A model generated the notes under the pieces. The model did not search any database. It was not told the DNA's origin and was given only the letters and a program-made list of their open reading frames with translations. From Sphingobacteriales bacterium 44-61 (GTDB lineage: Bacteria > Bacteroidota > Bacteroidia > Chitinophagales > Chitinophagaceae), in NCBI GenBank assembly GCA_001898405.1, contig MKTW01000012.1, positions 310,001 through 374,000 on the forward strand: a stretch of 64,000 bases of DNA. The letters run 5' to 3'. The position numbers and the translations under genes were made by a program. Of the stretch, positions 1-64,000 are shown one piece after another (within the stretch, counting starts at the first letter, position 1; every line of letters starts with the position of its first letter).

Positions 1-258
<258 letters not shown>

Positions 259-262
259 AGAG

Positions 263-287
263 CGGGGCAGCAATGCCCCGTTTTTTT
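263..287 (+). terminator. Rho-independent terminator of hppD
   Basis: A perfect 7-bp stem (CGGGGCA/TGCCCCG) with a 4-base loop is followed by seven T, five bases after the hppD stop codon. Confidence 0.93.
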
Positions 288-343
288 AGCCAGCTATATG
301 CAAATGATCCCTGTCTTCTGCAGGAATTTGTAACGTAATGCCA

Positions 344-997
344 TCATTCTATCAATCCTGATTTGATTGCAAATTTTACCAGCCCGATAGTACTCCTGCA
401 CTGGGTTTTTACAAGAATGTTCGCTCTGTGATTATCTACTGTTTTTTTACTGATGAACAACTTTTCGGCAATTTCTTCGCTTGTGAGCTCTTTTACAATA
501 AGGCCCAATATTTCTTTCTCTCTTGCAGATAGATGGCTTATCTGTTCATCCTGTATTTTCTGCTTATGGTATTGGTTGTAAATAATGGGAACTATATCCT
601 GCGAAAAATAAGTGCCGCCATTTGTAATACGGTGCACGGCCTTCAGCAATTCATCCCTTCCTGCATTTTTTAAGATATATCCATCGGCCTCAGCAAAGAT
701 GGCTTCCTGTACCGCCGTGGCATTGTTGTACATCGAGAGGATAAGCACCTGTATGTGAGGGAACTGATCTTTAACCATACGGCAAAGCTGCGTGCCGCTG
801 AGCAGGGGCATACTTATATCGGTGAGCAATAACTGGAAATTGCCAGGGCTGGCAGCCAGCATTTCATATGCCATCTGTCCATTGTTGGCTTCTGCGGTTA
901 CTATGTAGCCGGGGTCCTTGCTTAGCATATCTTTTACACCATCAATCATCATCTGGTGGTCATCGGCCAAAAGGATATTGATCTTAGTTTGCTCCAT
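344..997 (-). CDS. NarL/LuxR-family response regulator
   Basis: A 217-residue regulator. The N-terminal receiver has the acidic pocket D12/D13, phosphorylatable D60 in LLLTDISMP, S88 and K110. The C-terminal LuxR-type helix-turn-helix spans about residues 154-210 (LSAREKEILGLIVKEL, then SEEIAEKLFISKKTVDNHR). Its start overlaps the end of the histidine kinase gene by 14 bp, so the two are surely a cognate pair, translated together. It is the last gene of a long minus-strand run, and its targets may be the envelope genes of the same run. Family assignment is firm; the signal and regulon are unknown. Confidence 0.93.
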   Translation of the reverse strand: MEQTKINILLADDHQMMIDGVKDMLSKDPGYIVTAEANNGQMAYEMLAASPGNFQLLLTDISMPLLSGTQLCRMVKDQFPHIQVLILSMYNNATAVQEAIFAEADGYILKNAGRDELLKAVHRITNGGTYFSQDIVPIIYNQYHKQKIQDEQISHLSAREKEILGLIVKELTSEEIAEKLFISKKTVDNHRANILVKTQCRSTIGLVKFAIKSGLIE

Positions 998-2891
998 TTG
1001 CAGGTAAAGTTATTTCTATTTGAGTGCCTGATAGTTTTTCGGACTGAACGTTTATTTTGCCATCAAGCATGTTCACCCTTGCATTGATATTCTTCCAGCC
1101 GATACCCTTTGAATTATCAATGTCTGCCGCATCGAGGCCACGCCCGTTGTCTTTAAGGGCTATCAGTACCTGGTTATCTTTAGGCTGAATGGATAAATCA
1201 ATTTTACTGGCACCGGCATGTTTAATCATGTTATTCACCACTTCCTGCACGATCCGGTAAATAGAGATCTCATTTTGCTTTTCAAATTGCAGGGATTGGA
1301 TTCGTTCTGGAATATCTACAGTCATTCTTGTATTTCCTGAGGCGGTCACTTTTTCTGCCAGGTTTTCCAATGCCCTGAATATTCCAAAATCCAGCTCCTG
1401 TGGTATCAGGTTATGCGATACATTTCTTACTTCATCAATAGTTTTATCGGTAAGAGCCATTGCTTTTTGAACTGTAGTATCACCAGCTTCCAGTGTTGAT
1501 AAATTCATCTTTACCAGTGAAAGCATTTGTCCCACTCCGTCGTGCAGATCTCTTGCAATACGAATGCGTTCATTCTGTTCTCCATCGAACAATGCCTTTG
1601 CTTCTGCAGCCTGGCGGTTAAAAATTTCCTGTTGCAGTTTTTTTGCCTGCCTCGTCCGGGTGATCTTGTAAAAAAGGAAGGCTGCAAGACAAAGCAGGAG
1701 CAGGGGTGCGCCAGCAAATATGAGCCACTGGTTTTTTTGGGCTATTTCAAATTTTTGCTGCTCAATGATATGTTGTTTTTTTTCTGTTTCATATTTTTCC
1801 TGTATGGCAAGAACGGCGTTGGTTTTCTCTTTACTCAATACGGAATCTTTTAACGCAACATATTTTTCAAGAAGCTCCATTGCCGCCCTGTATTCTTTTG
1901 TTTCCTTTTTCAACTGATAACCGTATTCGTAAGCGTCTAACAGTTTTTCCGGACTTTCACTTTTTTGTGAATAAAGCAATGCGGAATCAAGATAATTGGC
2001 GGCCCCGGTATAATTTCTTTTCATACGAAGCACATCGGCAAGATTGCCATACAGGGTAGCATAACTATAGGGCAAGCCAAATGAAGGAGGATTGGTATGC
2101 AGGCTTTCCAGCGATTTATCGAGGTAGTATATGGCAGAATCTGTATTACCTAGTTTTTTATATGTATTACCGAGGTTATTGTATGTTGAATTGGCTCTTG
2201 TACCTGCATAAGGAAGGGCGTTCAGGTGAGCGGCAATTGCTTTTTCATAATCCTTATTGTCATCATAATTTATGGCCAGCACATTGTATGCGGTCCAATG
2301 ATATGACTCTTTAATACCGTCCGGATGCTCGTCAATGGCCTTCAGGGCAAGCAGGGCATACCCTATTCCCTTTGTATAATTTTTTGAATTATGCATAGCA
2401 ATGGAAATAGCACAATAAGCATTCGATATCATATTGTAATCGCCTGCTTTTTCAAAGTCCTCTACACTTTTAAAAAGATAAGGAAGCCCTTTTTCAAAAT
2501 CATACTGCCTGCTCAGGAGTGCTCCGGTATTCAGGTTGCTATAGCCTTTCCATAAAAAATTTTCGGCTTTGGCAAAATAATCCTGGCTTTTTTTATACCA
2601 TGTATCCGCTTCGTCTATTTTTTTTAGCATACGCCGGGAAGTGCTTATAAGCGTAGCACCCCGGCCCATATAATCTGTATTGCCCATGCTCTGAGCCCTG
2701 GAAAAATAAATGGTTGCAAAGGAATCGGCTATAGCTGCATCATTATTGATAGTGTTATTAAATCCCTTTGCCAGTTCATCAAAGGCGATGGAATCCTTGC
2801 TGCTCAGGGATTGTTTTTGTGCTGATGCTGTGTGGCTGAATACTATCAGCATAAGTAGCGCGAGCATTGTGTTACATTGCGTGGTGGTCAT
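984..2891 (-). CDS. TPR-containing sensor histidine kinase (HisKA_3 type)
   Basis: A 635-residue kinase with a signal peptide (about 1-24), a periplasmic array of tetratricopeptide repeats to about residue 345, a charged helix, one membrane span near 394-414 followed by a basic coiled linker, then the NarX/DesK-type dimerisation domain with the phospho-acceptor H450 in RDLHDGVGQ, and a HATPase domain (N-box VVNNMIKHAG, DNGRGLD, GIGWKNINARV). This layout of periplasmic TPR sensor, single span and kinase is common in Bacteroidota. It phosphorylates the overlapping response regulator. The TPR region presumably senses a protein or peptide in the periplasm; the ligand is not evident. Confidence 0.92.
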   Translation of the reverse strand: MTTTQCNTMLALLMLIVFSHTASAQKQSLSSKDSIAFDELAKGFNNTINNDAAIADSFATIYFSRAQSMGNTDYMGRGATLISTSRRMLKKIDEADTWYKKSQDYFAKAENFLWKGYSNLNTGALLSRQYDFEKGLPYLFKSVEDFEKAGDYNMISNAYCAISIAMHNSKNYTKGIGYALLALKAIDEHPDGIKESYHWTAYNVLAINYDDNKDYEKAIAAHLNALPYAGTRANSTYNNLGNTYKKLGNTDSAIYYLDKSLESLHTNPPSFGLPYSYATLYGNLADVLRMKRNYTGAANYLDSALLYSQKSESPEKLLDAYEYGYQLKKETKEYRAAMELLEKYVALKDSVLSKEKTNAVLAIQEKYETEKKQHIIEQQKFEIAQKNQWLIFAGAPLLLLCLAAFLFYKITRTRQAKKLQQEIFNRQAAEAKALFDGEQNERIRIARDLHDGVGQMLSLVKMNLSTLEAGDTTVQKAMALTDKTIDEVRNVSHNLIPQELDFGIFRALENLAEKVTASGNTRMTVDIPERIQSLQFEKQNEISIYRIVQEVVNNMIKHAGASKIDLSIQPKDNQVLIALKDNGRGLDAADIDNSKGIGWKNINARVNMLDGKINVQSEKLSGTQIEITLPANGAN

Positions 2892-2949
2892 ATTTAAATG
2901 CTGTACATTTTGTAAGGGCGGTTATAGCCAGGCTCAAATATATTGGTTA

Positions 2950-4785
2950 TTAATAATATCCTTTTCCGTTACAGCTGGAACAGGTATGATATTCACCAAA
3001 AATGGTAATACCATTCTTTTTGGCACCTCCAGATATAGTGGTATGTATCTGGCCGCTACCGCCGCATGAAGAGCAGGCGCGGGTTTTGCTGACTGTAGAG
3101 CCGCCGGTATTACGCCGTTGTGTATTGGATGGCGCTTGCTCATTTTCATCAGCCTCGTCCTTGCAGGTGGTGCTATATAATGTTACCATCCTGCCGTTTT
3201 CCCATTTGCCTTTCGACTTGCAGCTTCCGCCCGTCCACACATAAGTCCTTATACCTTCGCCATGCAATAAGCCGTCTTTGAGATAGCCTTCATAACTGCC
3301 GTCGCCTTTCCAGTAAGCTATTCCATAACCATTGGGCAGCATGTTTACAATTGGCCCCCTATAAAACGCATCGGCACTATACTCATAGGTTCCTTTCCCG
3401 TCAAAAATATCATTGGTAAAGCCACCGGATATTTTTGTATCATTGGTAAATATTAATGTACCATACCCATTTTTAGTATCATTTTTAAATGCCCCTGTAT
3501 AGATAGTTCCGTTCTTGTATTTTAATGTTCCCCAGCCGTCTTTTGCCCCTTTTTTAAAATCACCTTCATAAACAATTCCGTTTTTGTATGTTAGTTTGCC
3601 TTTCCCTTCGGGTTGTTTATCTACTATTTCGCCGGTGTAAGTGCCGCCGTCAAATTCTATAGTGCCGGTGGGATTTACAGTTCTTTCAAATTTTCCTTTG
3701 CTCCAGTACCCTTCTTCTATCTTGCCGCTGGCATACTGCATTTTCCCTCTGTCTTCATATCCGCCATTGTAAAAATTACCGGTGTAAACGTCTCCATTCT
3801 TTTTTATCATTTTCCCGGTGCCGCTTATAACTCCGTCGGAAAAGTCGCCTTCGTACACATCCCCATTGCTAAAATAAAAAGTTCCCTTTCCTGTTCTTTT
3901 AGGTGTTTCACTGGGATGCCAGGGAAAACCAGTTTCCCATTTGCTATAATGGTTTTGGGCAATCCAGGTGCCCTCATATCTGTCACCGTTTGCCCATGTC
4001 ATTGTTCCCTGTCCGCTTCTTTCGCTTTCATTCCATTCTCCGTCATAAAAACTGCCATCCTTATATGATATTTTCCCCCTTCCTTCAAATTTGTCATTTA
4101 CAAACTCGCCCTCGTACTGCGTGCCATCATCTTTGAAATGGTAAATGCCCCTGCCCGTTATTTTGTTGTCTTTAAAATCACCTTCGTATTTATCGCCGTT
4201 GTTATAGACGATATTGCCTTTCCCATTCAGTTTGTTGCCTGCAAAATCGCCTACGTATCTTTCAGAAAAACTTCCTGTTTTTGCATTGCGGAGCTCCGTT
4301 CCTTTTCCCTGCTTCATATCATCTACCCAGTCGCCGGTATAGCTACCCTCTGTACCTTTTCCGTTTTTTTTGCCTTTCACCCAGTCGCCGTCATACCCAA
4401 TATTATTGCCATATTCGTCCCAATAGATCAACTTACCTTTTCCGTCGAAAAGCCCATCTTTAAAATTCCCCTCGTAACTTCTGATAATGCGGTTGAAGAG
4501 CGGCGTCCATTTTCCAAAGCCATCGGGCTTGCCGTTCTTCCAGCTGCCCTGGTAGATTTTTGTTTTCCGCTCTTTTGCGTCATAAGCCACGCCATTACCT
4601 TCGGGTTGCCCGTTTACCATATCGCCTTTATATTTTACAAGTGTTGGTTCTATTCTTTTGTCAAATCCGCCTAAAATAAATTCGAGCTTTCCCTGGGCAG
4701 AAATATCGACGGCTAAAAAAAGAAACAATAACAGGGTAGAAGATGCCCTGTTTGCCCTGGATCTGCTGATACATTTGAAAATCAT
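2950..4785 (-). CDS. Secreted MORN-repeat protein with C-terminal CxxCxGxG zinc-finger motif
   Basis: A 611-residue protein starting with a signal peptide (hydrophobic segment about 18-31). Residues about 50-530 consist of some twenty MORN repeats, each roughly 20-23 residues with the pattern GxxYxGxxxxGxxxGxG. After a low-complexity linker, the last 45 residues carry two DnaJ-type knuckles, CSSCGGSGQ and CSSCNGKGYY, able to bind one zinc ion. MORN repeats form elongated beta sheets that bind lipid or protein. It lies 58 bp upstream of the kinase gene on the same strand, so co-expression with the two-component system is likely. A zinc knuckle on an exported protein is unusual, since DnaJ-type knuckles are normally cytosolic. 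Confidence 0.85.
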   Translation of the reverse strand: MIFKCISRSRANRASSTLLLFLFLAVDISAQGKLEFILGGFDKRIEPTLVKYKGDMVNGQPEGNGVAYDAKERKTKIYQGSWKNGKPDGFGKWTPLFNRIIRSYEGNFKDGLFDGKGKLIYWDEYGNNIGYDGDWVKGKKNGKGTEGSYTGDWVDDMKQGKGTELRNAKTGSFSERYVGDFAGNKLNGKGNIVYNNGDKYEGDFKDNKITGRGIYHFKDDGTQYEGEFVNDKFEGRGKISYKDGSFYDGEWNESERSGQGTMTWANGDRYEGTWIAQNHYSKWETGFPWHPSETPKRTGKGTFYFSNGDVYEGDFSDGVISGTGKMIKKNGDVYTGNFYNGGYEDRGKMQYASGKIEEGYWSKGKFERTVNPTGTIEFDGGTYTGEIVDKQPEGKGKLTYKNGIVYEGDFKKGAKDGWGTLKYKNGTIYTGAFKNDTKNGYGTLIFTNDTKISGGFTNDIFDGKGTYEYSADAFYRGPIVNMLPNGYGIAYWKGDGSYEGYLKDGLLHGEGIRTYVWTGGSCKSKGKWENGRMVTLYSTTCKDEADENEQAPSNTQRRNTGGSTVSKTRACSSCGGSGQIHTTISGGAKKNGITIFGEYHTCSSCNGKGYY

Positions 4786-4803
4786 AACTAATAATTTATT
4801 TTA

Positions 4804-5256
4804 TTAAAACACAATTTTCACTTGTAGCATAACCGCTACAGTCAGGCAAAGTATCCAGCCCCAAAACCATCTTACGGAAATCCCGGTTGTGCGCACTACC
4901 TCGTAATACATTTTTGTCATTACCAATACGCTTAGCCCGATGGATAATACAAATTGTGAAAAACCGCCAACAGGCAATGGCAGAAAGTTGAAGATATAAT
5001 ACACAAACAGCACAAGTGAGCCAACAAAACATACAAAGCCGATGCGACTGATAAATTCCCATTTCTTTTCTTTCAGGAAAATGAATGCGGCAATGATCTG
5101 CGTCAGCCACTTGCTTCCAGCAATGCAGCCCGAAAGTATCATGGAATTTACGTTGCTGTACAACCAGAATTTACTGGCTATGAAAATGCCGGTAAGTATG
5201 ACCGACAAAAGAAAGTACAGCACAGCTTTGATGATATTGCTGTTCCGGGCTTTCAT
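4804..5256 (-). CDS. Four-helix integral membrane protein, function unknown
   Basis: A 150-residue protein with four predicted membrane helices (about 10-32, 40-62, 70-92 and 97-115, with a last hydrophobic stretch at 128-150) and short charged loops. I do not recognise a family. It sits 18 bp upstream of the MORN gene and 6 bp downstream of a lipoprotein gene, so it belongs to the same transcription unit and probably to the same envelope process. There are no catalytic motifs or His/Cys clusters. Confidence 0.75.
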   Translation of the reverse strand: MKARNSNIIKAVLYFLLSVILTGIFIASKFWLYSNVNSMILSGCIAGSKWLTQIIAAFIFLKEKKWEFISRIGFVCFVGSLVLFVYYIFNFLPLPVGGFSQFVLSIGLSVLVMTKMYYEVVRTTGISVRWFWGWILCLTVAVMLQVKIVF

Positions 5257-5262
5257 TTGATT

Positions 5263-5775
5263 TTATTTACGAAGGCTTGCCGATAATTTTGCGTATTTGT
5301 TTGTCCATCCCTGACCTTCTCTGGTAATGTTTATATTGTTGAATTTAACCTCCAACGTGCCGTTAGCAAATATTACATTGATACTTTGGTTTTCATCTGC
5401 TTTATGTACCACGTAATCATTTCGTGTTACAATAATGGCCGCGCCATTCTGCATGTTTGCAAGATTCTCATAAGACGTTACCGTGTAAGTTCCACTGGGT
5501 GGCGGACCAATGGTGTTGAAGAAGATCTGCAGCCTGCAATGATTTATAGCAGGATTAACTACATCGTCTCCATGCATGTCAAGCAGTTGATAGCCCTGTG
5601 TGCTTAATGTCCCTGATACCTGGGAAAATGTAAAGGATGACTTTTCCGAGGTGTTATCTACGTCAATTTTCCATGTATTCAATATTAAAGACGGATTACT
5701 GCTATCGCCTTTTTTACAACTGCTGACAGATAGTAATACTATCAACCCAAATGCCAGATAAAGTATTTGCTTCAT
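5263..5775 (-). CDS. Lipoprotein of unknown function
   Basis: A 170-residue protein with a lipobox (LSVSSC, Cys20) and a mature domain rich in Ser, Thr and Asn with alternating hydrophobic residues, consistent with a small beta-sandwich on the periplasmic or surface side. The ATG at 5775 is preceded by A/T-rich sequence with no Shine-Dalgarno, as usual here. The stop lies 6 bp before the four-helix protein gene. No enzyme motif is seen and the family is not recognised. Confidence 0.78.
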   Translation of the reverse strand: MKQILYLAFGLIVLLSVSSCKKGDSSNPSLILNTWKIDVDNTSEKSSFTFSQVSGTLSTQGYQLLDMHGDDVVNPAINHCRLQIFFNTIGPPPSGTYTVTSYENLANMQNGAAIIVTRNDYVVHKADENQSINVIFANGTLEVKFNNINITREGQGWTNKYAKLSASLRK

Positions 5776-5832
5776 TGTATTGTTTTTTAGAGTGCTCAGC
5801 GTATTGCTTTATTTCCTGCCGGTGCGCGCTTA

Positions 5833-7173
5833 TTATGGCGTTAACTTTACAATTTCCATGTGGTAGTGAGGGTCTCCAATTCTATATCTGCCATCTCCGG
5901 TAGGGTAAGCCAACGCATAATAAGCGCCGTCTATATACCTGCAGGTAGATATGGTAAAGTCTTTTTGAACGGTTTGTCCATAGGTTATAGAAGACATCAC
6001 TTTAATACCTGAATTATTTACCTCCCACAATTTTATGGCAGCGTCTGCGCTTTGAGGCCTGTTCGATTGGATATAATCCATGAGGTAGAATGTTCCATCA
6101 GGTTTTAAACGCCACTCGTTCAGCATATTTTTGTTTGTATATACTTGTATAGCATTTCTGAAATCGGCGTCGTTATCTAAAGAAGCTTGCCAAAGTTTGG
6201 TAAGCGAACCCTGCTTCCACCGGTAGCAGTAAATGTTACCGGAATTTAAGCCGGTATAATTGTCAAAAACAAAGGTGATCTCACCGGATGAGCTGTTGTA
6301 ATCGTAAGTAAGCAACTCTAAAGCATCAGCAGAGAAGCCGCTTTGCGGCATATTGGCTACTGGGCCGGAATCCACGATTTCGTAGTTTGGCGGGGTGGCA
6401 CCATAAGCCCTGTCTTCCCGGCAGCGAATGGTCATAAAGGTGTTAACATTATTTTTTGTGCACAGTGAAAATTCATAGTAATTGCCATCTGCTGCTTTTA
6501 TGGGGATACTGAATAGTCTTTTGTTGCCATCTATAATCCCAGGCCGATAAGTATAATTGAAATCACCAAGCGGATTGGGTGGATTTTTATAATGCCAAAG
6601 AAATGTTTCATGGCCAATCCAGGCAGAGCCCGCCATAAATTCGCCATCGGTCAGGTACCTGAATTTTGGATAATTGCTTGATGGGGCTCCTGCAATAATT
6701 TTTCCGGTATTGTCCCTTAGTTCGATGTAGTTATTGGCATAATCCATTCCTGTAAAAACAGGGGTGGAGGTATTGGGCAACAATTGGCCGTAATAGGTAA
6801 AGGGGCTTGAGTTTCCCCCGCCTGAAAATATTCCAAAATTGATTTTTTCGAGGTTACTGGCCGTTGTATTTTCAGCTACCAGGGTTTTATAAAAATAATC
6901 TGAAGACACGTGAGCGATGGGCTCTAAACTGTGTTGTGTATAGAGCACAGCAAACTGGCCATTTGCTTTTTGAAGGTCAAATCCTTTCATGGTATTGTAA
7001 GGTGTGGCGCCACCCAGTCCGTCAAAAGGTATTATTGCAATTCGCTTCCATCCGGTTGTAGGGTCGGTTAGCAGGTTATTAGTGTTTCCTGTGTCATCAC
7101 CTGAGGGGCTGTTTTTCGTGCAGGCTGTGGCAAATAGTAATAAAGCCAAAACCGGGTATATTATCTTTTTCAT
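5833..7173 (-). CDS. Large lipoprotein, possible beta-propeller-like fold, function unknown
   Basis: A 446-residue protein with a clear lipobox (LLLFATAC, Cys18) and then a Ser/Asn/Gly linker. The remainder shows repeated strands with spaced Tyr and Trp (for example YCYRWKQGSLTKLWQASL, and LWEVNNSGIKVM), reminiscent of blade repeats, but I cannot assign a named family. It is placed between a beta-barrel gene and a small lipoprotein gene in the same minus-strand run, with gaps of 35 and 57 bp, which suggests an outer-membrane-associated role. Confidence 0.72.
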   Translation of the reverse strand: MKKIIYPVLALLLFATACTKNSPSGDDTGNTNNLLTDPTTGWKRIAIIPFDGLGGATPYNTMKGFDLQKANGQFAVLYTQHSLEPIAHVSSDYFYKTLVAENTTASNLEKINFGIFSGGGNSSPFTYYGQLLPNTSTPVFTGMDYANNYIELRDNTGKIIAGAPSSNYPKFRYLTDGEFMAGSAWIGHETFLWHYKNPPNPLGDFNYTYRPGIIDGNKRLFSIPIKAADGNYYEFSLCTKNNVNTFMTIRCREDRAYGATPPNYEIVDSGPVANMPQSGFSADALELLTYDYNSSSGEITFVFDNYTGLNSGNIYCYRWKQGSLTKLWQASLDNDADFRNAIQVYTNKNMLNEWRLKPDGTFYLMDYIQSNRPQSADAAIKLWEVNNSGIKVMSSITYGQTVQKDFTISTCRYIDGAYYALAYPTGDGRYRIGDPHYHMEIVKLTP

Positions 7174-7208
7174 TCTTATTAAGTGTTAGTTCCTGATTGA
7201 ATGGGGTA

Positions 7209-7841
7209 TTAATCGTTTTCTGAGAACAGCCAGCTCATGTTTATTGAAAAACTCCGGTTTTTTACTGAAGGATTATTGCTGTCCCCTTCGATATTCATCA
7301 GTCCAAAATCATAATTTAAATGCAGCCCCAACTTTTTACCCATCCTGAAGCCGGTGGTAAGGTGCAGGCCTGCATCCATTTTCTTGAACGAGCCGGCAGT
7401 GAAATCTCTCTTTGTACTGCTGCCGTCAAACTCAAACGTTTGCTGTGTTGCTTTCATTAGCAAGGCAGTATACAATCCACCACCAATTTCATAATCCAGT
7501 TCGTCGCTTATGGGCAACGCTGCTATTACAGGGAAAGTGAGCTGTATGTAATTGAGCCTGTTGGTATTTTTCATAGGCCCGGTATATCCAATTGGATAAT
7601 CGTAGTATACCCTTGAGCCTTTTTGGGTGAAGCCGACTTCGGGCAGCAGGAATGTTTTTTCATTCAATACTTTTTTGTATTGCAGGCCTGTATTGAAAGC
7701 AAGCAGTATTTTTCTATGAACATCAAAGCGGTTTTCACCATAACTATATTTCCCAATGTTTGCTCCGGCCGTAATGCCAAACTGTGCCTGGGTGCTTGTG
7801 CAGAGTGCTAAAATCAGTAAGGTGCAAATTGTTTTTTTCAT
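7209..7841 (-). CDS. Outer-membrane beta-barrel protein (PorT-like)
   Basis: A 210-residue protein with a signal peptide (about 1-19, cut after STQAQ) and a mature part opening with FGITAGANIGKYSYG, typical of the small eight-stranded barrel family common in Bacteroidota (outer membrane protein beta-barrel / PorT-like). Amphipathic strands such as GLQYKKVLNEKTFLLPEVGF recur, and the last strand ends SINMSWLFSEND. It begins 5 bp after the upstream secreted-protein gene and is probably translated from the same message. Confidence 0.82.
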   Translation of the reverse strand: MKKTICTLLILALCTSTQAQFGITAGANIGKYSYGENRFDVHRKILLAFNTGLQYKKVLNEKTFLLPEVGFTQKGSRVYYDYPIGYTGPMKNTNRLNYIQLTFPVIAALPISDELDYEIGGGLYTALLMKATQQTFEFDGSSTKRDFTAGSFKKMDAGLHLTTGFRMGKKLGLHLNYDFGLMNIEGDSNNPSVKNRSFSINMSWLFSEND

Positions 7842-7846
7842 TGTTT

Positions 7847-8827
7847 TTAGTATAAGCTGTTCGTGTAGGTGTGTTTATTTTTTTCGCTTGTTTCGTATAT
7901 CATTATTATAAACTGGTTTTCGTCTGGCGATAAATCTTTGCTATTCTTTAATATCCCTGTTTCGAACACAGGGAAAGAAAGCACTGTTACGGAAGTTATT
8001 TTGAGTCCTTTAGCTGTATCTTCCGTTGTTTCTATCTTATAAAGGGGGTTGTTGGCATATTTGTTTTTAATATAGGTTTCTGCATCGGCCTGTAGTTTTT
8101 GAGATAATGCCAGTGGTGTTCTCCAGGTCAGGTAGCGGCTTGCAGAAGTATTCTCTTCGGCAATAGTTATATCACCGATCAGCGACTGATACTTGCTGTC
8201 ATAAAACGTAAGGCTTTGGCCGGTTTTTATTTTCTGACCGATGATGTCTTTAAAGCTGTTGCTGCTGAGTTTATCTATTTCGTCAAGGTTTTTGATATAG
8301 CTGTGTGTGGTAAGATAGCTATCGCCAAAAGGCCCTCTGCCATATATTGTAATGATGCACCGGCTGTTGGCAGCATTGGTTTTGTCTATGTCACATAGCA
8401 CAGATAGCACAGGGCTTTCGTCAAATTCACCGTCTTCATAAAGTATGGTAGCCTTATTTCCCTTCTCATCCGTATCCTCCTCTACAAAATAATTCAGGGT
8501 ATCCTGCTTCACAATGTTTTTCATGAGGAGCATAACATCGGCTTGTATTTGTTTTGCCTGAGACATGGGGATTGTCCATATAAAATATCCCTGCCTGTTT
8601 TTGCTTACAATAACCTGGGCAGTCCCTGTTGTTGGCTTCAGCTTAGATTGATAATAGGTGTCTGCTCCATTGGCGCCTGATCCGGTTTTTGTTCCGGCTA
8701 TGGAGAGGAAGTTGACAGAGGCATGAATAGCTACATCGTTGATAAATGCTTCAGGTGCCTGTTGGGCCTGTGCTTTAACGAAAGCCATTGAAGATATAAA
8801 CAGCAAAATGAGCATTCTTTTTTTCAT
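7847..8827 (-). CDS. Secreted protein of unknown function; first gene of the envelope block
   Basis: A 326-residue protein with a signal peptide (about 1-21, MAFVKAQAQQ cleavage region). The mature part looks like two related halves: each has a short segment on solvable pairs such as YFIWTIPMSQAKQIQADVML and YLTWRTPLALSQKLQADAET, about 170 residues apart, which suggests an internal duplication. No family is recognised. It is the promoter-proximal gene of the minus-strand block that ends with the two-component system, and it has a 7-bp inverted repeat about 90 bp upstream that may be an operator. Confidence 0.74.
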   Translation of the reverse strand: MKKRMLILLFISSMAFVKAQAQQAPEAFINDVAIHASVNFLSIAGTKTGSGANGADTYYQSKLKPTTGTAQVIVSKNRQGYFIWTIPMSQAKQIQADVMLLMKNIVKQDTLNYFVEEDTDEKGNKATILYEDGEFDESPVLSVLCDIDKTNAANSRCIITIYGRGPFGDSYLTTHSYIKNLDEIDKLSSNSFKDIIGQKIKTGQSLTFYDSKYQSLIGDITIAEENTSASRYLTWRTPLALSQKLQADAETYIKNKYANNPLYKIETTEDTAKGLKITSVTVLSFPVFETGILKNSKDLSPDENQFIIMIYETSEKNKHTYTNSLY

Positions 8828-8916
8828 ATTGTCTGGATCGGGTTGTTTAAGAGTGGTTCATGTACAAAAGTGATACAGCCATGGAGCAATATCAATAGGA
8901 ATGCATCCCCCTTTTT

Positions 8917-8934
8917 ATAGGTATATGTACCTAT
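8917..8934. promoter_or_regulatory. Inverted repeat, possible operator of the envelope block
   Basis: ATAGGTA and TACCTAT face each other across four bases, a perfect 7-bp dyad, 90 bp upstream of the first gene of the block. The size fits a dimeric transcription factor site. It has no T-tract and no gene ends here, so it is not a terminator. Confidence 0.45.
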
Positions 8935-9125
8935 CCTGTTTCGGCAAAGAGGGCCGCCCAATTGAAAAGGCGCGAATCTTAGCGGTGGTGTTGGGAAGGG
9001 TTTAATAAGCTGTAAGAATGCAGAAAGGTTTCCTAAAAAAATGATTTTGACCTGGTTATACACACTCCCTTGCCGGGTTTACGTAAAAAAACGAAAAGAA
9101 AAATGCGTAACTGAACGATTACCCA

Positions 9126-9133
9126 TATATTTG
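9126..9133 (+). promoter_or_regulatory. -7 promoter element of the ArsR/AHSA1 operon
   Basis: TATATTTG matches the Bacteroidetes TAnnTTTG box. It overlaps the left arm of the operator dyad, so a bound repressor would block it. Transcription would begin near 9139, leaving a short leader to the ATG at 9165. Confidence 0.65.
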
Positions 9134-9153
9134 TAACCGATTAGTTACAAATA
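9128..9153. promoter_or_regulatory. ArsR-type operator palindrome
   Basis: A perfect 10-bp inverted repeat (TATTTGTAAC and GTTACAAATA) with a 6-bp spacer, 11 bp upstream of the ArsR start codon. Position, symmetry and overlap with the -7 box point to autorepression by the ArsR protein. Confidence 0.7.
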
Positions 9154-9164
9154 GCTCTATTTTC

Positions 9165-9497
9165 ATGAGAAGAGATGTATTCCAGGCGATCGCCGACCCC
9201 ACAAGAAGGGAGATAATCGGGTTGCTGGCAAAGCAGCCGCTCAACCTGAATGCTGTTGCAGAAAACTTTGCGATCAGCCGCCCTGCTATTTCCAAACATA
9301 TCAAGATACTGACAGAATGCGGCCTGATATTGGTTCGTCAGAAGGGAAGGGAGAGATATTGTGAAGCAAAATTCGATAAGCTGAATGAAGTGTCGGACTG
9401 GGTGGAGCAATACCGTGTTTTCTGGACCAACAAACTTGATGAGCTGGACAAATTCCTAAGCATAAAACGATCACCCAAAAAACGTAAATCAAAATGA
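9165..9497 (+). CDS. ArsR-family winged-helix regulator (SRPBCC-linked type)
   Basis: A 110-residue regulator. Residues 1-85 form the winged helix: FQAIADPTRREIIGLL, the recognition helix AISRPAISKHIKIL, and the wing LVRQKGRERYCEAKF. The C-terminus is basic (KRSPKKRKSK). It lacks the metal-binding ELCVCDL motif of arsenic or zinc sensors, so it is of the metal-free kind usually paired with AHSA1/START genes. Its stop overlaps the start of the next gene in an ATGA junction, so the two are translationally coupled. It probably represses its own operon through the dyad just upstream; the ligand is unknown. Confidence 0.93.
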   Translation: MRRDVFQAIADPTRREIIGLLAKQPLNLNAVAENFAISRPAISKHIKILTECGLILVRQKGRERYCEAKFDKLNEVSDWVEQYRVFWTNKLDELDKFLSIKRSPKKRKSK

Positions 9498-9925
9498 ATA
9501 ACAATCCCGTGATCATCGAAAAGCTGATCAATGCGCCTGTTAAGAAAGTCTGGCAGGCCATTACTGATAAAGAACAGATGAAACAATGGTATTTTGATGT
9601 GAGTGATTTCAAGCCCGAGGTAGGATTTGAATTCCGTTTTGCCGGCCAGGGGAGTAAAGGGGAGCAGTACATACATATCTGCAAGATCACCGAAGTGGTG
9701 CCTCTGAAAAAACTGCAATACAGCTGGCAGTACCTTGACCGGGCAGGCTATTCCGTGGTAACGTTTGAATTGTTTGAAGAAACCGGTAAGACCCGTGTCA
9801 AACTCACTCACACAGGTCTTGAGACCTTCCCGCAGGACAATACCGACTTTGCAAGAGACAGTTTCAATGCAGGCTGGACCGAGCTTATTACGGCCTCCCT
9901 ACCGAAGTTTGTAGAAAACAAATAA
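9494..9925 (+). CDS. SRPBCC / AHSA1 (START-like) domain protein
   Basis: A 143-residue protein spanning one AHSA1-type SRPBCC domain: the N-terminal strand and helix INAPVKKVWQAITDKEQMKQWYF, the central sheet (GFEFRFAG, KLQYSWQYL), and the C-terminal helix GWTELITASLPKFV that closes the hydrophobic cavity. Such proteins bind small hydrophobic ligands. Pairs of ArsR regulator and AHSA1 protein in one operon are widespread, and the AHSA1 protein may bind or modify the ligand sensed by the regulator. The family is certain; the ligand is not. Confidence 0.92.
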   Translation: MNNNPVIIEKLINAPVKKVWQAITDKEQMKQWYFDVSDFKPEVGFEFRFAGQGSKGEQYIHICKITEVVPLKKLQYSWQYLDRAGYSVVTFELFEETGKTRVKLTHTGLETFPQDNTDFARDSFNAGWTELITASLPKFVENK

Positions 9926-9948
9926 GGCAAAAACTGGATAGAACGCCT

Positions 9949-10008
9949 CTTCCCGTTCTTCCCGCCTTATCGGTAAATTTTTACCGGTAAGGCGGGAAGA
10001 ACGGGAAG
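9949..10008. repeat. Long intergenic palindrome, copy 1
   Basis: A 60-bp near-perfect palindrome starting 24 bp after the AHSA1 stop. The left arm reads CTTCCCGTTCTTCCCGCC then TTATCGGTAAA, and the right arm is its complement apart from one T/C position that still allows a G-T pair. The heptamer CTTCCCG occurs twice in each arm. A second copy lies at 43105-43165. Because it follows a plus-strand gene it may also end transcription, although no T-tract follows. Confidence 0.85.
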
Positions 10009-10210
10009 GATGTTTGATGGTTGTATATCCATGTCGACCCCGGGCTGAATTGAATATTAGTTACTTATAAATTGGCCCGGACTTTTCCCCACCTGTTCAT
10101 TTCTTTCCCGGTACCCTGTGTGTCCGTTCTGGCGTATCTTTACGTTTCATTAATAATTGATCAGTACTAAAACAACTGCCAGGCCGTTAATCAATTTAAG
10201 GATGTCCCGC

Positions 10211-11404
10211 ATGAAAAACATGAAAAGACTGTTCATACCTGTTTTTGTTTCCCTTTGCTTTACTGTACCGGTTGGTGCGCAAACTTCTGTCAGAAGTGCT
10301 GCATTGAGTACCTCTTTTATTGACTACCAGAAAAGCTTTCCGCGACCGGACGAATCGTTTAAACGTAAAGAAGACACTTTACAAAAACAGTTTGCTGCCA
10401 AAAAGCTGAAGTGGCCGGCAAAATATATCTATATCCGTTCTTTCAAATATGACAGCAATATGGAAGTGTGGGTGAAAGAAGAATTGAACGAACCTTTCAA
10501 ACTGTTCAAGACCTATAAGGTTTGTGCCCTGGCTGGTACGCTTGGGCCAAAAAGACTGGAAGGAGATTACCAGGTGCCGGAAGGGTTTTATTATATTAAT
10601 GAGTTCAATCCAAGGAGCACTTATTATCTGTCGCTGGGCATCAATTATCCCAATGTATCCGATCAGATACTCAGCGATTCTCTCAGGCCCGGCAGTGCGA
10701 TCTATATCCATGGCAGTTGCGTTACGGTAGGTTGCATCCCCATTACAGATCAGCAGATAGACGAACTCTATATTCTGGCGGCACATGCAAAAGACCAGGG
10801 ACAGGATTATATACCTGTGCACATTTTCCCTATACGTTTTAATGTAACCAAAAGTGTCAACTACCTGAACAACCTGGCTAAAGACGATCCTTCATTAAGA
10901 AAGTTTGCCACACGCATGGAAGATGCGTTTGATTATTTTGAAAAATATAAGCAACTGCCCGTTGTCCTTATTAATGATAAAGGTGATTATATCATCAATA
11001 ATGCTCCGGATAAAAAAGCCATAGCAGAAGCACCCAAACCGGTGAAAAGAGAGCCGGTGCACCATCGTACCCGTACTATTACCGGCATGGTAGAAGCCGT
11101 TCACCAATGGCCTCAATTCCCAGGCGGAAGCGATGGCTATGCAAAATACCTTGATAAATTAGGTAAGGATATGGGGGCAAAACTTCCCGAGGGCATTAAG
11201 AAATCATATGTGCAAGTGGAGTTTATTGTAGATAAAGATGGTATTCCTACCAATTTCAAAGTATTGAAAGGTCCAAAAGACGAGGATTTTGCTGATGCAT
11301 TGATTGAAGAAATGGAAAAAATGCCTGAATGGAAACCGGCATTGCTGAATGATAAGCCTGTGCCGAAGAAGATGGTACAGACAATAACAGTGGAAACGGA
11401 GTAA
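10211..11404 (+). CDS. YafK-type L,D-transpeptidase fused to a TonB C-terminal-like domain
   Basis: The ATG at 10211 is preferred because AAGGA lies 8 bases before it and a signal peptide follows; upstream in-frame codons TTG 10157 and ATG 10202 exist. The mature protein (397 residues in all) has a YkuD domain of the YafK type: EGDYQVPEGFYYI, NYPNVSD, and the catalytic stretch with H167 and C175 (IYIHG ... GCIPITD). Such enzymes form or alter peptidoglycan cross-links and links to outer-membrane proteins. Residues about 300-397 look like a TonB C-terminal domain (FIVDKDGIPTNFKVLKG, and later PEWKPALLNDKPV), an unusual fusion. It meets the aspartate kinase gene tail to tail with no gap. Confidence 0.87.
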   Translation: MKNMKRLFIPVFVSLCFTVPVGAQTSVRSAALSTSFIDYQKSFPRPDESFKRKEDTLQKQFAAKKLKWPAKYIYIRSFKYDSNMEVWVKEELNEPFKLFKTYKVCALAGTLGPKRLEGDYQVPEGFYYINEFNPRSTYYLSLGINYPNVSDQILSDSLRPGSAIYIHGSCVTVGCIPITDQQIDELYILAAHAKDQGQDYIPVHIFPIRFNVTKSVNYLNNLAKDDPSLRKFATRMEDAFDYFEKYKQLPVVLINDKGDYIINNAPDKKAIAEAPKPVKREPVHHRTRTITGMVEAVHQWPQFPGGSDGYAKYLDKLGKDMGAKLPEGIKKSYVQVEFIVDKDGIPTNFKVLKGPKDEDFADALIEEMEKMPEWKPALLNDKPVPKKMVQTITVETE

Positions 11405-12667
11405 TTACCGCATCAATACCTGAACTGTTTCCGGTGTCTGCTGTTTCAACAAAATCGTTTTCCCTGCCGTCAACTTATCAAAAGATTCCCCTGTATAATG
11501 CCGGATGGTCAGCAATAAAAGATCTTTTGTTACCTGCGTATCAAAAATGGCAGCAGCTTCCATTGCCAGCCTTTCTGTTTTTTCTCCCTGGTTGTCTACC
11601 ACGCATACAAAGCTGATGGCACCGTTCTGTGTAAGATTCGGTTTTACTTTGATCTTTTCAAACAGGTGATACAGTTGCCCTACATGATGCTCGCCTACAA
11701 ACGAAAAGTCTTTTGAGTTCAATTGCAGCATCACTTGTTTTTCTTTCAGTACAATGATCGGTGGCAATTGCTTCAAATGCTGATTATGTATCACCGTTCC
11801 TGGCAGTGAAGGATCGAGAAAGCATTTCACATATAATGGGATGCTTTTATTTTGCAATGGCTTGATGGTTTTGGGGTGGATCACCTGCGCTCCATAATAA
11901 GCCATTTCTATCACTTCATTATAATTCAGTTCCGGCAGGGGCTGTGCGTCGGGAAATTGTTTAGGGTCGGCATTCATCACGCTTTCCACATCTTTCCAGA
12001 TGGTCAGGCTTTCGGTTTCGAGTATGTTGGCAAATACAGCAGCAGTGTAATCGCTCCCTTCGCGTCCCAGTGTGGTGCTTTCATTTTCGTCAGTTGAGCC
12101 GATATAACCTTGTGTGAGCACAATATCTGTTGTGGCAAATAGCGGCTTCACATTTTCGTTGATCTTCGCAGTGGTATAATTCCAATCGATCGTGGCATCC
12201 CTGAAATTGTCATCCGTCCGGATAATATCCCTTACGTCAAGCCATTTATTGGCGATTTCCATTTCATTCAGGTAATGGCTTATGATGGAAGTGGACAGCA
12301 GTTCTCCCACACAAACTACCTGGTCATAATAGTAGTCATATTCCCTGACCGGGTTATCATGCAGCAGCCATTCCACTTCGGTGAAAAAATCCCTCAATTG
12401 CTTTTCACAGGCCAGGTAATGTGTTACCAGCAGGTATTTGGCAGTGGTGAGGTGCTGTTGCTTTACCTGCTCAAACAATGCCAGCGCCTCTTCTTTCCGG
12501 TTGGCATAAAATGATTCAGTTACTCTTTCCAGGGCATTGGTGGTTTTGCCCATGGCCGAAATAACGACCAGCAGCTTTTCACCTGCATATTCTTTCAGTA
12601 TTTCTCCTGTACTTTTTACTCTTTCTACGCTGTTAACAGATGCTCCGCCAAACTTAAAGACCTTCAT
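11405..12667 (-). CDS. lysC: Aspartate kinase
   Basis: A 420-residue enzyme. The start is placed at 12667, where MKVFKFGGASV begins the canonical KFGGxSV nucleotide-binding motif; an in-frame extension of 28 residues to 12751 has no homology and lies in the promoter. Further motifs are LVVISAMGKTTNAL, the TLGREGSDYTAAVFA stretch, and WKDVESVMNADPK that binds ATP. The C-terminal 130 residues contain the ACT regulatory region (MLQLNSKDFSFVGEHHV). It phosphorylates L-aspartate, the first step to lysine, threonine, methionine and diaminopimelate. It is monofunctional, with no homoserine dehydrogenase part, and is divergent from the fbp gene. Confidence 0.94.
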   Translation of the reverse strand: MKVFKFGGASVNSVERVKSTGEILKEYAGEKLLVVISAMGKTTNALERVTESFYANRKEEALALFEQVKQQHLTTAKYLLVTHYLACEKQLRDFFTEVEWLLHDNPVREYDYYYDQVVCVGELLSTSIISHYLNEMEIANKWLDVRDIIRTDDNFRDATIDWNYTTAKINENVKPLFATTDIVLTQGYIGSTDENESTTLGREGSDYTAAVFANILETESLTIWKDVESVMNADPKQFPDAQPLPELNYNEVIEMAYYGAQVIHPKTIKPLQNKSIPLYVKCFLDPSLPGTVIHNQHLKQLPPIIVLKEKQVMLQLNSKDFSFVGEHHVGQLYHLFEKIKVKPNLTQNGAISFVCVVDNQGEKTERLAMEAAAIFDTQVTKDLLLLTIRHYTGESFDKLTAGKTILLKQQTPETVQVLMR

Positions 12668-12755
12668 GTATAAATAAATTATGGCCGGTATTTCCCGGTG
12701 GCTGCAAATGTCGCAAAAAATAGGGTCTTTTTTGATGTACCGGGCACACATCTGT

Positions 12756-12771
12756 ATGGGAGTTCTCCCAT
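12756..12771. promoter_or_regulatory. Inverted repeat between lysC and fbp, possible operator
   Basis: ATGGGAG and CTCCCAT form a perfect 7-bp dyad with a 2-bp spacer. It ends 8 bp upstream of the fbp -7 box, in the -33 region where an activator or repressor would act, and 89 bp from the lysC start. Confidence 0.5.
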
Positions 12772-12779
12772 TTACACCT

Positions 12780-12787
12780 TACATTTG
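12780..12787 (+). promoter_or_regulatory. fbp: -7 promoter element of fbp
   Basis: TACATTTG matches TAnnTTTG, 22 bp before the fbp start codon. No -33 TTG is found at the usual distance; the dyad 12756-12771 takes that place. Confidence 0.55.
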
Positions 12788-12809
12788 TTAGCCTTATTAA
12801 CGAACTGCT

Positions 12810-13835
12810 ATGAGTTTCAACAGAAAGATCCTTACGCTCGACGAGTTTACCATCCAACAGCTCCGTCATATCCCCCATGCTACCGGTGAATTAAGTACCC
12901 TGCTAAGGGATATCGGCCTTGCAGCCAAAAGGGTGAATGTGGAAGTGAATAAAGCCGGCCTGGTTGACATACTTGGCGATGCCGGCAGCGTGAACGTGCA
13001 GGGGGAAGACGTAAAGAAGCTCGATATTTTTGCCAATGATCAGTTTACCGGTGTGCTGCAGCATGGCATCAGCTGTGCAGGCATTGCCAGTGAAGAGCTC
13101 GACGAATATGTGGCATTTGAAGACTCCGTAAGCCAGAACTCCAAATATGTATGCCTCTTTGACCCGCTAGATGGCAGCGGTAATATAGATGTGAACGTAT
13201 CTATCGGTACCATTTTCGGTGTGTACAGGCGGGTAACGCCCAAGGGGCATATTGCTTCAAAAGAAGATTTTCTGCAAAAAGGCACTCAGCAGGTTGCGGC
13301 AGGATATATCGTATATGGCTCTTCCACGATGCTGGTATATGCTACCCGCCGTGGCGTGAACGGGTTTACACTGGACCCTTCCATTGGCGAATTCACCCTT
13401 AGCCATCCTGATATTAAATGCCCTCCATCGGGTAAGATCTATTCAGTGAATCATGGCAATTTCTTTCAGTACAGGGATGGTGTAAAGAAATACATAGATG
13501 CCTGCCAGAAAAAGGATAAATCCACCGGTGGGCCTTATACCCAGCGTTATATCGGTAGCATGGTGGCTGATGTGCATCGTAACCTTATTAAAGGCGGGAT
13601 CTTCATGTATCCCGGCACGATTGACAAACCAAAAGGAAAACTGCGGCTTTTATACGAATGCAATCCTTTTGCCTTCATCATTGAAGTGGCAGGGGGGCGT
13701 GCTACAGACGGCACCCAGCGCATCCTGGACATACAGCCAACAGAATTGCATCAGCGCACACCGATGTTCATTGGTAGCAAGGATATGATGGGAGAGCTGG
13801 AAACGCATTTGAGTCGTGAAACTACCAAAGGGTAA
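12810..13835 (+). CDS. fbp: Class I fructose-1,6-bisphosphatase
   Basis: A 341-residue enzyme of normal length for class I FBPases. It shows the metal-binding loop [11 protein letters not shown] with D118 and D121, the earlier acidic site [14 protein letters not shown], the ASEELDEY segment, and the C-terminal substrate-binding part [13 protein letters not shown] and FIGSKDMM. It hydrolyses fructose-1,6-bisphosphate to fructose-6-phosphate, the committed step of gluconeogenesis in the cytoplasm. Its own -7 box and a palindrome lie upstream, so it is probably controlled apart from its divergent neighbour lysC. A small remnant of another gene follows. Confidence 0.96.
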
Positions 13836-13966
13836 GTCAGGCCAAACAGTTTACCGGACGACTAGAAACTGCATTGAAGTTGTACGAAAAATACGGCTTC
13901 CGGCATGTGGAAGTTACTGGCGCTCCTTTTGAAACAGCTGATGTTAAAATGGAATTAATACTATAA
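13835..13966 (+). pseudogene. C-terminal remnant of a GNAT acetyltransferase
   Basis: Directly after fbp, an open stretch without a start codon encodes about 43 residues ending at TAA 13964-13966. The part TALKLYEKYGFRHVEV is the motif-B helix of GNAT N-acetyltransferases (ALxLYExxGF, part of the acetyl-CoA site), and the tail TADVKMELIL is the usual last strand. The rest of the domain, about 100 residues, is missing; the frame continues backward into fbp. It looks like the end of a gene deleted when the present fbp neighbourhood formed. It is not expected to be functional. Confidence 0.75.
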
Positions 13967-14060
13967 GATTCCGTTTTAACAATATCCCAGCAATAGAAGC
14001 TTTGTTTAGTGAAAGGTTGGTATTAATCTTGTCCTATCCGGTATCAATAAGACAAGACCC

Positions 14061-14501
14061 ATGACCCGTACTTTTTTCTTTTTATCTTTTTTCCTCCTTC
14101 TCTTTTCTTCCTTTTCTTTGAGTGCTCAAAACATCCGGGAAGATGTGCTCAAATACACCAATGAACTCCGCCGGTCAAAAGGATTGCCTGCCCTGGAAAT
14201 GAAGGATGGCCTCAATAAACTCGCGCAGGAACATAGCTCCAATATGGCCAAAGGAAAAACCAGCTTTGGTCATGATGGGTTTATGCAACGCCAACAGGCG
14301 GCACATAAATTCTTTTCGACAATAAATGCTTTTGCAGAAAATGTGGCATATGGTGCCAAAACCGGTAAAGAAGTGGTGAAGGGATGGCAGAGATCACCCG
14401 GCCACCGGCGCAATATGCTGGGTAAATATAGATACATCGGCATAGGTGTCGCCCGCAATAAAAAAGGCACTCTTTACTACACCCAGGTGTTTGTGAATTA
14501 A
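14061..14501 (+). CDS. Secreted CAP-domain (SCP/PR1) protein
   Basis: A 146-residue protein with a signal peptide (about 1-22, LSAQ) and a single CAP domain covering the rest. Motifs in order: YTNELRRSKGLPAL, AQEHSSNMA with the first conserved His, SFGHDGF, FAENVAYG, and GWQRSPGHRRNMLG with the second His, then GIGVARNKKGTLYYTQVF. Bacterial CAP proteins are secreted or periplasmic, and their biochemical role is mostly unknown. It precedes an ABC ATPase gene by 30 bp, but the products do not obviously belong together. Confidence 0.92.
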   Translation: MTRTFFFLSFFLLLFSSFSLSAQNIREDVLKYTNELRRSKGLPALEMKDGLNKLAQEHSSNMAKGKTSFGHDGFMQRQQAAHKFFSTINAFAENVAYGAKTGKEVVKGWQRSPGHRRNMLGKYRYIGIGVARNKKGTLYYTQVFVN

Positions 14502-14531
14502 TTCCTCCGTTTTGCAGTAACTTGCTGCCTT

Positions 14532-15296
14532 ATGGAAAAGAAAACGATCATTTCTGTAAGGGATCTGGCCAAGCAGTATGGCCAGTTCCAGGCCGTAAAA
14601 GGCATTTCCTTTGATGTATATGAAGGCGAGATCTTCGGGTTGCTGGGCCCCAATGGTGCCGGTAAATCCACTACACTGGAGATCATTGAAACCCTGCGGG
14701 AAAAAACCAGCGGGGAAGTGATCGTAGATGGATTGAACCTTGATACGCAGCCTGCTGAGATCAAAAAGATCATCGGTGTGCAATTACAATCCAGTGGTTA
14801 TTATCCTGGTCTTAATCTTCTGCAATTGATCGAACTGTTTTGCGGTTTGTATAACCGTAATGTAGGCGCTATGGAATTGCTGGAAATGGTGAACCTGAAA
14901 GACAAGGCAAAGGCCAAATTCAAAGACCTGAGTGGCGGTCAGAAGCAACGCTTTTCTGTGGCTACGACCCTGATCAATGAACCCCGCATTATCTTTTTGG
15001 ATGAACCGACTACCGGTCTCGACCCGCAGGCCAGGAGAAGTCTTTGGGAACTGATCCGCACTATCCGCGACAGAGGCACTACAGTGATCATTACCACGCA
15101 TTATATGGATGAGGCGGAATACCTGTGCGACAGGATCGCTATTATCGATTCAGGTAAGATCATTGCACTGGACTCTCCTGATGGTATGATCGACGCATTG
15201 GTGGCTTCAGGTTTTGAAAGGCCGAAAGAAGTAAAAAAAGCCAACCTGGAAGATGTATTCATTAACCTTACCGGACATTCGCTCCGGGAAGAATAA
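14532..15296 (+). CDS. ABC transporter ATP-binding protein (CcmA/ABC-2 exporter type)
   Basis: A 254-residue ATPase. Walker A GPNGAGKST with K45, signature LSGGQ at 133-137, Walker B IIFLDEPTTGLD with D157 and catalytic E158, and H-loop TTHYMDEAEYL. The C-terminal 40 residues with LEDVFINLTG are typical of ATPases that work with ABC-2 membrane permeases for lipid, polysaccharide or drug export. No permease gene adjoins it: the preceding gene is a CAP protein and the next encodes an FKBP isomerase. The partner must be encoded elsewhere, or has been lost. Confidence 0.93.
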   Translation: MEKKTIISVRDLAKQYGQFQAVKGISFDVYEGEIFGLLGPNGAGKSTTLEIIETLREKTSGEVIVDGLNLDTQPAEIKKIIGVQLQSSGYYPGLNLLQLIELFCGLYNRNVGAMELLEMVNLKDKAKAKFKDLSGGQKQRFSVATTLINEPRIIFLDEPTTGLDPQARRSLWELIRTIRDRGTTVIITTHYMDEAEYLCDRIAIIDSGKIIALDSPDGMIDALVASGFERPKEVKKANLEDVFINLTGHSLREE

Positions 15297-15323
15297 AGCG
15301 ACTAATTTTTAAATGATTCAGCA

Positions 15324-15761
15324 ATGAGTATTCAGAATAAATTGAAAGAGTTTATGGGCGGTAAAATTGATGCGCAGAAAAGTGCTGGTGAAGCATTCCT
15401 TAATATCAATAAAGATAAAGAAGGCGTTGTACAATTGCCCGAAGGATTGCAATATGAGGTGTTGAAAGAAGGGACAGGGGCGCAACCTTCCATCAAAGAC
15501 AAAATAAAAGCCCACTACAAAGGCGCTTTGCTGGATGGTAAGGAGTTTGACAGCTCTTTCAAACGCAATCAACCCTTTACAGCTCCATTAACAGCGCTGA
15601 TCAAAGGATGGCAGATAGCTATTCCTTTGATGAAAGAAGGTAGCCACTGGAGGCTTTGGATACCATCTCACCTGGCTTATGGTGATCGTGGCGCAGGAAG
15701 TGATATTCCTGGTGGTGCAACGTTGATGTTTGAAGTGGAGCTATTGGAAGTGATCAAATAG
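15324..15761 (+). CDS. FKBP-type peptidyl-prolyl cis-trans isomerase
   Basis: A 145-residue protein without a signal peptide, so probably cytoplasmic. The N-terminal 35 residues form a helical arm like the dimerisation arm of FKBP22/FkpA; the FKBP domain follows from LPEGLQYEVLKEGTG. The active-site residues are present: VHYKG-like AHYKGALLDGKEFDSSF, the AYGDRGAGSDIPGG loop and the final strand TLMFEVELLEV. It catalyses proline isomerisation during folding. It lies 27 bp after the ABC ATPase and may share its message. Confidence 0.93.
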   Translation: MSIQNKLKEFMGGKIDAQKSAGEAFLNINKDKEGVVQLPEGLQYEVLKEGTGAQPSIKDKIKAHYKGALLDGKEFDSSFKRNQPFTAPLTALIKGWQIAIPLMKEGSHWRLWIPSHLAYGDRGAGSDIPGGATLMFEVELLEVIK

Positions 15762-15786
15762 TTCATTTACGTATAAATATTTTCTT

Positions 15787-16323
15787 ATGCCGACCGCAGT
15801 TGATCCGCGTTATCCTATCGGGCAATATGAGGCGCAGCCTTTTTCCATTGAAAAGAAAGTAGAGTGGCTCGCTGATATCAAATTTCTTCCGCAGGCGCTC
15901 GAGAATGCAATACTCAACCTGGATGAGGAGCAATTGCATACACCTTACCGCGAAGGCGGCTGGACGATCCATCAACTGGTGCATCATGTGGCCGATAGCC
16001 ATATCAATGCATATTGCCGTTTCAAGCTGGCGCTTACAGAAGACAATCCTACCATCAAGCCTTATGAGGAAAAGCTTTGGTCGGAGATGAACGATGTACA
16101 AAAACTGCCTGTTAATATCTCTATTACCCTGCTATACGCATTGCATACCCGCTGGTATGAAGCACTCAAATATGTAAAGGATGATGAATGGAATAACCGG
16201 ACGGTATTCCATCCTGAGCAAAAAAGGACCATGCGCCTTTGGTATCTCCTGGGCAATTATGCCTGGCATTGCAGGCATCACGTAGCTCATATCGCCGCAT
16301 TGCGCGAAAAAAAAGGCTGGTAG
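15787..16323 (+). CDS. YfiT/BstA-family DinB-fold protein, putative bacillithiol transferase
   Basis: A 178-residue protein that matches YfiT along its whole length: DPRYPIGQYE at the start, EGGWTIHQLVHHVADSH with metal ligand H67, RFKLALTED, and the C-terminal WHCRHHVAHIAALRE providing two more His (H161 and H165 by the usual four-residue spacing). In Bacillus, YfiT/BstA transfers bacillithiol to electrophiles with a divalent metal. The bacillithiol biosynthesis gene bshB1 lies 11 kb away in this window, so the thiol should be made here. Specific substrates remain open; older annotations call it a metal-dependent hydrolase. Confidence 0.88.
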   Translation: MPTAVDPRYPIGQYEAQPFSIEKKVEWLADIKFLPQALENAILNLDEEQLHTPYREGGWTIHQLVHHVADSHINAYCRFKLALTEDNPTIKPYEEKLWSEMNDVQKLPVNISITLLYALHTRWYEALKYVKDDEWNNRTVFHPEQKRTMRLWYLLGNYAWHCRHHVAHIAALREKKGW

Positions 16324-16354
16324 ACATTAAGCAAATGGTAAATCACGATAACTT

Positions 16355-16894
16355 ATGAAATGGAAAATCCTTTCCTCTGAATACCTTTTTAATGACCTTT
16401 GGTTCAAAGTGCGAAAAGACCGGTGCCTGACTCCTGAAGGAACGATCGTTGATCCTTATTATGTGTATGAATTTCCTACCTGGGTCACTGCTGTTGCGCT
16501 TACTGAGGACGGCAAAGTGATCATGGAACATCAATACCGGCATGCGCTGGGTGAAGTGTGTCTTGAAATACCAGGTGGCTGTGTGGATGATGCAGATGCG
16601 AACTATGAAGATGCAATTAAACGTGAACTGCTGGAAGAAACCGGCTATTCATTCACTTCTTATGAATATTTAGGAAAAATATCAGCGAACCCATCCACTA
16701 ATTCCAATCTCATGCATATGTATCTTGCCAGGGGCGGGAAGAAAGTGACGACTCAGCATCTTGATGCAGGCGAAGAGATCAAGATTTCCCTTCATACCAT
16801 TGAAGAAGTAAAAGAGATGCTGCGGAAAAACGAAATATTGCAAGCCATGCATGTAGCCTGTTTAATGTATGCTTTTCAGAAGTTAGAGGGTTAG
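16355..16894 (+). CDS. Nudix hydrolase, ADP-ribose pyrophosphatase-like, with an altered Nudix box
   Basis: A 179-residue protein with the ADP-ribose pyrophosphatase layout: an N-terminal strand region ending YVYEFPTWVTAVALT, VIMEHQYRHALGEVCLEIPGG, then the Nudix helix RELLEETGY. The box departs from the consensus G-x5-E-x7-REUxEExGU: after PGG the sequence is CVDDADANYEDAIKREL, with Asp for the first Glu and one extra residue before RE. The RELLEETGY core that binds the metals is intact. It likely cleaves a nucleoside diphosphate linked to another group. It ends overlapping the folC stop by four bases, tail to tail. Confidence 0.88.
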   Translation: MKWKILSSEYLFNDLWFKVRKDRCLTPEGTIVDPYYVYEFPTWVTAVALTEDGKVIMEHQYRHALGEVCLEIPGGCVDDADANYEDAIKRELLEETGYSFTSYEYLGKISANPSTNSNLMHMYLARGGKKVTTQHLDAGEEIKISLHTIEEVKEMLRKNEILQAMHVACLMYAFQKLEG

Positions 16895-18177
16895 ATCACT
16901 TCTGCTACAAGGAACACGCTCCCGCACACCAGCACCAGGTCATTTTCTTTTGCTTTTGCCATTGCTTCTTTCAGTGCAGTGTTCACGTCCGGATAGGTTT
17001 TTCCCTTCAAACCGGCCGCGGCTGCCTGTTGTTGCAGCTCTTTTGCATCCAAAGCGCGGGGAATGGCTGCCTGTGTAAAATAATACTGTGCAGAAGAGGG
17101 GAGCAGTGCCAGCACTTTATCGATCGCTTTATCTTTTACCATTCCCAACACAATATGCAGCTCATAATAATCGGCCAGCTCAAGCTGCTCAACCACTTGT
17201 TGCATGCCTGCTTCATTATGTGCCACATCCAGTATCACAGGAGGATGCTGATGAATAAGCTCCCAACGGCCATGCAGCCCGGTCAGTTTTTTAACCTGGC
17301 GCAAGGCTGATTGAATAGCAGTTTCCTCTATTTCCCAGCCTTTTTCCTGCAACACAGCACAGGCTTCCAACGCAGTAAGCAGGTTTTTGGTTTGGTATAA
17401 ACCAGCCAGATCGAGATGATAAAGCAGGCGATCGGTCCGGTGCTTTTCTGCAACCTGTACCACCAGCTCATGTTTTTCCCATTTCCAGTCTGTTGCCTGC
17501 CTCCTTTGTGATGCGATGGTAAGCGGAGCATTTTTTTGACGTGCAACGGTTTCAAATACCGGAGCTGTTTCTTCTGTCACTTCTCCGACCACAGTGGGAA
17601 TACCCTGCTTAATGATACCTGCTTTTTCTCCTGCTATTTTTTGAAGCGTATCGCCCAGCAGGTTCATATGGTCCCAACCAATATTGGTGATCACAGACAG
17701 CTCAGGTGTAAGGATATTGGTACTGTCGAGCCGGCCACCAAGCCCGGTTTCAATCACAGCTATATCTACGCCCTCCTGTGCAAAATATTCAAAAGCCATG
17801 GCTACTGATATTTCAAAAAAACTGGGATCGATCTCTTCAATCACCGGCTTGATCTTTTCGGTAAAATCAACCACAAATTCTTTCGGCACCATTTGGCCAT
17901 TGATCTTTATCCTTTCGCGGAAATCTTTTAAATGAGGAGAAGTGTGCAAGCCGGTTGTATATCCCGCGGTTTGCAGAACGGATGCCAGCATATGACTTGT
18001 TGAACCTTTGCCATTGGTGCCGGCGATATGTATGCTTTTAAATTGCTGATGTGGATTGCCAAGGAATTCGCAAAGGCGGATGATATTGGTCAGATCGTCT
18101 TTATATGCAGCAGCGCCTAAGCGGCTGAACATAGGCAGACGGGTAAAAAGATAATCAATTGTCTGTTCGTAGCTCAT
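16891..18177 (-). CDS. folC: Bifunctional folylpolyglutamate synthase / dihydrofolate synthase
   Basis: A 428-residue ligase. The start is the ATG at 18177 (MSYEQTIDYL), with AAAGGA just ahead, rather than the TTG 12 bp upstream. Motifs in order: the P-loop GTNGKGST at 53-60, TSPHLKDFRERI, the FFEISVAMAFEYFA helix, ETGLGGRLDSTN, SVITNIGWDHM, EKAGIIK, and HGRWE. These are the Mur-ligase-like features of FolC, which adds glutamate to dihydropteroate and to folates with ATP. It is preceded by the TonB-like gene on the same strand, with a hairpin between them that probably separates the two messages. Confidence 0.95.
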   Translation of the reverse strand: MSYEQTIDYLFTRLPMFSRLGAAAYKDDLTNIIRLCEFLGNPHQQFKSIHIAGTNGKGSTSHMLASVLQTAGYTTGLHTSPHLKDFRERIKINGQMVPKEFVVDFTEKIKPVIEEIDPSFFEISVAMAFEYFAQEGVDIAVIETGLGGRLDSTNILTPELSVITNIGWDHMNLLGDTLQKIAGEKAGIIKQGIPTVVGEVTEETAPVFETVARQKNAPLTIASQRRQATDWKWEKHELVVQVAEKHRTDRLLYHLDLAGLYQTKNLLTALEACAVLQEKGWEIEETAIQSALRQVKKLTGLHGRWELIHQHPPVILDVAHNEAGMQQVVEQLELADYYELHIVLGMVKDKAIDKVLALLPSSAQYYFTQAAIPRALDAKELQQQAAAAGLKGKTYPDVNTALKEAMAKAKENDLVLVCGSVFLVAEVI

Positions 18178-18198
18178 ATATCCTTTCAAAATAAAAAT

Positions 18199-18216
18199 GC
18201 TTTCATGAATGAAAGC
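18199..18216 (-). terminator. Hairpin between the TonB-like gene and folC
   Basis: GCTTTCAT and ATGAAAGC pair across two bases; on the minus strand it is followed by ATTTTTATTTT. It probably terminates the TonB-like transcript just before folC. Confidence 0.55.
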
Positions 18217-18251
18217 AAAATTAGCGAGAAAGTATAGTTTATCTGGTCGGT

Positions 18252-19136
18252 TTATCCTCCCAACAGGAAATTGAATTGGTAAACCACGATGGATTCTTCT
18301 GCAGTTTTATTAAAACGGTTTCTTCTCAGCCAGTCTTTGATAATGGAAATGGCTTCGCCATTAGTGATAGTAGACCCTTGCATCCAATTGAGATAAGTGC
18401 CTACTCCGTCGGGAGATACTCTTATCTGTGCCAGCACTTTTCCTCTGAGATTCTCACCGGCATCCATGGGTTTGGGACTGATCACAGTTCGGCTGCCGCT
18501 TATCCGCAAAGGCCCGTTGCCACGCCCACTGCCGGAACCGTTTCCACCACCAGAACCAGTGCCACTGCCGCCACCGGAACCACTTCCGTTACCAACACCC
18601 GAACCTGTGCCGCTGCCACCGGCCCTGTCGTAGGTCGTAGCCACACCGCCACCGCTTCCGGAACCGGTGGTGGTTTTACCCAGCACTGCTTTAGGAACAG
18701 GTTTGGGTTGTGGAGGAGGGGGATTTGGCTTAGGTTCAGCTTTTACCGGCGATTTGTTCTCATTTATTTTCGTTGCCTTAGGCTTGGGATTATCGGGTTT
18801 AAGGATAGCGGGTGCCACTTTTTCTGTCGGGTCTTCTTCAATATCCTTCGCATCTTCCTGTGTGCCGGGTTGGGGAGGCGTTTGAGGCGCTGTGCCTGCC
18901 GGGCCCGAAGCTTCTACGGGATTGCCGCCACCTCCGCCACCACCTAATTGCTTGGCAGGGGGTATTTCCTCCTCTGGAATATTCAATTCCACCATGATCC
19001 CCTGGTCAGGAGGCATGGGTATAATGGCGGGTATCGTCCATGACCACAGGAACATGACCAGCAGCAACAGACCTGCAAAGCCGAGCGTGATCATGATAGC
19101 CCGTGAATTCTTTTTTGCTTCAAAAGAGGCAGACAT
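18252..19136 (-). CDS. TonB-like energy transducer with Pro-rich and Gly/Ser-rich linkers
   Basis: A 294-residue protein if started at ATG 19136; the ATG at 19154 is less likely since a -7 box ends only two bases before it. One N-terminal membrane anchor (about 13-36) is followed by an acidic segment, a Gly run, a Pro/Lys-rich stretch (PKPNPPPPQPKPVPKAV) and about 45 residues made of Gly, Ser, Thr and Asn. The C-terminal 75 residues (VLAQIRVSPDGVG, then IIKDWLRRNRFNKT) resemble a short TonB C-terminal domain. It would link the inner membrane proton-motive system to an outer-membrane partner. No ExbB or ExbD gene is nearby, and the Gly/Ser linker replaces the more usual Pro/Lys span. Confidence 0.75.
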   Translation of the reverse strand: MSASFEAKKNSRAIMITLGFAGLLLLVMFLWSWTIPAIIPMPPDQGIMVELNIPEEEIPPAKQLGGGGGGGNPVEASGPAGTAPQTPPQPGTQEDAKDIEEDPTEKVAPAILKPDNPKPKATKINENKSPVKAEPKPNPPPPQPKPVPKAVLGKTTTGSGSGGGVATTYDRAGGSGTGSGVGNGSGSGGGSGTGSGGGNGSGSGRGNGPLRISGSRTVISPKPMDAGENLRGKVLAQIRVSPDGVGTYLNWMQGSTITNGEAISIIKDWLRRNRFNKTAEESIVVYQFNFLLGG

Positions 19137-19155
19137 ACTGTAAACGTTATTCATA

Positions 19156-19163
19156 CAAATGTA
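19156..19163 (-). promoter_or_regulatory. -7 promoter element of the TonB-like gene
   Basis: On the minus strand this reads TACATTTG, an exact TAnnTTTG match. It places transcription start near 19150 and supports translation from 19136. Confidence 0.6.
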
Positions 19164-19311
19164 CAGGTTGATGACCCGGCATAAAAGCCGTTATTGTTCA
19201 CACCTGTTATTAACGTACAAGGACTGTGCAACTTGTCCCGGAGGCTGGCTATAAAATGTTAAATTCCTGACGGCCTGGATAATGAAAAAGACATTCCATC
19301 CGCAATTTTCT

Positions 19312-19341
19312 TTTGATTTATACCCAGGCAGGCTATTTTCG
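19312..19341 (+). promoter_or_regulatory. Promoter of the DUF2846 gene
   Basis: TTTG at 19312-19315 and TATTTTCG at 19334-19341 are 18 bp apart, the normal Bacteroidetes -33/-7 spacing; the -7 box has one mismatch. Transcription would start about 15 bases before the ATG at 19361. Confidence 0.55.
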
Positions 19342-19360
19342 GCCCTCAAACAACCATATA

Positions 19361-19822
19361 ATGAAAAAAATTATCCTCTTATCTTTTGTTATTTCAGCAC
19401 TTGCGGCCAGTCCTGCTGCTTACAGTCGTACCATTCCCGCTAACTTAACCAACGACACTACCTATATCTATATTTACCGTACCGGCCAGTTTAATGGAGC
19501 AGCTGCCAACTGGGCCATTTTCCTGGATGGTGAAAAGAAATGCAAACTGAGCAATAACCGCTTTATGCGCCTGGCCGTTACACCCGGCAAACATACCGTG
19601 AACGCCAAAATAGGAGGAGCTTCCTTATTCAAGAAAGAGACAGAAGTGGAAATAGAAGCAGAAGCCGGCGGCAGTTACTATGTAGCCTGCAACGTAAAAC
19701 AAAGCATTACCCGCGCCCGTCTTGAACTGATCGAAGTGACGAGGAGTACGGCTAACAAGCAGATGGAAAAACTGATGCTGGACAATTGCCAGGAAAAGAT
19801 CGATGAAACGGAAGAGAAATAA
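19361..19822 (+). CDS. DUF2846-like secreted protein
   Basis: The start is the ATG at 19361, where a signal peptide begins (KKIILLSFVISALAASPAAYS); the in-frame codon at 19313 lies inside the promoter. The 153-residue product has the DUF2846 pattern: YIYIYRTGQFNGAAANWAIFLDGEKKCKL, FMRLAVTPGKHTVNAK, and GGSYYVACNVKQSITRARLELI. This is a small beta-sandwich found in exported proteins of many Gram-negatives; its role is unknown. It stands alone between two minus-strand genes. Confidence 0.83.
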   Translation: MKKIILLSFVISALAASPAAYSRTIPANLTNDTTYIYIYRTGQFNGAAANWAIFLDGEKKCKLSNNRFMRLAVTPGKHTVNAKIGGASLFKKETEVEIEAEAGGSYYVACNVKQSITRARLELIEVTRSTANKQMEKLMLDNCQEKIDETEEK

Positions 19823-19825
19823 TGA

Positions 19826-20716
19826 TCAGGATTTATTGGCGATCACTAATCCTGCGAGCACGATCAGCATACTGATGATATGAATAATACTGAATTGTTC
19901 ATGTAAAATGATCACCGCTTCCAGGCTGCTGAAGACAGGGATCAGGTTGCCGAATAAAGCAGTGCGTCCTGCTCCGAGTATCCGGATACTTTTATTCCAG
20001 ATAAGAAAGCTGATGATGGATGCTCCGAGCCCAAGATAGAGGATAACGCCTGCCAGGGATAAATTCCAGGTCACATGCTTGTCTGCACTCATTTCAAAAA
20101 GAAAGACCGGAAGGAGCAATAATGTTCCCAGTAAAAAAGAACTGAACAGCAGGTTGAGCGGCGAAATAACCGGCGGCCTTTTCTTTACCAGAATAGTATA
20201 CACCGCAAAAGAAAGGGCTGCCAGCAATACCCATGCATCGCCTTCGGAAAAATGCAGGTTGAGCAGGTTTTGAAGATTGCCCTTCGATAATAATACCAGG
20301 ATGCCTACGATACAGATCAGCATGCCGCTTATTTTGGCTACTCCCAGTTTTTCTTTTAAAAAAATGCGTGCAAGTATATTGGCAAAAACAGGGGAGGAAG
20401 TAGTGCCGATCAAAGCCAGGTTGATAGCCGAGGTATAATGCCCTGCGATATAAACGAGCGTATTGAACAATGAAATACCTGTAAGTGAGATCCAGAAAAG
20501 ATAGGGCAGGTGTTTTTTCAACTGCGGCCATTCTGCAATGCAGGTCTTTAATGCAAAGGGAAATAATAAGATCGTAGCCGTACCCCAACGGTAAAATGCA
20601 AGCTGAACAGGAGTGATCTCTTTATGAACGCCCCTCGCAACAATAAAATTACCTGACCATATCAGGGTGGCCAGAACAGCAAGCGCAATGCCCTGCAGGT
20701 TGTTTTTTTTTTTCAA
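19826..20716 (-). CDS. EamA-family drug/metabolite transporter
   Basis: Two EamA repeats of five helices each make a ten-helix protein of about 296 residues. The first repeat opens with LAVLATLIWSGNFIVARGV, the second with GDAWVLLAALSFAVYTILVKK; both are typical. No ATG fits. The best start is TTG at 20716, ten bases after the upstream radical SAM stop codon; a longer frame to 20752 would overlap that gene. The second to fifth codons contain a run of 11 A, which could be prone to slippage. Such carriers export amino acids, nucleotides or other metabolites; the substrate cannot be predicted. Confidence 0.88.
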   Translation of the reverse strand: MKKKNNLQGIALAVLATLIWSGNFIVARGVHKEITPVQLAFYRWGTATILLFPFALKTCIAEWPQLKKHLPYLFWISLTGISLFNTLVYIAGHYTSAINLALIGTTSSPVFANILARIFLKEKLGVAKISGMLICIVGILVLLSKGNLQNLLNLHFSEGDAWVLLAALSFAVYTILVKKRPPVISPLNLLFSSFLLGTLLLLPVFLFEMSADKHVTWNLSLAGVILYLGLGASIISFLIWNKSIRILGAGRTALFGNLIPVFSSLEAVIILHEQFSIIHIISMLIVLAGLVIANKS

Positions 20717-20726
20717 TGTATTCCGG

Positions 20727-22031
20727 TCAATGATGTGCAAAATCCAGGTCAAACCTTCCCTTAATACGTTCTATCGGCGGGTTGAAATAACCATACCGCA
20801 GGTCAGGGAATTCTTCCTTCAGTATTTCCTGCAATTGTTTTACGCCCATGCATTCTCCTGTGTCGCCTACACCTATTTTGCCTAAATACCAGTCGGGATC
20901 GATGTTGAAATTACGCCACTGGATCATCTTCAGCCCTGTTTCCTTTATTAGTTTGCGCAGCGCTTCATATTCAGCAATACTGTCTGTCATGCCCGGGAAA
21001 ACAAAATAGTTGATCGATGTCCATCCCCCAAAGCTGTTCACTATTTTCAGGCTCTCAATAATATCATCGAAATCGTAATTGTTGGGCCTGTAATAAGGCA
21101 TGTATATTTCACGCCTGGCTGAGTTGGTGCTCACCCTGATGGAGTCAAGGCCGGCTTCACAAAGCTGTTTTACTGCATCAGGTTTGGAACCATTGGTATT
21201 GATATTAATGCTTCCTTTTGTTGTGTGTTTGCGTATTTCAATGATCGCTTCGCGGATGGTTTCCCACATCAGCAGCGGCTCACCTTCGCAACCCTGGCCA
21301 AAACTTACAATAGGATAGGGCGCCTGCTCCAGGTGGGGCACGGTATATTCTACAATTTCTTCAGCAGTAGGCTTAAAGCGCAACCTGTCTTGTGTGGACA
21401 CGATCGGTTCTTCATCCGGCTGCAATGAAATGCAACCTACGCAATTCGCATTGCAGGCCGGCGATGCAGGTATGGGGCATTCCCAGCGGCCCAAAAAATA
21501 GTTCCGGGCAGCAGGGCAGTGATAAGTCAGTGCACAATTATTGGCGATATGGTTCACCAAACGGTTATGCGGATAAGCTTTTAATAAACTTTCTACACCC
21601 GATTCAACTTTTGACTGATCATAGCCGGCACAATCCTGGCGGATATCCGGTTCGATGCGGGTGGCGGGTACATAAAACTTGTTGTTATACCATCCTGCTG
21701 CAGTGTAACAAAACAATGGGAGGGTAGGAGCATCAGGCGCCGTTTCATAGGCGGCAAGATAAAACCCTGTATGTGCAGGAGGAATAAAAGCTGCAACGGC
21801 CCATCCTTTTTCGCAAAGCCGCATTTCCCCGGTGTTCACATCAATGCCGATACCACGGCGGCCCGGCAATTCATACAAAGAACCGCCATCAGGAAGTTCT
21901 ATCCATTCATCATCAGGGATTTCCAGTGCATCCCATCCGCTACGGCCGGTTACATAGAGCGACTGGTCTTCAAAGATGTTTCCTTTACCGTCCGAATAAA
22001 GGATATAGGGTGAATGGGAAAAAGATGTCAT
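20727..22031 (-). CDS. Radical SAM protein
   Basis: A 434-residue protein. The cluster motif is CNANCVGC with C193, C197 and C200, which ligate the 4Fe-4S cluster that cleaves S-adenosylmethionine. Further radical SAM features follow: FGQGCEGEPLLMWETI (the GGE-like motif), SININTNGSKPDAVKQL, and the barrel strand DSIRVSTNSARREIY. Residues 1-190 form an extra N-terminal domain with several Trp and Tyr and the CGHCP-like stretch AYHCPAARNYF absent of a second cluster motif. The substrate is not evident. The downstream transporter follows after ten bases, so an exported or imported metabolite could connect the two. Confidence 0.9.
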   Translation of the reverse strand: MTSFSHSPYILYSDGKGNIFEDQSLYVTGRSGWDALEIPDDEWIELPDGGSLYELPGRRGIGIDVNTGEMRLCEKGWAVAAFIPPAHTGFYLAAYETAPDAPTLPLFCYTAAGWYNNKFYVPATRIEPDIRQDCAGYDQSKVESGVESLLKAYPHNRLVNHIANNCALTYHCPAARNYFLGRWECPIPASPACNANCVGCISLQPDEEPIVSTQDRLRFKPTAEEIVEYTVPHLEQAPYPIVSFGQGCEGEPLLMWETIREAIIEIRKHTTKGSININTNGSKPDAVKQLCEAGLDSIRVSTNSARREIYMPYYRPNNYDFDDIIESLKIVNSFGGWTSINYFVFPGMTDSIAEYEALRKLIKETGLKMIQWRNFNIDPDWYLGKIGVGDTGECMGVKQLQEILKEEFPDLRYGYFNPPIERIKGRFDLDFAHH

Positions 22032-22040
22032 AGTCTTTGT

Positions 22041-22589
22041 TTAGTGCAACTGCTCCCTGCAAAAGTCGTTAAATTCTTTTTCATTCAGTTGCGCTGATGA
22101 ATCGATGATCTCCGATTGCAGTATTTTATTGTTTTTAAAATCAATGGTAAGCAAACCGTCTTTAAGTATGAGATTGTTAAGCTCATCCCATTGGATCTTT
22201 CTTTGTGGAAAGGACGGATACAGGATCACTTCTTTATCGATACTGACCTTTAGCTGGCGTTGTGATACCTGGAAAAGCAATGCCAGCACCACGTTGATAA
22301 AAGCTGCCCACCAATTGCCCAGGGCAATCCAGGTAATAGTGATAAGCAAAAGGCAAAGGTCCCGGTATGGCTTTCCTGCATTCTTTTTAACAGACCGCAG
22401 ATAAAAATCAACGCCTAATGCTGCTGCGCAAAGAACAGCTCCTGCAAGAGCTTCATAGCGAACATTTCTTTCTGCTGAGTTAAAGAAGAAGAGAACGAAT
22501 ACGGCAATATTGAGCAGGATGATGAACAGGGCCATACGGTCGTACTGCCTTGCCTTATCATTTTTTAACACTACTTCAAATTTTGCCAT
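22041..22589 (-). CDS. Small membrane protein with PH-like C-terminal domain, function unknown
   Basis: A 182-residue protein with four predicted helices in residues 18-105 arranged as two hairpins (FIILLNIAVFVLFFF, GAVLCAAALGVDFYL, LCLLLITITWIALG, AAFINVVLALLFQV). The C-terminal 75 residues (VSIDKEVILYPSFPQRKIQWDELNN and on) resemble the bacterial PH-like fold seen at the end of similar proteins. The family name is not recognised. It is four bases from the agmatinase-like gene and 9 from the radical SAM gene, so all three are likely one transcript. Confidence 0.78.
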   Translation of the reverse strand: MAKFEVVLKNDKARQYDRMALFIILLNIAVFVLFFFNSAERNVRYEALAGAVLCAAALGVDFYLRSVKKNAGKPYRDLCLLLITITWIALGNWWAAFINVVLALLFQVSQRQLKVSIDKEVILYPSFPQRKIQWDELNNLILKDGLLTIDFKNNKILQSEIIDSSAQLNEKEFNDFCREQLH

Positions 22590-22592
22590 CTG

Positions 22593-23639
22593 TTATTTAC
22601 AGTTACTAGCTACCAATAAATTGCACAGTTTGAATAATACACGGGCCCCTACATTCGCATTCCAATCCGTGTCACTGATACCCACTTCTGTTAAATCAAA
22701 TCCAATGATAGTACGCCCGCTTTCAATCACTTTGCGGAATAGATAAAATACCTCTTCTGTTTCAAATCCACCAGGTACCGGTGTACCTGTGTGTGGGCAA
22801 AGTTTACGATCGAGCCCATCAATATCAAAACTAATGAATACTTTTTGTGGCAATTTACTGACGATCTCTTCTGCTATTTGTTTCCAGTTCTCTCCTTCGT
22901 ACTGGCGGTATTTAATATCCCTGTCAAAATAAGTGGTGATGCGGCCATTGTTTTGCTTAAGATATTCCCATTCATCGCCACCATAATCGCGTACGCCCAC
23001 CTGTACCAGTTTACTAAGCTGTGGGATCTCTGCAAGCGCATTATACATGATGCTGGCATGAGAGTAGGTGAATCCTTCATATGCTACGCGCAGATCGCAA
23101 TGTGCATCTACCTGGAGTATCCCGAAATTATCATGCTTTTCTGCAATGGATTTGAAATAGCCGAGAGATACGCTGTGGTCGCCACCGAGTATGCCTACCA
23201 GCTTGCCTTTATTCAGCAACACCTTGGTTTGATCATATACCCATTGCTTCAGGAATTCACCGCCTTCATTCACTTCCTTGATCGTCTTGCTCATGAACTG
23301 ATTGGCGGAAACTTCTTCCCCACGTGAAATATAATCGATATATAATTCTGCTTCTTTGCGCAGGTAATCGCTTTTCATCAACAGCTTCCTGTCTACCGGG
23401 CGCATATAGTACCCTTGTTTCCATCCTTCAGGAACTTCGGAATCGAAAAGATCTACCTGTAAGGCTGCTTTAAAGATCGCTTCGGGTGCTCTTGCTGTAC
23501 CGGCACCATAACTAACTGTTACTTCCCAGGGAACAGGTACGATCACCAGTTTCGCATCGTCTTCAGATGTGGGAAGCCCGAAAATATTATTGTTGGGATT
23601 ACTGACACTGTTGGGGTCGTAATTAGCTAGATCTACCAT
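22593..23639 (-). CDS. Agmatinase/arginase-family ureohydrolase
   Basis: A 348-residue enzyme with the full set of six manganese ligands: H155 in GGDHS, D178, H180 and D182 in DAHCDLR, and D272 and D274 in SFDIDGLD. The N-terminal part (VIVPVPWEVTVSYGAGTARAP) is like agmatinases rather than arginases of animal type. It hydrolyses a guanidino compound to urea; agmatine is the likely substrate because agmatine deiminase and N-carbamoylputrescine amidase genes follow upstream on the same strand. If so the cell has two routes from agmatine to putrescine. Formimidoylglutamase is an alternative activity. Confidence 0.88.
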   Translation of the reverse strand: MVDLANYDPNSVSNPNNNIFGLPTSEDDAKLVIVPVPWEVTVSYGAGTARAPEAIFKAALQVDLFDSEVPEGWKQGYYMRPVDRKLLMKSDYLRKEAELYIDYISRGEEVSANQFMSKTIKEVNEGGEFLKQWVYDQTKVLLNKGKLVGILGGDHSVSLGYFKSIAEKHDNFGILQVDAHCDLRVAYEGFTYSHASIMYNALAEIPQLSKLVQVGVRDYGGDEWEYLKQNNGRITTYFDRDIKYRQYEGENWKQIAEEIVSKLPQKVFISFDIDGLDRKLCPHTGTPVPGGFETEEVFYLFRKVIESGRTIIGFDLTEVGISDTDWNANVGARVLFKLCNLLVASNCK

Positions 23640-23742
23640 TTTCTTGTATTGAAAAAACGGTGCAAGTTACAACTAAGAGTTGAAAGAGAAAAAGAGTGTG
23701 CAGAAAGAGATATAATCATTTAAATGACTGATTCTTATCTGT

Positions 23743-24810
23743 TTAAAGAGGCTCCTGCTGGCTCAGGCAGTGAAAGCTCCCCAATCCCCAGATGATCTCT
23801 GTTGAATCGATCCCTACCACTTCCCGGTCAGGGAAGCAGCTTTGGATGATCTGAAGGGCCTTATCATCTTTATCACAACGGTAAGTTGGTACGATAACGG
23901 ACTTATTGGCGATATAGAAATTGGCATAGGAAGCAGGCAGCCGTTGATCTTCCCAGATCACGGCATCAGGCATGGGCAGTTCTACGATATTGAGTTGTTT
24001 GGTATTGAGCAGCCGCATTTCTTTTAGCTGCTTCAAGTTGTGCTGCAGCAAAGCATAGTTCTCGTCCTGTTTGTTTTCTTCCACTACGGTGAGCACAGTA
24101 TCGGCGTTCACAAAACGGATCGTATCGTCAATATGACCATCCGTATCATCACCTACAATACCTTCATCTACCCACAACACCTGCTCCACTCCGTAATAGT
24201 CGCGCAGGTATTCTTCGATCTGGCATTGGTTAAGATGCGGGTTGCGGTTTGGATTGAGCAGGCAGGCAGTGGAAGTAAGCAAAGCGCCTTTACCGTTGAA
24301 CTCAACTGAACCGCCTTCCATTACAATGCCGGGATGGAATACAGGCAGGTTGAAATGTTTTCCGATCAGTGTTGGTATCACATCATCGAGATCATAAGGA
24401 GGATACTTATCTCCCCAGGCATTATAACCCCAATCCACAATGGCTTTCCCTTTTCCAGCCATTTCATTTACCAGGAAAGCTGGTCCATGGTCCCTGCACC
24501 AGGCATCATTGGTAGGATGGAAATAGAACTCCACTTTTGTAAGGTCCACATTCGCTTGCTGAAGATGAGTAAGCGCAAATTGCTTCATCGCTTCATCGGC
24601 CACATTGATCCGTACCAGTTCCCCACGGGTCAATTCTTTGATAAAAGCAGCGTAATAAGGATAGATCGCATTGATCTTTCCCGGCCAGCTTGCTTCTTTA
24701 TGCGGCCAGCTTAGCCAGGTGGCCAGGTGCTTTTCAAACTCAGCAGGGAAATAGTAGCCGAGTTCATGCGGCGTGGAGAGATTATTAGGATTTTGCGAAA
24801 GTGTGCTCAC
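23743..24810 (-). CDS. aguA: Agmatine deiminase
   Basis: A 355-residue enzyme of the peptidyl-arginine-deiminase-like fold: ATWLSWPHKEASWPG near the N-terminus, the NDAWCRDHGPAFLV motif with substrate-binding Asp, GSVEFNGKGALLTS, the catalytic GDDTDGHIDDTIRFV with the essential His, and catalytic C348 in GLGSFHCLSQQEP. It converts agmatine to N-carbamoylputrescine and ammonia. The amidase gene that handles the product lies 45 bp upstream of it on the same strand, so the two probably form one pathway unit. Confidence 0.95.
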   Translation of the reverse strand: MSTLSQNPNNLSTPHELGYYFPAEFEKHLATWLSWPHKEASWPGKINAIYPYYAAFIKELTRGELVRINVADEAMKQFALTHLQQANVDLTKVEFYFHPTNDAWCRDHGPAFLVNEMAGKGKAIVDWGYNAWGDKYPPYDLDDVIPTLIGKHFNLPVFHPGIVMEGGSVEFNGKGALLTSTACLLNPNRNPHLNQCQIEEYLRDYYGVEQVLWVDEGIVGDDTDGHIDDTIRFVNADTVLTVVEENKQDENYALLQHNLKQLKEMRLLNTKQLNIVELPMPDAVIWEDQRLPASYANFYIANKSVIVPTYRCDKDDKALQIIQSCFPDREVVGIDSTEIIWGLGSFHCLSQQEPL

Positions 24811-24855
24811 TGTAATGATGTTTATGGCTTACCTGATAAGTTAAGTTCATCAGCA

Positions 24856-25731
24856 TCAATCTTCGTCAATATAACGCTTGGTGATGGGCTGATAAGAATC
24901 AATCCTCCTGTCGCGCAGGAAGGGCCAATGTGTCCTGTATTTGTCGGAAAGGCTCAGGTCGAGCTCTTCCACATGCACTTCCTCCTGGTCATGCGAAGCC
25001 TTGTAAACGATGGAGCCAAAAGGATTGGATACAAATGATCCTCCCCAGAATTTCATAGCACCGTCTTGTTCAAGACCGACACGATTCACACTTACAACAT
25101 GCAGGCCATTGGCAACAGAGTGGCTGCGCTGAATGGTTTGCCAGGCATTATATTGCTCTGTATTTGTTTTTTCGTCCTGCGAAGTGGCCCAGCCAATAGC
25201 AGTTGGATAGAACAATACCTGGGCGCCCATCAACGAGGTAATGCGCGCTCCTTCCGGGTACCACTGATCCCAGCAGATCAATACACCGATGGTCGCAAAT
25301 TTTGTTTTGAACACTTTATAGCCGAGATCTCCCGGAGTGAAATAGAATTTCTCGTAGTAAGCCGGATCATCCGGGATATGCATTTTGCGGTACTTGCCAA
25401 GATAAGCGCCGTCTGCATCCAGTATTGCCGTGGTGTTGTGGTATAATCCTTCTGTCCTTTTTTCAAACAGCGAAGCAATGATCACCACACCCAGTTCTTT
25501 GGCGAGTTTGCTGAGCGCATCAGTAGAAGGGCCGGGAATGGGTTCGGCAAGCTTGAAGTTGTCATAATCTTCCACATCACAGAAATAAAGGGAAGTAAAC
25601 AGTTCCTGCAAACAAACGATCTGCGCACCTTTAGCGGCAGCTTCTTTTACCTTATCCATTGCCTTTTGCAGGTTAGCTGCTTTATCGGCAGAGCAGCTCA
25701 TCTGAACGAGGCCAACTTTTACTTTTGACAT
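24856..25731 (-). CDS. aguB: N-carbamoylputrescine amidase
   Basis: A 291-residue nitrilase-superfamily enzyme with the catalytic triad E43 (CLQELFTSLYF), K116 (YRKMHIPDD) and C153 (ICWDQWYPEGAR). Residues about 170-190 (ALGWATSQDEKTNTEQYNAW-like segment) and the C-terminal SVNRVGLE match amidases of the AguB branch. It hydrolyses N-carbamoylputrescine to putrescine, CO2 and ammonia. With aguA immediately downstream this makes a complete agmatine-to-putrescine route. A -7 box lies 18 bp before its start codon. Confidence 0.95.
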   Translation of the reverse strand: MSKVKVGLVQMSCSADKAANLQKAMDKVKEAAAKGAQIVCLQELFTSLYFCDVEDYDNFKLAEPIPGPSTDALSKLAKELGVVIIASLFEKRTEGLYHNTTAILDADGAYLGKYRKMHIPDDPAYYEKFYFTPGDLGYKVFKTKFATIGVLICWDQWYPEGARITSLMGAQVLFYPTAIGWATSQDEKTNTEQYNAWQTIQRSHSVANGLHVVSVNRVGLEQDGAMKFWGGSFVSNPFGSIVYKASHDQEEVHVEELDLSLSDKYRTHWPFLRDRRIDSYQPITKRYIDED

Positions 25732-25748
25732 GCTAAAAAATTAATGTA

Positions 25749-25756
25749 CAAAATTA
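25749..25756 (-). promoter_or_regulatory. -7 promoter element of aguB
   Basis: The minus strand reads TAATTTTG, an exact TAnnTTTG match 18 bp upstream of the aguB start. It would drive aguB, then aguA. Confidence 0.6.
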
Positions 25757-25844
25757 CGAATTTCTGACAGGAAAATACTTTGAGAAATGCTTATGCTTAT
25801 GAAGCCGCGGTTAAATTATTAAGCAAACCGGAAGAGCCGGAGAA

Positions 25845-25876
25845 ACAAAAATGGCAGACCGTAAAGCCTGCCATTA
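25845..25876 (-). terminator. Terminator of the desaturase gene
   Basis: On the minus strand an 8-bp stem (AATGGCAG/CTGCCATT, 10-base loop) is followed by TTTTGTTT, about 25 bases after the desaturase stop codon. Confidence 0.75.
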
Positions 25877-25900
25877 ATATTTTACTGTTCCAACTCCTGA

Positions 25901-26977
25901 CTATCGACTCTCATTCTTTCCCATCTGACGCAGGAAAGATACATGCGACGCCACTGCATACCGCACACGCCTGTATTCGATATACTGGATGCCATATTCC
26001 TGGCAGGCTTTCTTGATGATCTTGCTGATAGCAGGGTAGTGGACGTGGGATATTTTAGGGAATAAATGATGTTCTACCTGGAAATTAAGTCCGCCTACCA
26101 ACCAGCTTACCAGCTTGTTGCGGGTAGCAAAATTGGCAGTGGTTTTTAACTGGTGTATAGCCCATTCATCTTCCATTTTACCTGTAGCATCATTGGGCAT
26201 GGGGAAATGAGTGTGCTCAACGGTATGCGCCAGTTGAAACACGATGCTCAGTACAAAACCGGCTACGAGTGCCATAGAGAAGAAGCCAATGACCCAGGGC
26301 ACGAACCCGATGGTATAGATCGGTATAGCTACAAAAAGGAAAACGTGTGCCAGCTTATAGAACCAGAAAAAGAAATGCTCTTTAAGTGTCATCTTCCTAA
26401 GGGGAGTTTCACCGATGCGCAGGGTGAAATATTTTTTATAATCCGATACAAACACCCACCAGATATAAAGCAGGGAATAAGCCGCCCAGAAATAAAAATG
26501 CTGATACTGGTGGATCTTATAATGTTTCTGCTCATCGCAAAGGCGAAGCAAAGGACGTGCTTCAATGTCATCATCTATGCCGTGGATATTCGTGTATGTA
26601 TGGTGGATCACATTATGCTTGGTCTTCCACATATGTTGGCTGGCGCCAAGGAAATTGGCGAAATTGGAAGCTGCACTGTTCACCCATTTATAGCGGCTGA
26701 AACTGCCATGCGCACCATCATGCATCACATTAAAACCGATAGCTGCGATCAGGCAGCCAAGCAGCACGCATTCCAGTATTGCCCAAAGGGGAGAAGGTGT
26801 AAAAAATACCAGGTGTGTGTATACAAAAAGAAAAGCTGATATCAGAAGGATTGCTTTGAAATACAATTTAAAGTTGCCTGTAGTGGCTTTCCCTTTCTGC
26901 TTAAAATACTCACTGATCCTTTTCTTTAATTCACCGTGAAAGGAAACGGGAATTTTTGGGAATTTTGGACTTGACAT
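25901..26977 (-). CDS. Membrane fatty acid desaturase (linoleoyl-CoA desaturase-like)
   Basis: A 358-residue integral membrane enzyme with all three histidine boxes that hold the di-iron site: HDGAHGS, HNVIHHTYTN, and QVEHHLFPKISH. The Gln replacing His in the last box is typical of front-end acyl desaturases (delta-5/delta-6 type). Membrane helices occur in pairs near residues 38-70 and 205-240. It introduces a double bond into a fatty acyl chain, so it probably adjusts membrane fluidity. It stands alone with its own -7 box and terminator. Confidence 0.93.
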   Translation of the reverse strand: MSSPKFPKIPVSFHGELKKRISEYFKQKGKATTGNFKLYFKAILLISAFLFVYTHLVFFTPSPLWAILECVLLGCLIAAIGFNVMHDGAHGSFSRYKWVNSAASNFANFLGASQHMWKTKHNVIHHTYTNIHGIDDDIEARPLLRLCDEQKHYKIHQYQHFYFWAAYSLLYIWWVFVSDYKKYFTLRIGETPLRKMTLKEHFFFWFYKLAHVFLFVAIPIYTIGFVPWVIGFFSMALVAGFVLSIVFQLAHTVEHTHFPMPNDATGKMEDEWAIHQLKTTANFATRNKLVSWLVGGLNFQVEHHLFPKISHVHYPAISKIIKKACQEYGIQYIEYRRVRYAVASHVSFLRQMGKNESR

Positions 26978-26999
26978 GTTAACTATTATGGGTTGGGGT

Positions 27000-27007
27000 C
27001 AAAGTTA
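27000..27007 (-). promoter_or_regulatory. -7 promoter element of the desaturase gene
   Basis: The minus strand reads TAACTTTG, an exact TAnnTTTG match, 22 bases before the ATG at 26977. TTTTG occurs 14 bp further upstream, shorter than the usual -33 spacing. Confidence 0.6.
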
Positions 27008-27058
27008 GTTCAGTTTGCTCACAAAACATTCATAAAGCTGTAAAACCTTCGCTTTCAA

Positions 27059-27796
27059 TCACGTTTCATTTTGGATCAATGCATCCAGGTTCTTTATCCC
27101 GATCTTTTTGTCTGTCGTGAACCCTTCTGCATATTTCACGCCAATTCTTTTACCCAGCATTCTTGCCCTGGCCGTAATGCTTTCGAGAAAATCAGGGGTG
27201 GAAATATAGGTTTGGGGGCCGTCGCCGCCGGAAGTGCTGGTGTGGAATTGCGTCGCATAAGCCTGTATAGCCTGCATCTTCTGTTCAAACGCATCACTGA
27301 TATCGATCAGCAGATCCGGCTCATGATACCAGTCCTGCATGTATTGAAGAAAATAGCGCGGGCGCCATTTTTCCTGTGGTTTACCATCTTTCCCAACTGT
27401 TTCTATTTTGGCGAGGCCTGAAAGGAAACAGGCATCACTGATCAGGTGACCTGCGCGCCCATGGTCCGGATGCCGGTCGTGCAACACATTTCCCAACACA
27501 ATATCCGGTCTGTGATGGCGGATAGCGCTGATCAGTTTGAGTTGATGTTCTTCATCATTCCTGAAAAAGCCATCGCGCATTTTCAGGTTTTCCCTTTCCA
27601 GCACGCCCATGATCTTTGCAGCATTCGCCGCCTCCACATATCTTGTTTCAACAGTGCCTCTTGTACCCAATTCTCCTTGCGTAAGATCTACAATCGCAGC
27701 TGTTTTTCCATTCCTGATCTCATTGATCAGCGTGCCGGCACAACCTAATTCTATATCATCGGGGTGAACGCCAATAGCGAGTATGTCCATTTTCAT
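27059..27796 (-). CDS. bshB1: Bacillithiol biosynthesis deacetylase BshB1
   Basis: A 245-residue LmbE-like enzyme with zinc ligands H11 and D14 (GVHPDDIELGC) and H112 (HPDHGRAGH), and the sequence DLTQGELGTRGT, which is specific to the BshB1 branch. It removes the acetyl group from N-acetylglucosaminyl-malate in bacillithiol synthesis. The other steps (BshA, BshC) are not in the window. A bacillithiol transferase-like gene occurs at 15787. The gene stands between the desaturase and the DUF4294 gene on the same strand. Confidence 0.94.
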   Translation of the reverse strand: MKMDILAIGVHPDDIELGCAGTLINEIRNGKTAAIVDLTQGELGTRGTVETRYVEAANAAKIMGVLERENLKMRDGFFRNDEEHQLKLISAIRHHRPDIVLGNVLHDRHPDHGRAGHLISDACFLSGLAKIETVGKDGKPQEKWRPRYFLQYMQDWYHEPDLLIDISDAFEQKMQAIQAYATQFHTSTSGGDGPQTYISTPDFLESITARARMLGKRIGVKYAEGFTTDKKIGIKNLDALIQNET

Positions 27797-27849
27797 GGGC
27801 GCAAGATACTTATTTGTCTGCAGCCTTCTTCTGCCTTATGTCACTCCGG

Positions 27850-28551
27850 CTAACGGCTACTGACCCGATAAGGATTTCCATACCAGGCCCCATCAATCTC
27901 CCGAACAAAACTTTCAATCTGGCGGTCCGTTTTGTCGTTGAGATCCCATTTTTGCTTGAGGTTGCCACCTACAAAAAAAGCGACTGTCTGATAGAAGCGG
28001 GCATTGAGGCCGCCCTTATATTCTTTGATGATCTCGTAGCAAGTGTTACCTGTTTGGCGGTTGATCAGTTTCATCAGCACCTTGCCCTGGTACACGGAGA
28101 GATTGGTGAGGGGGTCGGAGAATTGTTTGCGCAATTCCTTTTCCCTCGACTTGATATATTGCTTTCTTTCCTTTTTTGAAAGAGCGGCTGATTTAGCATT
28201 GATGTCATTGATAGTGGCGCCGGCAACCCTGGCATAAGGGTAGGTTACATACACGGCATTGCGGAGGCGGCTCCATTCCTGTTTGTATTTTTCCAGCTTT
28301 TCCGGTGAAAGATTGGAAACCCAGACCATTTCCCCTTCTTTGTAAGACAGCATTTCCCGGTTGTACCAGACAGCATCTACGTAGATGGTATCATTAGGCC
28401 CCCATTTTTTCGAGCGCTCTGCAAAAGATGGCATCGGGGGAATGGTATCGGTACTGGCAGGCAAGGTTTCTTCCTGGGCCTTTAATTCTGCGGTCAGCAA
28501 TGGTACGGCCAGGAATAAAAGAAATAACCGGTATAGTGATAAACGCGGCAT
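27850..28551 (-). CDS. DUF4294 secreted protein
   Basis: A 233-residue protein with a signal peptide (about 1-25) and a domain I recognise as DUF4294: the strand VDAVWYNREML, a long helix with ARVAGATINDINAKSAALSKKERKQY broken by basic residues, and LMKLINRQTGNTCYEIIKEYKGG. It is conserved across Bacteroidota with no known function. It lies 53 bp from bshB1 and may be co-transcribed, though the products need not interact. Confidence 0.82.
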   Translation of the reverse strand: MPRLSLYRLFLLFLAVPLLTAELKAQEETLPASTDTIPPMPSFAERSKKWGPNDTIYVDAVWYNREMLSYKEGEMVWVSNLSPEKLEKYKQEWSRLRNAVYVTYPYARVAGATINDINAKSAALSKKERKQYIKSREKELRKQFSDPLTNLSVYQGKVLMKLINRQTGNTCYEIIKEYKGGLNARFYQTVAFFVGGNLKQKWDLNDKTDRQIESFVREIDGAWYGNPYRVSSR

Positions 28552-28573
28552 GAGTCATTATAAATGTACAAAA

Positions 28574-28581
28574 CAAAGCTA
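28574..28581 (-). promoter_or_regulatory. -7 promoter element of the DUF4294 gene
   Basis: The minus strand reads TAGCTTTG, an exact TAnnTTTG match, 22 bases before the start codon at 28551. Confidence 0.55.
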
Positions 28582-28633
28582 TGCCAGCAAAGACAGGGAA
28601 AAGGAGTTTTCTGCTGCTATTAAAAAGTAAAAA

Positions 28634-31096
28634 TCAGGCTTTCTTCAGGCGGTTCAACTGCACCCTGCGGACCATGCTTATAAGAATACCAATGGCTGTG
28701 ATAATGATGCCCAGCCATAACATATTTATATAAGGGAATTTATAAGCTTTCAGCGTTACATATTCCAGGATAGAGTTGGATTCCTTTACCCCGAGATCGG
28801 CAGTATCCCCATCCACTTTGTTCAGTTGCAGGATCAGGCTTTCAGACATGACTGTATCCGGAACAGAAAACTGCCGGCCACCCTGATCGATCAGCAGGGT
28901 TTCTGCTGTGTAAGAACTGCTGTTGAACGCGTGCACTCTAACCGTGGCCACAGTAGCCTTGTCACCCGGCTTAAAGCCTTCGAACGGCAGACTGTCGCGG
29001 GATGATAATTTTTCAAGGACCATGTATCCCTTGGAATAATAGATGCTGTCACCGGGTTTAACAGGGTTGCTCTTGAAACTGGCTGTGTCCTTATTCTTTT
29101 CCGGGTTGGGTAAAGCCGAGATATAAGTAAACACATCATGGCCAGGGTAATGCCTTGAGTCAGGGTTGGCCATCAACCCTTCATTGCCTTTATAGTTTAC
29201 AAAAGCATTGGGGCGGAGCGTGAACTCCTCATCATCCTCGCGGCTCTTGAAATGGATAATATAATACCACTGCTGTTTTTTCGGATGCGCGGAATCCCCG
29301 ACATAGGTTACATCAAACTTGCCCATCTTCATGGGGAAGCCTTTTACCAGGGTCAGGTTTTCCCCGGTCTTTTCCTTGCTGCCTTTACCAAAATCTATGG
29401 CGATGCCGCTGGTGTTTTTGGAAAGGATCTCTTTCTTGGATGAAGAAATAAGGATGCCCAGCAAAACAAGACCAAAACCCAGGTGAGCGATCGATCCGCC
29501 GGAAAGCTTGAGACTTCCCTTTACACCAAGCCAGATATAGGCTGCATTGGCGATTATCGCATACACAGATGCTACAATTGCCAGCCAGATGGCGCCGAGA
29601 AAGCCGGGGCCATGTTTCAGGTAATCGACATCCCCGAATGCCAGGATCAGCGTAGCTACAACAATGGAAAGAATGGTTGGTATCCAGATCTTTTTCCAGA
29701 AGAAACTGCTGCTGGTGTCCTTATAACGGAGGTACTGGGTAATTGCCGTAAGCACACCAATAATAACTGCTACAAAAATCTGTATTTGGTTATATGCAAA
29801 CTCCTCATCCTCAGGAGCTGCGATCTTGGTACCGAATATTTTATTGAAGACAGGCAGTGAGGTCTTTGCACTGATCACAATAGCTGCCAGGAAAAAGACC
29901 AGCGAACCGATAAACATCCAGAATTCGCGGGAAGAAACATTCTCTTCTTTCTTTATCGATGGGATCTCTTTATAGCGGATCAGGAACAGTATCAACGAAG
30001 GGAAGAAGAACAGCACAAGAAGGCCGACCAGCTGCACATTCATCCCTGAGTCAGTGAATGCGTGCACAGACGCTTCTCCCAACACCCCGCTCTTGGTCAG
30101 GAAAGTGGAGTAAAGGATGAAGATAAAGGTCAGGATCATGAACAGGAAAGTTGACCTCAATGAATGCCCGCTATGCTTATAGATCAGCAAAGTGTGGATG
30201 CCTGCCGCCAGTATCATCCAGGGCACCAGCGAAGCATTCTCTACAGGGTCCCAGGCCCAGTAGCCGCCGAAGGTGAGCGACTCATAAGCCCATGCAGCAC
30301 CCATCATAATGCCTACACCGAGCACAGCCAGGGAGAAAAGCGCCCATGGCAAAGCTGGTTTTGTCCAGTCGCTGAACCGCTTTGTCCATAAACCGGCAAC
30401 AGCAAAAGCAAAAGGAACAATAGTAGATGCAAACCCCAGGAACAGTACAGGAGGGTGGATCACCATCCAGTAATTCTGCAACAGGGGGTTAAGATCGTTT
30501 CCATCTTTTATAAAGCTTAAGTAATCGGGTCGCAACGGCTGGGTCAGGTCTGCATTGATGTGTAAGCCAACGGCAGAATCGAGTACCCCTGAATCACGCA
30601 GCAGTGTAAATGGATTGGAGCCCATTTTCCAACCGAAGACATAGAGGCCGGCAAGCATGGTGGCCAGGCAAAACTGGGCAAAGCTCACAACGGTCATTAC
30701 CGGAGCTTCCCAGGTTTTGGAAGTTTTGATCAGGACCAGTCCCAGCACGCAATGCCAGATGCTCCATAGCAAAGTACTTCCTTCCTGGCCTTCCCAGAAG
30801 CAGCTCAGCAGGTATTTTACTTCCAGGGAGCGGCTGCTGTGTTGCCAGGCATATTTGTATTCAAATAAATGATTGTAGATAATGTAGAACAGAATGCTGA
30901 AAATGGCGGCTACTGAAACCACTTCAATGACAAAAGCAGCCCTGGCCAGTTTTTTCCAGTAACCTGCATCAACAGAGGATGCAGTGCGGGTAACTTTGAA
31001 ATAGGCAAAAGTGGCCACAAGAGAAGCAACCACAGAGAGAACGATAAAAAAATGTCCCAGTTGTCCGGGTAAAAGATGCTCGCCAATATAATCCAT
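28634..31096 (-). CDS. Cytochrome c assembly protein, CcmF/CcsA-type haem lyase
   Basis: An 820-residue protein with about 14-15 membrane helices. The haem-binding tryptophan-rich motif is present (GGYWAWDPVENASLVPW), together with further conserved segments such as NYWMVIHPPVLFLGFAS and HSGHSLRSTF. The last 250 residues form a periplasmic domain closed by a C-terminal helix. It attaches haem to apocytochrome c, using haem delivered by CcmE. The ccmE gene is 52 bp upstream on the same strand. Compared with E. coli CcmF the periplasmic loop is long. Confidence 0.92.
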   Translation of the reverse strand: MDYIGEHLLPGQLGHFFIVLSVVASLVATFAYFKVTRTASSVDAGYWKKLARAAFVIEVVSVAAIFSILFYIIYNHLFEYKYAWQHSSRSLEVKYLLSCFWEGQEGSTLLWSIWHCVLGLVLIKTSKTWEAPVMTVVSFAQFCLATMLAGLYVFGWKMGSNPFTLLRDSGVLDSAVGLHINADLTQPLRPDYLSFIKDGNDLNPLLQNYWMVIHPPVLFLGFASTIVPFAFAVAGLWTKRFSDWTKPALPWALFSLAVLGVGIMMGAAWAYESLTFGGYWAWDPVENASLVPWMILAAGIHTLLIYKHSGHSLRSTFLFMILTFIFILYSTFLTKSGVLGEASVHAFTDSGMNVQLVGLLVLFFFPSLILFLIRYKEIPSIKKEENVSSREFWMFIGSLVFFLAAIVISAKTSLPVFNKIFGTKIAAPEDEEFAYNQIQIFVAVIIGVLTAITQYLRYKDTSSSFFWKKIWIPTILSIVVATLILAFGDVDYLKHGPGFLGAIWLAIVASVYAIIANAAYIWLGVKGSLKLSGGSIAHLGFGLVLLGILISSSKKEILSKNTSGIAIDFGKGSKEKTGENLTLVKGFPMKMGKFDVTYVGDSAHPKKQQWYYIIHFKSREDDEEFTLRPNAFVNYKGNEGLMANPDSRHYPGHDVFTYISALPNPEKNKDTASFKSNPVKPGDSIYYSKGYMVLEKLSSRDSLPFEGFKPGDKATVATVRVHAFNSSSYTAETLLIDQGGRQFSVPDTVMSESLILQLNKVDGDTADLGVKESNSILEYVTLKAYKFPYINMLWLGIIITAIGILISMVRRVQLNRLKKA

Positions 31097-31148
31097 CAGG
31101 AAAATTCGGTTTTAGTGAAAAAGTTGGGGCGATAAGGCTGAATGCTCA

Positions 31149-31571
31149 TTACTTGTTTTCAACTGCCTCTGATACCTGTACATTCTTTTTAGCCGCTTCC
31201 ATATCATCTTTGTATTTGGAAGGGCATTTGGTTTGTATGCTTTGGCAATCAAAATAACCATCCTGGTATTTTCCTTTGAGTACCAGTCTTTCGCTGATCT
31301 CAAAATTTTCGGGTTTGGGCTGATGATAAACCACTTTAACGGATTGACCCAGGGTATCCACGGCTGTAAAACTCAAATAGTTGGGATTCTTCAGGGCATC
31401 GTATTCAAGAGGGGCTGATTTATCCCAGCGGGCCATCAGGTGAACGAACTTTCCGGGCTTTGACTTTGCCGTTGCTACAGTATCATAAGTGCTTGTGTTT
31501 TGCAAAAAACTGATCAATACAGCAATAGTAGCTGCTATTCCTACAAGCAAAATGATATGGATCTTTTTCAT
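31149..31571 (-). CDS. ccmE: Cytochrome c-type biogenesis haem chaperone CcmE, Cys-type
   Basis: The start is ATG 31571, with a membrane anchor at residues 2-22 (KKIHIILLVGIAATIAVLI); the in-frame extension upstream crosses a hairpin repeat. The 140-residue product has the OB-fold of CcmE (RWDKSAPLEYDAL, VDTLGQSVKVVY, ERLVLKGKYQDGYFDCQSI). The haem-binding motif is CPSKY with C116 and Y120, where E. coli CcmE has HxxxY. Cys-type CcmE proteins are known in Desulfovibrio and archaea, and bind haem through Cys. It hands haem to the adjacent CcmF/CcsA protein. Confidence 0.92.
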   Translation of the reverse strand: MKKIHIILLVGIAATIAVLISFLQNTSTYDTVATAKSKPGKFVHLMARWDKSAPLEYDALKNPNYLSFTAVDTLGQSVKVVYHQPKPENFEISERLVLKGKYQDGYFDCQSIQTKCPSKYKDDMEAAKKNVQVSEAVENK

Positions 31572-31604
31572 CTGGGGGCTTTGGGGGGTTAATTGAGCTC
31601 TTTT

Positions 31605-31632
31605 GTCCGCCTGCGCTAAAGCTTCGGCGGGC
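31605..31632. repeat. GC-rich hairpin of a type frequent between Bacteroidota genes
   Basis: GTCCGCC and GGCGGGC flank CTAAAGCTTC-type sequence in a 28-bp hyphenated palindrome with one wobble pair. Similar CCGCCGAAGC-TTTAGCG hairpins recur in many Bacteroidota genomes. It lies between ccmE and the acyl-CoA dehydrogenase gene. Confidence 0.6.
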
Positions 31633-31789
31633 AAGCAAATTTATGTCAAAATACCGTCATGAACGGCGATTTCTCCAACAACAGGGTAATGGATTGATTG
31701 TTCACGAGAATGAAAATATTTTTTTCTTTAATGTACTATAATGAGCGATGGCCATCGGTCGTCATATACATTATAGAGCGGTAACTTCT

Positions 31790-31797
31790 TATCTTTG
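31790..31797 (+). promoter_or_regulatory. -7 promoter element of the acyl-CoA dehydrogenase gene
   Basis: TATCTTTG is an exact TAnnTTTG match. Transcription would begin near 31803, which fits translation from 31822 and not from the in-frame codon at 31795. Confidence 0.65.
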
Positions 31798-31821
31798 GCG
31801 CGCTTAAAAGTAAATTGCTAT

Positions 31822-32976
31822 ATGAATTTTGATTTATCCGAAGAACAATTAATGATCCAGCAGGCTGCACGTGATTTTGCCCGCAATGAATGTTTGCCCG
31901 GCGTTATTGAACGCGATGAGCACCAGAGATTCCCTAAAGAACAGATCCTGAAACTGGCCGAACTAGGCTTTATGGGCATGATGGTTGACCCGGCTTATGG
32001 CGGCAGCGGTCTCGACACCGTCAGCTATGTGCTGGCAATGGAAGAAATTTCCAGGATTGACGCAAGTGTGAGCGTTTGCATGAGCGTGAACAACAGCCTG
32101 GTCTGCTATGGTCTGCAGCAATATGGAAATGAAGAGCAAAAACAAAAATACCTGACACCGCTGGCGCAGGGCCGTAAAAACGGCGAATTGTATATCGGCG
32201 CTTTCATGCTCAGCGAACCCGAAGCAGGAAGCGATGCCACTTCACAACGCACCATTGCTGAAGATAAAGGAGATCACTATTTGCTGAATGGTACCAAAAA
32301 CTGGATCACTAATGGCGGCTCAGCTTCCGTGTACCTGGTGATCGCACAAACTGATCCCGCAAAGAAGTCAAAAGGCATCAATGTACTTATTGTAGAAAAA
32401 GACTGGCCCGGTGTTACGGTTGCCGCCAAGGAAAATAAACTGGGCATCCGTGGAAGTGATACTCATACAGTAATGTTCACCGATGTAAAAGTGCCAAAGG
32501 AAAACAGGATAGGAGAGGACGGCTTTGGTTTCACTTTTGCGATGAAAACACTCGCCGGCGGCCGCATCGGTATTGCTTCGCAGGCATTGGGTATTGCCAG
32601 CGGGGCTTATGAACTGGCTAAAGCTTATTCCAAAACCCGTAAAGCATTTGGCACGGAGATCATGAACCACCAGGCGATTGCCTTCAAACTCGCAGATATG
32701 GCCACCCGTGTAGACGCTGCACGCCTTCTCTGCCTCAAAGCTGCCTGGGAGAAAGATAATAAGATCGATTACACGCTTAGCTCATCCATGGCCAAAGTGT
32801 TTGCCTCCGAAACCGCCATGTGGACTACGGTGGAAGCCGTGCAGATCCATGGCGGATATGGTTATGTAAAAGAATACCACGTGGAGCGGTTGATGCGCGA
32901 CGCAAAGATCACCCAGATATATGAAGGCACCAGTGAAGTGCAAAGGATCGTGATAAGCCGAAGTATCTTAAAATAG
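31822..32976 (+). CDS. Acyl-CoA dehydrogenase
   Basis: A 384-residue flavoprotein started at ATG 31822 (MNFDLSEEQL). It has the three domains of the family: N-terminal helices with ACAD signature AFMLSEPEAGSDA, the beta domain TKNWITNGGSASVYLVIAQT, and the C-terminal helices with EAVQIHGGYGYVKEYHVER and the catalytic base E368 in QIYEGTSE. It oxidises acyl-CoA to trans-2-enoyl-CoA using FAD and an electron-transfer flavoprotein. Sequence features match short/branched or butyryl-CoA types. It is followed three bases later by yggS. Confidence 0.95.
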   Translation: MNFDLSEEQLMIQQAARDFARNECLPGVIERDEHQRFPKEQILKLAELGFMGMMVDPAYGGSGLDTVSYVLAMEEISRIDASVSVCMSVNNSLVCYGLQQYGNEEQKQKYLTPLAQGRKNGELYIGAFMLSEPEAGSDATSQRTIAEDKGDHYLLNGTKNWITNGGSASVYLVIAQTDPAKKSKGINVLIVEKDWPGVTVAAKENKLGIRGSDTHTVMFTDVKVPKENRIGEDGFGFTFAMKTLAGGRIGIASQALGIASGAYELAKAYSKTRKAFGTEIMNHQAIAFKLADMATRVDAARLLCLKAAWEKDNKIDYTLSSSMAKVFASETAMWTTVEAVQIHGGYGYVKEYHVERLMRDAKITQIYEGTSEVQRIVISRSILK

Positions 32977-32979
32977 AGT

Positions 32980-33627
32980 ATGCCTGTAAACAAAGAACGC
33001 TATGCTGAGCTTAAAGAGCTGTTGAACAAATCCGGTACCACCCTGGTAGCAGTGTCCAAGACAAAACCGGTAGAAGATATCAGGGAACTGTACGAACTCG
33101 GGCATCGTGATTTTGGAGAGAACTATGTACAGGAACTGGTAGATAAGCAGCCCCAATTGCCGCATGATATCCGCTGGCATTTTATCGGGCACCTGCAAAG
33201 CAATAAAGTAAAATATATTGCCCCCTTCGTACACCTGGTCCATGGCGTGGATAGTGCAAGCCTGCTCAGGGAGATCAATAAACAAGGATTGAAAAATAAC
33301 CGGGTGATCGATTGCCTGCTGCAGGTGCACGTTGCACAGGAAGAGACAAAGTTCGGTCTCGATGAAAAGGAACTCGATGAACTGATGGCTATACCGGCTT
33401 ATCCCCATGCACGGATCAGGGGCTTAATGGGAATGGCTTCTTTTTCTTCCGATACAACCCTGGTGCGCCGGGAGTTCAATACATTGAAACAACTATTCAC
33501 CAAACACACTCATGCCCACCCGGAATTCAATATACTTTCCATGGGCATGAGTGGTGATTATACTATTGCAATAGAAGAAGGCTCAACGATGGTGAGAATA
33601 GGAAGTTTGTTGTTCGGAAACAGGTGA
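32980..33627 (+). CDS. YggS/PROSC-family pyridoxal phosphate-binding protein
   Basis: A 215-residue TIM-barrel protein. The PLP-binding Lys is K27 (LVAVSKTKP). Other features are RDFGENYVQELVDK, WHFIGHLQSNKVK, the LQVHVAQEETKFGL strand, GLMGMASF, and the C-terminal phosphate loop LSMGMSGDYTIAIEEGSTMVRIG (broken by the usual SMGMSxD motif). It carries PLP and helps vitamin B6 homeostasis. It is three bases after the acyl-CoA dehydrogenase gene and probably shares its message. Confidence 0.94.
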   Translation: MPVNKERYAELKELLNKSGTTLVAVSKTKPVEDIRELYELGHRDFGENYVQELVDKQPQLPHDIRWHFIGHLQSNKVKYIAPFVHLVHGVDSASLLREINKQGLKNNRVIDCLLQVHVAQEETKFGLDEKELDELMAIPAYPHARIRGLMGMASFSSDTTLVRREFNTLKQLFTKHTHAHPEFNILSMGMSGDYTIAIEEGSTMVRIGSLLFGNR

Positions 33628-33632
33628 CCGGA

Positions 33633-34268
33633 TTAGTTGGAGTAATTGGGGATATTCTTTCCCAGGTAAATATTCCTTTCGGCTTTTATCATATTTCCAA
33701 CATCTTTTATTGCAAGAATTCCATTGCCGCCCCTGTTCTGTAGTTTTTTGCGTTCTTTTTCGCCGAGCAGCGGATCGTCATCAAACAGGTAATCATCGAT
33801 CCAGTATTCTGTTTTGCCCGGCTCTTTGATGATAGCGTGGATATGAGCAGGGTTGTTGCCTTCAGGATAAGAGCCGGGGCGAAGTGTAAAGAATTTATAT
33901 TCTCCCAGTTCATTTGTTTTCATCCACCCCCGCAGATAGCCATGTTTTTTGGCAATGCCTTTTTCATCTCCTTTTGTGGGGTAAACACCTGTGGAATCTG
34001 TATGATAAATATAAATGACCACATTGGCAGCCCTTGAACCGTCTGGACGGAATACTGTACCATTCACGGCCAGTTTCCGGCCTTTTTGTTCCCAATCACT
34101 CAGCCAGACCATATTGGGCAGTTGTTCAAAAGGTACAGGACTTTCATAAATGGCTTCACAATCCTCACAACGGTCGCCTACCCGTATATCATTCCCTGGT
34201 TTGTTTTGAGCACAACTGCTGGTGAAAAGAATGGTAATGGATAAAGCCAGGAGTAAAAGCGGTTTCAT
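33633..34268 (-). CDS. Lipoprotein with intradiol ring-cleavage dioxygenase fold
   Basis: A 211-residue protein with a lipobox (LFTSSC, Cys19). The domain from about 65 on matches protocatechuate 3,4-dioxygenases: VNGTVFRPDGSRAANVVIYIYHTD, YPTKGD, LRGWMKTNELGEYKFFTLRPGSYP, and NPAHIHAIIKEPG, which provides the two iron His. A Tyr ligand candidate lies in the IYIYHTDSTGVY strand. A pair of Cys (GDRCEDCEAIY) precedes the domain. A membrane-anchored dioxygenase in the periplasm is unexpected, so it may act on phenolic compounds outside the cell or have another role. Confidence 0.82.
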   Translation of the reverse strand: MKPLLLLALSITILFTSSCAQNKPGNDIRVGDRCEDCEAIYESPVPFEQLPNMVWLSDWEQKGRKLAVNGTVFRPDGSRAANVVIYIYHTDSTGVYPTKGDEKGIAKKHGYLRGWMKTNELGEYKFFTLRPGSYPEGNNPAHIHAIIKEPGKTEYWIDDYLFDDDPLLGEKERKKLQNRGGNGILAIKDVGNMIKAERNIYLGKNIPNYSN

Positions 34269-34438
34269 TTTTCATTGTTTTCAACAAAACTGACAAAGCC
34301 ATTGAGCCTGTGCAAATAGATTACACCAAGGGTGGCAGATGCTTGATGTACCGTCGGCCCTCCACTGGATATCAAGCCTGTTGTGCTATTCGTGTAATGT
34401 ATTTTCCCGGCAGGAAAACGTAATTTTATTTTGACATC

Positions 34439-35488
34439 ATGCAACAAACGTGGTTATTAAAATATAAGGTCCATCACATTTTTTTCTGGATGCTGGTTTT
34501 CGCAGTCTGGTATTTTCTGCGTTACCAGGATTACAGCCGTAGTTCTACTGCTTTTTGGGTGACGCTGATAAAAGTTGTGGACCTGGCTTTGATGGTATAC
34601 ATCACCAATTATGTACTCATACCAAGGCTATTGTATAAAAAACGCTACCTGGCTTTTGCCACCTGCTTTGTGCTGATGATCGTTGCCAGCAGTTTGCTCA
34701 AAATGAATATTCTTGGCCGGGTAATGCATGCGCCTGTGCTGATGAATTTATCAGGCAATTGGAAAACGCGTATTTACGATAATGTGATCCCGCATTTTTT
34801 CCTGGTTACTGCCGGGGCAGCCATACAGTTGATGATCGATTATTTCCGTTTGCAGCAAAGGATGGCAGAAACAGCTAAAGAGAAAGCAGAAGCAGAATTG
34901 AATTTCCTGAAATCACAGATCAATCCGCATTTCTTATTCAATTCCATTAATTCCGTTTATTTTCTGATAGACAAACAGAACCAGGAGGCAAGGGAATCGC
35001 TGCATAAATTTTCGGATATGCTCCGCTATCAGCTTTATGAAGTGAATGGCAGCAGGGTTACGATCGAAAAAGAAATACGTTACCTGGAAGATTATGTTCA
35101 TCTGCAAAAACTGCGAAAGGATGAGCAATATGAAGTTTCGTTCCATTATTCACCAGCAGTGAACGGTTTCACCATAGAGCCATTGATATTGATCCCTTTT
35201 GTAGAAAATGCTTTTAAGCATGTTTCTGCTCATGCCGGCCAGCCCAATTATATCCGTATCCACCTGGATTATAACAATGGCCGGTTTGTTTTTTCAGCAG
35301 AGAATTCCAAAGAAGCAAAAGCATCCACGGATGCTTATAGTGGTATAGGTTTGAAAAATGTAAAACGAAGGCTGGAATTGTTATACCCGGGAAGGTATGA
35401 GCTGACAATAGAAGATAAAGCAGGGGTTTACAAAGCAGAGCTGGTCTTGCTGCTGGATAAGGAACCACAGCTTCAGTCAACAAAATAA
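34439..35488 (+). CDS. LytS/YehU-type sensor histidine kinase
   Basis: A 349-residue kinase with four membrane helices in the first 140 residues (FFWMLVFAVWYFL, TLIKVVDLALMVYI, FATCFVLMIVA, HFFLVTAGAAIQL), no large outer domain, a coiled linker, then the His_kinase domain with H164 in QINPHFLFNSINS and a HATPase domain (EPLILIPFVENAFKH, GIGLKNVKRRLELLYP). It phosphorylates the LytTR regulator encoded nine bases downstream. The signal is likely something in the membrane, since no sensor domain exists outside it. Confidence 0.94.
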   Translation: MQQTWLLKYKVHHIFFWMLVFAVWYFLRYQDYSRSSTAFWVTLIKVVDLALMVYITNYVLIPRLLYKKRYLAFATCFVLMIVASSLLKMNILGRVMHAPVLMNLSGNWKTRIYDNVIPHFFLVTAGAAIQLMIDYFRLQQRMAETAKEKAEAELNFLKSQINPHFLFNSINSVYFLIDKQNQEARESLHKFSDMLRYQLYEVNGSRVTIEKEIRYLEDYVHLQKLRKDEQYEVSFHYSPAVNGFTIEPLILIPFVENAFKHVSAHAGQPNYIRIHLDYNNGRFVFSAENSKEAKASTDAYSGIGLKNVKRRLELLYPGRYELTIEDKAGVYKAELVLLLDKEPQLQSTK

Positions 35489-35497
35489 TCATGCATC

Positions 35498-36217
35498 ATG
35501 AAAATAAACTGCCTGATCATCGATGATGAACCACTGGCCCGGAAGGGATTGAAAGAATATGTGGATGAGGTGGAATTCCTGCAACTGGCCGGTGAATTTG
35601 AAAACCCGCTCAGGGCAACTGAAAGGTTGGAGCAGGGAGAGATACAGCTGCTGTTTCTCGATATACAAATGCCCAAAATTTCAGGCCTTGATTTCTTCCG
35701 TTCGCTGCAGCCGTCCATACCTGTGATCTTTACTACCGCCTATCCCCAGTTTGCCCTGGATGGGTTTGAACTGAATGCGCTGGATTATCTCGTAAAACCT
35801 GTTTCTTTTGAACGCTTTTATAAAGCAGCATTAAGGGCAAAAGAATATTATGAAGTAAGGGAGAAGAATTCTGCGGAAACACCAACATCAGCCGGATATT
35901 TTTTTATCAAAGCAGATAATAAACTGGTGAAGATCTTTTTCCGGGATGTTTTATTCGCCGAAGCTTTGCAAAATTATGTAGTGATTCAAACAGTGGATAA
36001 GAAATATATCACCTATCTCACTTTTAAAGCAATTGAAGAATATCTTCCTGCAAACGTATTCCTGAAAACCCATAAGTCTTATATCATTGCTGCTGATAAG
36101 ATCGACAGCATTGAAGGAAATGATATCCTGATCGGTACGCATCATATCCCTATCAGCCGCAATCTTAAAGATGAGGTGATGGAGAAATTGTTGAAAGGGA
36201 AATTCCTTAAAAGATGA
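35498..36217 (+). CDS. LytTR-family response regulator
   Basis: A 239-residue regulator with a receiver domain (acidic residues D9 and D10, phospho-site D55 in FLDIQMPKISGLD, K105 in DYLVKPVSFERFY) and a C-terminal LytTR DNA-binding domain (about 140-236: YFFIKADNKLVKIFF, KTHKSYIIA, IPISRNLKDEV). It is the partner of the upstream LytS-type kinase. LytTR domains bind DNA as beta-strand dimers. The targets are unknown; such pairs in Bacteroidota often control nearby membrane transporters. Confidence 0.94.
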   Translation: MKINCLIIDDEPLARKGLKEYVDEVEFLQLAGEFENPLRATERLEQGEIQLLFLDIQMPKISGLDFFRSLQPSIPVIFTTAYPQFALDGFELNALDYLVKPVSFERFYKAALRAKEYYEVREKNSAETPTSAGYFFIKADNKLVKIFFRDVLFAEALQNYVVIQTVDKKYITYLTFKAIEEYLPANVFLKTHKSYIIAADKIDSIEGNDILIGTHHIPISRNLKDEVMEKLLKGKFLKR

Positions 36218-36225
36218 TAGCAATG

Positions 36226-36642
36226 CTATTCATAGCCTTCCACTTCCACGATCTCTCCATAATCAACAAACAGCTCTTTCCCTGCGGGAATATCTTTTAA
36301 TGCTTCAAAGTATTCTCCATCGTTTACGGAAATAATATTCGGATCGGATGAATGGTTGAGGTAGTTAACGATATCCATTACTTTAAAACCATAATCAGGC
36401 ACATAATAGTCGGTTTCATCATACAGGCAATAGGTCTCAATTAGCGAACGGGAGTGTTCGGGCAGCTTTTCCACCTCTGCAATCGGTAGCTTGACCCATT
36501 CTCCGACATTCCGGGAAAATATAGCCCTGCATCCTTTGGGAATATCACGTATAGCGAATACGCCAATGCCATGCACTGCAGAGGGTTTTAAGGCAGCATA
36601 GGTTTCCTGCGACAGTTCATGGAGAAGTTCATCCCTGGTCAT
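36226..36642 (-). CDS. SET-domain protein, putative protein methyltransferase
   Basis: A 138-residue protein made of a compact SET domain. The N-terminal strand region GIGVFAIRDIPKGCRAIFS, the motif NYLNHSSDPNI (equivalent to NHSCxPN, the cofactor and substrate-binding segment) and GKELFVDYGE (the catalytic Tyr region) are all visible. Such proteins methylate lysines of target proteins using S-adenosylmethionine; bacterial targets are poorly known. It is convergent with the LytTR gene, nine bases apart. Confidence 0.86.
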   Translation of the reverse strand: MTRDELLHELSQETYAALKPSAVHGIGVFAIRDIPKGCRAIFSRNVGEWVKLPIAEVEKLPEHSRSLIETYCLYDETDYYVPDYGFKVMDIVNYLNHSSDPNIISVNDGEYFEALKDIPAGKELFVDYGEIVEVEGYE

Positions 36643-36706
36643 GTTGATCGTTTATGTTTTGCGTTGTGCAAAGCAATAAACAAAAAACCATACGCCAAAA
36701 ACAAAC

Positions 36707-37135
36707 TTATTTTTTTGTGAACTGCATCATGGCGATGTCTCCCATGATCAGGTTTAATGTATTTCCATCGGTAACGGAATATGTGTTTATTTTTTTCAGG
36801 GTCTCCAGGAAAACGGTTTCGCCTTCGCCGGGGCAGGCCATTTTGGTCATGGCCATGGGTTCATTGAAACTGATCTTATTACCATCTACCACCAGCGGAC
36901 CTGAAAATGAATTGCAGCTTGTGTTACCGCTTACGCGCTTATCAGCCACTGTAAAAACGATCTGTGGCTTTTTGTCAGGATAAAGTCCTTCAAATGCAAT
37001 GCGTGGGCCGGAAATATAATTCAGCACCCAGGTGCCGTCAAGCTGGGATGGGTCAGTGTTGCCGGAAGTAGCTTTTTTACTGTTGTTGCAGGCGATGCAG
37101 GAAAGCAGGACCGCGGAGAAAAGTAAATATTTCAT
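36707..37135 (-). CDS. META-domain (HslJ-like) lipoprotein
   Basis: A 142-residue protein with a lipobox (LLSCIAC, Cys16) and one META domain: GTWVLNYISGPRIAFEGLYPDKKPQIVF broken by the usual loop, DKRVSGNTSCNSFSGPLVVDG, and the ACPGEGETVFLETL stretch. META domains are common in secreted proteins linked with heat, motility or stress; no enzyme activity is established. It stands alone with its start 57 bp from the divergent DUF2141 gene. Confidence 0.88.
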   Translation of the reverse strand: MKYLLFSAVLLSCIACNNSKKATSGNTDPSQLDGTWVLNYISGPRIAFEGLYPDKKPQIVFTVADKRVSGNTSCNSFSGPLVVDGNKISFNEPMAMTKMACPGEGETVFLETLKKINTYSVTDGNTLNLIMGDIAMMQFTKK

Positions 37136-37192
37136 AAATGCCGGTTTAGGTGATAGGTTTGCTGTTATTAAAGGTATATTCTTTATTTCAAT

Positions 37193-37615
37193 ATGAAATA
37201 TTTGATCTTAACTGCACTGCTGGCATTGCGGTCTTTTCAGGAAACGTTACCCCGGCAAACGCTCGTGATCAGCAACCTTGACGAGGTTAAAGGGCAGCTA
37301 TACATTGGCTGGTACAACTCGGCTGCTTCATTTCCCGAAGGCGGTAAATCCGTTTACCGGAAAATTGTTGAAGTTGAAAACAAGGACTCGATCGAAGTGT
37401 CTTTTGAGAATATACCGCCCGGCATTTATGCAATAGCGGTTTTCCTGGATAAGAACGGGAATGGGAAAATAGATAAGAATATATTAGGTGTTCCCAAGGA
37501 GAAGTATGGTTTTTCAAATAATAAATACCCGCTTACAAGGGCAGCCACTTTTAATGAAGCAGCATTTACAATAGGGGAGAAAGAGCTTTCGATTCCGATA
37601 AAGCTTAAAGGATAA
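37193..37615 (+). CDS. DUF2141 secreted protein
   Basis: A 140-residue protein with a short hydrophobic N-terminus and the DUF2141 pattern: strand NLDEVKGQLYIGWYNS, FPEGGKSVYRKIVEVENKDSIEV, NIPPGIYAIAVFLDKNGNGKIDKN, and GVPKEKYGFSNN. The acidic loop DKNGNGKID may bind calcium. This beta-sandwich is widespread in Bacteroidota; its role is unknown. A perfect 11-bp hairpin follows the gene. Confidence 0.88.
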   Translation: MKYLILTALLALRSFQETLPRQTLVISNLDEVKGQLYIGWYNSAASFPEGGKSVYRKIVEVENKDSIEVSFENIPPGIYAIAVFLDKNGNGKIDKNILGVPKEKYGFSNNKYPLTRAATFNEAAFTIGEKELSIPIKLKG

Positions 37616-37622
37616 ACCAAAC

Positions 37623-37675
37623 GGGCGAAAGGAACTGCAAGCATATCGATCCTGCAAATCCTTTCGCCCTGTTTT
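37623..37675. terminator. Bidirectional terminator between DUF2141 and the small basic protein genes
   Basis: An 11-bp perfect stem (GGGCGAAAGGA and TCCTTTCGCCC) with a 25-base loop, followed by TGTTTT. It lies between two converging genes and can end both. Confidence 0.7.
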
Positions 37676-37679
37676 AGGT

Positions 37680-37838
37680 TTAGCTTCCTCTTTGGGAGCC
37701 AGTATTTGCCTGTTTACTTACGAACCCTCCGGATGTTTTAGGTTTCTGGATAAATTTGGACCCCTGGGCGGCACCGGAACTGGCCTTTTTATTTCCCTTC
37801 TTTTTGTCTTTGTTATTTTTCTGGTTTAAAAGCGACAT
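37680..37838 (-). CDS. 52-residue basic protein
   Basis: A small open frame missed by size cut-offs: ATG 37838 to TAA 37680. The product opens MSLLNQKNNKDKKKGNKK, then KASSGAAQGSKFIQKPKTSGG and ends in a short polar tail with SQRGS. It has no hydrophobic core, about eleven Lys or Arg, many Gly, Ser and Asn, and is likely unfolded or RNA/DNA-binding. A clean frame with start, stop and flanking hairpin supports a real gene. The stop is followed by the terminator. Its role is unknown; it might be a nucleoid or ribosome-associated protein. Confidence 0.68.
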   Translation of the reverse strand: MSLLNQKNNKDKKKGNKKASSGAAQGSKFIQKPKTSGGFVSKQANTGSQRGS

Positions 37839-37845
37839 AGGTACA

Positions 37846-38334
37846 CTATTTTTTATAAAGATAATATTTCCTGGCCAGGAAGGAAACCGGTATGCCGATA
37901 CAAACGATCAGTATCAGTGCTCCGATAATCGCCTGGTTCCAGTTGAATGGCCCGGTTGCTTTCGGCACTTTACTGTAAGGCACCACCATCAGGTTCATTA
38001 CCAGCCAGGTAAAAATGCCATATAAGACGCCGATCAGCAGGGGATGGAAGCGTACCAGTTTCAGCCGCGGGTATAGCCAGAACAGCAATATGGTAAAAAT
38101 AAAAGCGATCACATAATGCAGCAAAAGCCCGAGGGCTGCAATATCCCAACCGCCCTGCATTGCCGGCCTGCCCATAACACCTGAAGCGATGTATTTGAGG
38201 ATGATCTCGGGATTCTTCTTTCCTTCAATAAGGTATTTGATAAAAGCTGAGGAGATATCGAGCGTACCAGCCAGCAGGCCGGCACGTAAGATAGCAGGCC
38301 AAAGGCCCCTGGCAGGTTGATTTTGTGTTGTCAT
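37846..38334 (-). CDS. Four-helix membrane protein, DUF1440-like
   Basis: A 162-residue membrane protein with helices near residues 12-32, 64-88, 96-116 and 132-152. Features include LRAGLLAGTLDISSAF, HYVIAFIFTILLFWLYP and GVLYGIFTWLVMNLMVVPYSKVP, a pattern I associate with small membrane proteins of the DUF1440/YagU type. It stops 7 bp ahead of the 52-residue gene. No functional motif is seen. Confidence 0.78.
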   Translation of the reverse strand: MTTQNQPARGLWPAILRAGLLAGTLDISSAFIKYLIEGKKNPEIILKYIASGVMGRPAMQGGWDIAALGLLLHYVIAFIFTILLFWLYPRLKLVRFHPLLIGVLYGIFTWLVMNLMVVPYSKVPKATGPFNWNQAIIGALILIVCIGIPVSFLARKYYLYKK

Positions 38335-38530
38335 AAGCAGTCGTTTGGGTTTTAATGGGACAGATCCTGCATCAGGAATGCTGCGCCATCCTCTAAATTA
38401 ATCCGCTACACCTGAAACTGCAATTTTTAGTAGTTTGAATATTTTTCCACCAAGACGGTGGGATTGGGAGCTAAATCATTGTTCAATTTTGCGGTCAGTG
38501 TCTTTCCCTGTAATTTTAATGAGCTTCATT

Positions 38531-39553
38531 ATGAAACTACTGCTGATAGTATGTTGTGTGGCATTAGCCATGTCCGCCTTTGCCCAGCCGCGTAAGATGG
38601 ATTTCTACAGGGTAGATCAGCATGCTTTATCGGTAAAAGCGTCTTCACTCAGGGAGCTTTCTCAACAACTCACAGGAGGTTATACTACTGAACTGGAAAA
38701 AACCAGGGCGATCTTCCGGTGGATCACGGAAAATATTGCTTACAGGACCAGGGCTTCAACCAGGCAAAACAACCCTGGTTTCATAGACGATAAAGACACC
38801 GGTGCATTAAAGCCGCTCGATGAAAGAGTGGCTGAATCCGTATTTGAAAACCGGCAGGGCGTATGTGAGGGTTATGCCCGGTTGTTTAAAACGCTCTGTG
38901 ATTTTTCCGGCATCCGTTCCGAAATGGTTTATGGATATGCACGTACGGAAACATTCAAACGTATACAACGCTTCCGTTCCAATCATAGCTGGAATGCGGT
39001 GTATGTAGACAGTGCATGGTACCTGCTTGATGTTACATGGGCTAGCGGTTATGTGGATAGAAATGATCAGTTTGACCGATACCTGGATGAACAATATTTT
39101 CTTACCACACCGGAAGTGTTTATCCGCGAGCATTACCCAGATGATCTTTCATGGGCGCTTATGACTGATCCGCCACTGATGCCTGAATTCCGCTATTCGC
39201 CTTTCCGGCAAAGAGCGTTTGTCAAGTATCAGATCGCGCAATACAGCCCTGCTACCGGCATTCTGCAGGCAAAGGTTGGTGATACACTGCAGTTCCAATT
39301 AGTAAGCAGCAATCTAAAGGCTGATAAAAATATCAGTGCCAATCCTTTTCTTGACCAATCACTTTACAGTTCTTCTACAAGTGCATTGATTAAACCATTT
39401 TCTACCACCGGCAACCTTGTGCGATACAGGTATATCGCTATTTCATCTTCTGTGCAATGGATATATCTTCTCTATAACGAAGATTTGGTATTGCGTTACC
39501 GCGTGCATGTCAAATCTCCGACAGCAATCTCTGTTCTCGCGGCCCTGGACTGA
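38531..39553 (+). CDS. Secreted transglutaminase-fold protein
   Basis: The start is ATG 38531, where a signal peptide begins (MKLLLIVCCVALAMSAFAQ); an in-frame codon at 38435 lies outside. The 340-residue product has a transglutaminase-like domain (about 35-180) with the catalytic Cys in NRQGVCEGYARLF, His in NHSWNAVYVDSAW and Asp in YLLDVTW. Such proteins act as cysteine proteases or amide-forming enzymes in the periplasm. Residues 230-340 are an extra beta-rich domain. Catalytic residues are all present, so it is likely active. Confidence 0.9.
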   Translation: MKLLLIVCCVALAMSAFAQPRKMDFYRVDQHALSVKASSLRELSQQLTGGYTTELEKTRAIFRWITENIAYRTRASTRQNNPGFIDDKDTGALKPLDERVAESVFENRQGVCEGYARLFKTLCDFSGIRSEMVYGYARTETFKRIQRFRSNHSWNAVYVDSAWYLLDVTWASGYVDRNDQFDRYLDEQYFLTTPEVFIREHYPDDLSWALMTDPPLMPEFRYSPFRQRAFVKYQIAQYSPATGILQAKVGDTLQFQLVSSNLKADKNISANPFLDQSLYSSSTSALIKPFSTTGNLVRYRYIAISSSVQWIYLLYNEDLVLRYRVHVKSPTAISVLAALD

Positions 39554-39588
39554 TCTGTTTATATAAGGTGTGAGCACCATAGCCATAA

Positions 39589-39617
39589 AAAAGCCGCCCT
39601 GGTAAAGAGCGGCTTTT
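39589..39617. terminator. Bidirectional terminator
   Basis: A perfect 9-bp stem (AAAAGCCGC and GCGGCTTTT) with an 11-base loop, A-rich on one side and T-rich on the other, between the converging transglutaminase-fold and OmpA genes. Confidence 0.85.
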
Positions 39618-39635
39618 GACTTTATATAGGAAAGG

Positions 39636-40976
39636 TTATTGATTAAATTTAAACTCAACCCTTCTGTTCCTTGCCCTTCCTGCTGCGGTAGTATTGTCTT
39701 CAATCGGTTGGTCCATACCATATCCTACTGCAGTAAGCCTGTCGCTGGCTATGCCTCTCTTCACTAATGCCGCCTTCACTGCCTGTGCCCTCTTTTCTGA
39801 AAGCACCTGGTTGGAAGCTGCTTTACCAACATTGTCTGTGTGTCCGGCTATTTCCAGTTTGATCTCTTTGTACTTGTTCATATATTCAACGATCTCTGTC
39901 AGTTCGCGCAGGGAAGCTGCTGTAAGAGCCGACTTGCCAGTTACAAACTGTATGTTCGTTGCATTGAACTCCGGAATGGCAGGGCATCCGCCGTTTTCAG
40001 GAACACCTGCAATGCTGGGACATCTGTCTTCTGAATCAGGTATGCCATCTTTATCACTATCAGGTACAGGGCAGCCATTGTATTTTGCCACGCCTGCTTC
40101 CTGCGGACATTTGTCCAGGTCATCATTGATTCCGTCTCCATCGCTATCAGGTATCGGGCAACCATTATAGCGGGCAATGCCAGCCTGGTTCGGACATTTA
40201 TCTTCTTCGTCATTGATTCCATCACCGTCGCTATCAGGGACGGGGCAGCCATTGTATTTGGCAGTGCCAGGCTGATTGGGGCATTTATCCAATGAATCAA
40301 CGATGCCGTCATTGTCTGAATCAACAGGTGCTGGTGGCGGAGGTGGGGGTGGAGGCGGGGTCACTTTCTTTTTACCACCAAAAAGTTTAAACTTAAGACC
40401 TGCCTGAAAAGCCTGGTTATAGAGGTAAGGAGCAGTTGTGCTCGGCTCCTCAATTTTTGTAAGACCATGTATGTAGCGTCCATAAATAGTTACTCTTCCG
40501 CGAGGGAAGAACTCAATACCACCTGTGCCGGCGATACTGGTACTTTTAAAATCATCTTTGTTGCTTACATCGGTCAATTTGTCTTTGGCTGATAATTTAA
40601 AATCGAATTGAGGGCCTAAAGCCAGTGCAACGTATTCACCAAGATGGAATTTTACAAAAAGTGGAACTGAAAGATAACCGAGTTGCTGATCGAGACTTTC
40701 AATACCACTCAATTCCGCTTTGGAGCCTACAACGGAATAGAGCGCCTGCGGTTCTATGGAAACAACATTTCCTAAAGGGAAGTTGAGAAATACGCCTGCT
40801 GCGTATCCCCATTTCCATTTTGATTCAAGCGGCAAGCTGCCGCGATCAGTTATTTTAAACCTTGAATAATTAGCAGCGCCAACCAGGCCGCCGGAAACAC
40901 TGTTGGTGGTTTCCTGGGCCAATAAACAAAAGGATAAGCACATACTAATGAATAAAAGCGTGATGTTTTTTTTCAT
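39636..40976 (-). CDS. OmpA-family protein with thrombospondin type 3 repeats
   Basis: A 446-residue outer-membrane protein. After a signal peptide, residues 25-205 form a beta-barrel of the PorT type; a Pro-rich linker (PPPPPPPPPAPVDSDNDG) leads to four acidic calcium-binding repeats of 29 residues, each ending CP-x9-YNGCP or close to it, and the last 110 residues are an OmpA domain that binds peptidoglycan (EIAGHTDNVGKAASNQVLSEKRA and RNRRVEFKF). The repeats show strong DNA similarity every 87 bp at about 39990-40310. It anchors the outer membrane to peptidoglycan. Confidence 0.93.
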   Translation of the reverse strand: MKKNITLLFISMCLSFCLLAQETTNSVSGGLVGAANYSRFKITDRGSLPLESKWKWGYAAGVFLNFPLGNVVSIEPQALYSVVGSKAELSGIESLDQQLGYLSVPLFVKFHLGEYVALALGPQFDFKLSAKDKLTDVSNKDDFKSTSIAGTGGIEFFPRGRVTIYGRYIHGLTKIEEPSTTAPYLYNQAFQAGLKFKLFGGKKKVTPPPPPPPPPAPVDSDNDGIVDSLDKCPNQPGTAKYNGCPVPDSDGDGINDEEDKCPNQAGIARYNGCPIPDSDGDGINDDLDKCPQEAGVAKYNGCPVPDSDKDGIPDSEDRCPSIAGVPENGGCPAIPEFNATNIQFVTGKSALTAASLRELTEIVEYMNKYKEIKLEIAGHTDNVGKAASNQVLSEKRAQAVKAALVKRGIASDRLTAVGYGMDQPIEDNTTAAGRARNRRVEFKFNQ

Positions 40977-41330
40977 ATTAGTTTGTTTAACAGGTTATGG
41001 TAGAAAAATAAAAGACTGTAAGGAAAGGAGGGTGTTTAAGGTTATAACAAAGGGTTAGTGCGGTTTTCAGGGGATTATTGAAGGTGTCATGTAGCAATAG
41101 TTATGCAAATCTCATTCCAGTATGCCTTTCAGCAATATTTTAGGCCTGAAAAGGGCATGAGAGGGAATTTATTCCCCTGCTTCGCAAGATGATCTGTTAA
41201 TACCTTGCCGCTTTAAAGCGGATTAAGGGAAAACCTTTGTATACTAAGTGTATTCTAAATCTGTATTTTGATAAAGTCGGAAGTTTACTACTTTTATACT
41301 ACAGTACACCTGGTATAACACTTATTTCTT
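40977..41330. other. 354-bp intergenic region with two short palindromes
   Basis: Between the divergent OmpA and DUF1801 genes. It contains GGGAATTTATTCCC (41163-41176) and CCGCTTTAAAGCGG (41208-41221), both perfect dyads, which may be protein binding sites. No TAnnTTTG box with the expected spacing is clear for either gene, and no coding frame or RNA is seen. Confidence 0.55.
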
Positions 41331-41786
41331 ATGACGTCAAAAGCCACTACTCCTGAGCAATACTTAAAGGAATTGCCGGCAGACCGTAAAGAGGCAGTGA
41401 ATAAGCTGCGTGATACCATTGTCAATAATATTCCCAACGGATTTAAGGAAACCATATCATATGGTATGCTGGGTTACGTAGTGCCTCATTCTTTATATCC
41501 CGGCGGTTATCATTGTGATCCAAGTTTGCCGCTGCCGTTTATCAATATCGCTTCCCAAAAAAACTTTATCGCTCTGTATCACATGGGGCTCTATTCAAAC
41601 CCTGTATTGCTTAAATGGTTTACGGCAGAATATCCCAAGCATAGTGCTGCTAAACTGGACATGGGTAAAAGCTGTATACGGTTTAAAAAACCAGAACATA
41701 TACCCTATAAACTGATTGCTGAACTGGCGAAAAAAGTGACGGTGAAAGATTGGATCGCAACCTATGAAAAGAACGTAAAACGGTGA
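41331..41786 (+). CDS. DUF1801 protein
   Basis: A 151-residue cytoplasmic protein covering a DUF1801 domain: PEQYLKELPADRKEAVNKLRDTI at the start, FKETISYGMLGYVVPHSLYP, NIASQKNFIALYHMGLYSNPVL, and MGKSCIRFKKPEHIPYKLI. It is related to the YdhG fold. The role is unknown; conserved Trp, Tyr and His suggest ligand binding. It stands alone, followed 104 bp later by a beta-barrel gene. Confidence 0.87.
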   Translation: MTSKATTPEQYLKELPADRKEAVNKLRDTIVNNIPNGFKETISYGMLGYVVPHSLYPGGYHCDPSLPLPFINIASQKNFIALYHMGLYSNPVLLKWFTAEYPKHSAAKLDMGKSCIRFKKPEHIPYKLIAELAKKVTVKDWIATYEKNVKR

Positions 41787-41890
41787 CAGTGTATTAAAAT
41801 TTCCATAAACCTTCACACCAGAAGCGTATTAGTGCCAGGCATTTGTCTCGTGGCAGGAAGTTTGTCATGTTTTCTGCATAAATTTCATTT

Positions 41891-42397
41891 ATGAGATATC
41901 TGTTTGCAACCCTGTTGCTGGTGGCTATTGTGTTCTCTTTTTCTGCTGCCGCTCAATTGAAGGGGTTTGGCATTGGTCCATATATAGAGACCGGCTGGCC
42001 TGCAGGCGATTTTAAAGAGACACACAAGCAAGGATTTGGCGCAGGCCTTTCTGCTGATATCCGTCTTCCCGGCAAGATCGGCATTACCGGCTCTGCGGGT
42101 TATATGCAATTCAATGGCAAAACAGTTCATGCACCGGAAGGAAATTATGATGCATCCACATTGAAGGCTTTTCCGATCCGTGCCGGATTGAAGTTCCGTC
42201 CCGCTCCGTTCGTATATTTGAAAATGGAAGGCGGTGCAGCTAATTACACAGGTGGTGCATCCGGCTCGGCTTTTATTCTTTCACCAGGCATCGGCATCCG
42301 TTTGCTGGGACTTGATGTGCAGGCAAAATATGAGGCATGGTTAAAGGATGGTATGAATAATGCTTTCTGGGGTTTGAGGGCCGGCTTTAATTTCTGA
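41891..42397 (+). CDS. Small outer-membrane beta-barrel protein
   Basis: A 168-residue protein with a signal peptide (about 1-21, FSAAAQ) and a mature domain of alternating amphipathic strands (GFGIGPYIETGWPAG, AGLSADIRLPGKIGITGSAG, FVYLKMEGGAANYTGG) ending in FWGLRAGFNF, a typical terminal strand with aromatic end. It belongs to the eight-stranded barrel type common in this phylum. It precedes the Cu/Zn superoxide dismutase gene by 39 bp and may be co-transcribed. Confidence 0.82.
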   Translation: MRYLFATLLLVAIVFSFSAAAQLKGFGIGPYIETGWPAGDFKETHKQGFGAGLSADIRLPGKIGITGSAGYMQFNGKTVHAPEGNYDASTLKAFPIRAGLKFRPAPFVYLKMEGGAANYTGGASGSAFILSPGIGIRLLGLDVQAKYEAWLKDGMNNAFWGLRAGFNF

Positions 42398-42436
42398 CCT
42401 GAACTCTTTAACTATACAAACAAAAAATCAACGCGT

Positions 42437-43066
42437 ATGAAACATTCTTCTTTCAAGCCTATGGCTATTTTGGTAGGCATGGCCATAGGCATTGCTCCTT
42501 TTTTCTCCTGCAACAATGAAGGTAAAGGCGATAACACAAATGATACAGGCGCTGTTGCCGTATCAGCAGATACAATGCATCATTCCAATATGCCCGATAC
42601 CACTCCGGCACCCCTTGTCGATCATGCAGAAGCTGCATTAAGCGGCACTTATTCTGACACCACTGTTTCCGGTACAGTTAAGTTTGACAAGGTAAACAAC
42701 AAAGTAAAAATGGAACTGGAAATAACCGTTCCTGCTAAAGCCAATAAAAGCGTGGCCGTTCACCTCCATGAACACGGCGATTGCGGCGACACAGGTAAAA
42801 TGGCGCATGGCCACTGGAACCCCACCAATGCAGAGCATGGCAAATGGGGCCAGGGCAGTTTCCATCTTGGTGACATCGGCAACGTAAAACTCGACAGCAA
42901 AGGCAAAGGAAAATTAACCCTCGAAACAGATCTCTGGACACTCGGCGGCCCTGTTGCAACAAATATTCTCGGCAAAGCCGTGATCGTACATGGCGGCGTG
43001 GATGATTTCAAAACACAGCCAACCGGAAATGCAGGCACACGGATCGGTTGCGGTGTGATCAAATAA
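42437..43066 (+). CDS. sodC: Cu/Zn superoxide dismutase, lipoprotein form
   Basis: A 209-residue protein with a lipobox-like N-terminus (IAPFFSC) and a mature SOD domain. The ligands are clear: HLHEHGDC (two copper His), HWNP and EHGKWG (shared and zinc His), HLGDIGN (zinc Asp), IVHGGVDDF (copper His) and the active-site Arg in GNAGTRIGCGVI. The two Cys (CGD and GCGV) form the fold's disulphide. It removes superoxide in the periplasm. It follows the barrel gene and precedes copy 2 of the long palindrome. Confidence 0.93.
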   Translation: MKHSSFKPMAILVGMAIGIAPFFSCNNEGKGDNTNDTGAVAVSADTMHHSNMPDTTPAPLVDHAEAALSGTYSDTTVSGTVKFDKVNNKVKMELEITVPAKANKSVAVHLHEHGDCGDTGKMAHGHWNPTNAEHGKWGQGSFHLGDIGNVKLDSKGKGKLTLETDLWTLGGPVATNILGKAVIVHGGVDDFKTQPTGNAGTRIGCGVIK

Positions 43067-43376
43067 TCTCCCACTAAATAAAACAAGAACTATAAAAACG
43101 ACTCCTTCCCGTCCTTCCCGCCTTACCGGTAAAAAACTTACCGGTAAGGCGGGAAGGACGGGAAGATTGCATTACGACCTGATCTGCCATTCCTTTCTTA
43201 TTGGTATTCAATCTGGTTATCAGTATATTAGAAGAGTTTCCGAAAATTTAATTTAATAATCATTCTTTGTCCATTATTTAATGTGTAAATAGGGGTAAGC
43301 GGTTCTTCAGTTGTTCTTTTAAAAACTACTTTTGGGCGCAGCACTAATTTTGGAATCAGGATACCGGTCCGTTAGG
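43067..43376. other. 310-bp intergenic region with palindrome copy 2 and sigma promoter
   Basis: It holds the long palindrome (43105-43165) and, near the end, two overlapping candidates for the sigma gene -7 box: TACTTTTG at 43327-43334 and TAATTTTG at 43345-43352. Neither has a -33 TTG at the proper distance, so the promoter may be read by the ECF sigma factor itself or need an activator. The rest is A/T-rich without frames. Confidence 0.6.
43105..43165. repeat. Long intergenic palindrome, copy 2
   Basis: A perfect inverted repeat of two 28-bp arms around a 5-base A-rich loop, 39 bp after the sodC stop. The left arm begins CTTCCCGTCCTTCCCGCC and ends TTACCGGTAA. It equals copy 1 except that a GTTC/GAAC pair has become GTCC/GGAC, keeping pairing. 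Like copy 1 it follows a plus-strand gene. Confidence 0.87.
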
Positions 43377-43946
43377 ATGGAAATAGACGATCAATCGCTC
43401 AACACGTTACTGGCTAAAAAGGACGAAGCCGCTTTTGAACAGGTTTTTAAAACATATTTTAAGAGCCTGCATGCTTATGCCTGTACTATTCTGAAAGATG
43501 AAGATGAAGCCGAAGAAATGGTGCAGCAGGTCTTTTTCAAGCTTTGGGAACGGGCAGAAAATCTCTCTTTCAACGGTCCTATCGCAGCCTATCTCTACCG
43601 GGCCATCCACAATGAATGCCTCAATTATCTTAAGCACCAAAAGGTTCGCTCCAATCACCAATTATATGTGGCACACAGCATGAAGAACCAGGCAGATCAT
43701 GCCCAGGGTAAAATGATGGGCAAGGAATTGGAAGCGCGCTATAAAAAAGCGCTGGAGGAATTACCGGAACAGTGCAGACTGATCTTCCAGTTAAGCCGGT
43801 TTGCTGATATGAAATACCGCGAGATCGCTGATGAACTGGATATTTCCGTGAAAACGGTGGAGAACCAAATGGGAAAGGCCTTAAAATTATTGCGGCAAAA
43901 GCTGGTTGAATTTTTATCGGTACTGTTTTTATTGCTGAACATCTAA
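43377..43946 (+). CDS. ECF RNA polymerase sigma factor (Bacteroidetes FecI-like)
   Basis: A 189-residue factor started at ATG 43377. Region 2 (FEQVFKTYFKSLHAYACTI and EAEEMVQQVFFKLWER) and region 4 (LPEQCRLIFQLSRFADMKYREIA, then DISVKTVENQMGKALK) are typical of the Bacteroidetes sigma-70 family that works with FecR anti-sigma factors. The FecR gene begins right after. Normally such sigma factors turn on a TonB-dependent SusC/SusD nutrient locus; here the next gene downstream is an STN-repeat protein instead. Confidence 0.94.
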   Translation: MEIDDQSLNTLLAKKDEAAFEQVFKTYFKSLHAYACTILKDEDEAEEMVQQVFFKLWERAENLSFNGPIAAYLYRAIHNECLNYLKHQKVRSNHQLYVAHSMKNQADHAQGKMMGKELEARYKKALEELPEQCRLIFQLSRFADMKYREIADELDISVKTVENQMGKALKLLRQKLVEFLSVLFLLLNI

Positions 43947-43995
43947 AACTATTAAGCTGGAAGAAAAATTTTACCATATTAATGATGACCTCCTG

Positions 43996-44943
43996 GTGAA
44001 GTACCTGCTTGGTGAAGCCAGCCCTGTTGAAAAAGAGCAGGTGAAGCAATGGCTGACTGCCAATGCAGATAACCAGGCATACTATGATGAATTAAAAAAA
44101 GTATGGGATACCAGCCTGCAACTGGCTTCCGTTTCCACAGTAGACGAAAATAAAGCCTGGCAAAGATTCCGTCAGCGCATACAACAGGGAAACACCTGCG
44201 AAAGCCACCCGGAACCTTTTATCCGCAGATCCGGTTTTGGCTGGATGAAGATTGCAGCCTCTGTAGTATTGGTTATCGGCCTGGCTGTATTGGGTTACTG
44301 GATATATGATAACAGGCCCGCTCAGCAAATGCTGGCGCAAGCCACTAATACAGTGATAAATGATACATTGCCTGATGGATCGGTGGTAACACTTAATAAA
44401 ACATCTTCCCTTGGTTATCCTTCCCGCTTCCGCGGAAACAAACGGGAAGTGACACTGAAGGGCGAAGCGTTCTTTCATGTTGCACCTGATAAAACAAAAC
44501 CATTTATCGTTTCCGTCAATGATGTCGAGATCACTGTAGTGGGCACTTCCTTTAACGTGCGCAGCGAAAATGGCCTTACAGCTGTTATTGTGGAAACCGG
44601 TATTGTACGCGTAACACATAAAGGCAAAACAGTGGAGCTGCATGCCAATGAGCAAATAGCTGTTACTCCAACCGATAGCTTGGACAAGGAGCCTGTAACG
44701 GATAAATTATATAACTATTACCGCACCAAAGAATTTGTTTGTAATGATACACCTCTCTGGAAACTCGTGGAAGTGTTGAATGAAGCGTATAAATCAAATA
44801 TCGTGATCGGCCGCCCCGAACTGCGCGATCTTCGTATCAATATATCTCTTTATAATGAATCACTCAACAGGGTGCTGGAACTGATCAGCCTTACCCTGGG
44901 TGTAAAAATAAACAAGACCGCCGGCCAGGTGATCATTGAATAA
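43996..44943 (+). CDS. FecR-type anti-sigma factor
   Basis: A 315-residue protein as listed from GTG 43996, but homology to FecR proteins (HINDDLLVKYLLGEASP) continues upstream to about 43951 with no ATG; the true start is likely a rare codon there, such as ATT 43951 or CTG 43957, right after the sigma stop. A helical cytoplasmic N-terminus binds sigma, one membrane span lies near 85-105, then the FecR periplasmic domain (TLPDGSVVTLNKTSSLGYP, VVGTSFNVRSENG) and a C-terminal DUF4974 domain (LWKLVEVLNEAY). It holds sigma until a signal arrives from the outer-membrane STN protein encoded next. Confidence 0.92.
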   Translation: MKYLLGEASPVEKEQVKQWLTANADNQAYYDELKKVWDTSLQLASVSTVDENKAWQRFRQRIQQGNTCESHPEPFIRRSGFGWMKIAASVVLVIGLAVLGYWIYDNRPAQQMLAQATNTVINDTLPDGSVVTLNKTSSLGYPSRFRGNKREVTLKGEAFFHVAPDKTKPFIVSVNDVEITVVGTSFNVRSENGLTAVIVETGIVRVTHKGKTVELHANEQIAVTPTDSLDKEPVTDKLYNYYRTKEFVCNDTPLWKLVEVLNEAYKSNIVIGRPELRDLRINISLYNESLNRVLELISLTLGVKINKTAGQVIIE

Positions 44944-44957
44944 TACAGTTTCCCGAA

Positions 44958-46805
44958 ATGAAAAAGTTTTTGCTGCCAGGCCTCCTCCTTATTGTTTTGT
45001 TCAGCACTGTTGACGTTACTGCACAAAATCTTTTATCCAGGAATATACCGCTTGAGGTAAACCGGCAACGGCTTGACAAAGTGCTGGAGATACTGAGCAA
45101 TAAAGGAAATTTTTATTTTTCTTACAGTTCCAGTATTGTTAAGAAAGACAGTATCATCAGCATCAACACAAATAATAAGACACTGAAGGAAGTGTTGGAA
45201 CAAATTTTCAGTTCCGGTTATGAATTCATAGAAAGCGGCAATTACATTATTATCCGTAAAGCCCCGATCCGGCTTACGATGGTAACAAACCGGGCTGTGC
45301 AGGAAGAAAGAGTGTATTCTGTAAGTGGATTTGTGTATGACGAACAAACCGGCCATGCCATCCGCGAGGCGAGTGTGTATGAAAAGAGATTGCTTGCTGC
45401 TACGCTTACCAACCAGGAGGGATTTTTTAAACTCAAATTAAAAAGCGGCAGGAAAAGCACTGCAGAACTTACCCTCAGCAAAGAATTTTATGCCGATACT
45501 TCGGTGGTGATAGAACCGCGGCATAGCCAGCAGTTGACCATTACCATGCTGCCATTGGAAAATGAAGCGGAGAGAACGATCATCACCCCGGAAGATTATG
45601 AAGTGGCTGAAGCGGCGGTGCCGCCCCTGGAGGTAAAAGAAAAAGATACGATTGTGGCTGCCCCTGTGGCAGCCATCACTGATTCTGCACAGGTAGAAAG
45701 GACCGGGATGGGGCGGTTCCTGCTTTCTGCCAAGCAGAAGATACAAAGCATCAACCTGAAGAAATTCTTTACCACGAGGCCTTTCCAGGCCTCATTGGTG
45801 CCGGGCCTGGGATCTCATGGAAAAATGAGCGGACAGGTAGTCAATAATTTTTCATTAAATGTACTTGGAGGTTATACAGCCGGCACCAACGGAATTGAGA
45901 TCGGCGGCTGGTTCAATATCGATAAAAAGGATGTGAAGTATGCACAGTTTGCCGGCTGGTTCAACGTAGTAGGAGGGCAGATGAAAGGGATCCAGGTAGC
46001 AGGTATCAATAATACAGTATTGGATACAGTAAAAGCCATGCAGGCTGCTGGTGTAGGCAATTTTGTAAAAGGAAGGTTCAATGGTTTCCAGGTCGGCGGT
46101 GTATACAACCATGTAGCCGATAGTGTAAAAGGTGTGCAGGCTGCAGGCGTGGCCAATTTTGCCCGGAAAAAACTAAGTGGTGTACAGATAGCAGGAGTGG
46201 CCAATATAAGCAATAAGGAAACCAGGGGGGCGCAGATCGCCGGTGTGCTTAACTATTCCAAAAGGCTGAAAGGACTCCAGATAGGTTTGATCAATATAGC
46301 AGACACTTCGGATGGTTACAGCATCGGCCTGATCAATGTTATATTAAAAGGATATCATAAACTCAGCTTCTCAACGCATGAACTGATGGATGTGAATGTG
46401 GCATTTAAAACAGGCAACTCAAAATTGTACAGTATCCTGGAAGCAGCGATACAGTCCAATTCAGACGAAAAGATATACTCCTTTGGTTATGGCCTTGGCA
46501 GAGAAATGCCATTAAATAAGAAAAAATCGGTCACATTCAATCCGGAATTGCACTCGCAATATTTGTACCTGGGTTCCTGGGATTATACCAATATTCTTAA
46601 CCGTCTTCATCTCAACCTGAATATTAAACTCGGCAAATTCATCTCCATCTTTGCAGGCCCCGCTGTGTCAGTATATATGTCTGATCAGAAAACCGGGTTT
46701 AAAGGATATCATTTCCCCGGCCCTCCAGGCGGCTACAAGCACTTTACTATCTCGGATAAGGTAACTGGATGGTTTAGCTGGAATGCCGGCATCAATTTCT
46801 TCTGA
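44958..46805 (+). CDS. STN-domain protein with CarboxypepD-like and LA_2272-type repeat domains
   Basis: A 615-residue secreted protein. After a signal peptide comes an STN domain (about 30-98: IPLEVNRQRLDKVLEILSNKG, TLKEVLEQIFSSGYEF, ESGNYIIIRK), the domain that FecR proteins read. Then a carboxypeptidase-regulatory-like beta-sandwich (115-200: VSGFVYDEQTGHAIREASV), a variable stretch, and about eight to nine repeats with the theme GIQVAGINN / GVQAAGVANF at about 315-460, like the repeat domain of Leptospira LA_2272-type lipoproteins. The tail is beta-barrel-like. There is no TonB-dependent receptor plug or barrel. It would be the signal receptor of the preceding sigma/FecR pair. Confidence 0.85.
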   Translation: MKKFLLPGLLLIVLFSTVDVTAQNLLSRNIPLEVNRQRLDKVLEILSNKGNFYFSYSSSIVKKDSIISINTNNKTLKEVLEQIFSSGYEFIESGNYIIIRKAPIRLTMVTNRAVQEERVYSVSGFVYDEQTGHAIREASVYEKRLLAATLTNQEGFFKLKLKSGRKSTAELTLSKEFYADTSVVIEPRHSQQLTITMLPLENEAERTIITPEDYEVAEAAVPPLEVKEKDTIVAAPVAAITDSAQVERTGMGRFLLSAKQKIQSINLKKFFTTRPFQASLVPGLGSHGKMSGQVVNNFSLNVLGGYTAGTNGIEIGGWFNIDKKDVKYAQFAGWFNVVGGQMKGIQVAGINNTVLDTVKAMQAAGVGNFVKGRFNGFQVGGVYNHVADSVKGVQAAGVANFARKKLSGVQIAGVANISNKETRGAQIAGVLNYSKRLKGLQIGLINIADTSDGYSIGLINVILKGYHKLSFSTHELMDVNVAFKTGNSKLYSILEAAIQSNSDEKIYSFGYGLGREMPLNKKKSVTFNPELHSQYLYLGSWDYTNILNRLHLNLNIKLGKFISIFAGPAVSVYMSDQKTGFKGYHFPGPPGGYKHFTISDKVTGWFSWNAGINFF

Positions 46806-46895
46806 TTTTTTTCCTGTTCAGCGAAGGCTTTAATTGGTCAATCCTTTTGATTGAAATTTGTTTTCAGAAAATACTGAAAATATGAAAACTACTGT

Positions 46896-46903
46896 TATCT
46901 TTG
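46896..46903 (+). promoter_or_regulatory. -7 promoter element of the small membrane protein pair
   Basis: TATCTTTG is an exact TAnnTTTG match. Transcription near 46909 fits translation from 46940. Confidence 0.55.
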
Positions 46904-46939
46904 TCCTGCGATACTGATCAATACACTAAATCTTCCTGT

Positions 46940-47299
46940 ATGAATACGATCGCCTACCTGCTTTACCTCTTTATTACGTATTGTATTACTGTTCATGTGG
47001 GATTGGTCTTTTACCGGAATGGCAGAGCATATATCCTGGCGCTGCTGCACGGAGATGAACGGATCACCGACTCGATCAATAAGCTGTTGCTGACCGGCTA
47101 TTACCTGCTCAACCTGGGTTATGCTGCCTGGATGATCCAATCCTGGGAAACGCTAAGCAACTGGACAGAAGTATTTACCAGTATTGCTTATATGACCGGA
47201 AGGATCATGCTCATACTTGCTGTGATTCATTTTATGAATATGGGAGTGATCCTGCATTTCAGCCAAAAACGGAAACATTTCTCTCACTATAAAAACTAA
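46940..47299 (+). CDS. Small membrane protein, first of a related pair
   Basis: The start is ATG 46940, after the promoter; an in-frame codon at 46901 is inside the promoter. The 119-residue product has three predicted helices (about 3-23, 48-68, 78-100) with a cytoplasmic basic tail. The central motif NKLLLTGYYLLNLGYA is shared with the next protein (NRLFETGFYLLNLGFA). I do not recognise a family. The two genes are 5 bp apart and probably form a complex. Confidence 0.8.
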   Translation: MNTIAYLLYLFITYCITVHVGLVFYRNGRAYILALLHGDERITDSINKLLLTGYYLLNLGYAAWMIQSWETLSNWTEVFTSIAYMTGRIMLILAVIHFMNMGVILHFSQKRKHFSHYKN

Positions 47300-47303
47300 C
47301 AAT

Positions 47304-47708
47304 ATGAACTCCTCTTTGAACTTTACCGCCTATCTCATTTACCTGCCTATAGTGATTGTGCTCACCTGGTATGTGGCCCATGTATTGTTTAAAAACAGTA
47401 AAATATTTATGCTGGATATTTTTAGCGGCCGCACTGAAATAGCGCTTTCCACTAACCGGTTGTTTGAAACAGGCTTTTACCTGCTCAATCTTGGGTTTGC
47501 CCTGGTGATCATGGAGATCACTTATAATGTACCGGATAGCCGTGACCTGCTTGAAGCACTCAGCAGTAAAATCGGGGGATTCAGTATCTATCTTGGAATT
47601 ATGCTGTTCTTCAACCTTTATCTATTCTTCCGCGGACGCAGGAAATCCAGACAAAAAGCGCAAGCTGCTGAAGCAGTTGTTAATAAACCAGGTATGGGAA
47701 CACATTAG
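47304..47708 (+). CDS. Small membrane protein, second of a related pair
   Basis: A 134-residue protein with three helices (about 8-28, 58-76, 88-110) and a charged C-terminal tail (RRKSRQKAQAAEAVV). It is a diverged paralogue of the preceding protein, with matching motif NRLFETGFYLLNLGFA and comparable helix spacing; the pair looks like an old tandem duplication. A strong terminator follows. Function unknown. Confidence 0.8.
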   Translation: MNSSLNFTAYLIYLPIVIVLTWYVAHVLFKNSKIFMLDIFSGRTEIALSTNRLFETGFYLLNLGFALVIMEITYNVPDSRDLLEALSSKIGGFSIYLGIMLFFNLYLFFRGRRKSRQKAQAAEAVVNKPGMGTH

Positions 47709-47719
47709 GAGAATATGAT

Positions 47720-47755
47720 AAACAAAGGGCTTACGTTTAAGTAAGCCCTTTGTTT
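47720..47755. terminator. Bidirectional terminator
   Basis: A perfect 15-bp stem (AAACAAAGGGCTTAC and GTAAGCCCTTTGTTT) with a 6-base loop, between converging genes. It serves both strands. Confidence 0.9.
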
Positions 47756-47760
47756 ATTGC

Positions 47761-49665
47761 TTAAAATGCTTTCTTTGGGGCTTCTCCTTTCTTTACTACC
47801 AGTTTCTGTGCGTCTTCCTGTGTAATATCATCAAAGAATTTTTTGACAGCGGCATAATCCGAAGCCGGTATTTTGTATTGCTCAAGAATAAGAGCGGTTG
47901 CCACATACACAGCGTTCTCCTGCTCATTATACCACGCTTTGGAATTAAAGCTGGCGTAATCACATTTCAGTTCTTTTTCTTTTAGCAGTACGTCTGGTTT
48001 TGAACCGGCAGGCAATTTATAGATCGTTGTGTCACGCACCTCGAATGGATAACGGAAATAATAATCCAGTTTCCTGTTTTCCGATTTAGGCAGTCTTGAT
48101 GACCATAGCTTATTCATCCGGGGATTAATAAAGAGTTTATCACCCGCATTGAACTCTGGTATTTTAGAAAAAGCCATTTTCAAAGTAGCTGTTTCTCCTT
48201 CTTTGGTAAGTATAAATTCATCGGGTTGCTTAAATCCCCAATAGAAAACGATCGCTTCTTTTTGACGGTCCTTTTTTTCTTTCAGAATATTATCCAAAGT
48301 CTCTTTGTATTCTCCACTTGCCTGAATGAGGGTTTCGCTGATGCCAGACAAATCATCAGAAAGGGAAACCGTAGTACGTGTTGTGAATACATTGCTTGAA
48401 GCATGACTTTTGGGAGTTGGTACCAGCACTCCTCCGTTTTCTGTGATTAGAAGTGCGTTCCGGTTTTCTGTAAAATTCCCTAATACCCCGAATTCTGCGG
48501 TGTTGCTGGTGCATTCAAGCCAGGTAGAATCTTTTTGACCAGGTACGCAAAGGATAACATGGTTGAAATTATTGGAAGGAAAATCAGGGTCAACCGGTTC
48601 CTGGTTAAATTCAGCATTGATGATGGCTACATGGCTTTGGATGCCGACTGTTTTTAAAGCGGCTTTCATATAATTGCTCAATGCCTTGCAATCCCCATAT
48701 TTTTTCTGATCAGTGAATGTTGCGGAGAAAGGTCTGTATCCGCCAATCCCCAGTTGAATACTTACATACCGGAAATTCTGCTGCATGTATTTATAAATCT
48801 TCCTGATCTTTTCTTTTTGGTCGGGTACATCTTTTACCAGGTTAACAAAAAACTGCTGCCGGTCGGCAGGGAGTTCATCAAGCCCTGTATAAAGATTGTT
48901 TATCCATACCCCAAAGTTTTTCCAGGAAGAAAAATCACCTTTGTAACCGTAGTGCGAGAATTGGTCAACCGATAATGCAATATGCGGATAACGGCTGCGG
49001 GGCGAAACAGCGCCTTCTTCATATTCCAGCGGGGCAAGGTCTTTGACTGCCCATTTGTATAATTTAAACTTGCCTTCTTCTGTGATTATTGGTTGAATGG
49101 TTGTGTTGACCGGTTTATATTTCAAATTCATTTCCACCGGCACCTTCGCCGTGTAGGTTGACGACAATATGCTTTCTTTAGGATGAATAAAACGATAATC
49201 CGGCACATTTAATGTGCTTTTGATCTTTAGTACATAATTCAATTCAACAGTGACAGGATAGGAGGGCGGAGTGATCCGGTAATAAGTTACATTCCCATCT
49301 TCAATAAGCCCTTCCCCGGTAGCTACCGTTGTCATATCCTTTTTCCTGTACCGGTCTGTTTGTTTTCCATTGCCATCAAACACTCTTATTTCTGCATCCT
49401 CCAGGGACACAGATTTTGAAGAATATTCATTGAAGAATAAAGCATCTTTACCTTCCGCGTTTACCACGGTGAATATTTTATGAATGCTATAGGTGGTCTT
49501 GTCAAGTGATTCGATCTCGTATTTCACCTCCTCCAGGTGCGTTACCACAGTAGCTTTGGCCCGCAGTGCTTCCGGCACCGATGCCAATGTATACAAGCCT
49601 GCCTGCGCTCCTGCTGCAAAGGATGTCAAAATACCGGCAACGATAAATAAGTTTCTCTTGTTCAT
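47761..49665 (-). CDS. DUF3857/transglutaminase-like protein (intact catalytic Cys)
   Basis: A 634-residue secreted protein, started at ATG 49665 (signal peptide MNKRNLFIVAGILTSFAAGAQA); an ATG three codons upstream is also possible. N-terminal DUF3857 (about 30-215), then a transglutaminase-like domain with C326 in KYGDCKALSNYM and His in FNHVILCVPG, and a C-terminal beta domain. The third catalytic residue, usually Asp in LDAT, is Glu here (WLECTSN), as often in this group. It follows its paralogue by 16 bp. Function in the periplasm unknown, possibly amide or peptide cleavage. Confidence 0.88.
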   Translation of the reverse strand: MNKRNLFIVAGILTSFAAGAQAGLYTLASVPEALRAKATVVTHLEEVKYEIESLDKTTYSIHKIFTVVNAEGKDALFFNEYSSKSVSLEDAEIRVFDGNGKQTDRYRKKDMTTVATGEGLIEDGNVTYYRITPPSYPVTVELNYVLKIKSTLNVPDYRFIHPKESILSSTYTAKVPVEMNLKYKPVNTTIQPIITEEGKFKLYKWAVKDLAPLEYEEGAVSPRSRYPHIALSVDQFSHYGYKGDFSSWKNFGVWINNLYTGLDELPADRQQFFVNLVKDVPDQKEKIRKIYKYMQQNFRYVSIQLGIGGYRPFSATFTDQKKYGDCKALSNYMKAALKTVGIQSHVAIINAEFNQEPVDPDFPSNNFNHVILCVPGQKDSTWLECTSNTAEFGVLGNFTENRNALLITENGGVLVPTPKSHASSNVFTTRTTVSLSDDLSGISETLIQASGEYKETLDNILKEKKDRQKEAIVFYWGFKQPDEFILTKEGETATLKMAFSKIPEFNAGDKLFINPRMNKLWSSRLPKSENRKLDYYFRYPFEVRDTTIYKLPAGSKPDVLLKEKELKCDYASFNSKAWYNEQENAVYVATALILEQYKIPASDYAAVKKFFDDITQEDAQKLVVKKGEAPKKAF

Positions 49666-49681
49666 CTCACACATTTATGGA

Positions 49682-51625
49682 TCAGGCTTTCTTTTTGCGT
49701 ATTACGAATTGTTCATTGATCAGGTCAAACAGGTTTTTATAAAACTCCTGGAATTCTGCATACTGGGTAGCCGGATAAAAAGGCTTTTTAAACTCCACCT
49801 GTATTTTTGTCATCAGGATGCCATTGGTAAATTGTGCCATCCGGGTCATAACGATGCTTGTATCCGGCATGATCAATTTGATATTTTTTGGCAATGCTTC
49901 CAGTTCATAACCTTCCGGAATATTAAAATTGCCTATAATAACATAGGCCTGATTAGTACCAAAGAACACGTCTGAATAACGATGATCTGCTACAAATGGA
50001 TTTTTTTCCAATCCTGAAAGGATGTTGGAAGAAAAATAGCTGTACTCACCTGAACTGTTCAACGGCTGATTGAATTTAATACGCTGGATCAATGGCAATG
50101 AATCATTGTCGAGATTGGTGAAACTGATATCTTCAACCGTCATGCCCTGGTTGGAAGACACATATTTTTCAATGTATTTCTCTTTTCCTTTCCTGGCAAC
50201 CGGGAGGCGCGACAGACGAGCATAATCATAACTGGAGATAGTAGCTTCACCGGTCATTTTACCTGCCTCATCAATCTTGCCATTTATCAGTATCGTGTTC
50301 CTGGAAAGGTTTTGATTAGAAAGCTGTCGCCAGCCCCATTCGTAGGTCTCTATTTTTTCAATAACAAGCCCTTGAGTTTCGAGTATCTCAGCAGGGATCA
50401 GGTGGGCAGGGGTTTCTTTTTGTGATGCATCAAGCACATATTCTTTTTTATCTATTTCTACAAAGGCCATCACTTTGTCGAATTGCTGATAACCCGGCCA
50501 TTCGAATGTACCTGCATCAGCCGTGTTCACCACACCATTGTCATGCGTACTTACCAATACAGGGTGCGCATTGAGTTTGGCATCTTTCAACAGGTTTACC
50601 AGTATCAGGTTGATCTCTCCCGAAGTACCTTTTTTATCTTTCCAGGCAGCTTTTACGCCGTCCAATGCCCAGATGCCCACATATTCATTCCACTGCATAT
50701 TTTCCTGCACATATTTATAGATCGTTTTCATCCGCTCATAAGGCTGGGTAATATCTTTCAGTTTTGCATCAAGATCAGCGGTACGGGGGATATTCTTTTT
50801 GATCTGCGCACCGAAGTCCTCATCTTCCATCAGCGCTTTGATCACCTGCAGCCAGTTCGCCACCCTGTTATAGTAACGGCCATCGACCGTGTAACCTATA
50901 ACTTTCGTTTCAAGACGGTCGCGGTAAAAATCTTCATTGATAATAAATGGCTCGCCACGGAATGAAGGTACATCCGTTATGGAATAAGTGCTGATCACCC
51001 TTCTGCCTGATGTTTCTTTTTTCCGCTCATAGTCCCTGCTCACATGCGGAGTTACATGCACTTCAATCTCTTCAGGGAAATCCATTTTAAACCGGCTGTA
51101 TTTAACAGGAATGGAACGTTGGAAATACCAATCGATAAGTCCCATGCCTACGTGCTTATATTTATATTCGACAATGGAACCTACTTTGACGCCGGGAAGA
51201 GTGAACACTTTTTCTGACCTTCTTTTATTCAATTTTTTATCATACACCAGTTTTTTCTCCAGTTTGGTGATTATGATATTACCATTATCATCGAGATTAT
51301 AAGTTTGTGCTTCCAGGCCGGTGATGCCCTGATCATTGTTCTGGCTTACATACTCAAGGTGCACATTGGCCCATTCAAGCCCTTTTTCAGAAAGTATTTT
51401 TATTCGTATCCGTCTTTTCATATCGAGCCCCGATCCAATAATGAATTCCAACTGGGCATCATCAACAAGGATCAGCGCTTCGGCTTTTTCATCAAAAGAA
51501 CATTCTTTCATTTCCAGATCGGCTTTCTCTACTTTTCCAAATGTGGGAAGTTCTGGTTCTTTTTTCTGAGCGGTAGAGAATAATGCAGCACTCAACAATA
51601 AGGTGAGCAGGGTTGATTTTTTCAT
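49682..51625 (-). CDS. DUF3857/transglutaminase-like protein with lost catalytic residues
   Basis: A 647-residue secreted protein started at ATG 51625 (signal peptide MKKSTLLTLLLSAALFSTAQ); the frame continues upstream to 51826 across a terminator, which is not coding. It has the same layout as the next gene: DUF3857 at the N-terminus, transglutaminase-like middle. The catalytic Cys position is Ser335 (KKGTSGEINLI) and the His position is Lys384 (FDKVMAFVEI); only Asp399 (YVLDAS) remains. It therefore cannot have transglutaminase chemistry and probably binds or regulates. Stop of this gene lies 16 bp before the intact paralogue. Confidence 0.86.
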   Translation of the reverse strand: MKKSTLLTLLLSAALFSTAQKKEPELPTFGKVEKADLEMKECSFDEKAEALILVDDAQLEFIIGSGLDMKRRIRIKILSEKGLEWANVHLEYVSQNNDQGITGLEAQTYNLDDNGNIIITKLEKKLVYDKKLNKRRSEKVFTLPGVKVGSIVEYKYKHVGMGLIDWYFQRSIPVKYSRFKMDFPEEIEVHVTPHVSRDYERKKETSGRRVISTYSITDVPSFRGEPFIINEDFYRDRLETKVIGYTVDGRYYNRVANWLQVIKALMEDEDFGAQIKKNIPRTADLDAKLKDITQPYERMKTIYKYVQENMQWNEYVGIWALDGVKAAWKDKKGTSGEINLILVNLLKDAKLNAHPVLVSTHDNGVVNTADAGTFEWPGYQQFDKVMAFVEIDKKEYVLDASQKETPAHLIPAEILETQGLVIEKIETYEWGWRQLSNQNLSRNTILINGKIDEAGKMTGEATISSYDYARLSRLPVARKGKEKYIEKYVSSNQGMTVEDISFTNLDNDSLPLIQRIKFNQPLNSSGEYSYFSSNILSGLEKNPFVADHRYSDVFFGTNQAYVIIGNFNIPEGYELEALPKNIKLIMPDTSIVMTRMAQFTNGILMTKIQVEFKKPFYPATQYAEFQEFYKNLFDLINEQFVIRKKKA

Positions 51626-51785
51626 GCAGTTTGGTGTGTGATGGTGGAGAAATAGGCCGGGAGGCCGGTCATTGGTGTATAAAAACGCTTGTTTGGTTAA
51701 GATATTGAATACCGCGACAAAATAGGGAAGATTATTTAATTGATCAAGAGGTAAGTGTAAACGCTTATTTTCTGAATATTCAGCT

Positions 51786-51824
51786 AAAAAAAGATCGCCA
51801 CGGAAATTAGTGTCCGTGGCGATC
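51786..51824 (-). terminator. Terminator after the DUF4097 gene
   Basis: On the minus strand a perfect 12-bp stem (GATCGCCACGGA and TCCGTGGCGATC) with an 8-base loop is followed by seven T. It ends the sigma/anti-sigma/DUF4097 transcript, and so the two DUF3857 genes need a separate promoter. Confidence 0.9.
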
Positions 51825-51848
51825 AAGTTATGTAACAGGGTTGGCTGA

Positions 51849-52826
51849 TCAAATTACTCTACCTACATGCTGCTTTCCTGATTTGGATGCTTTTTTCATA
51901 TCATCTGCTGTTGCTTCACCAAGAATGATCCTGCCGAAGCTGGAACGGATATCCACTTTTACGGCTCCGCTGCCTGATTTTCCTTCAAAGGTCTTGTCGG
52001 AATCAGGGCCATAACGGTCAGGTTTGTCAGTGCGCACCACGCCGATTGAACTGCGGTCAACAAAATTGCCGAAACTTGTACGGATAGTGTAGCTGGCAGA
52101 CAGGTTGCTTGCTGGTTTCAGGTTGATGGTGCTGTAAGATTCTTTAAGATCGAGTGAGGCAAGATTATTGGGTAATACGATCTTGCTGCTGTCGCAGAAT
52201 TCCATTTTGATCTTATTGGCTCCTGACAGGTTCTCGATCTGTATCTTGGAAAACTTAAATGTGGCATCAATATCTGCGATGCTTTTGATCTGTGCTTTTC
52301 CAAATTCAAGATGGATGTCTTTCACGCTGGATAATGAGCCAGTACTAATATTGCCGAATTTATTGGAGATAGCAACCTGCCCTTTGTAGTCGGGCAAATC
52401 AATATTGCCAAAAGTATTCTCTACATCCAGCGGCACTGTCACAGGCAGGTGAACTTCATAATTGATACGCATGCTGGAATTGCAATTGTTGCAGGAGTAA
52501 TTCTTGGATTCAATGGTCGTTTTAAAGCGGACCGTATTCCCGCTTTGACTGTCTGATACTTTGATCGCTTCAAATGTATGCTCAGCCATTCCCTTGTCGC
52601 TTGAGCCAACTTCAATCTTTATATCCACTTTAATCTCATTTCTATCCCAGGCAATGAATTTTACATGACCAAAGGTATTGGTGATATGAAGTGTGTTGCC
52701 GCTGGCAGGATAGGTTTTGGAAATGGACGTCTCTTTTGTGAATTCCAGTTTCTCGTTTTTCTGGGCATGCACCAGGGTGCTTAGCAACAGGGCTGCACTA
52801 AAGGCGGCGATAGTTATCTTTTTCAT
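51849..52826 (-). CDS. DUF4097-type secreted protein
   Basis: A 325-residue protein with a signal peptide (about 1-21) and a right-handed beta-helix-like DUF4097 domain: TYPASGNTLHITNTFGHVKF, VENTFGNIDLPDYKGQ, SNKFGNISTGSL, and similar. Each 20-25-residue rung carries the theme NTFGxI. Its start overlaps the anti-sigma gene by 29 bp, so they are coupled. Such proteins often sit with ECF sigma and anti-sigma genes in Bacteroidota and may be sensors or targets in envelope stress. A CxxC (CNNCNSS) occurs at about residue 110. Confidence 0.84.
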   Translation of the reverse strand: MKKITIAAFSAALLLSTLVHAQKNEKLEFTKETSISKTYPASGNTLHITNTFGHVKFIAWDRNEIKVDIKIEVGSSDKGMAEHTFEAIKVSDSQSGNTVRFKTTIESKNYSCNNCNSSMRINYEVHLPVTVPLDVENTFGNIDLPDYKGQVAISNKFGNISTGSLSSVKDIHLEFGKAQIKSIADIDATFKFSKIQIENLSGANKIKMEFCDSSKIVLPNNLASLDLKESYSTINLKPASNLSASYTIRTSFGNFVDRSSIGVVRTDKPDRYGPDSDKTFEGKSGSGAVKVDIRSSFGRIILGEATADDMKKASKSGKQHVGRVI

Positions 52827-53403
52827 GGCTGTCTTTTTCTTGTTTTGGGCTATTGTATTCAGAGATAATTGATAATTGTTTGGATAAAAGTTCCGCCTGC
52901 AATTGCAGGTTATTCATCATGGCTTTGATCAGTATCTCCCGGTTAGGCGATTTTTTGGCCTGCTCCTTCAGCACCCGGTAAGAACTATCGAGCGTAGCCA
53001 GGTCCTGCGTAAACTGATCATACAATTCAGGCTGATCCGCAGAAAGCGTTTTTAGCTCTTCCTGTTTTTTCTCGATCACCTGGTAGATCCGCCCGGCTCT
53101 GATTGCATATTCCGGATCATTGATACCTTGTACGGATTCCTTGGCGGAATAGCTGCCGTTCCTCCGCGCCGTCTCCTGGTCATCTTTATTCCCTTTCCAG
53201 GCAAAAAGATAGAAGCAGGCAGCCGCAGCCAGGAAAACGGCTGCAGCGGCAGACCAGCGATAAATTTTTTTTAATGGGGAACGTTTTCCGGTTTGCAAAG
53301 CCGGTACTGATGTGTTGATCCGGTCCCAAACGCTTTCAGGTGGCGGAGCATCATCAAATGAATGCCTGTTTTCCCCGATAAACTGTTTTAATTTCTTACT
53401 CAT
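52798..53403 (-). CDS. Anti-sigma factor, single-span
   Basis: A 201-residue protein with a short cytoplasmic N-terminus holding a Trp motif (DDAPPPESVWDRI), one membrane span at about 48-67 (YRWSAAAAVFLAAAACFYLF) and a periplasmic helical domain of about 130 residues, rich in Lys, Glu and Gln. Its start overlaps the upstream sigma gene end by 8 bp, and its end overlaps the DUF4097 gene. This layout marks a membrane anti-sigma factor that binds the ECF sigma. The periplasmic part shows no known family. Confidence 0.85.
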   Translation of the reverse strand: MSKKLKQFIGENRHSFDDAPPPESVWDRINTSVPALQTGKRSPLKKIYRWSAAAAVFLAAAACFYLFAWKGNKDDQETARRNGSYSAKESVQGINDPEYAIRAGRIYQVIEKKQEELKTLSADQPELYDQFTQDLATLDSSYRVLKEQAKKSPNREILIKAMMNNLQLQAELLSKQLSIISEYNSPKQEKDSHEKDNYRRL

Positions 53404-53941
53404 GTGCTTTCTGTTTTTTAAGCAAGGCGACCAGTTTTTGCTTGCCGCGGATATACTGGGTCCGCACAGTAGAGGGAGCTACCTGCATAATGTCTGCTAT
53501 TTCTTCCTGGTCGTATCCTTCCAACAGGTAAAGGCTGAGCACAGCCCGGTAACCATCCGGCAGGGACAGCAATCCCATTTTTATCATGTTTACATTATAA
53601 TCGATCTCTTCTTCGCTCATTTCTTCATCCTGTGACATGTCCAGGTTTTCAGGCTCCAGTTCCACCAGGGTCAGCCGTCTTTTTTTGATCAGGCTGATAC
53701 TTTTGAATACCACGATCTGTTTTACCCATGCTCCAAAAGTGGATTGTTGCCGGAAGGAACTGATCTGCATAAAAGCATCAGTAAAGGATTCCTGAAGGAC
53801 GTCTTCCGCATCGGCTGTATTATTGGTGATCCGGAGGGCTGTATTATACATAGCCCTCGCATATCTCTCGTATAACAAGCGATAGGCAGTCTTATCTCCC
53901 TTGATGCATTGCTCTACCAATACATCAGCAGTTGGTATCAT
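53396..53941 (-). CDS. ECF RNA polymerase sigma factor
   Basis: A 181-residue sigma factor with region 2 (YRLLYERYARAMYNTALRIT, then TADAEDVLQESFTDAFMQI) and region 4 (LPDGYRAVLSLYLLEGYDQEE, APSTVRTQYIRGKQKLVALL). It is distinct from the FecI-like factor in this window. The product of the next gene, overlapping by 8 bp, is its membrane anti-sigma factor. It likely controls an envelope regulon including the downstream DUF4097 gene. Confidence 0.93.
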   Translation of the reverse strand: MIPTADVLVEQCIKGDKTAYRLLYERYARAMYNTALRITNNTADAEDVLQESFTDAFMQISSFRQQSTFGAWVKQIVVFKSISLIKKRRLTLVELEPENLDMSQDEEMSEEEIDYNVNMIKMGLLSLPDGYRAVLSLYLLEGYDQEEIADIMQVAPSTVRTQYIRGKQKLVALLKKQKAHE

Positions 53942-54043
53942 TCCGGTAATCTCCAGGCAATTGCTTTTCTATAAAGTAAGAGATATTTAAGGAATGTTGC
54001 ACGACCGCTCATCTTTTTTAAGAAAAGATGCCGGGGCTAAAGA

Positions 54044-56977
54044 TTACAGCAGGGCTTCATACAATATTTCCACCGGGTGCTGCGCTTTTCTGCCTGCACC
54101 ATCCTTGATCTGGTGGCGGCAGCTGGTACCGGGAGCTGCAATGATCGTATCATCGGCGGCATTACGTACAGCAGGAAGCAGTACCAGTTCACCTACTTTC
54201 ATAGAAAGCTCATAATGCTCTTTTTCATAACCAAAGCTGCCTGCCATTCCGCAGCAGCCTGATGGTATGATCTCTACGCTGTAATTTTCAGGTAATGATA
54301 ATAATTGTTGTGAGGGGTCAACCGAAGAGAGGGCTTTTTGTTGACAATGCCCGTGCAGTTTGATATGTTTTTTTTCTTTGGTGAAGGATTGGGAAGTGAT
54401 ATGCCCTTTTTTGATTTCCGATGCAATGAACTCATCAATAAGGTAGACGTGTTTTGACAATGCTTTAGCCCGTTCATATTGATCATCATCTGCCAGATCT
54501 ATATACTCATCGCGGAAAGTCAGGATCGCGGAAGGTTCAATGCCCACTAAAGGAGTATCGGCATTGATCAATGGATACAATGAGCGGATATTCTTATTGG
54601 CGATCTTTTTGGCCTGGCGCAATAATCCTTTTGAAAGAGAAGCCCTGCCGCTTTCAGTATGTTCGGGAATGATCACTTCGTAACCCAGCTTATCCAGTAG
54701 TTGTATTGCTTTTATGCCGATAAGCGTATCGTTGTAATTCGTGAACTCATCGCAGAAGAGGTAAACCTTCCTGCTTTTCGCACTATGCTCATTTTTGTTC
54801 TTCCACTGGCTATACCATTTCCTCAAGGTTGTTTTATACAGGGTAGGCATGGAACGCTTAACGGCAAAACCGGCCGACCGTTTTACCCATTTGCTTACCA
54901 CTGAATTCGTCATCACAAAATTGTAGAGGCCAGGCCAGACAGCGCCTGCAGCAGAACTGCTGTTAAAACCGGCGATCAGTTTTGCCCGCATGGGCACTCC
55001 GTTCGCATCATAATAATGTTGCAGGAACTCTGCTTTCAGTTTGGCCACATCCACATTGCTGGGGCATTCCGATTTGCATCCTTTACAACTCAGGCAAAGG
55101 TCCATCACTTCATAGATCTCTTTATGATCAAAACGATTGAGTTTATCTGAATTAGTAAGGAATTCACGCAATATATTGGCGCGTGCGCGTGTAGTGTCTT
55201 TCTCATTCCTTGTAGCCATATAGGAAGGGCACATGGTGCCGCCGCTCAATTGTGTTTTCCGGCAATCTCCACTGCCATTGCATTGTTCGGCATGTTGCAG
55301 GATATCCTGGTTATGAAAACGGAAAACGGTCTTGAAAGCAGGCGTTTGCTGCCCCGGGGTATACCGCAGCATGGTATTCATCGGCGGTGTATCAATGATC
55401 TTATTCGGATTGAAAATGGTATGTGGGTCCCATGCTTTCTTGATCTCTTTCAATAAATGGTAATTCTTTTCACCCACCATCTGCCTGATGAATTCGCCGC
55501 GCAGCCGGCCATCGCCATGCTCACCGCTCAGGGAGCCCTGGTATTTTTTTACCAGGGTAGCTATTTCTTCTGCGATCGTTCGGAATAGTTGATTGCCCTG
55601 TTCTGTTTTCAGGTTGATGATGGGGCGCAAATGCAATTCTCCTGAACCCGCATGTGCATAATGCACAGAATAGAGCCCATGTTTGTTCAGTATTTCATTG
55701 AATTCACGGATATAGGCCGGCAGGTCCTGCACATCCACTGCAGTATCTTCAATTACAGGTACCGCCTTTTCATCACCCGGCAAATTGCTTAATAAGCCGA
55801 GACCTGCTTTACGGAGTGTCCATATTTTTTTGCTGTCATTGCCGAATAAAAGCGGGAAATGATAGCCGAGCCCGGCGGCCCGCATTTCAGCTTCACATTG
55901 CTGAGCTTCTGCAATAATTTCTTCACGGTTGTTGCGGGAGAATTCAATTACGAGGATAGCGCCTGGATCACCCTGAACGAAGAAACGGTTCTTTTGCTGT
56001 TCAATATTGTTCTTGGTGCATTCCAGTACATAATGATCGATCAGTTCACTGGCACTGATCCGGTATTTTACGGCCACCAGGTTGGCGCGCAATGCTTCAT
56101 CAATAGAATTGAAATGTACGCACAGCAGCCCTATTTCTTTTGGCGGCACCGGCACTACATTCAGTTTTATTTCCGTGATAAATGCCAGTGTGCCTTCTGA
56201 GCCTGCTATCAGCGAACAGAAATTGAAATCAGGACCGCCGGCTGTGAAGGGCGCCATTTCCAGGAGAAGATCAACCGCATAACCGGTATTTCTCCTTTCC
56301 ACGGTTTTCTTCGGAAATTCCTTCCTTATTTCAACCTGGTTTTCATAGTTGCCCAGCAGGCTTCGTACTGTTCTGTAAATGGAAGCTTCCAGCGTATCTC
56401 CTTCACATTTGCGGTGGAAGGCGTCGAGATCAACAGCGTTGAAAACAGCTTCGCTGCCATCGCTCAATAATGCGGTTACTTCCAGCAGGTGTTCCCTGGT
56501 GCTGCGGTATACCACAGAATTGGAACCACAACTGTTATTGCCGACCATGCCGCCGATCATGGCGCGGTTGGCAGTGGAGGTTTCGGGGCCAAAGAAAAGC
56601 CCATGGGGTTTCAGGAATACGTTCAGTTCATCACGGATCACACCGGGCTCTACCCGTACCCATTTATCTTCCTTATTCAGCTCAATTATCCGGGTAAAAT
56701 TTTTCGATACATCTACCACAATGCCTGATCCTACAACCTGCCCAGCCAGTGAAGTGCCGGCAGTGCGGGGGATCAGGGAGGTTTTATATTCATTGGCAAA
56801 GCGGATAAGCTTGCGCAGGTCTTCTTTTGTTTTGGGGATCGCTACTGCCAGGGGCAATTCACGATAAGCAGAAGCGTCAGTAGCGTACAGGGTACGCATG
56901 GTGGTATCAAAATGCAGGGTTCCGTCAAGAGATGCAGCCAACTGCCTCAACTGTTCATTCATGGTATACGATGACAT
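54044..56977 (-). CDS. FAD/Fe-S 2-hydroxyacid dehydrogenase (YdiJ-like fusion)
   Basis: A 977-residue enzyme if started at ATG 56977 (a -7 box sits seven bases before); ATG 56962 is also possible, and the longer frame to 57004 is not. N-terminal FAD-binding type 4 domain (TSLIPRTAGTSLAGQVVGSG), FAD-linked oxidase C domain with YAHAGSGELHLRP and GEHGDGRLRGEF, then 4Fe-4S motifs (CNGSGDC, MCPSY; CLSCKGCKSECPSN) and CCG motifs (GHCQQKAL, PSGCCGMAGSFGYE). The fusion is that of D-2-hydroxyglutarate and D-lactate dehydrogenases of the YdiJ type. It is divergent from a GntP permease that may supply the acid. Confidence 0.9.
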   Translation of the reverse strand: MSSYTMNEQLRQLAASLDGTLHFDTTMRTLYATDASAYRELPLAVAIPKTKEDLRKLIRFANEYKTSLIPRTAGTSLAGQVVGSGIVVDVSKNFTRIIELNKEDKWVRVEPGVIRDELNVFLKPHGLFFGPETSTANRAMIGGMVGNNSCGSNSVVYRSTREHLLEVTALLSDGSEAVFNAVDLDAFHRKCEGDTLEASIYRTVRSLLGNYENQVEIRKEFPKKTVERRNTGYAVDLLLEMAPFTAGGPDFNFCSLIAGSEGTLAFITEIKLNVVPVPPKEIGLLCVHFNSIDEALRANLVAVKYRISASELIDHYVLECTKNNIEQQKNRFFVQGDPGAILVIEFSRNNREEIIAEAQQCEAEMRAAGLGYHFPLLFGNDSKKIWTLRKAGLGLLSNLPGDEKAVPVIEDTAVDVQDLPAYIREFNEILNKHGLYSVHYAHAGSGELHLRPIINLKTEQGNQLFRTIAEEIATLVKKYQGSLSGEHGDGRLRGEFIRQMVGEKNYHLLKEIKKAWDPHTIFNPNKIIDTPPMNTMLRYTPGQQTPAFKTVFRFHNQDILQHAEQCNGSGDCRKTQLSGGTMCPSYMATRNEKDTTRARANILREFLTNSDKLNRFDHKEIYEVMDLCLSCKGCKSECPSNVDVAKLKAEFLQHYYDANGVPMRAKLIAGFNSSSAAGAVWPGLYNFVMTNSVVSKWVKRSAGFAVKRSMPTLYKTTLRKWYSQWKNKNEHSAKSRKVYLFCDEFTNYNDTLIGIKAIQLLDKLGYEVIIPEHTESGRASLSKGLLRQAKKIANKNIRSLYPLINADTPLVGIEPSAILTFRDEYIDLADDDQYERAKALSKHVYLIDEFIASEIKKGHITSQSFTKEKKHIKLHGHCQQKALSSVDPSQQLLSLPENYSVEIIPSGCCGMAGSFGYEKEHYELSMKVGELVLLPAVRNAADDTIIAAPGTSCRHQIKDGAGRKAQHPVEILYEALL

Positions 56978-56983
56978 ATTTGC

Positions 56984-56991
56984 CAAAAATA
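56984..56991 (-). promoter_or_regulatory. -7 promoter element of the FAD/Fe-S dehydrogenase gene
   Basis: The minus strand reads TATTTTTG, an exact TAnnTTTG match, six bases before the ATG at 56977. It implies a very short leader, or translation from 56962. Confidence 0.5.
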
Positions 56992-57026
56992 CATCAAGTA
57001 GCAAAAAAATCCCGGCTTCATTTAGT

Positions 57027-57165
57027 CTACTTTTTTAGTGGATAACCAATTTCCCAAATATGTCCGAATGGATCGGCCAGTTTTCCTATTTTCCAGGATT
57101 CTTCTGTAGTGACCGGGCAGATCTGTATGGCTCCGGCTTTTAACGCGTTCAATCCCTTAAATTTG
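57027..57165 (-). pseudogene. C-terminal remnant of a VOC-superfamily gene
   Basis: Between the dehydrogenase and GntP starts, the minus strand encodes a fragment without a start codon, ending at TAG 57027-57029. Its sequence NALKAGAIQICPVTTEESW followed by KLADPFGHIWEIGYPLKK is the end of a glyoxalase/PhnB-like VOC protein (DPFGHIW is the metal-ligand region of this group). About the first 90 residues are missing and the frame is cut by the GntP start region. It is a fossil gene, and shows that the divergent pair was joined by a rearrangement. Confidence 0.78.
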
Positions 57166-57169
57166 GGAC

Positions 57170-58498
57170 ATGAGTACTTCTTTTCTGCAGGTGATCCTTT
57201 TCCTGCTTGCTGGTATAGCTTCCATAATTGTATTGACCGTCCGTTTCAGGGTCCATCCTTTCTTCGCGTTGCTTATTGCATGTTTTGTAACAGGACTGGG
57301 CATTCAGTTGGGCGTACCGGAGATATTGAACCTGATGAAAGCGGGTTTTGGTGATATCATGTCCAAACTGGCGATCATTATTGTACTGGGAACAACGATC
57401 GGCGTGTTGCTGGAAAAAAATGGCAGCACCCAGGTAATGGCTGCTTATATACTGCGGGTAGTAGGACAGAAGCGTTCATCGCTGGCGATCGCTATCACTG
57501 GCTTTATTGTGGGGCTGCCGATCTTCTGCGATTCCGGTTATATTGTACTGAATGGGATCAATAAATCGCTTGTGCGGAGGACCGGTATTGCGGTAGCAAC
57601 TATGAGCGTATCGCTTGGTGCCGGCCTTTATGCCGTGCATTGCCTGTTGCCTCCACACCCGGGAGCTACAGCTGCAGCCAGCACATTGGGGGTTGATTTT
57701 GGGAAATTGATCCTGTGTGGTATCCTGATCGCTATTCCAGCCATGCTGATCGGGCATGCCTGGGCTGTATATGCCGGCCGCAAAACGCAAACAGCGAATG
57801 TGATAAATAAGGAGGAAGAAGAAAGTGAAACAGGAGAAAGGCCTTCTGTTTTCCGTGCGTTTTTACCAGTGATCGTACCGATCCTGCTGATGGCAGTAAA
57901 ATCAGTGATGGGATTGGAACATACAGAAGGCGGCCTGGCTAAAGCATTCAATATCGCCGGTGATCCTTCTATTGCATTGGCAGCAGGTGTGTTGCTGGCT
58001 ATTCTTACTGGTAAGAATGATAAACATACATTGAGTGCAAACCTGTCTTCATCAGTAGAAAAAGCAGGAGGTATCCTGGTCATTATCGGTGCAGGTGGTG
58101 CATTCGGCGCTGTGCTGTCGGCCACTAATATCGGTGGTCATTTTGGAGAAACACTGGATATGAAAACACTGGGAATATGGTTTCCCTTTTTGCTGACCTG
58201 TATAATCAAAACCGCACAGGGATCATCTACCGTGGCGATAGTGACCGCATCTTCCATCATCTTACCGTTGCTTCCGGCATTAGGGCTCGATAGTGAGAAT
58301 GGCAGGATACTGGCCGTGCTTTCAATGGGCGCCGGTTCCATGATGATATCTCATACCAATGATGCTTATTTCTGGGTGATCTCCAAGTTTTCTGATATTG
58401 ATATAAAGACCATGTTGCGCGTGCATTCCATGGCTTCTGTATGGATGGGGCTGATCACAATGACAGTAGTTTATATCCTTTCCTTCTTTATGAAATGA
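57170..58498 (+). CDS. GntP-family permease
   Basis: A 442-residue membrane protein with 12-14 helices: LFLLAGIASIIVLTVRFRVHPFF is cut by the first loop, then GLPIFCDSGYIVLN, the conserved HCLLPPHPGATAAAS (GntP signature), and the last third GAGSMMISHTNDAYFWVI. GntP proteins bring in gluconate or related hydroxyacids with protons. It faces the FAD/Fe-S dehydrogenase gene, which suggests that a 2-hydroxyacid such as D-lactate or glycerate is taken up and oxidised. A TAAATTTG box ends four bases before the ATG, so the message may be leaderless. Confidence 0.92.
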   Translation: MSTSFLQVILFLLAGIASIIVLTVRFRVHPFFALLIACFVTGLGIQLGVPEILNLMKAGFGDIMSKLAIIIVLGTTIGVLLEKNGSTQVMAAYILRVVGQKRSSLAIAITGFIVGLPIFCDSGYIVLNGINKSLVRRTGIAVATMSVSLGAGLYAVHCLLPPHPGATAAASTLGVDFGKLILCGILIAIPAMLIGHAWAVYAGRKTQTANVINKEEEESETGERPSVFRAFLPVIVPILLMAVKSVMGLEHTEGGLAKAFNIAGDPSIALAAGVLLAILTGKNDKHTLSANLSSSVEKAGGILVIIGAGGAFGAVLSATNIGGHFGETLDMKTLGIWFPFLLTCIIKTAQGSSTVAIVTASSIILPLLPALGLDSENGRILAVLSMGAGSMMISHTNDAYFWVISKFSDIDIKTMLRVHSMASVWMGLITMTVVYILSFFMK

Positions 58499-58513
58499 TC
58501 AGAAACTTTTATT

Positions 58514-60781
58514 CTACGCATGTTTCAAGATCAAAACGGATGGAGCATTCGTCAGCCAATCGGCTTCCGTTTCAATGGCTTTTTTCCATCCATCCGTGCT
58601 GATAAGCAATAGCTCAGTGTTTGTATGCTGGATTTTCAATGCACCGTCCAGTGACAGGAGATCTGCCCCCTGCTCTTTAAGCGCACTGATCTTTTTCTGC
58701 AAACCATTACTGTTTTGCTGACTACTGAGATTTTCCGGATCGGCAATATGGATGCTGACATCTTTTTTATATAATAACTGCCTTGCCTGATCAATGAGGA
58801 AAGCGTCTTTGGGAGAAGAAAGGTATACATTCACCTGGCGCAGTTCCTGCAATCCTTTATCGAGAAAGATACCTACAGGCACCGTAGCATTGCGCATGAT
58901 ATGTTTAACGGTTTCATCAAATGCCGTGGTCTCAAAAAGTTTTTCTTTTCCGGTGATCGTATCCAGTAATCTTTCAGGATTGATGATGCGGGTGGTGAGG
59001 CCTAATATTTTTCCCAGCAGGCTGCCTTCAAATACAGAACTGCCAGCACCGATCAGCAGGAGGTCAACCTGGGCAAGATTAGCTGTTTGCGTAATATCGT
59101 GTTCTATCTGGGAAGAGGGTTTGAAAAGCGTCGTTACGGGAATTTGCAGCCGCTCTGCTTCCTGGTTCACCGGTTCAAAATTCTCTTTTTCATATTCCTC
59201 CTGATTATACATATTGAGTTCTGTACTTGGAGAAAGGTGTAAGGCGGTAATGCGTGAGTTTTGCATCGATCCCCGCACAAAATAATGAGCAAGCTTTAAC
59301 AACGACACTCCTTTGCGGGATACACGGAAGGCAATAAGGATATTGTAAGGCTTTATTTTGGCCTTTGCCTCCGCAGTTTTTTTGGCAGGGAATATTTTAT
59401 TGATGATATCCAGTGAAGGGCCGGTCATAGAAGTGGTCACCAAAGCCATGATCACCATCATGGCGAATATCGAAGGGCTCAGCACACCGAGATCATAACC
59501 AATGTTCAGCACTACCAGTTCCATCAGGCCCCTTGTATTCATCAGTGCACCGATCGAAAGACTGTCTTTCCAGCTTTGCCCTACGTACTTCGCAGCAAGG
59601 CTGCCACCTGCAAATTTGCCGATTACGGCTACACAGACGATCGCACCACAAACTTTCCAGAGATGCCAGTCGTTCAACAACCCGATCTGTGTCCGCAACC
59701 CCGTAAACACAAAAAATAAGGGGAGGAGCAGCACCAGTGACACGTCTTCTACTTTCTCAATAAAAATGCTGCGGAAATGGATACGTGAAGGCATGATCAC
59801 CCCGGCCATGAAGGCGCCAAAGAGAGCATGGATGCCGATCACTTCTGTCAGGTAGGATGAACCAAGCAGAGTGATGAAAAAAATGGCGACTACAGGTTTA
59901 CTGATCGTTTCTTTACTGGAATATTTTTCACCGATACGGCGGAGAAAAGGCTGTATCACTTTCAGCATTACGATCACATAAGCAATAGCCATGAGAATGG
60001 TAAACAATGCGCTGATAACGGAGCCGGCTTTAACGATGGCGATCACAGCAGCCAGCAGGCACCATGCAGTGATATCATCGGCAGCAGCACAGGTGATAAC
60101 AATAGAGCCGAGCTTTGTTTTGGATAATCCTCTTTCCTGTACAATGCGGGCCAGTACCGGGAAAGCGGTAATGCTCATGGCTATGCCCATGAACAATGCA
60201 AAAGCGATAAAGGTAACATTAGCCGGGGCAAAGCTCTGGTAAATGTAATAGGCCAGTGCAATGCCCAGGGTGAAAGGAAAGATAATACTGGCATGGCTTA
60301 CCACCACGGCATCTTTGGCTTTATTGCGCAGCAGGTTAAGGTCGAGTTCCATGCCTACCACGAACATAAAAAGTATCAGTCCGATCTGGCTCAGGAACTG
60401 CAGGTTGCCCAGGGATTGCGAGGGGAATAATAAATGGGAGAATTCCGGGAAATAAGCGCCGAGAAAAGAAGGACCAAGTACGATACCGGCAAAAATTTCT
60501 CCGATCACCGAAGGCTGGCGGATCTTTTTGCAAAGAAAGCCAAACAAGCGTGCCGTGAGAATGATCGTGATGATCTGCAGCAGCAGGATGGCCAGTGGGT
60601 TGGTAAGATTATGATTATACGTTTCCCTGAATTGCTGCCAGGTGGAAGCGTTCAATTGCGGAATAAAATCAGTGACTTTTCCTTCTTCGAGCCCTGCACC
60701 TTTCCGGATAATAAAGTAAATAATGCCGGAAAACCCGGCAATGGTAATAACATAGAAAAGCAGGTTCTTATACTTTCTCAT
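58514..60781 (-). CDS. CPA2-type cation/proton antiporter with UspA-like C-terminal domain
   Basis: A 755-residue protein with an N-terminal extra helix (7-24), then about 12 helices forming a Kef/NhaP-type antiporter: PSVIGEIFAGIVLGPSFLG, the helix DDITAWCLLAAVIAIVKA carrying the conserved Asp, GALMNTRGLMELVVLNIGYDLGVL. The cytoplasmic tail (about 480-755) has two UspA-like folds (PYNILIAFRVSRKG; LLLIGAGSSVFEGSLLG). It exchanges Na+ or K+ for protons and the tail likely binds a nucleotide to regulate it. It is convergent with the GntP gene. Confidence 0.92.
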   Translation of the reverse strand: MRKYKNLLFYVITIAGFSGIIYFIIRKGAGLEEGKVTDFIPQLNASTWQQFRETYNHNLTNPLAILLLQIITIILTARLFGFLCKKIRQPSVIGEIFAGIVLGPSFLGAYFPEFSHLLFPSQSLGNLQFLSQIGLILFMFVVGMELDLNLLRNKAKDAVVVSHASIIFPFTLGIALAYYIYQSFAPANVTFIAFALFMGIAMSITAFPVLARIVQERGLSKTKLGSIVITCAAADDITAWCLLAAVIAIVKAGSVISALFTILMAIAYVIVMLKVIQPFLRRIGEKYSSKETISKPVVAIFFITLLGSSYLTEVIGIHALFGAFMAGVIMPSRIHFRSIFIEKVEDVSLVLLLPLFFVFTGLRTQIGLLNDWHLWKVCGAIVCVAVIGKFAGGSLAAKYVGQSWKDSLSIGALMNTRGLMELVVLNIGYDLGVLSPSIFAMMVIMALVTTSMTGPSLDIINKIFPAKKTAEAKAKIKPYNILIAFRVSRKGVSLLKLAHYFVRGSMQNSRITALHLSPSTELNMYNQEEYEKENFEPVNQEAERLQIPVTTLFKPSSQIEHDITQTANLAQVDLLLIGAGSSVFEGSLLGKILGLTTRIINPERLLDTITGKEKLFETTAFDETVKHIMRNATVPVGIFLDKGLQELRQVNVYLSSPKDAFLIDQARQLLYKKDVSIHIADPENLSSQQNSNGLQKKISALKEQGADLLSLDGALKIQHTNTELLLISTDGWKKAIETEADWLTNAPSVLILKHA

Positions 60782-61039
60782 CGAAAAAAGTTCAGGTTAG
60801 CATAAAGGTTATTCAGTGCTTTCTATATGGCGGCAATATCAGGCGAAGTTATTGATGATATTGAATTATTTCAATGCAGTTTTCAGAAAGATAAAACATA
60901 TTTGGAGGAAAAAACATAAAACGTCCACAGAGGGTTAAAAATTTAGAAGAAGTAAAATTTCAGTTGAAAATATAGCTGCCGGAATGATGCCGGAACAGGC
61001 TTTATTAATATATTCGGAACTAATTTTAAACATCACTGC

Positions 61040-62506
61040 ATGAGACAAATATTATTAACAGGGGTAGCTTGCTATCTTGGTATCTTAACCGCTTCGGCGC
61101 AGGGTAAACCCGAATGGAAAGATGTGTTTACACGAATCAACCAGGAGGTTTTAACCAATTCAAAAGCTTATAGCTCTTTAAGAGACGCTACTTCTACGAT
61201 CGGCCACCGGCTTACCGGTTCAGAAAATGGTAAAAAAGCAGAACAGTATGCTTACGATCTGCTGCGTTCCTATGGTTATCAGAACGTACGTTTTCAACCA
61301 TTTGAAGTGGAGAGCTGGAGCAGGGGCACCATCCAGGTATCTGTTGGGCCGGATGCAAAGGACCTGCAACCTGTAAAAGCCGTTTCACTGGCACATGCAC
61401 CGGTGAAATCGAATGTGGGCGGGGAACTGGTGGAAATGGGCAATGGACTGGAAGCAGATTACAAGGCTTCGCCAGGCAAGGTAAAAGGGAAAATAGCCCT
61501 GGTTTACCTGGGTATACTGCCAGGCTCCGGTGAAGGGCTGAAAAACCTGCACCGTTCTGAGAAAACAGCCCTTGCTACCAAGTATGGAGCAAAAGGGATC
61601 ATTATTATCAATACAGCTGCGAATGGCGTACTGCTTACAGGCACAGCTTCTGTTACAGGAAAACTGATCCCGATACCTGCAGTATGTATCGGTAAGGAAG
61701 ATGGATTGGCTTTGCGCGAAAAACTGAAATCAGGTAAACTGGAAGCACGTATTCAGTTGACCAATTTCTCTGGCATGATCAAAGCCCGGAATGTGATCGC
61801 TACCATTCCCGGTAAAACCCTGCCGAATGAGAAAATTGTAGTAGGCGGCCACCTGGATAGCTGGGATCTCGCCACTGGTGCCATCGACAATGGCATCGGT
61901 TCGTTTTCAGTGCTGGATATGGCAAGAACATTTAAGGCGCTTAATCTTCAACCTGAGAGAACAGTAGAGTTTGTATTGTTCATGGGAGAGGAAGAAGGGC
62001 TGCTTGGGTCTAAGAGCTATGTAAAGGAAGCGCTCCGCGATAAAAGCATTGACAAGATCCGGTTCATGCTGAATTATGATATGACCAATGATCCCAAGGG
62101 ATATTCTGCTACTACAGATGCCAGCAAATCATTATTCCAGGCAATCGGCTCTCTGGCGCAGGCGATCGATACAAGTTTCAGGAACAGCTTCCGCAGTGGT
62201 GCCGGCCTTCACAGCGACCACCAGCCTTTTATGCTCCAGGGGGTGCCCACAGGCGGTGCAGGGGGTGGAAGTCTTCCCAATAACGCAGGTCCCTGCTATC
62301 ATGCCGACTGTGATGATTTCAGGCTGGTGGATGAAAAAGGCATGCAAAATACAGTGAGGTATAATGCTATGCTGGTATATGGATTGGCTGACGCTCCGGT
62401 GATTGAGGCAAAAAGATTGACAGACCAGGAAACAAAGGATCTGTTATTGAAGTCTAATCTCAAAGAGCCGTTGCAGATAGCAGGGGAGTGGAGGTGGAAG
62501 GATTGA
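61040..62506 (+). CDS. M28-family metallopeptidase with PA domain
   Basis: A 488-residue secreted enzyme: signal peptide (1-20), then an N-terminal part ending in a PA domain inserted at about 115-250, and the M28 zinc peptidase domain with ligands H271 (GGHLDSW), D283 (AIDNG), catalytic E318 and ligand E319 (MGEEEGLLGS), D347 (NYDMTND) and H421 (YHADCDD). The layout matches Bacteroidota carboxypeptidase Q-like aminopeptidases. It trims peptides in the periplasm. It stands alone with 258 bp of upstream A/T-rich sequence. Confidence 0.93.
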   Translation: MRQILLTGVACYLGILTASAQGKPEWKDVFTRINQEVLTNSKAYSSLRDATSTIGHRLTGSENGKKAEQYAYDLLRSYGYQNVRFQPFEVESWSRGTIQVSVGPDAKDLQPVKAVSLAHAPVKSNVGGELVEMGNGLEADYKASPGKVKGKIALVYLGILPGSGEGLKNLHRSEKTALATKYGAKGIIIINTAANGVLLTGTASVTGKLIPIPAVCIGKEDGLALREKLKSGKLEARIQLTNFSGMIKARNVIATIPGKTLPNEKIVVGGHLDSWDLATGAIDNGIGSFSVLDMARTFKALNLQPERTVEFVLFMGEEEGLLGSKSYVKEALRDKSIDKIRFMLNYDMTNDPKGYSATTDASKSLFQAIGSLAQAIDTSFRNSFRSGAGLHSDHQPFMLQGVPTGGAGGGSLPNNAGPCYHADCDDFRLVDEKGMQNTVRYNAMLVYGLADAPVIEAKRLTDQETKDLLLKSNLKEPLQIAGEWRWKD

Positions 62507-62546
62507 GTGGTGAATAAGGATTCCGATGCCATATAAGCCGTGACAA

Positions 62547-63131
62547 ATGCAGCACTATTATGATACACTGTTTGAGTATATCTGTCAGATAATTGAGATT
62601 CCTGAGCAAGACAGGGCACAATGCAGGCTTACATTTAAGCCATTGTGGGTTGCAAAGGATACCATGCTGGAAACAGCGGGTAAAATTCCGGTGTATCATA
62701 ATTTTATTGTTTCGGGTTTCATGCGAAAGTTCTACATCAATGATAAAGGCGAAGAAGTAACGGTGGACCTGAATAATGGTCCCCGTTTCTTTACGTCTTA
62801 TTATCATTTTGTAAAACAGACGGTCTCCAATGAATACCTGCAGTGCATTACAGACTGTGAATTGCTCAGGATCACTTATGATGATGCGCAAAGCACTGCC
62901 CAGACCAGTCTGACGCAAAAAGACTATACTATCAGGTTGTTCCATCAGATACAGGAAGAGTATACTCAAAGAATGGATGATCTTGCTAATCTTACGGCCG
63001 AACAGCGATACCTGAAGCTGATGAAAAACAGCCCGGCTATCATTAAAAATGCCCCCCTTAAATATGTGGCCTCTTATCTTGGCATAAAACCTGAAAGCCT
63101 TAGCAGGATCAGGCGTGAGATCATTTCTTAA
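62547..63131 (+). CDS. Crp/Fnr-family regulator
   Basis: A 194-residue regulator. Residues 20-120 form a cNMP-binding-like jelly roll (TLETAGKIPVYHNFIVSGFMRKFYI begins it, broken by usual loops); the long helix follows, and the C-terminal helix-turn-helix is at about 168-190 (PLKYVASYLGIKPESLSRIRREI). The phosphate-binding cassette of classic Crp is not conserved and Fnr cysteines are absent, as in most Bacteroidota members. Its stop lies inside a perfect 16-bp palindrome in front of the next gene, which may be its own binding site. Confidence 0.93.
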   Translation: MQHYYDTLFEYICQIIEIPEQDRAQCRLTFKPLWVAKDTMLETAGKIPVYHNFIVSGFMRKFYINDKGEEVTVDLNNGPRFFTSYYHFVKQTVSNEYLQCITDCELLRITYDDAQSTAQTSLTQKDYTIRLFHQIQEEYTQRMDDLANLTAEQRYLKLMKNSPAIIKNAPLKYVASYLGIKPESLSRIRREIIS

Positions 63132-63142
63132 CAATTGTTAAG
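63127..63142. promoter_or_regulatory. 16-bp palindrome, candidate Crp/Fnr-type site
   Basis: CTTAACAATTGTTAAG is perfectly symmetric; its TTAAC-N4-GTTAA layout is like that of Crp/Fnr-family sites. It spans the stop codon of the regulator gene and lies 22 bp before TATCTTTA (63164-63171), a near match to the -7 box of the DUF2306 gene, an activator-like position. Confidence 0.55.
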
Positions 63143-63189
63143 TTGGAATCATTGGGCTGAAGCTATCTTTAATTTATTACTTCAGCGCC

Positions 63190-63996
63190 ATGATTCAAAG
63201 AGCCCGCCAAACTGTAGCTATCCACTTTTTTAGAAATGTTACCCGATCCTGGTTTGTCGTAACCTACCTGGGACAATTGTTTTTTGCTTACTACATATTG
63301 ATGCTGTACTGGAAATCGACGGCACTTGGTCATTTCGAAAAATGGAATAGTGTTAATCCTCATTTTTATGCTAAAGGTGATATTGTTGGAAATTTGTTCT
63401 TTGGTCTGCATGTTGCGGTAGCTGCTGTAGTTACTATTCTGGGGCCATTACAACTGGTGACCAAGATCAGGAAAAAAGCGCCCCGGTTTCACAGGGTCAG
63501 CGGCAGGGTATACATTTACTCTGCGTTCCTGATAAGTTTGGGCGGGTTATATCTCACCTGGGTCAGGGGAGCTGTTGGCGGCCCGTTTATGCAGGTAATC
63601 ATTTCCATTAATGCCCTCATCATTCTTGTTTGTGCATTCTATTCGATTAAATACGCTATAAAAAGGAAGATCAATCTGCATAACCAATGGGCAGTGCATT
63701 TGCTGCTGGCAATGAGTGGCGTATGGCTATTCCGTGTATTCTTTATGCTTTGGATGGTCATACACAGGGCGCCGGTTGGCTTCGATCCTGAAACGTTTAC
63801 AGGACCCTTCTTAAGTGCCTTGTCGGTATTTGTCTATATTCTTCCTCAGGGTGTGGTTGCTTTGTATTTTAAAGCAAAGTTTTCGGGCTCTCCATATAGA
63901 AAATGGGGATTCTCGGTTATGCTTCTTATCATTACGCTTGCTATTGCTGTTGGGACTTTTGGGGCTGTTGGCGGTATGTGGCTGCCACGGATATAA
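63190..63996 (+). CDS. DUF2306 integral membrane protein
   Basis: A 268-residue protein with seven predicted membrane helices (about 15-35, 68-90, 108-128, 135-155, 165-188, 210-232, 240-262). The pattern GNLFFGLHVAVAAVVTILGPLQLV, FHRVSGRVYIYSAFLISLGG and HNQWAVHLLLAMSGVWLFR fits DUF2306, a membrane family with conserved His in the second and fifth helices that could bind haem. The stop is 4 bp from the window edge. It follows the Crp/Fnr gene and its palindrome, so the regulator may control it. Confidence 0.88.
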   Translation: MIQRARQTVAIHFFRNVTRSWFVVTYLGQLFFAYYILMLYWKSTALGHFEKWNSVNPHFYAKGDIVGNLFFGLHVAVAAVVTILGPLQLVTKIRKKAPRFHRVSGRVYIYSAFLISLGGLYLTWVRGAVGGPFMQVIISINALIILVCAFYSIKYAIKRKINLHNQWAVHLLLAMSGVWLFRVFFMLWMVIHRAPVGFDPETFTGPFLSALSVFVYILPQGVVALYFKAKFSGSPYRKWGFSVMLLIITLAIAVGTFGAVGGMWLPRI

Positions 63997-64000
63997 CAGC

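Follow-up and report, generated by a model that had tools for sequence, protein, structure and literature searches.

What can a FecR anti-sigma factor be responding to when its STN-bearing partner has no detectable transporter attached? This question is raised by positions 43377-46805 of the window, the 64,000-nucleotide stretch of DNA analysed here as a whole, where profile scans of the translated frames detected an ECF sigma factor, a FecR anti-sigma factor and a 615-residue STN protein. To our knowledge, work on FecR signalling has so far treated it as a side effect of TonB-driven uptake, and among the open-licence literature matches listed (a set outside which subscription journals and bioRxiv lie) no description of a FecR partner of the solenoid-barrel kind was found. 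The features of the locus are as follows.

43290..43314, + strand: putative self-regulatory ECF promoter, TAGGGGTA-N13-TTGT, ahead of the sigma gene (recurrence, fixed spacer)
43377..43946, + strand: ECF sigma factor, TIGR02985 group (profile match)
43957..44943, + strand: FecR anti-sigma factor (Pfam matches)
44958..46805, + strand: 615-residue STN/solenoid/barrel protein, proposed transducer (frame, Pfam and NCBIfam matches)
45036..45275, + strand: STN domain, residues about 27-106 (Pfam STN; PupR cell-surface-signalling domain fold)
45321..45554, + strand: CarboxypepD_reg-like domain, residues 122-199 (score below cut-off, poor model)
45825..46349, + strand: LA_2272-type GxQxAGxxN repeats, residues about 290-464 (NF047436; modelled beta-solenoid, probably periplasmic)
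46350..46802, + strand: 8-stranded OmpA/OprF/NspA-like beta-barrel, residues about 465-615, last residue F (structure matches, strand count)

Domain composition of the three proteins

The sigma factor scores 183.5 bits against TIGR02985 (cut-off 126.4) and its gene adjoins that of FecR, which probably starts at the CTG codon at 43957. FecR matches PF04773 (60.7 bits, above cut-off) and FecR_C, PF16344 (36.7 bits, cut-off 24.4), and the STN-like C-terminal domain is present; the layout comprises a cytosolic N-terminal part, one predicted transmembrane stretch (by sequence reading), a periplasmic FecR domain and FecR_C. The 615-residue protein begins with a typical signal peptide ending in ...TAQ, as judged by eye, followed by an STN domain (PF07660, 29.8 bits, cut-off 28.4), a CarbopepD_reg_2 match that lies just below cut-off (30.2 bits against 32.2) yet reaches E=4.7e-7, and LA_2272 repeats (NF047436, 44.3 bits, curated cut-off 25). 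All three components named in a first-pass annotation of this sequence, including the C-terminal domain of FecR, were thus borne out by profile scores.

No Plug, TonB_dep_Rec or TonB-barrel match was obtained for the 615-residue protein in Pfam at E<=0.1, no match to the SusC/RagA model TIGR04056 at E<=0.1, and none to solved structures by sequence at E<=1. The genome has 20 STN matches in 18 proteins, 17 of which have open frames of 1095-1213 residues (length only); the window protein is the sole one at about 620 residues and, going by these frames, is alone among the 18 in being too short for a TonB transporter. With SusC/RagA transducers it shares the N-terminal order of signal peptide, STN and CarboxypepD-like domain as well as FecI/FecR upstream, but it has no model match or plug and measures about 615 residues against 1095-1213 in the same genome.

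The STN-CarboxypepD part also resembles that of small STN-TonB receptors (L050, E=2.7e-16), as expected if the protein were a decayed TonB-dependent transducer with a shrunken, functionless barrel. This reading is already disfavoured and seems scarcely credible, since the C-terminal half constitutes a family of its own, whose profile matches 117 of 392 genomes of the phylum at E<=1e-6 (some matches covering repeats only), and frames are intact at all loci save L063, where the STN-barrel gene is broken. Selection is moreover purifying, with pN 0.175 and pS 0.78 against a same-genus copy, the synonymous sites being saturated. Four STN proteins of 874-934 residues (L047-L050) were considered as further non-transporter partners and rejected, as Plug was detected in 4/4 and a TonB barrel in 3/4.

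Structure models and topology

The two structure models agree on a solenoid of 7+4-residue strands followed by 8 longer strands; a single large barrel built from the repeats together with the C-terminus was rejected on this ground. A plug and a 22-strand barrel in the C-terminal half, which the first-pass annotation named as counter-evidence, were found neither by Pfam nor in the models, where the barrel has 8 strands and lacks the 22-strand feature of transducers. Its description of an STN protein without plug or receptor barrel therefore agrees with both the Pfam scan and the models, with the amendment that a small 8-stranded barrel does occupy residues about 465-615.

In VIA-align comparisons the barrel matched 6x9z (Z 13.6, rmsd 1.9-2.0 over 109-110) and OprF 4rlc (Z 13.2-13.4, rmsd 2.9 over 122), and the STN domain matched 6ovk_B of PupR (Z 8.3, rmsd 2.5 over 79 residues), a Z that is marginal by itself. 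The solenoid repeats gave structural matches to tapirin and tailspike proteins by the same program; for repeats such as these, a Z below about 13 may reflect a common arrangement only. The top-ranked LpxD/GlmU rows of the structure comparison have rmsd near 10, the CarboxypepD-like region has pLDDT under 50, and the whole 615-residue model found no Foldseek match at E<=0.001; the fold calls rest on VIA-align in combination with Pfam and the strand pattern.

FecIRA-type systems (FecA/FecR/FecI, FoxA/FoxR, PupB/PupR) have in common with this locus an ECF sigma, a FecR with an STN-like C-terminus and an outer-membrane partner with an N-terminal STN. The partner in the window differs in that neither a plug nor a 22-strand barrel is detectable and a solenoid and an 8-stranded barrel stand in their place, and the TonB receptor, where present, is here a separate STN-less gene. 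Autotransporters, which join a beta-helix to a 12-strand translocator, differ in that the modelled barrel has 8 strands, not 12.

The LA_2272-type repeats are probably periplasmic and not surface-exposed, because the modelled barrel is even-stranded with both ends in the periplasm. A surface repeat array, as the repeat-bearing signal source of the first-pass annotation could be taken, is hence not what the models predict. The repeats exceed the curated cut-off of NF047436, whose family name contains "surface" and whose entry, as listed, carries no functional assignment, whereas the fold in the window and the N-terminal contexts favour the periplasm.

Distribution and FecR lineage

Including the window, 53 STN-solenoid-barrel loci were collected, a non-random set picked for having STN plus barrel and for resembling the window protein or L046, so that the presence of STN among them is not itself a result. 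FecR is adjacent in 51/53 and sigma in 45/53; L041 and L098 have no FecR nearby and are among the 8 without an adjacent sigma. None of the 26 standalone relatives without STN that were examined has FecR or sigma nearby, which, taken with the 51/53, indicates that STN and FecR travel together. Tens of genomes contain the trio, which is therefore not a chance arrangement. FecR is thus paired, in a conserved manner, with something other than a TonB-dependent transporter, and neither of the two outcomes that had been named beforehand as speaking against the first-pass annotation (a plug and 22-strand barrel, or no co-occurrence with FecR genes in other genomes) was found. The regions were taken from the matches listed, 40 through a phylum search and 20 through an order search, many f43 and f18 matches being omitted; L055, L062 and L113 were dropped because their contigs or coordinates coincide with those of L034, L035 and L051, while L035, L058, L061 and L064, mutually 93-96% alike, were each counted.

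These counts also bear on whether the protein is a surface adhesin under incidental ECF sigma control, with STN as a relic. The number of repeats does vary, as in adhesins, with 5 to 10 strict motif matches across 6 proteins, but a relic STN sits poorly with FecR near 51/53 STN-bearing proteins and FecR or sigma near 0/26 STN-less ones, and a small even-stranded barrel does not put the repeats outside; we consider this very improbable.

In the FecR tree, 40 of the 51 barrel-linked FecRs form one starred clade (99/94), to which a fourth other FecR is sister; the remaining 11 lie outside it, in a branch with three other FecRs. A 23-row clade of other FecRs includes every FecR of the window's genome in the tree but the window's. 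The comparison comprised 27 other FecRs from five genomes; in the DNA covered, another STN protein accompanies 25 of them and none is seen for L180 and L195.

A putative promoter motif and its predicted targets

The motif TAGGGGTA-N13-TTGT lies upstream of sigma genes as an exact copy in 23/44 cases and with <=1 mismatch in 30/44, totals in which the 43 sigma upstream regions from which it was derived are recounted. More independent evidence comes from its fixed spacing, from its placement before receptors and barrels and from genome-wide counts. When the spacer was varied from 6 to 23, 44 matches were found at 13 and <=2 at any other length; the reversed control had 0 at spacer 13, and the control loci comprise 0.25 and 0.44 Mb against 1.51 Mb of test loci, both strands. 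Of the 44 matches, 23 precede sigma genes, 12 the receptor gene and 5 STN-less barrel genes, the other 4 lying elsewhere; exact copies precede 0/51 FecR and 0/53 STN genes. Allowing <=1 mismatch, 17/28 receptor pieces have the motif, as do 6/13 STN-less barrels; 12 is the safer total for the latter because one is the second half of the broken L063 gene, and the count misses L037, where an exact copy overlaps the called start. In G003 a barrel gene on another contig also has the motif, and no copy precedes the five sigmas of the f12/f18 family that were examined.

Across 12 genomes there are 29 matches against 9 in the reversed control. Of these, 9 precede sigma genes, 5 receptor genes and 4 STN-less barrel genes (18 together), one precedes a PepSY-like gene inside a cassette, and ten lie elsewhere, about the control level, on which basis a wide sigma regulon was rejected. 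Outside the cassette only repeated cases were kept. The window's genome has 3 exact copies, 2 of them outside the locus: one before an outer-membrane protein, with the motif present ahead of its homologues as well, the other before a DUF3108 gene, where its meaning is uncertain. The homologous 217-residue outer-membrane proteins have exact copies in G000 and G009, and a fresh test in G001 found the motif there with one mismatch; at E<=1e-8 the protein occurs only in these three among the 12 genomes. A second TonB-receptor family is preceded by the motif in G002 and G001. A published Flavobacterium ECF motif was considered as an equivalent and rejected, as the part of that report available to us gives a CGT box (PMC9723704).

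TonB receptor and GIN lipoprotein neighbours

An STN-less TonB receptor (STN absence judged by Pfam in L032 and by reading of the N-terminus in the others) adjoins the trio in 25/53 loci, L042 with a 194-residue fragment and L040 with a 917-residue relative being counted as receptors, a receptor and/or GIN gene in 41/53, and neither in 12/53, among them the window, some of the DNA stretches being short. The receptor gene has the sigma promoter motif and therefore resembles output, which suggests that sensing and transport are divided between separate proteins, the receptor being a predicted output. The proposal that nutrient uptake has been replaced as the signal source holds in so far as the FecR partner is a non-transporter, and is weakened by the receptor beside the trio in 25/53; the best reading is that uptake has been uncoupled from sensing rather than simply replaced.

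Alternatively, the STN-solenoid-barrel protein could be an accessory subunit, the neighbouring receptor (with the GIN lipoprotein) sensing, binding the barrel and signalling through it. An output-like receptor gene argues against this, as does the window's genome, which is without this receptor (best match 23% over part of it) and yet keeps the trio intact and under purifying selection. The frequent adjacency noted above is in its favour, together with the same receptor and GIN families beside the tethered proteins described below (GIN in 9/11, receptor in 3) and with G001, where this receptor is absent and the motif stands before a TonB receptor of another family. On balance we regard it as unlikely.

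The GIN proteins near the trio resemble exported lipoproteins. A role as iron gene was rejected, as the sole match in the accessible part of one study was a single P. gingivalis gene with a 1.4-fold, non-significant change (PMC10434189).

Proposed mechanism

Domains, fold, gene linkage, FecR lineage and the motif with its placement, all read from sequence or model, make it likely that the trio is a dedicated, self-regulated cell-surface signalling system with the sensor split from the transporter. FecR would hold the sigma factor, and we infer a periplasmic contact in which the N-terminal STN of the 615-residue protein docks on FecR_C, in the manner that the accessible part of one report describes for the FoxA signalling domain on FoxR (PMC11637429). 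The rest of the protein would form a beta-solenoid in the periplasm, with the 8-stranded barrel as its outer-membrane anchor; there is no plug, and therefore the usual action of TonB should not be available. A ligand, a partner of the barrel or the state of the membrane could cause a change in the barrel or solenoid, which may alter the STN-FecR contact and so lead to cleavage of FecR, and the freed sigma factor could then transcribe its own operon from TAGGGGTA-N13-TTGT. Its further targets in relatives would be the separate STN-less TonB receptor and STN-less solenoid-barrels, and in some of them a GIN-domain lipoprotein or a distal outer-membrane protein.

A transducer of this plug-free kind would show that inputs other than TonB-driven uptake can drive the STN-FecR relay, and would open STN signalling to study apart from transport; the conserved promoter motif makes a reporter feasible.

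A possible second wiring of the same sensor

At 11 loci in other families (L046, L197-L206) the same solenoid-barrel forms the C-terminus of a long, tethered protein that is predicted to be anchored in the inner membrane. Nine are complete (L046, L197, L199-L204, L206) and L198 and L205 are truncated; by sequence reading, the complete ones consist of a short N-terminus, one transmembrane segment, a long low-complexity tether and the barrel. This order resembles that of Dma2 as set out in the portion available of the work on Dma1-3 of Bacteroides thetaiotaomicron, a dual membrane-spanning anti-sigma family (PMC13088901). The window protein shares with Dma a C-terminal outer-membrane barrel that would report to an ECF sigma, and differs in starting with a signal peptide and STN, so that it would be exported whole and act on a separate FecR through STN.

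We lean, by a small degree, towards the solenoid plus 8-stranded barrel being a general outer-membrane sensor module with at least two ECF wirings in Bacteroidota (STN-FecR, and a long periplasmic tether to an inner-membrane anti-sigma) and the same neighbours, in which signalling is free of TonB and transporter and the transporter is output. One sensor module with two relays and the same neighbour genes would connect FecR systems with the Dma family, itself of recent description, and swapping the relay with the barrel kept offers a direct route to what such barrels sense.

The module might read the condition of the outer membrane (lipid, barrel assembly, vesiculation) and not a ligand, the trio being a Dma split in two. 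Most predicted strands in the model are joined by short loops, there is no plug, and the same sensor occurs in the Dma architecture, whose Dma1/Dma2 mutants show altered vesicle production in the accessible part of the report (PMC13088901). GIN/DUF2807 is classed, in the part available of another study, as a Toastrack domain of envelope-stress systems, but the same source predicts Toastrack to be intracellular (PMC11237479), whereas the GIN proteins at these loci resemble lipoproteins destined for export, and a predicted regulon with TonB receptors suggests uptake. Sensing of envelope state is thus a real possibility that falls somewhat short of our preference; it is compatible with the best explanation, for which it merely names the signal.

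The motif TAGGGGTA-N13-TTGT was rejected for the tethered wiring, with none at the 11 loci and a sigma apparently of another group. An ECF sigma, a candidate counterpart of the ECF21 sigma next to Dma genes, is adjacent in 8/11, and in all three scanned the best model is TIGR02952, below cut-off, whereas the sigma of the window is TIGR02985-type.

Organization of the trio

The first-pass annotation had described an ECF sigma factor and a FecR anti-sigma factor accompanied by an STN-repeat protein as the non-TonB partner, and this observation was right. The three genes are as follows.

43377-43946, forward strand: ECF sigma factor (TIGR02985, 183.5 bits against a cut-off of 126.4)
43957 onward (probable CTG start), forward strand: FecR, directly after the sigma gene
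44958-46805, forward strand: 615-residue STN protein (STN over the cut-off, LA_2272 repeats well over it, CarboxypepD_reg just under it)

Where the FecR proteins of relatives begin, the sequence holds no ATG, GTG or TTG, and a CTG at this position is common to four related genomes (the window and loci L031, L032 and L051); translation is therefore likely to begin at CTG 43957. The list of open frames places the start at GTG 43996, 13 codons downstream (region 43951-43996). A profile search of the 615-residue protein gave no match to a plug or TonB-barrel domain at E<=0.1, in agreement with the earlier proposal that the transducer is not a transporter. Among the 18 STN proteins of its own genome (5.6 Mb in 20 contigs), it alone lies outside the open-frame range of 1095-1213 residues. 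Its named relatives in similarity searches belong to Chitinophagaceae, namely Terrimonas (63 % identity, best segment), Niastella and Flavihumibacter. Purifying selection acts on the trio; for the STN protein and its same-genus copy pN is 0.175 and pS 0.78, with synonymous sites saturated. An inverted repeat with two perfect arms of 27 bases, 43106-43132 and 43138-43164, separates the sigma gene from a gene for Cu/Zn superoxide dismutase; it was read by eye and is probably a terminator.

Co-occurrence with FecR and sigma

Four similarity searches yielded, with the window counted, 53 loci of STN-solenoid-barrel type. Of these, 51 have an adjacent FecR gene and 45 an adjacent sigma gene, which bears out the expectation that the STN protein accompanies FecR in other genomes. 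Six loci (L107, L208, L210, L211, L215 and L216) have FecR and no adjacent sigma, and two (L041 and L098) have neither nearby. In a FecR tree of 78 rows (51 barrel-linked and 27 other FecRs), 40 of the barrel-linked proteins, including that of the window, fall in one starred clade, and 23 of the others, including all others from the same genome present in the tree, form a separate clade. The remaining four come from a single order-level relative (G045) and group close to the barrel-linked FecRs, one as sister to the 40-row clade and three on a branch shared with the other 11.

Beyond the window's class, many genomes carry standalone solenoid-barrel proteins of ~290-530 residues, and most of these genomes belong to a single family, f43. 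Sigma, FecR, the GIN gene and the receptor (the neighbour genes described below) were found at none of the 26 standalone STN-less loci from the phylum search whose DNA was read, and no regulatory gene was attached in the 23 loci read (L114-L136).

Neighbouring genes

Comparison of 37 loci brought out two recurring neighbour families: one is a lipoprotein of the DUF2807 'head GIN' type, the other a TonB receptor of ~780 residues that lacks STN but has CarboxypepD and Plug domains. Of the 53 loci, 25 carry the receptor, 31 the GIN gene and 41 at least one of them; an STN-less solenoid-barrel occurs in 13 (12 if a broken gene is left out). DUF2807 matches number 3-7 per genome in six genomes, some being two pieces of one gene, so chance adjacency to the trio would be rare. 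Neither receptor nor GIN gene is present in the window. The lineage has probably lost the GIN gene, because the same-genus genome G001 keeps it immediately behind the STN gene, and next come two genes for small membrane proteins that resemble those of the window.

In the window itself, 46901-47708 encodes a pair of small membrane proteins side by side; they look similar by eye, and neither reaches a Pfam cut-off. Tandem DUF3857/transglutaminase-like exported proteins lie at 47761-51640 (reverse strand; second domain under cut-off in one), and proteins resembling this pair by eye adjoin the locus in G001.

A candidate promoter motif

TAGGGGT, part of a bipartite word, was found in 28 of 43 sigma upstream regions; in 15 shuffles no word exceeded 9. 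Across the 53 loci AGGGGTA-Nx-TTGT gave 44 matches at x=13, all with T before the first A, and at most 2 at every other x from 6 to 23; the reversed sequence of these loci gave none at N13. The matches precede sigma genes (23), receptors (12) and STN-less barrels (5), with 4 elsewhere. Allowing one mismatch, the motif lies before 30/44 sigmas, 17/28 receptor pieces, 6/13 STN-less barrels, 4/32 GIN genes, 1/51 FecR and 0/53 STN genes. It is absent from the standalone (n=26) and tethered (n=11) loci, and 29 other FecR loci gave one match, with a different spacer. We infer that the motif is used by the trio's sigma.

Genome-wide search of G003 revealed an STN-less barrel on another contig with the motif 25 bases upstream. 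Homologous 217-residue outer-membrane proteins carry it just upstream in all three genomes having one (12 searched); two exact copies prompted attention and the third has one mismatch. The window's genome holds a third exact copy (G000:C4:85545-85569, L220/L250), 33 bases before a DUF3108 gene, and in G004 (L237:1566-1991) a gene for a PepSY-like lipoprotein, placed between receptor and GIN gene, has the motif upstream.

Predicted structure and topology

An AlphaFold2 model of the whole protein, built on 16 aligned relatives, reached a pTM of 0.41 with low confidence for the linker and CarboxypepD part, and pLDDT of 76-92 per ten-residue block from residue 321 onward; the C-terminal part modelled alone (19 sequences) gave pLDDT 85.6 and pTM 0.68. 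With VIA-align, residues 27-106 align with the signalling domain of PupR (Z 8.3, rmsd 2.5 over 79), and residues 465-615 resemble 8-stranded outer-membrane barrels, namely the designed TMB 6x9z (Z 13.6, rmsd 1.9 over 109) and OprF (Z 13.4, rmsd 2.9 over 122). The last residue is F in 16/16 aligned proteins. Residues 290-465 resemble beta-helices such as tapirin (Z 10.4, rmsd 2.5 over 163), tailspikes also fitting closely; LpxD rows rank top, yet at rmsd near 10. Since Z values of such size prove little by themselves for repeat proteins, it is mainly the regular 7+4-residue strand pattern which suggests that this region forms a beta-solenoid.

Both ends of a barrel with an even number of strands are periplasmic. 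The solenoid should therefore lie in the periplasm, and the repeats are probably periplasmic rather than a surface array; the N-terminus of the tethered relatives, predicted to cross the inner membrane, supports this.

Tethered relatives

When 248 genomes of the order were searched with the L046 protein, 50 gave a match, and 20 regions were fetched. Among these and L046, the same solenoid-barrel occurs without STN or FecR in 11 loci. Nine complete proteins (668-781 residues; those of L198 and L205 are incomplete) have a short N-terminus, one TM and ~250-350 low-complexity residues, and form one clade (99, starred) apart from the STN group in a barrel tree made by a quick method. The order resembles that of Dma2, which PMC13088901 gives as anti-sigma domain, TM, disordered tether and barrel, the short N-terminus here being a putative anti-sigma domain. 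In 8 of the 11 loci the barrel gene follows an ECF sigma gene of another group, and a GIN gene lies upstream in 9. The receptor beyond it was seen in 3, several stretches ending before that point; its best match in G037 (54 % identical) is on another contig, and the G481 genome has no close match. With the same barrel and neighbour genes in both wirings, one sensor and its set of neighbours thus seem to be shared by two different relays.

Possible mechanism and signal

In PMC11637429, the FoxA signalling domain binds FoxR when signal is absent and shields it from proteolysis. By analogy, the STN domain may remain bound to FecR as long as barrel and solenoid keep their state. The GIN domain has been placed among the Toastrack domains that belong to envelope-stress systems (PMC11237479), and Dma proteins affect vesiculation (PMC13088901); both weakly suggest envelope state as the signal. 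The presence of TonB receptors in the predicted regulon suggests that uptake is one of the system's outputs. The first-pass interpretation was half right: the transducer is a non-transporter, but the repeats are probably periplasmic, and nutrient uptake is not simply replaced, transport being split off in many relatives rather than abolished.

Elsewhere in the window, a second ECF sigma operon (51849-53941, reverse strand) encodes the sigma, a 201-residue protein in which one TM-like stretch is visible by eye, and a 325-residue exported protein, the latter two with no Pfam match at E<=0.01. At 39636-40976 (reverse strand) lies what we take to be an OmpA-like protein, read as a barrel-like N-terminal part, then D-x-D-x-D-G repeats, then an OmpA-like end.
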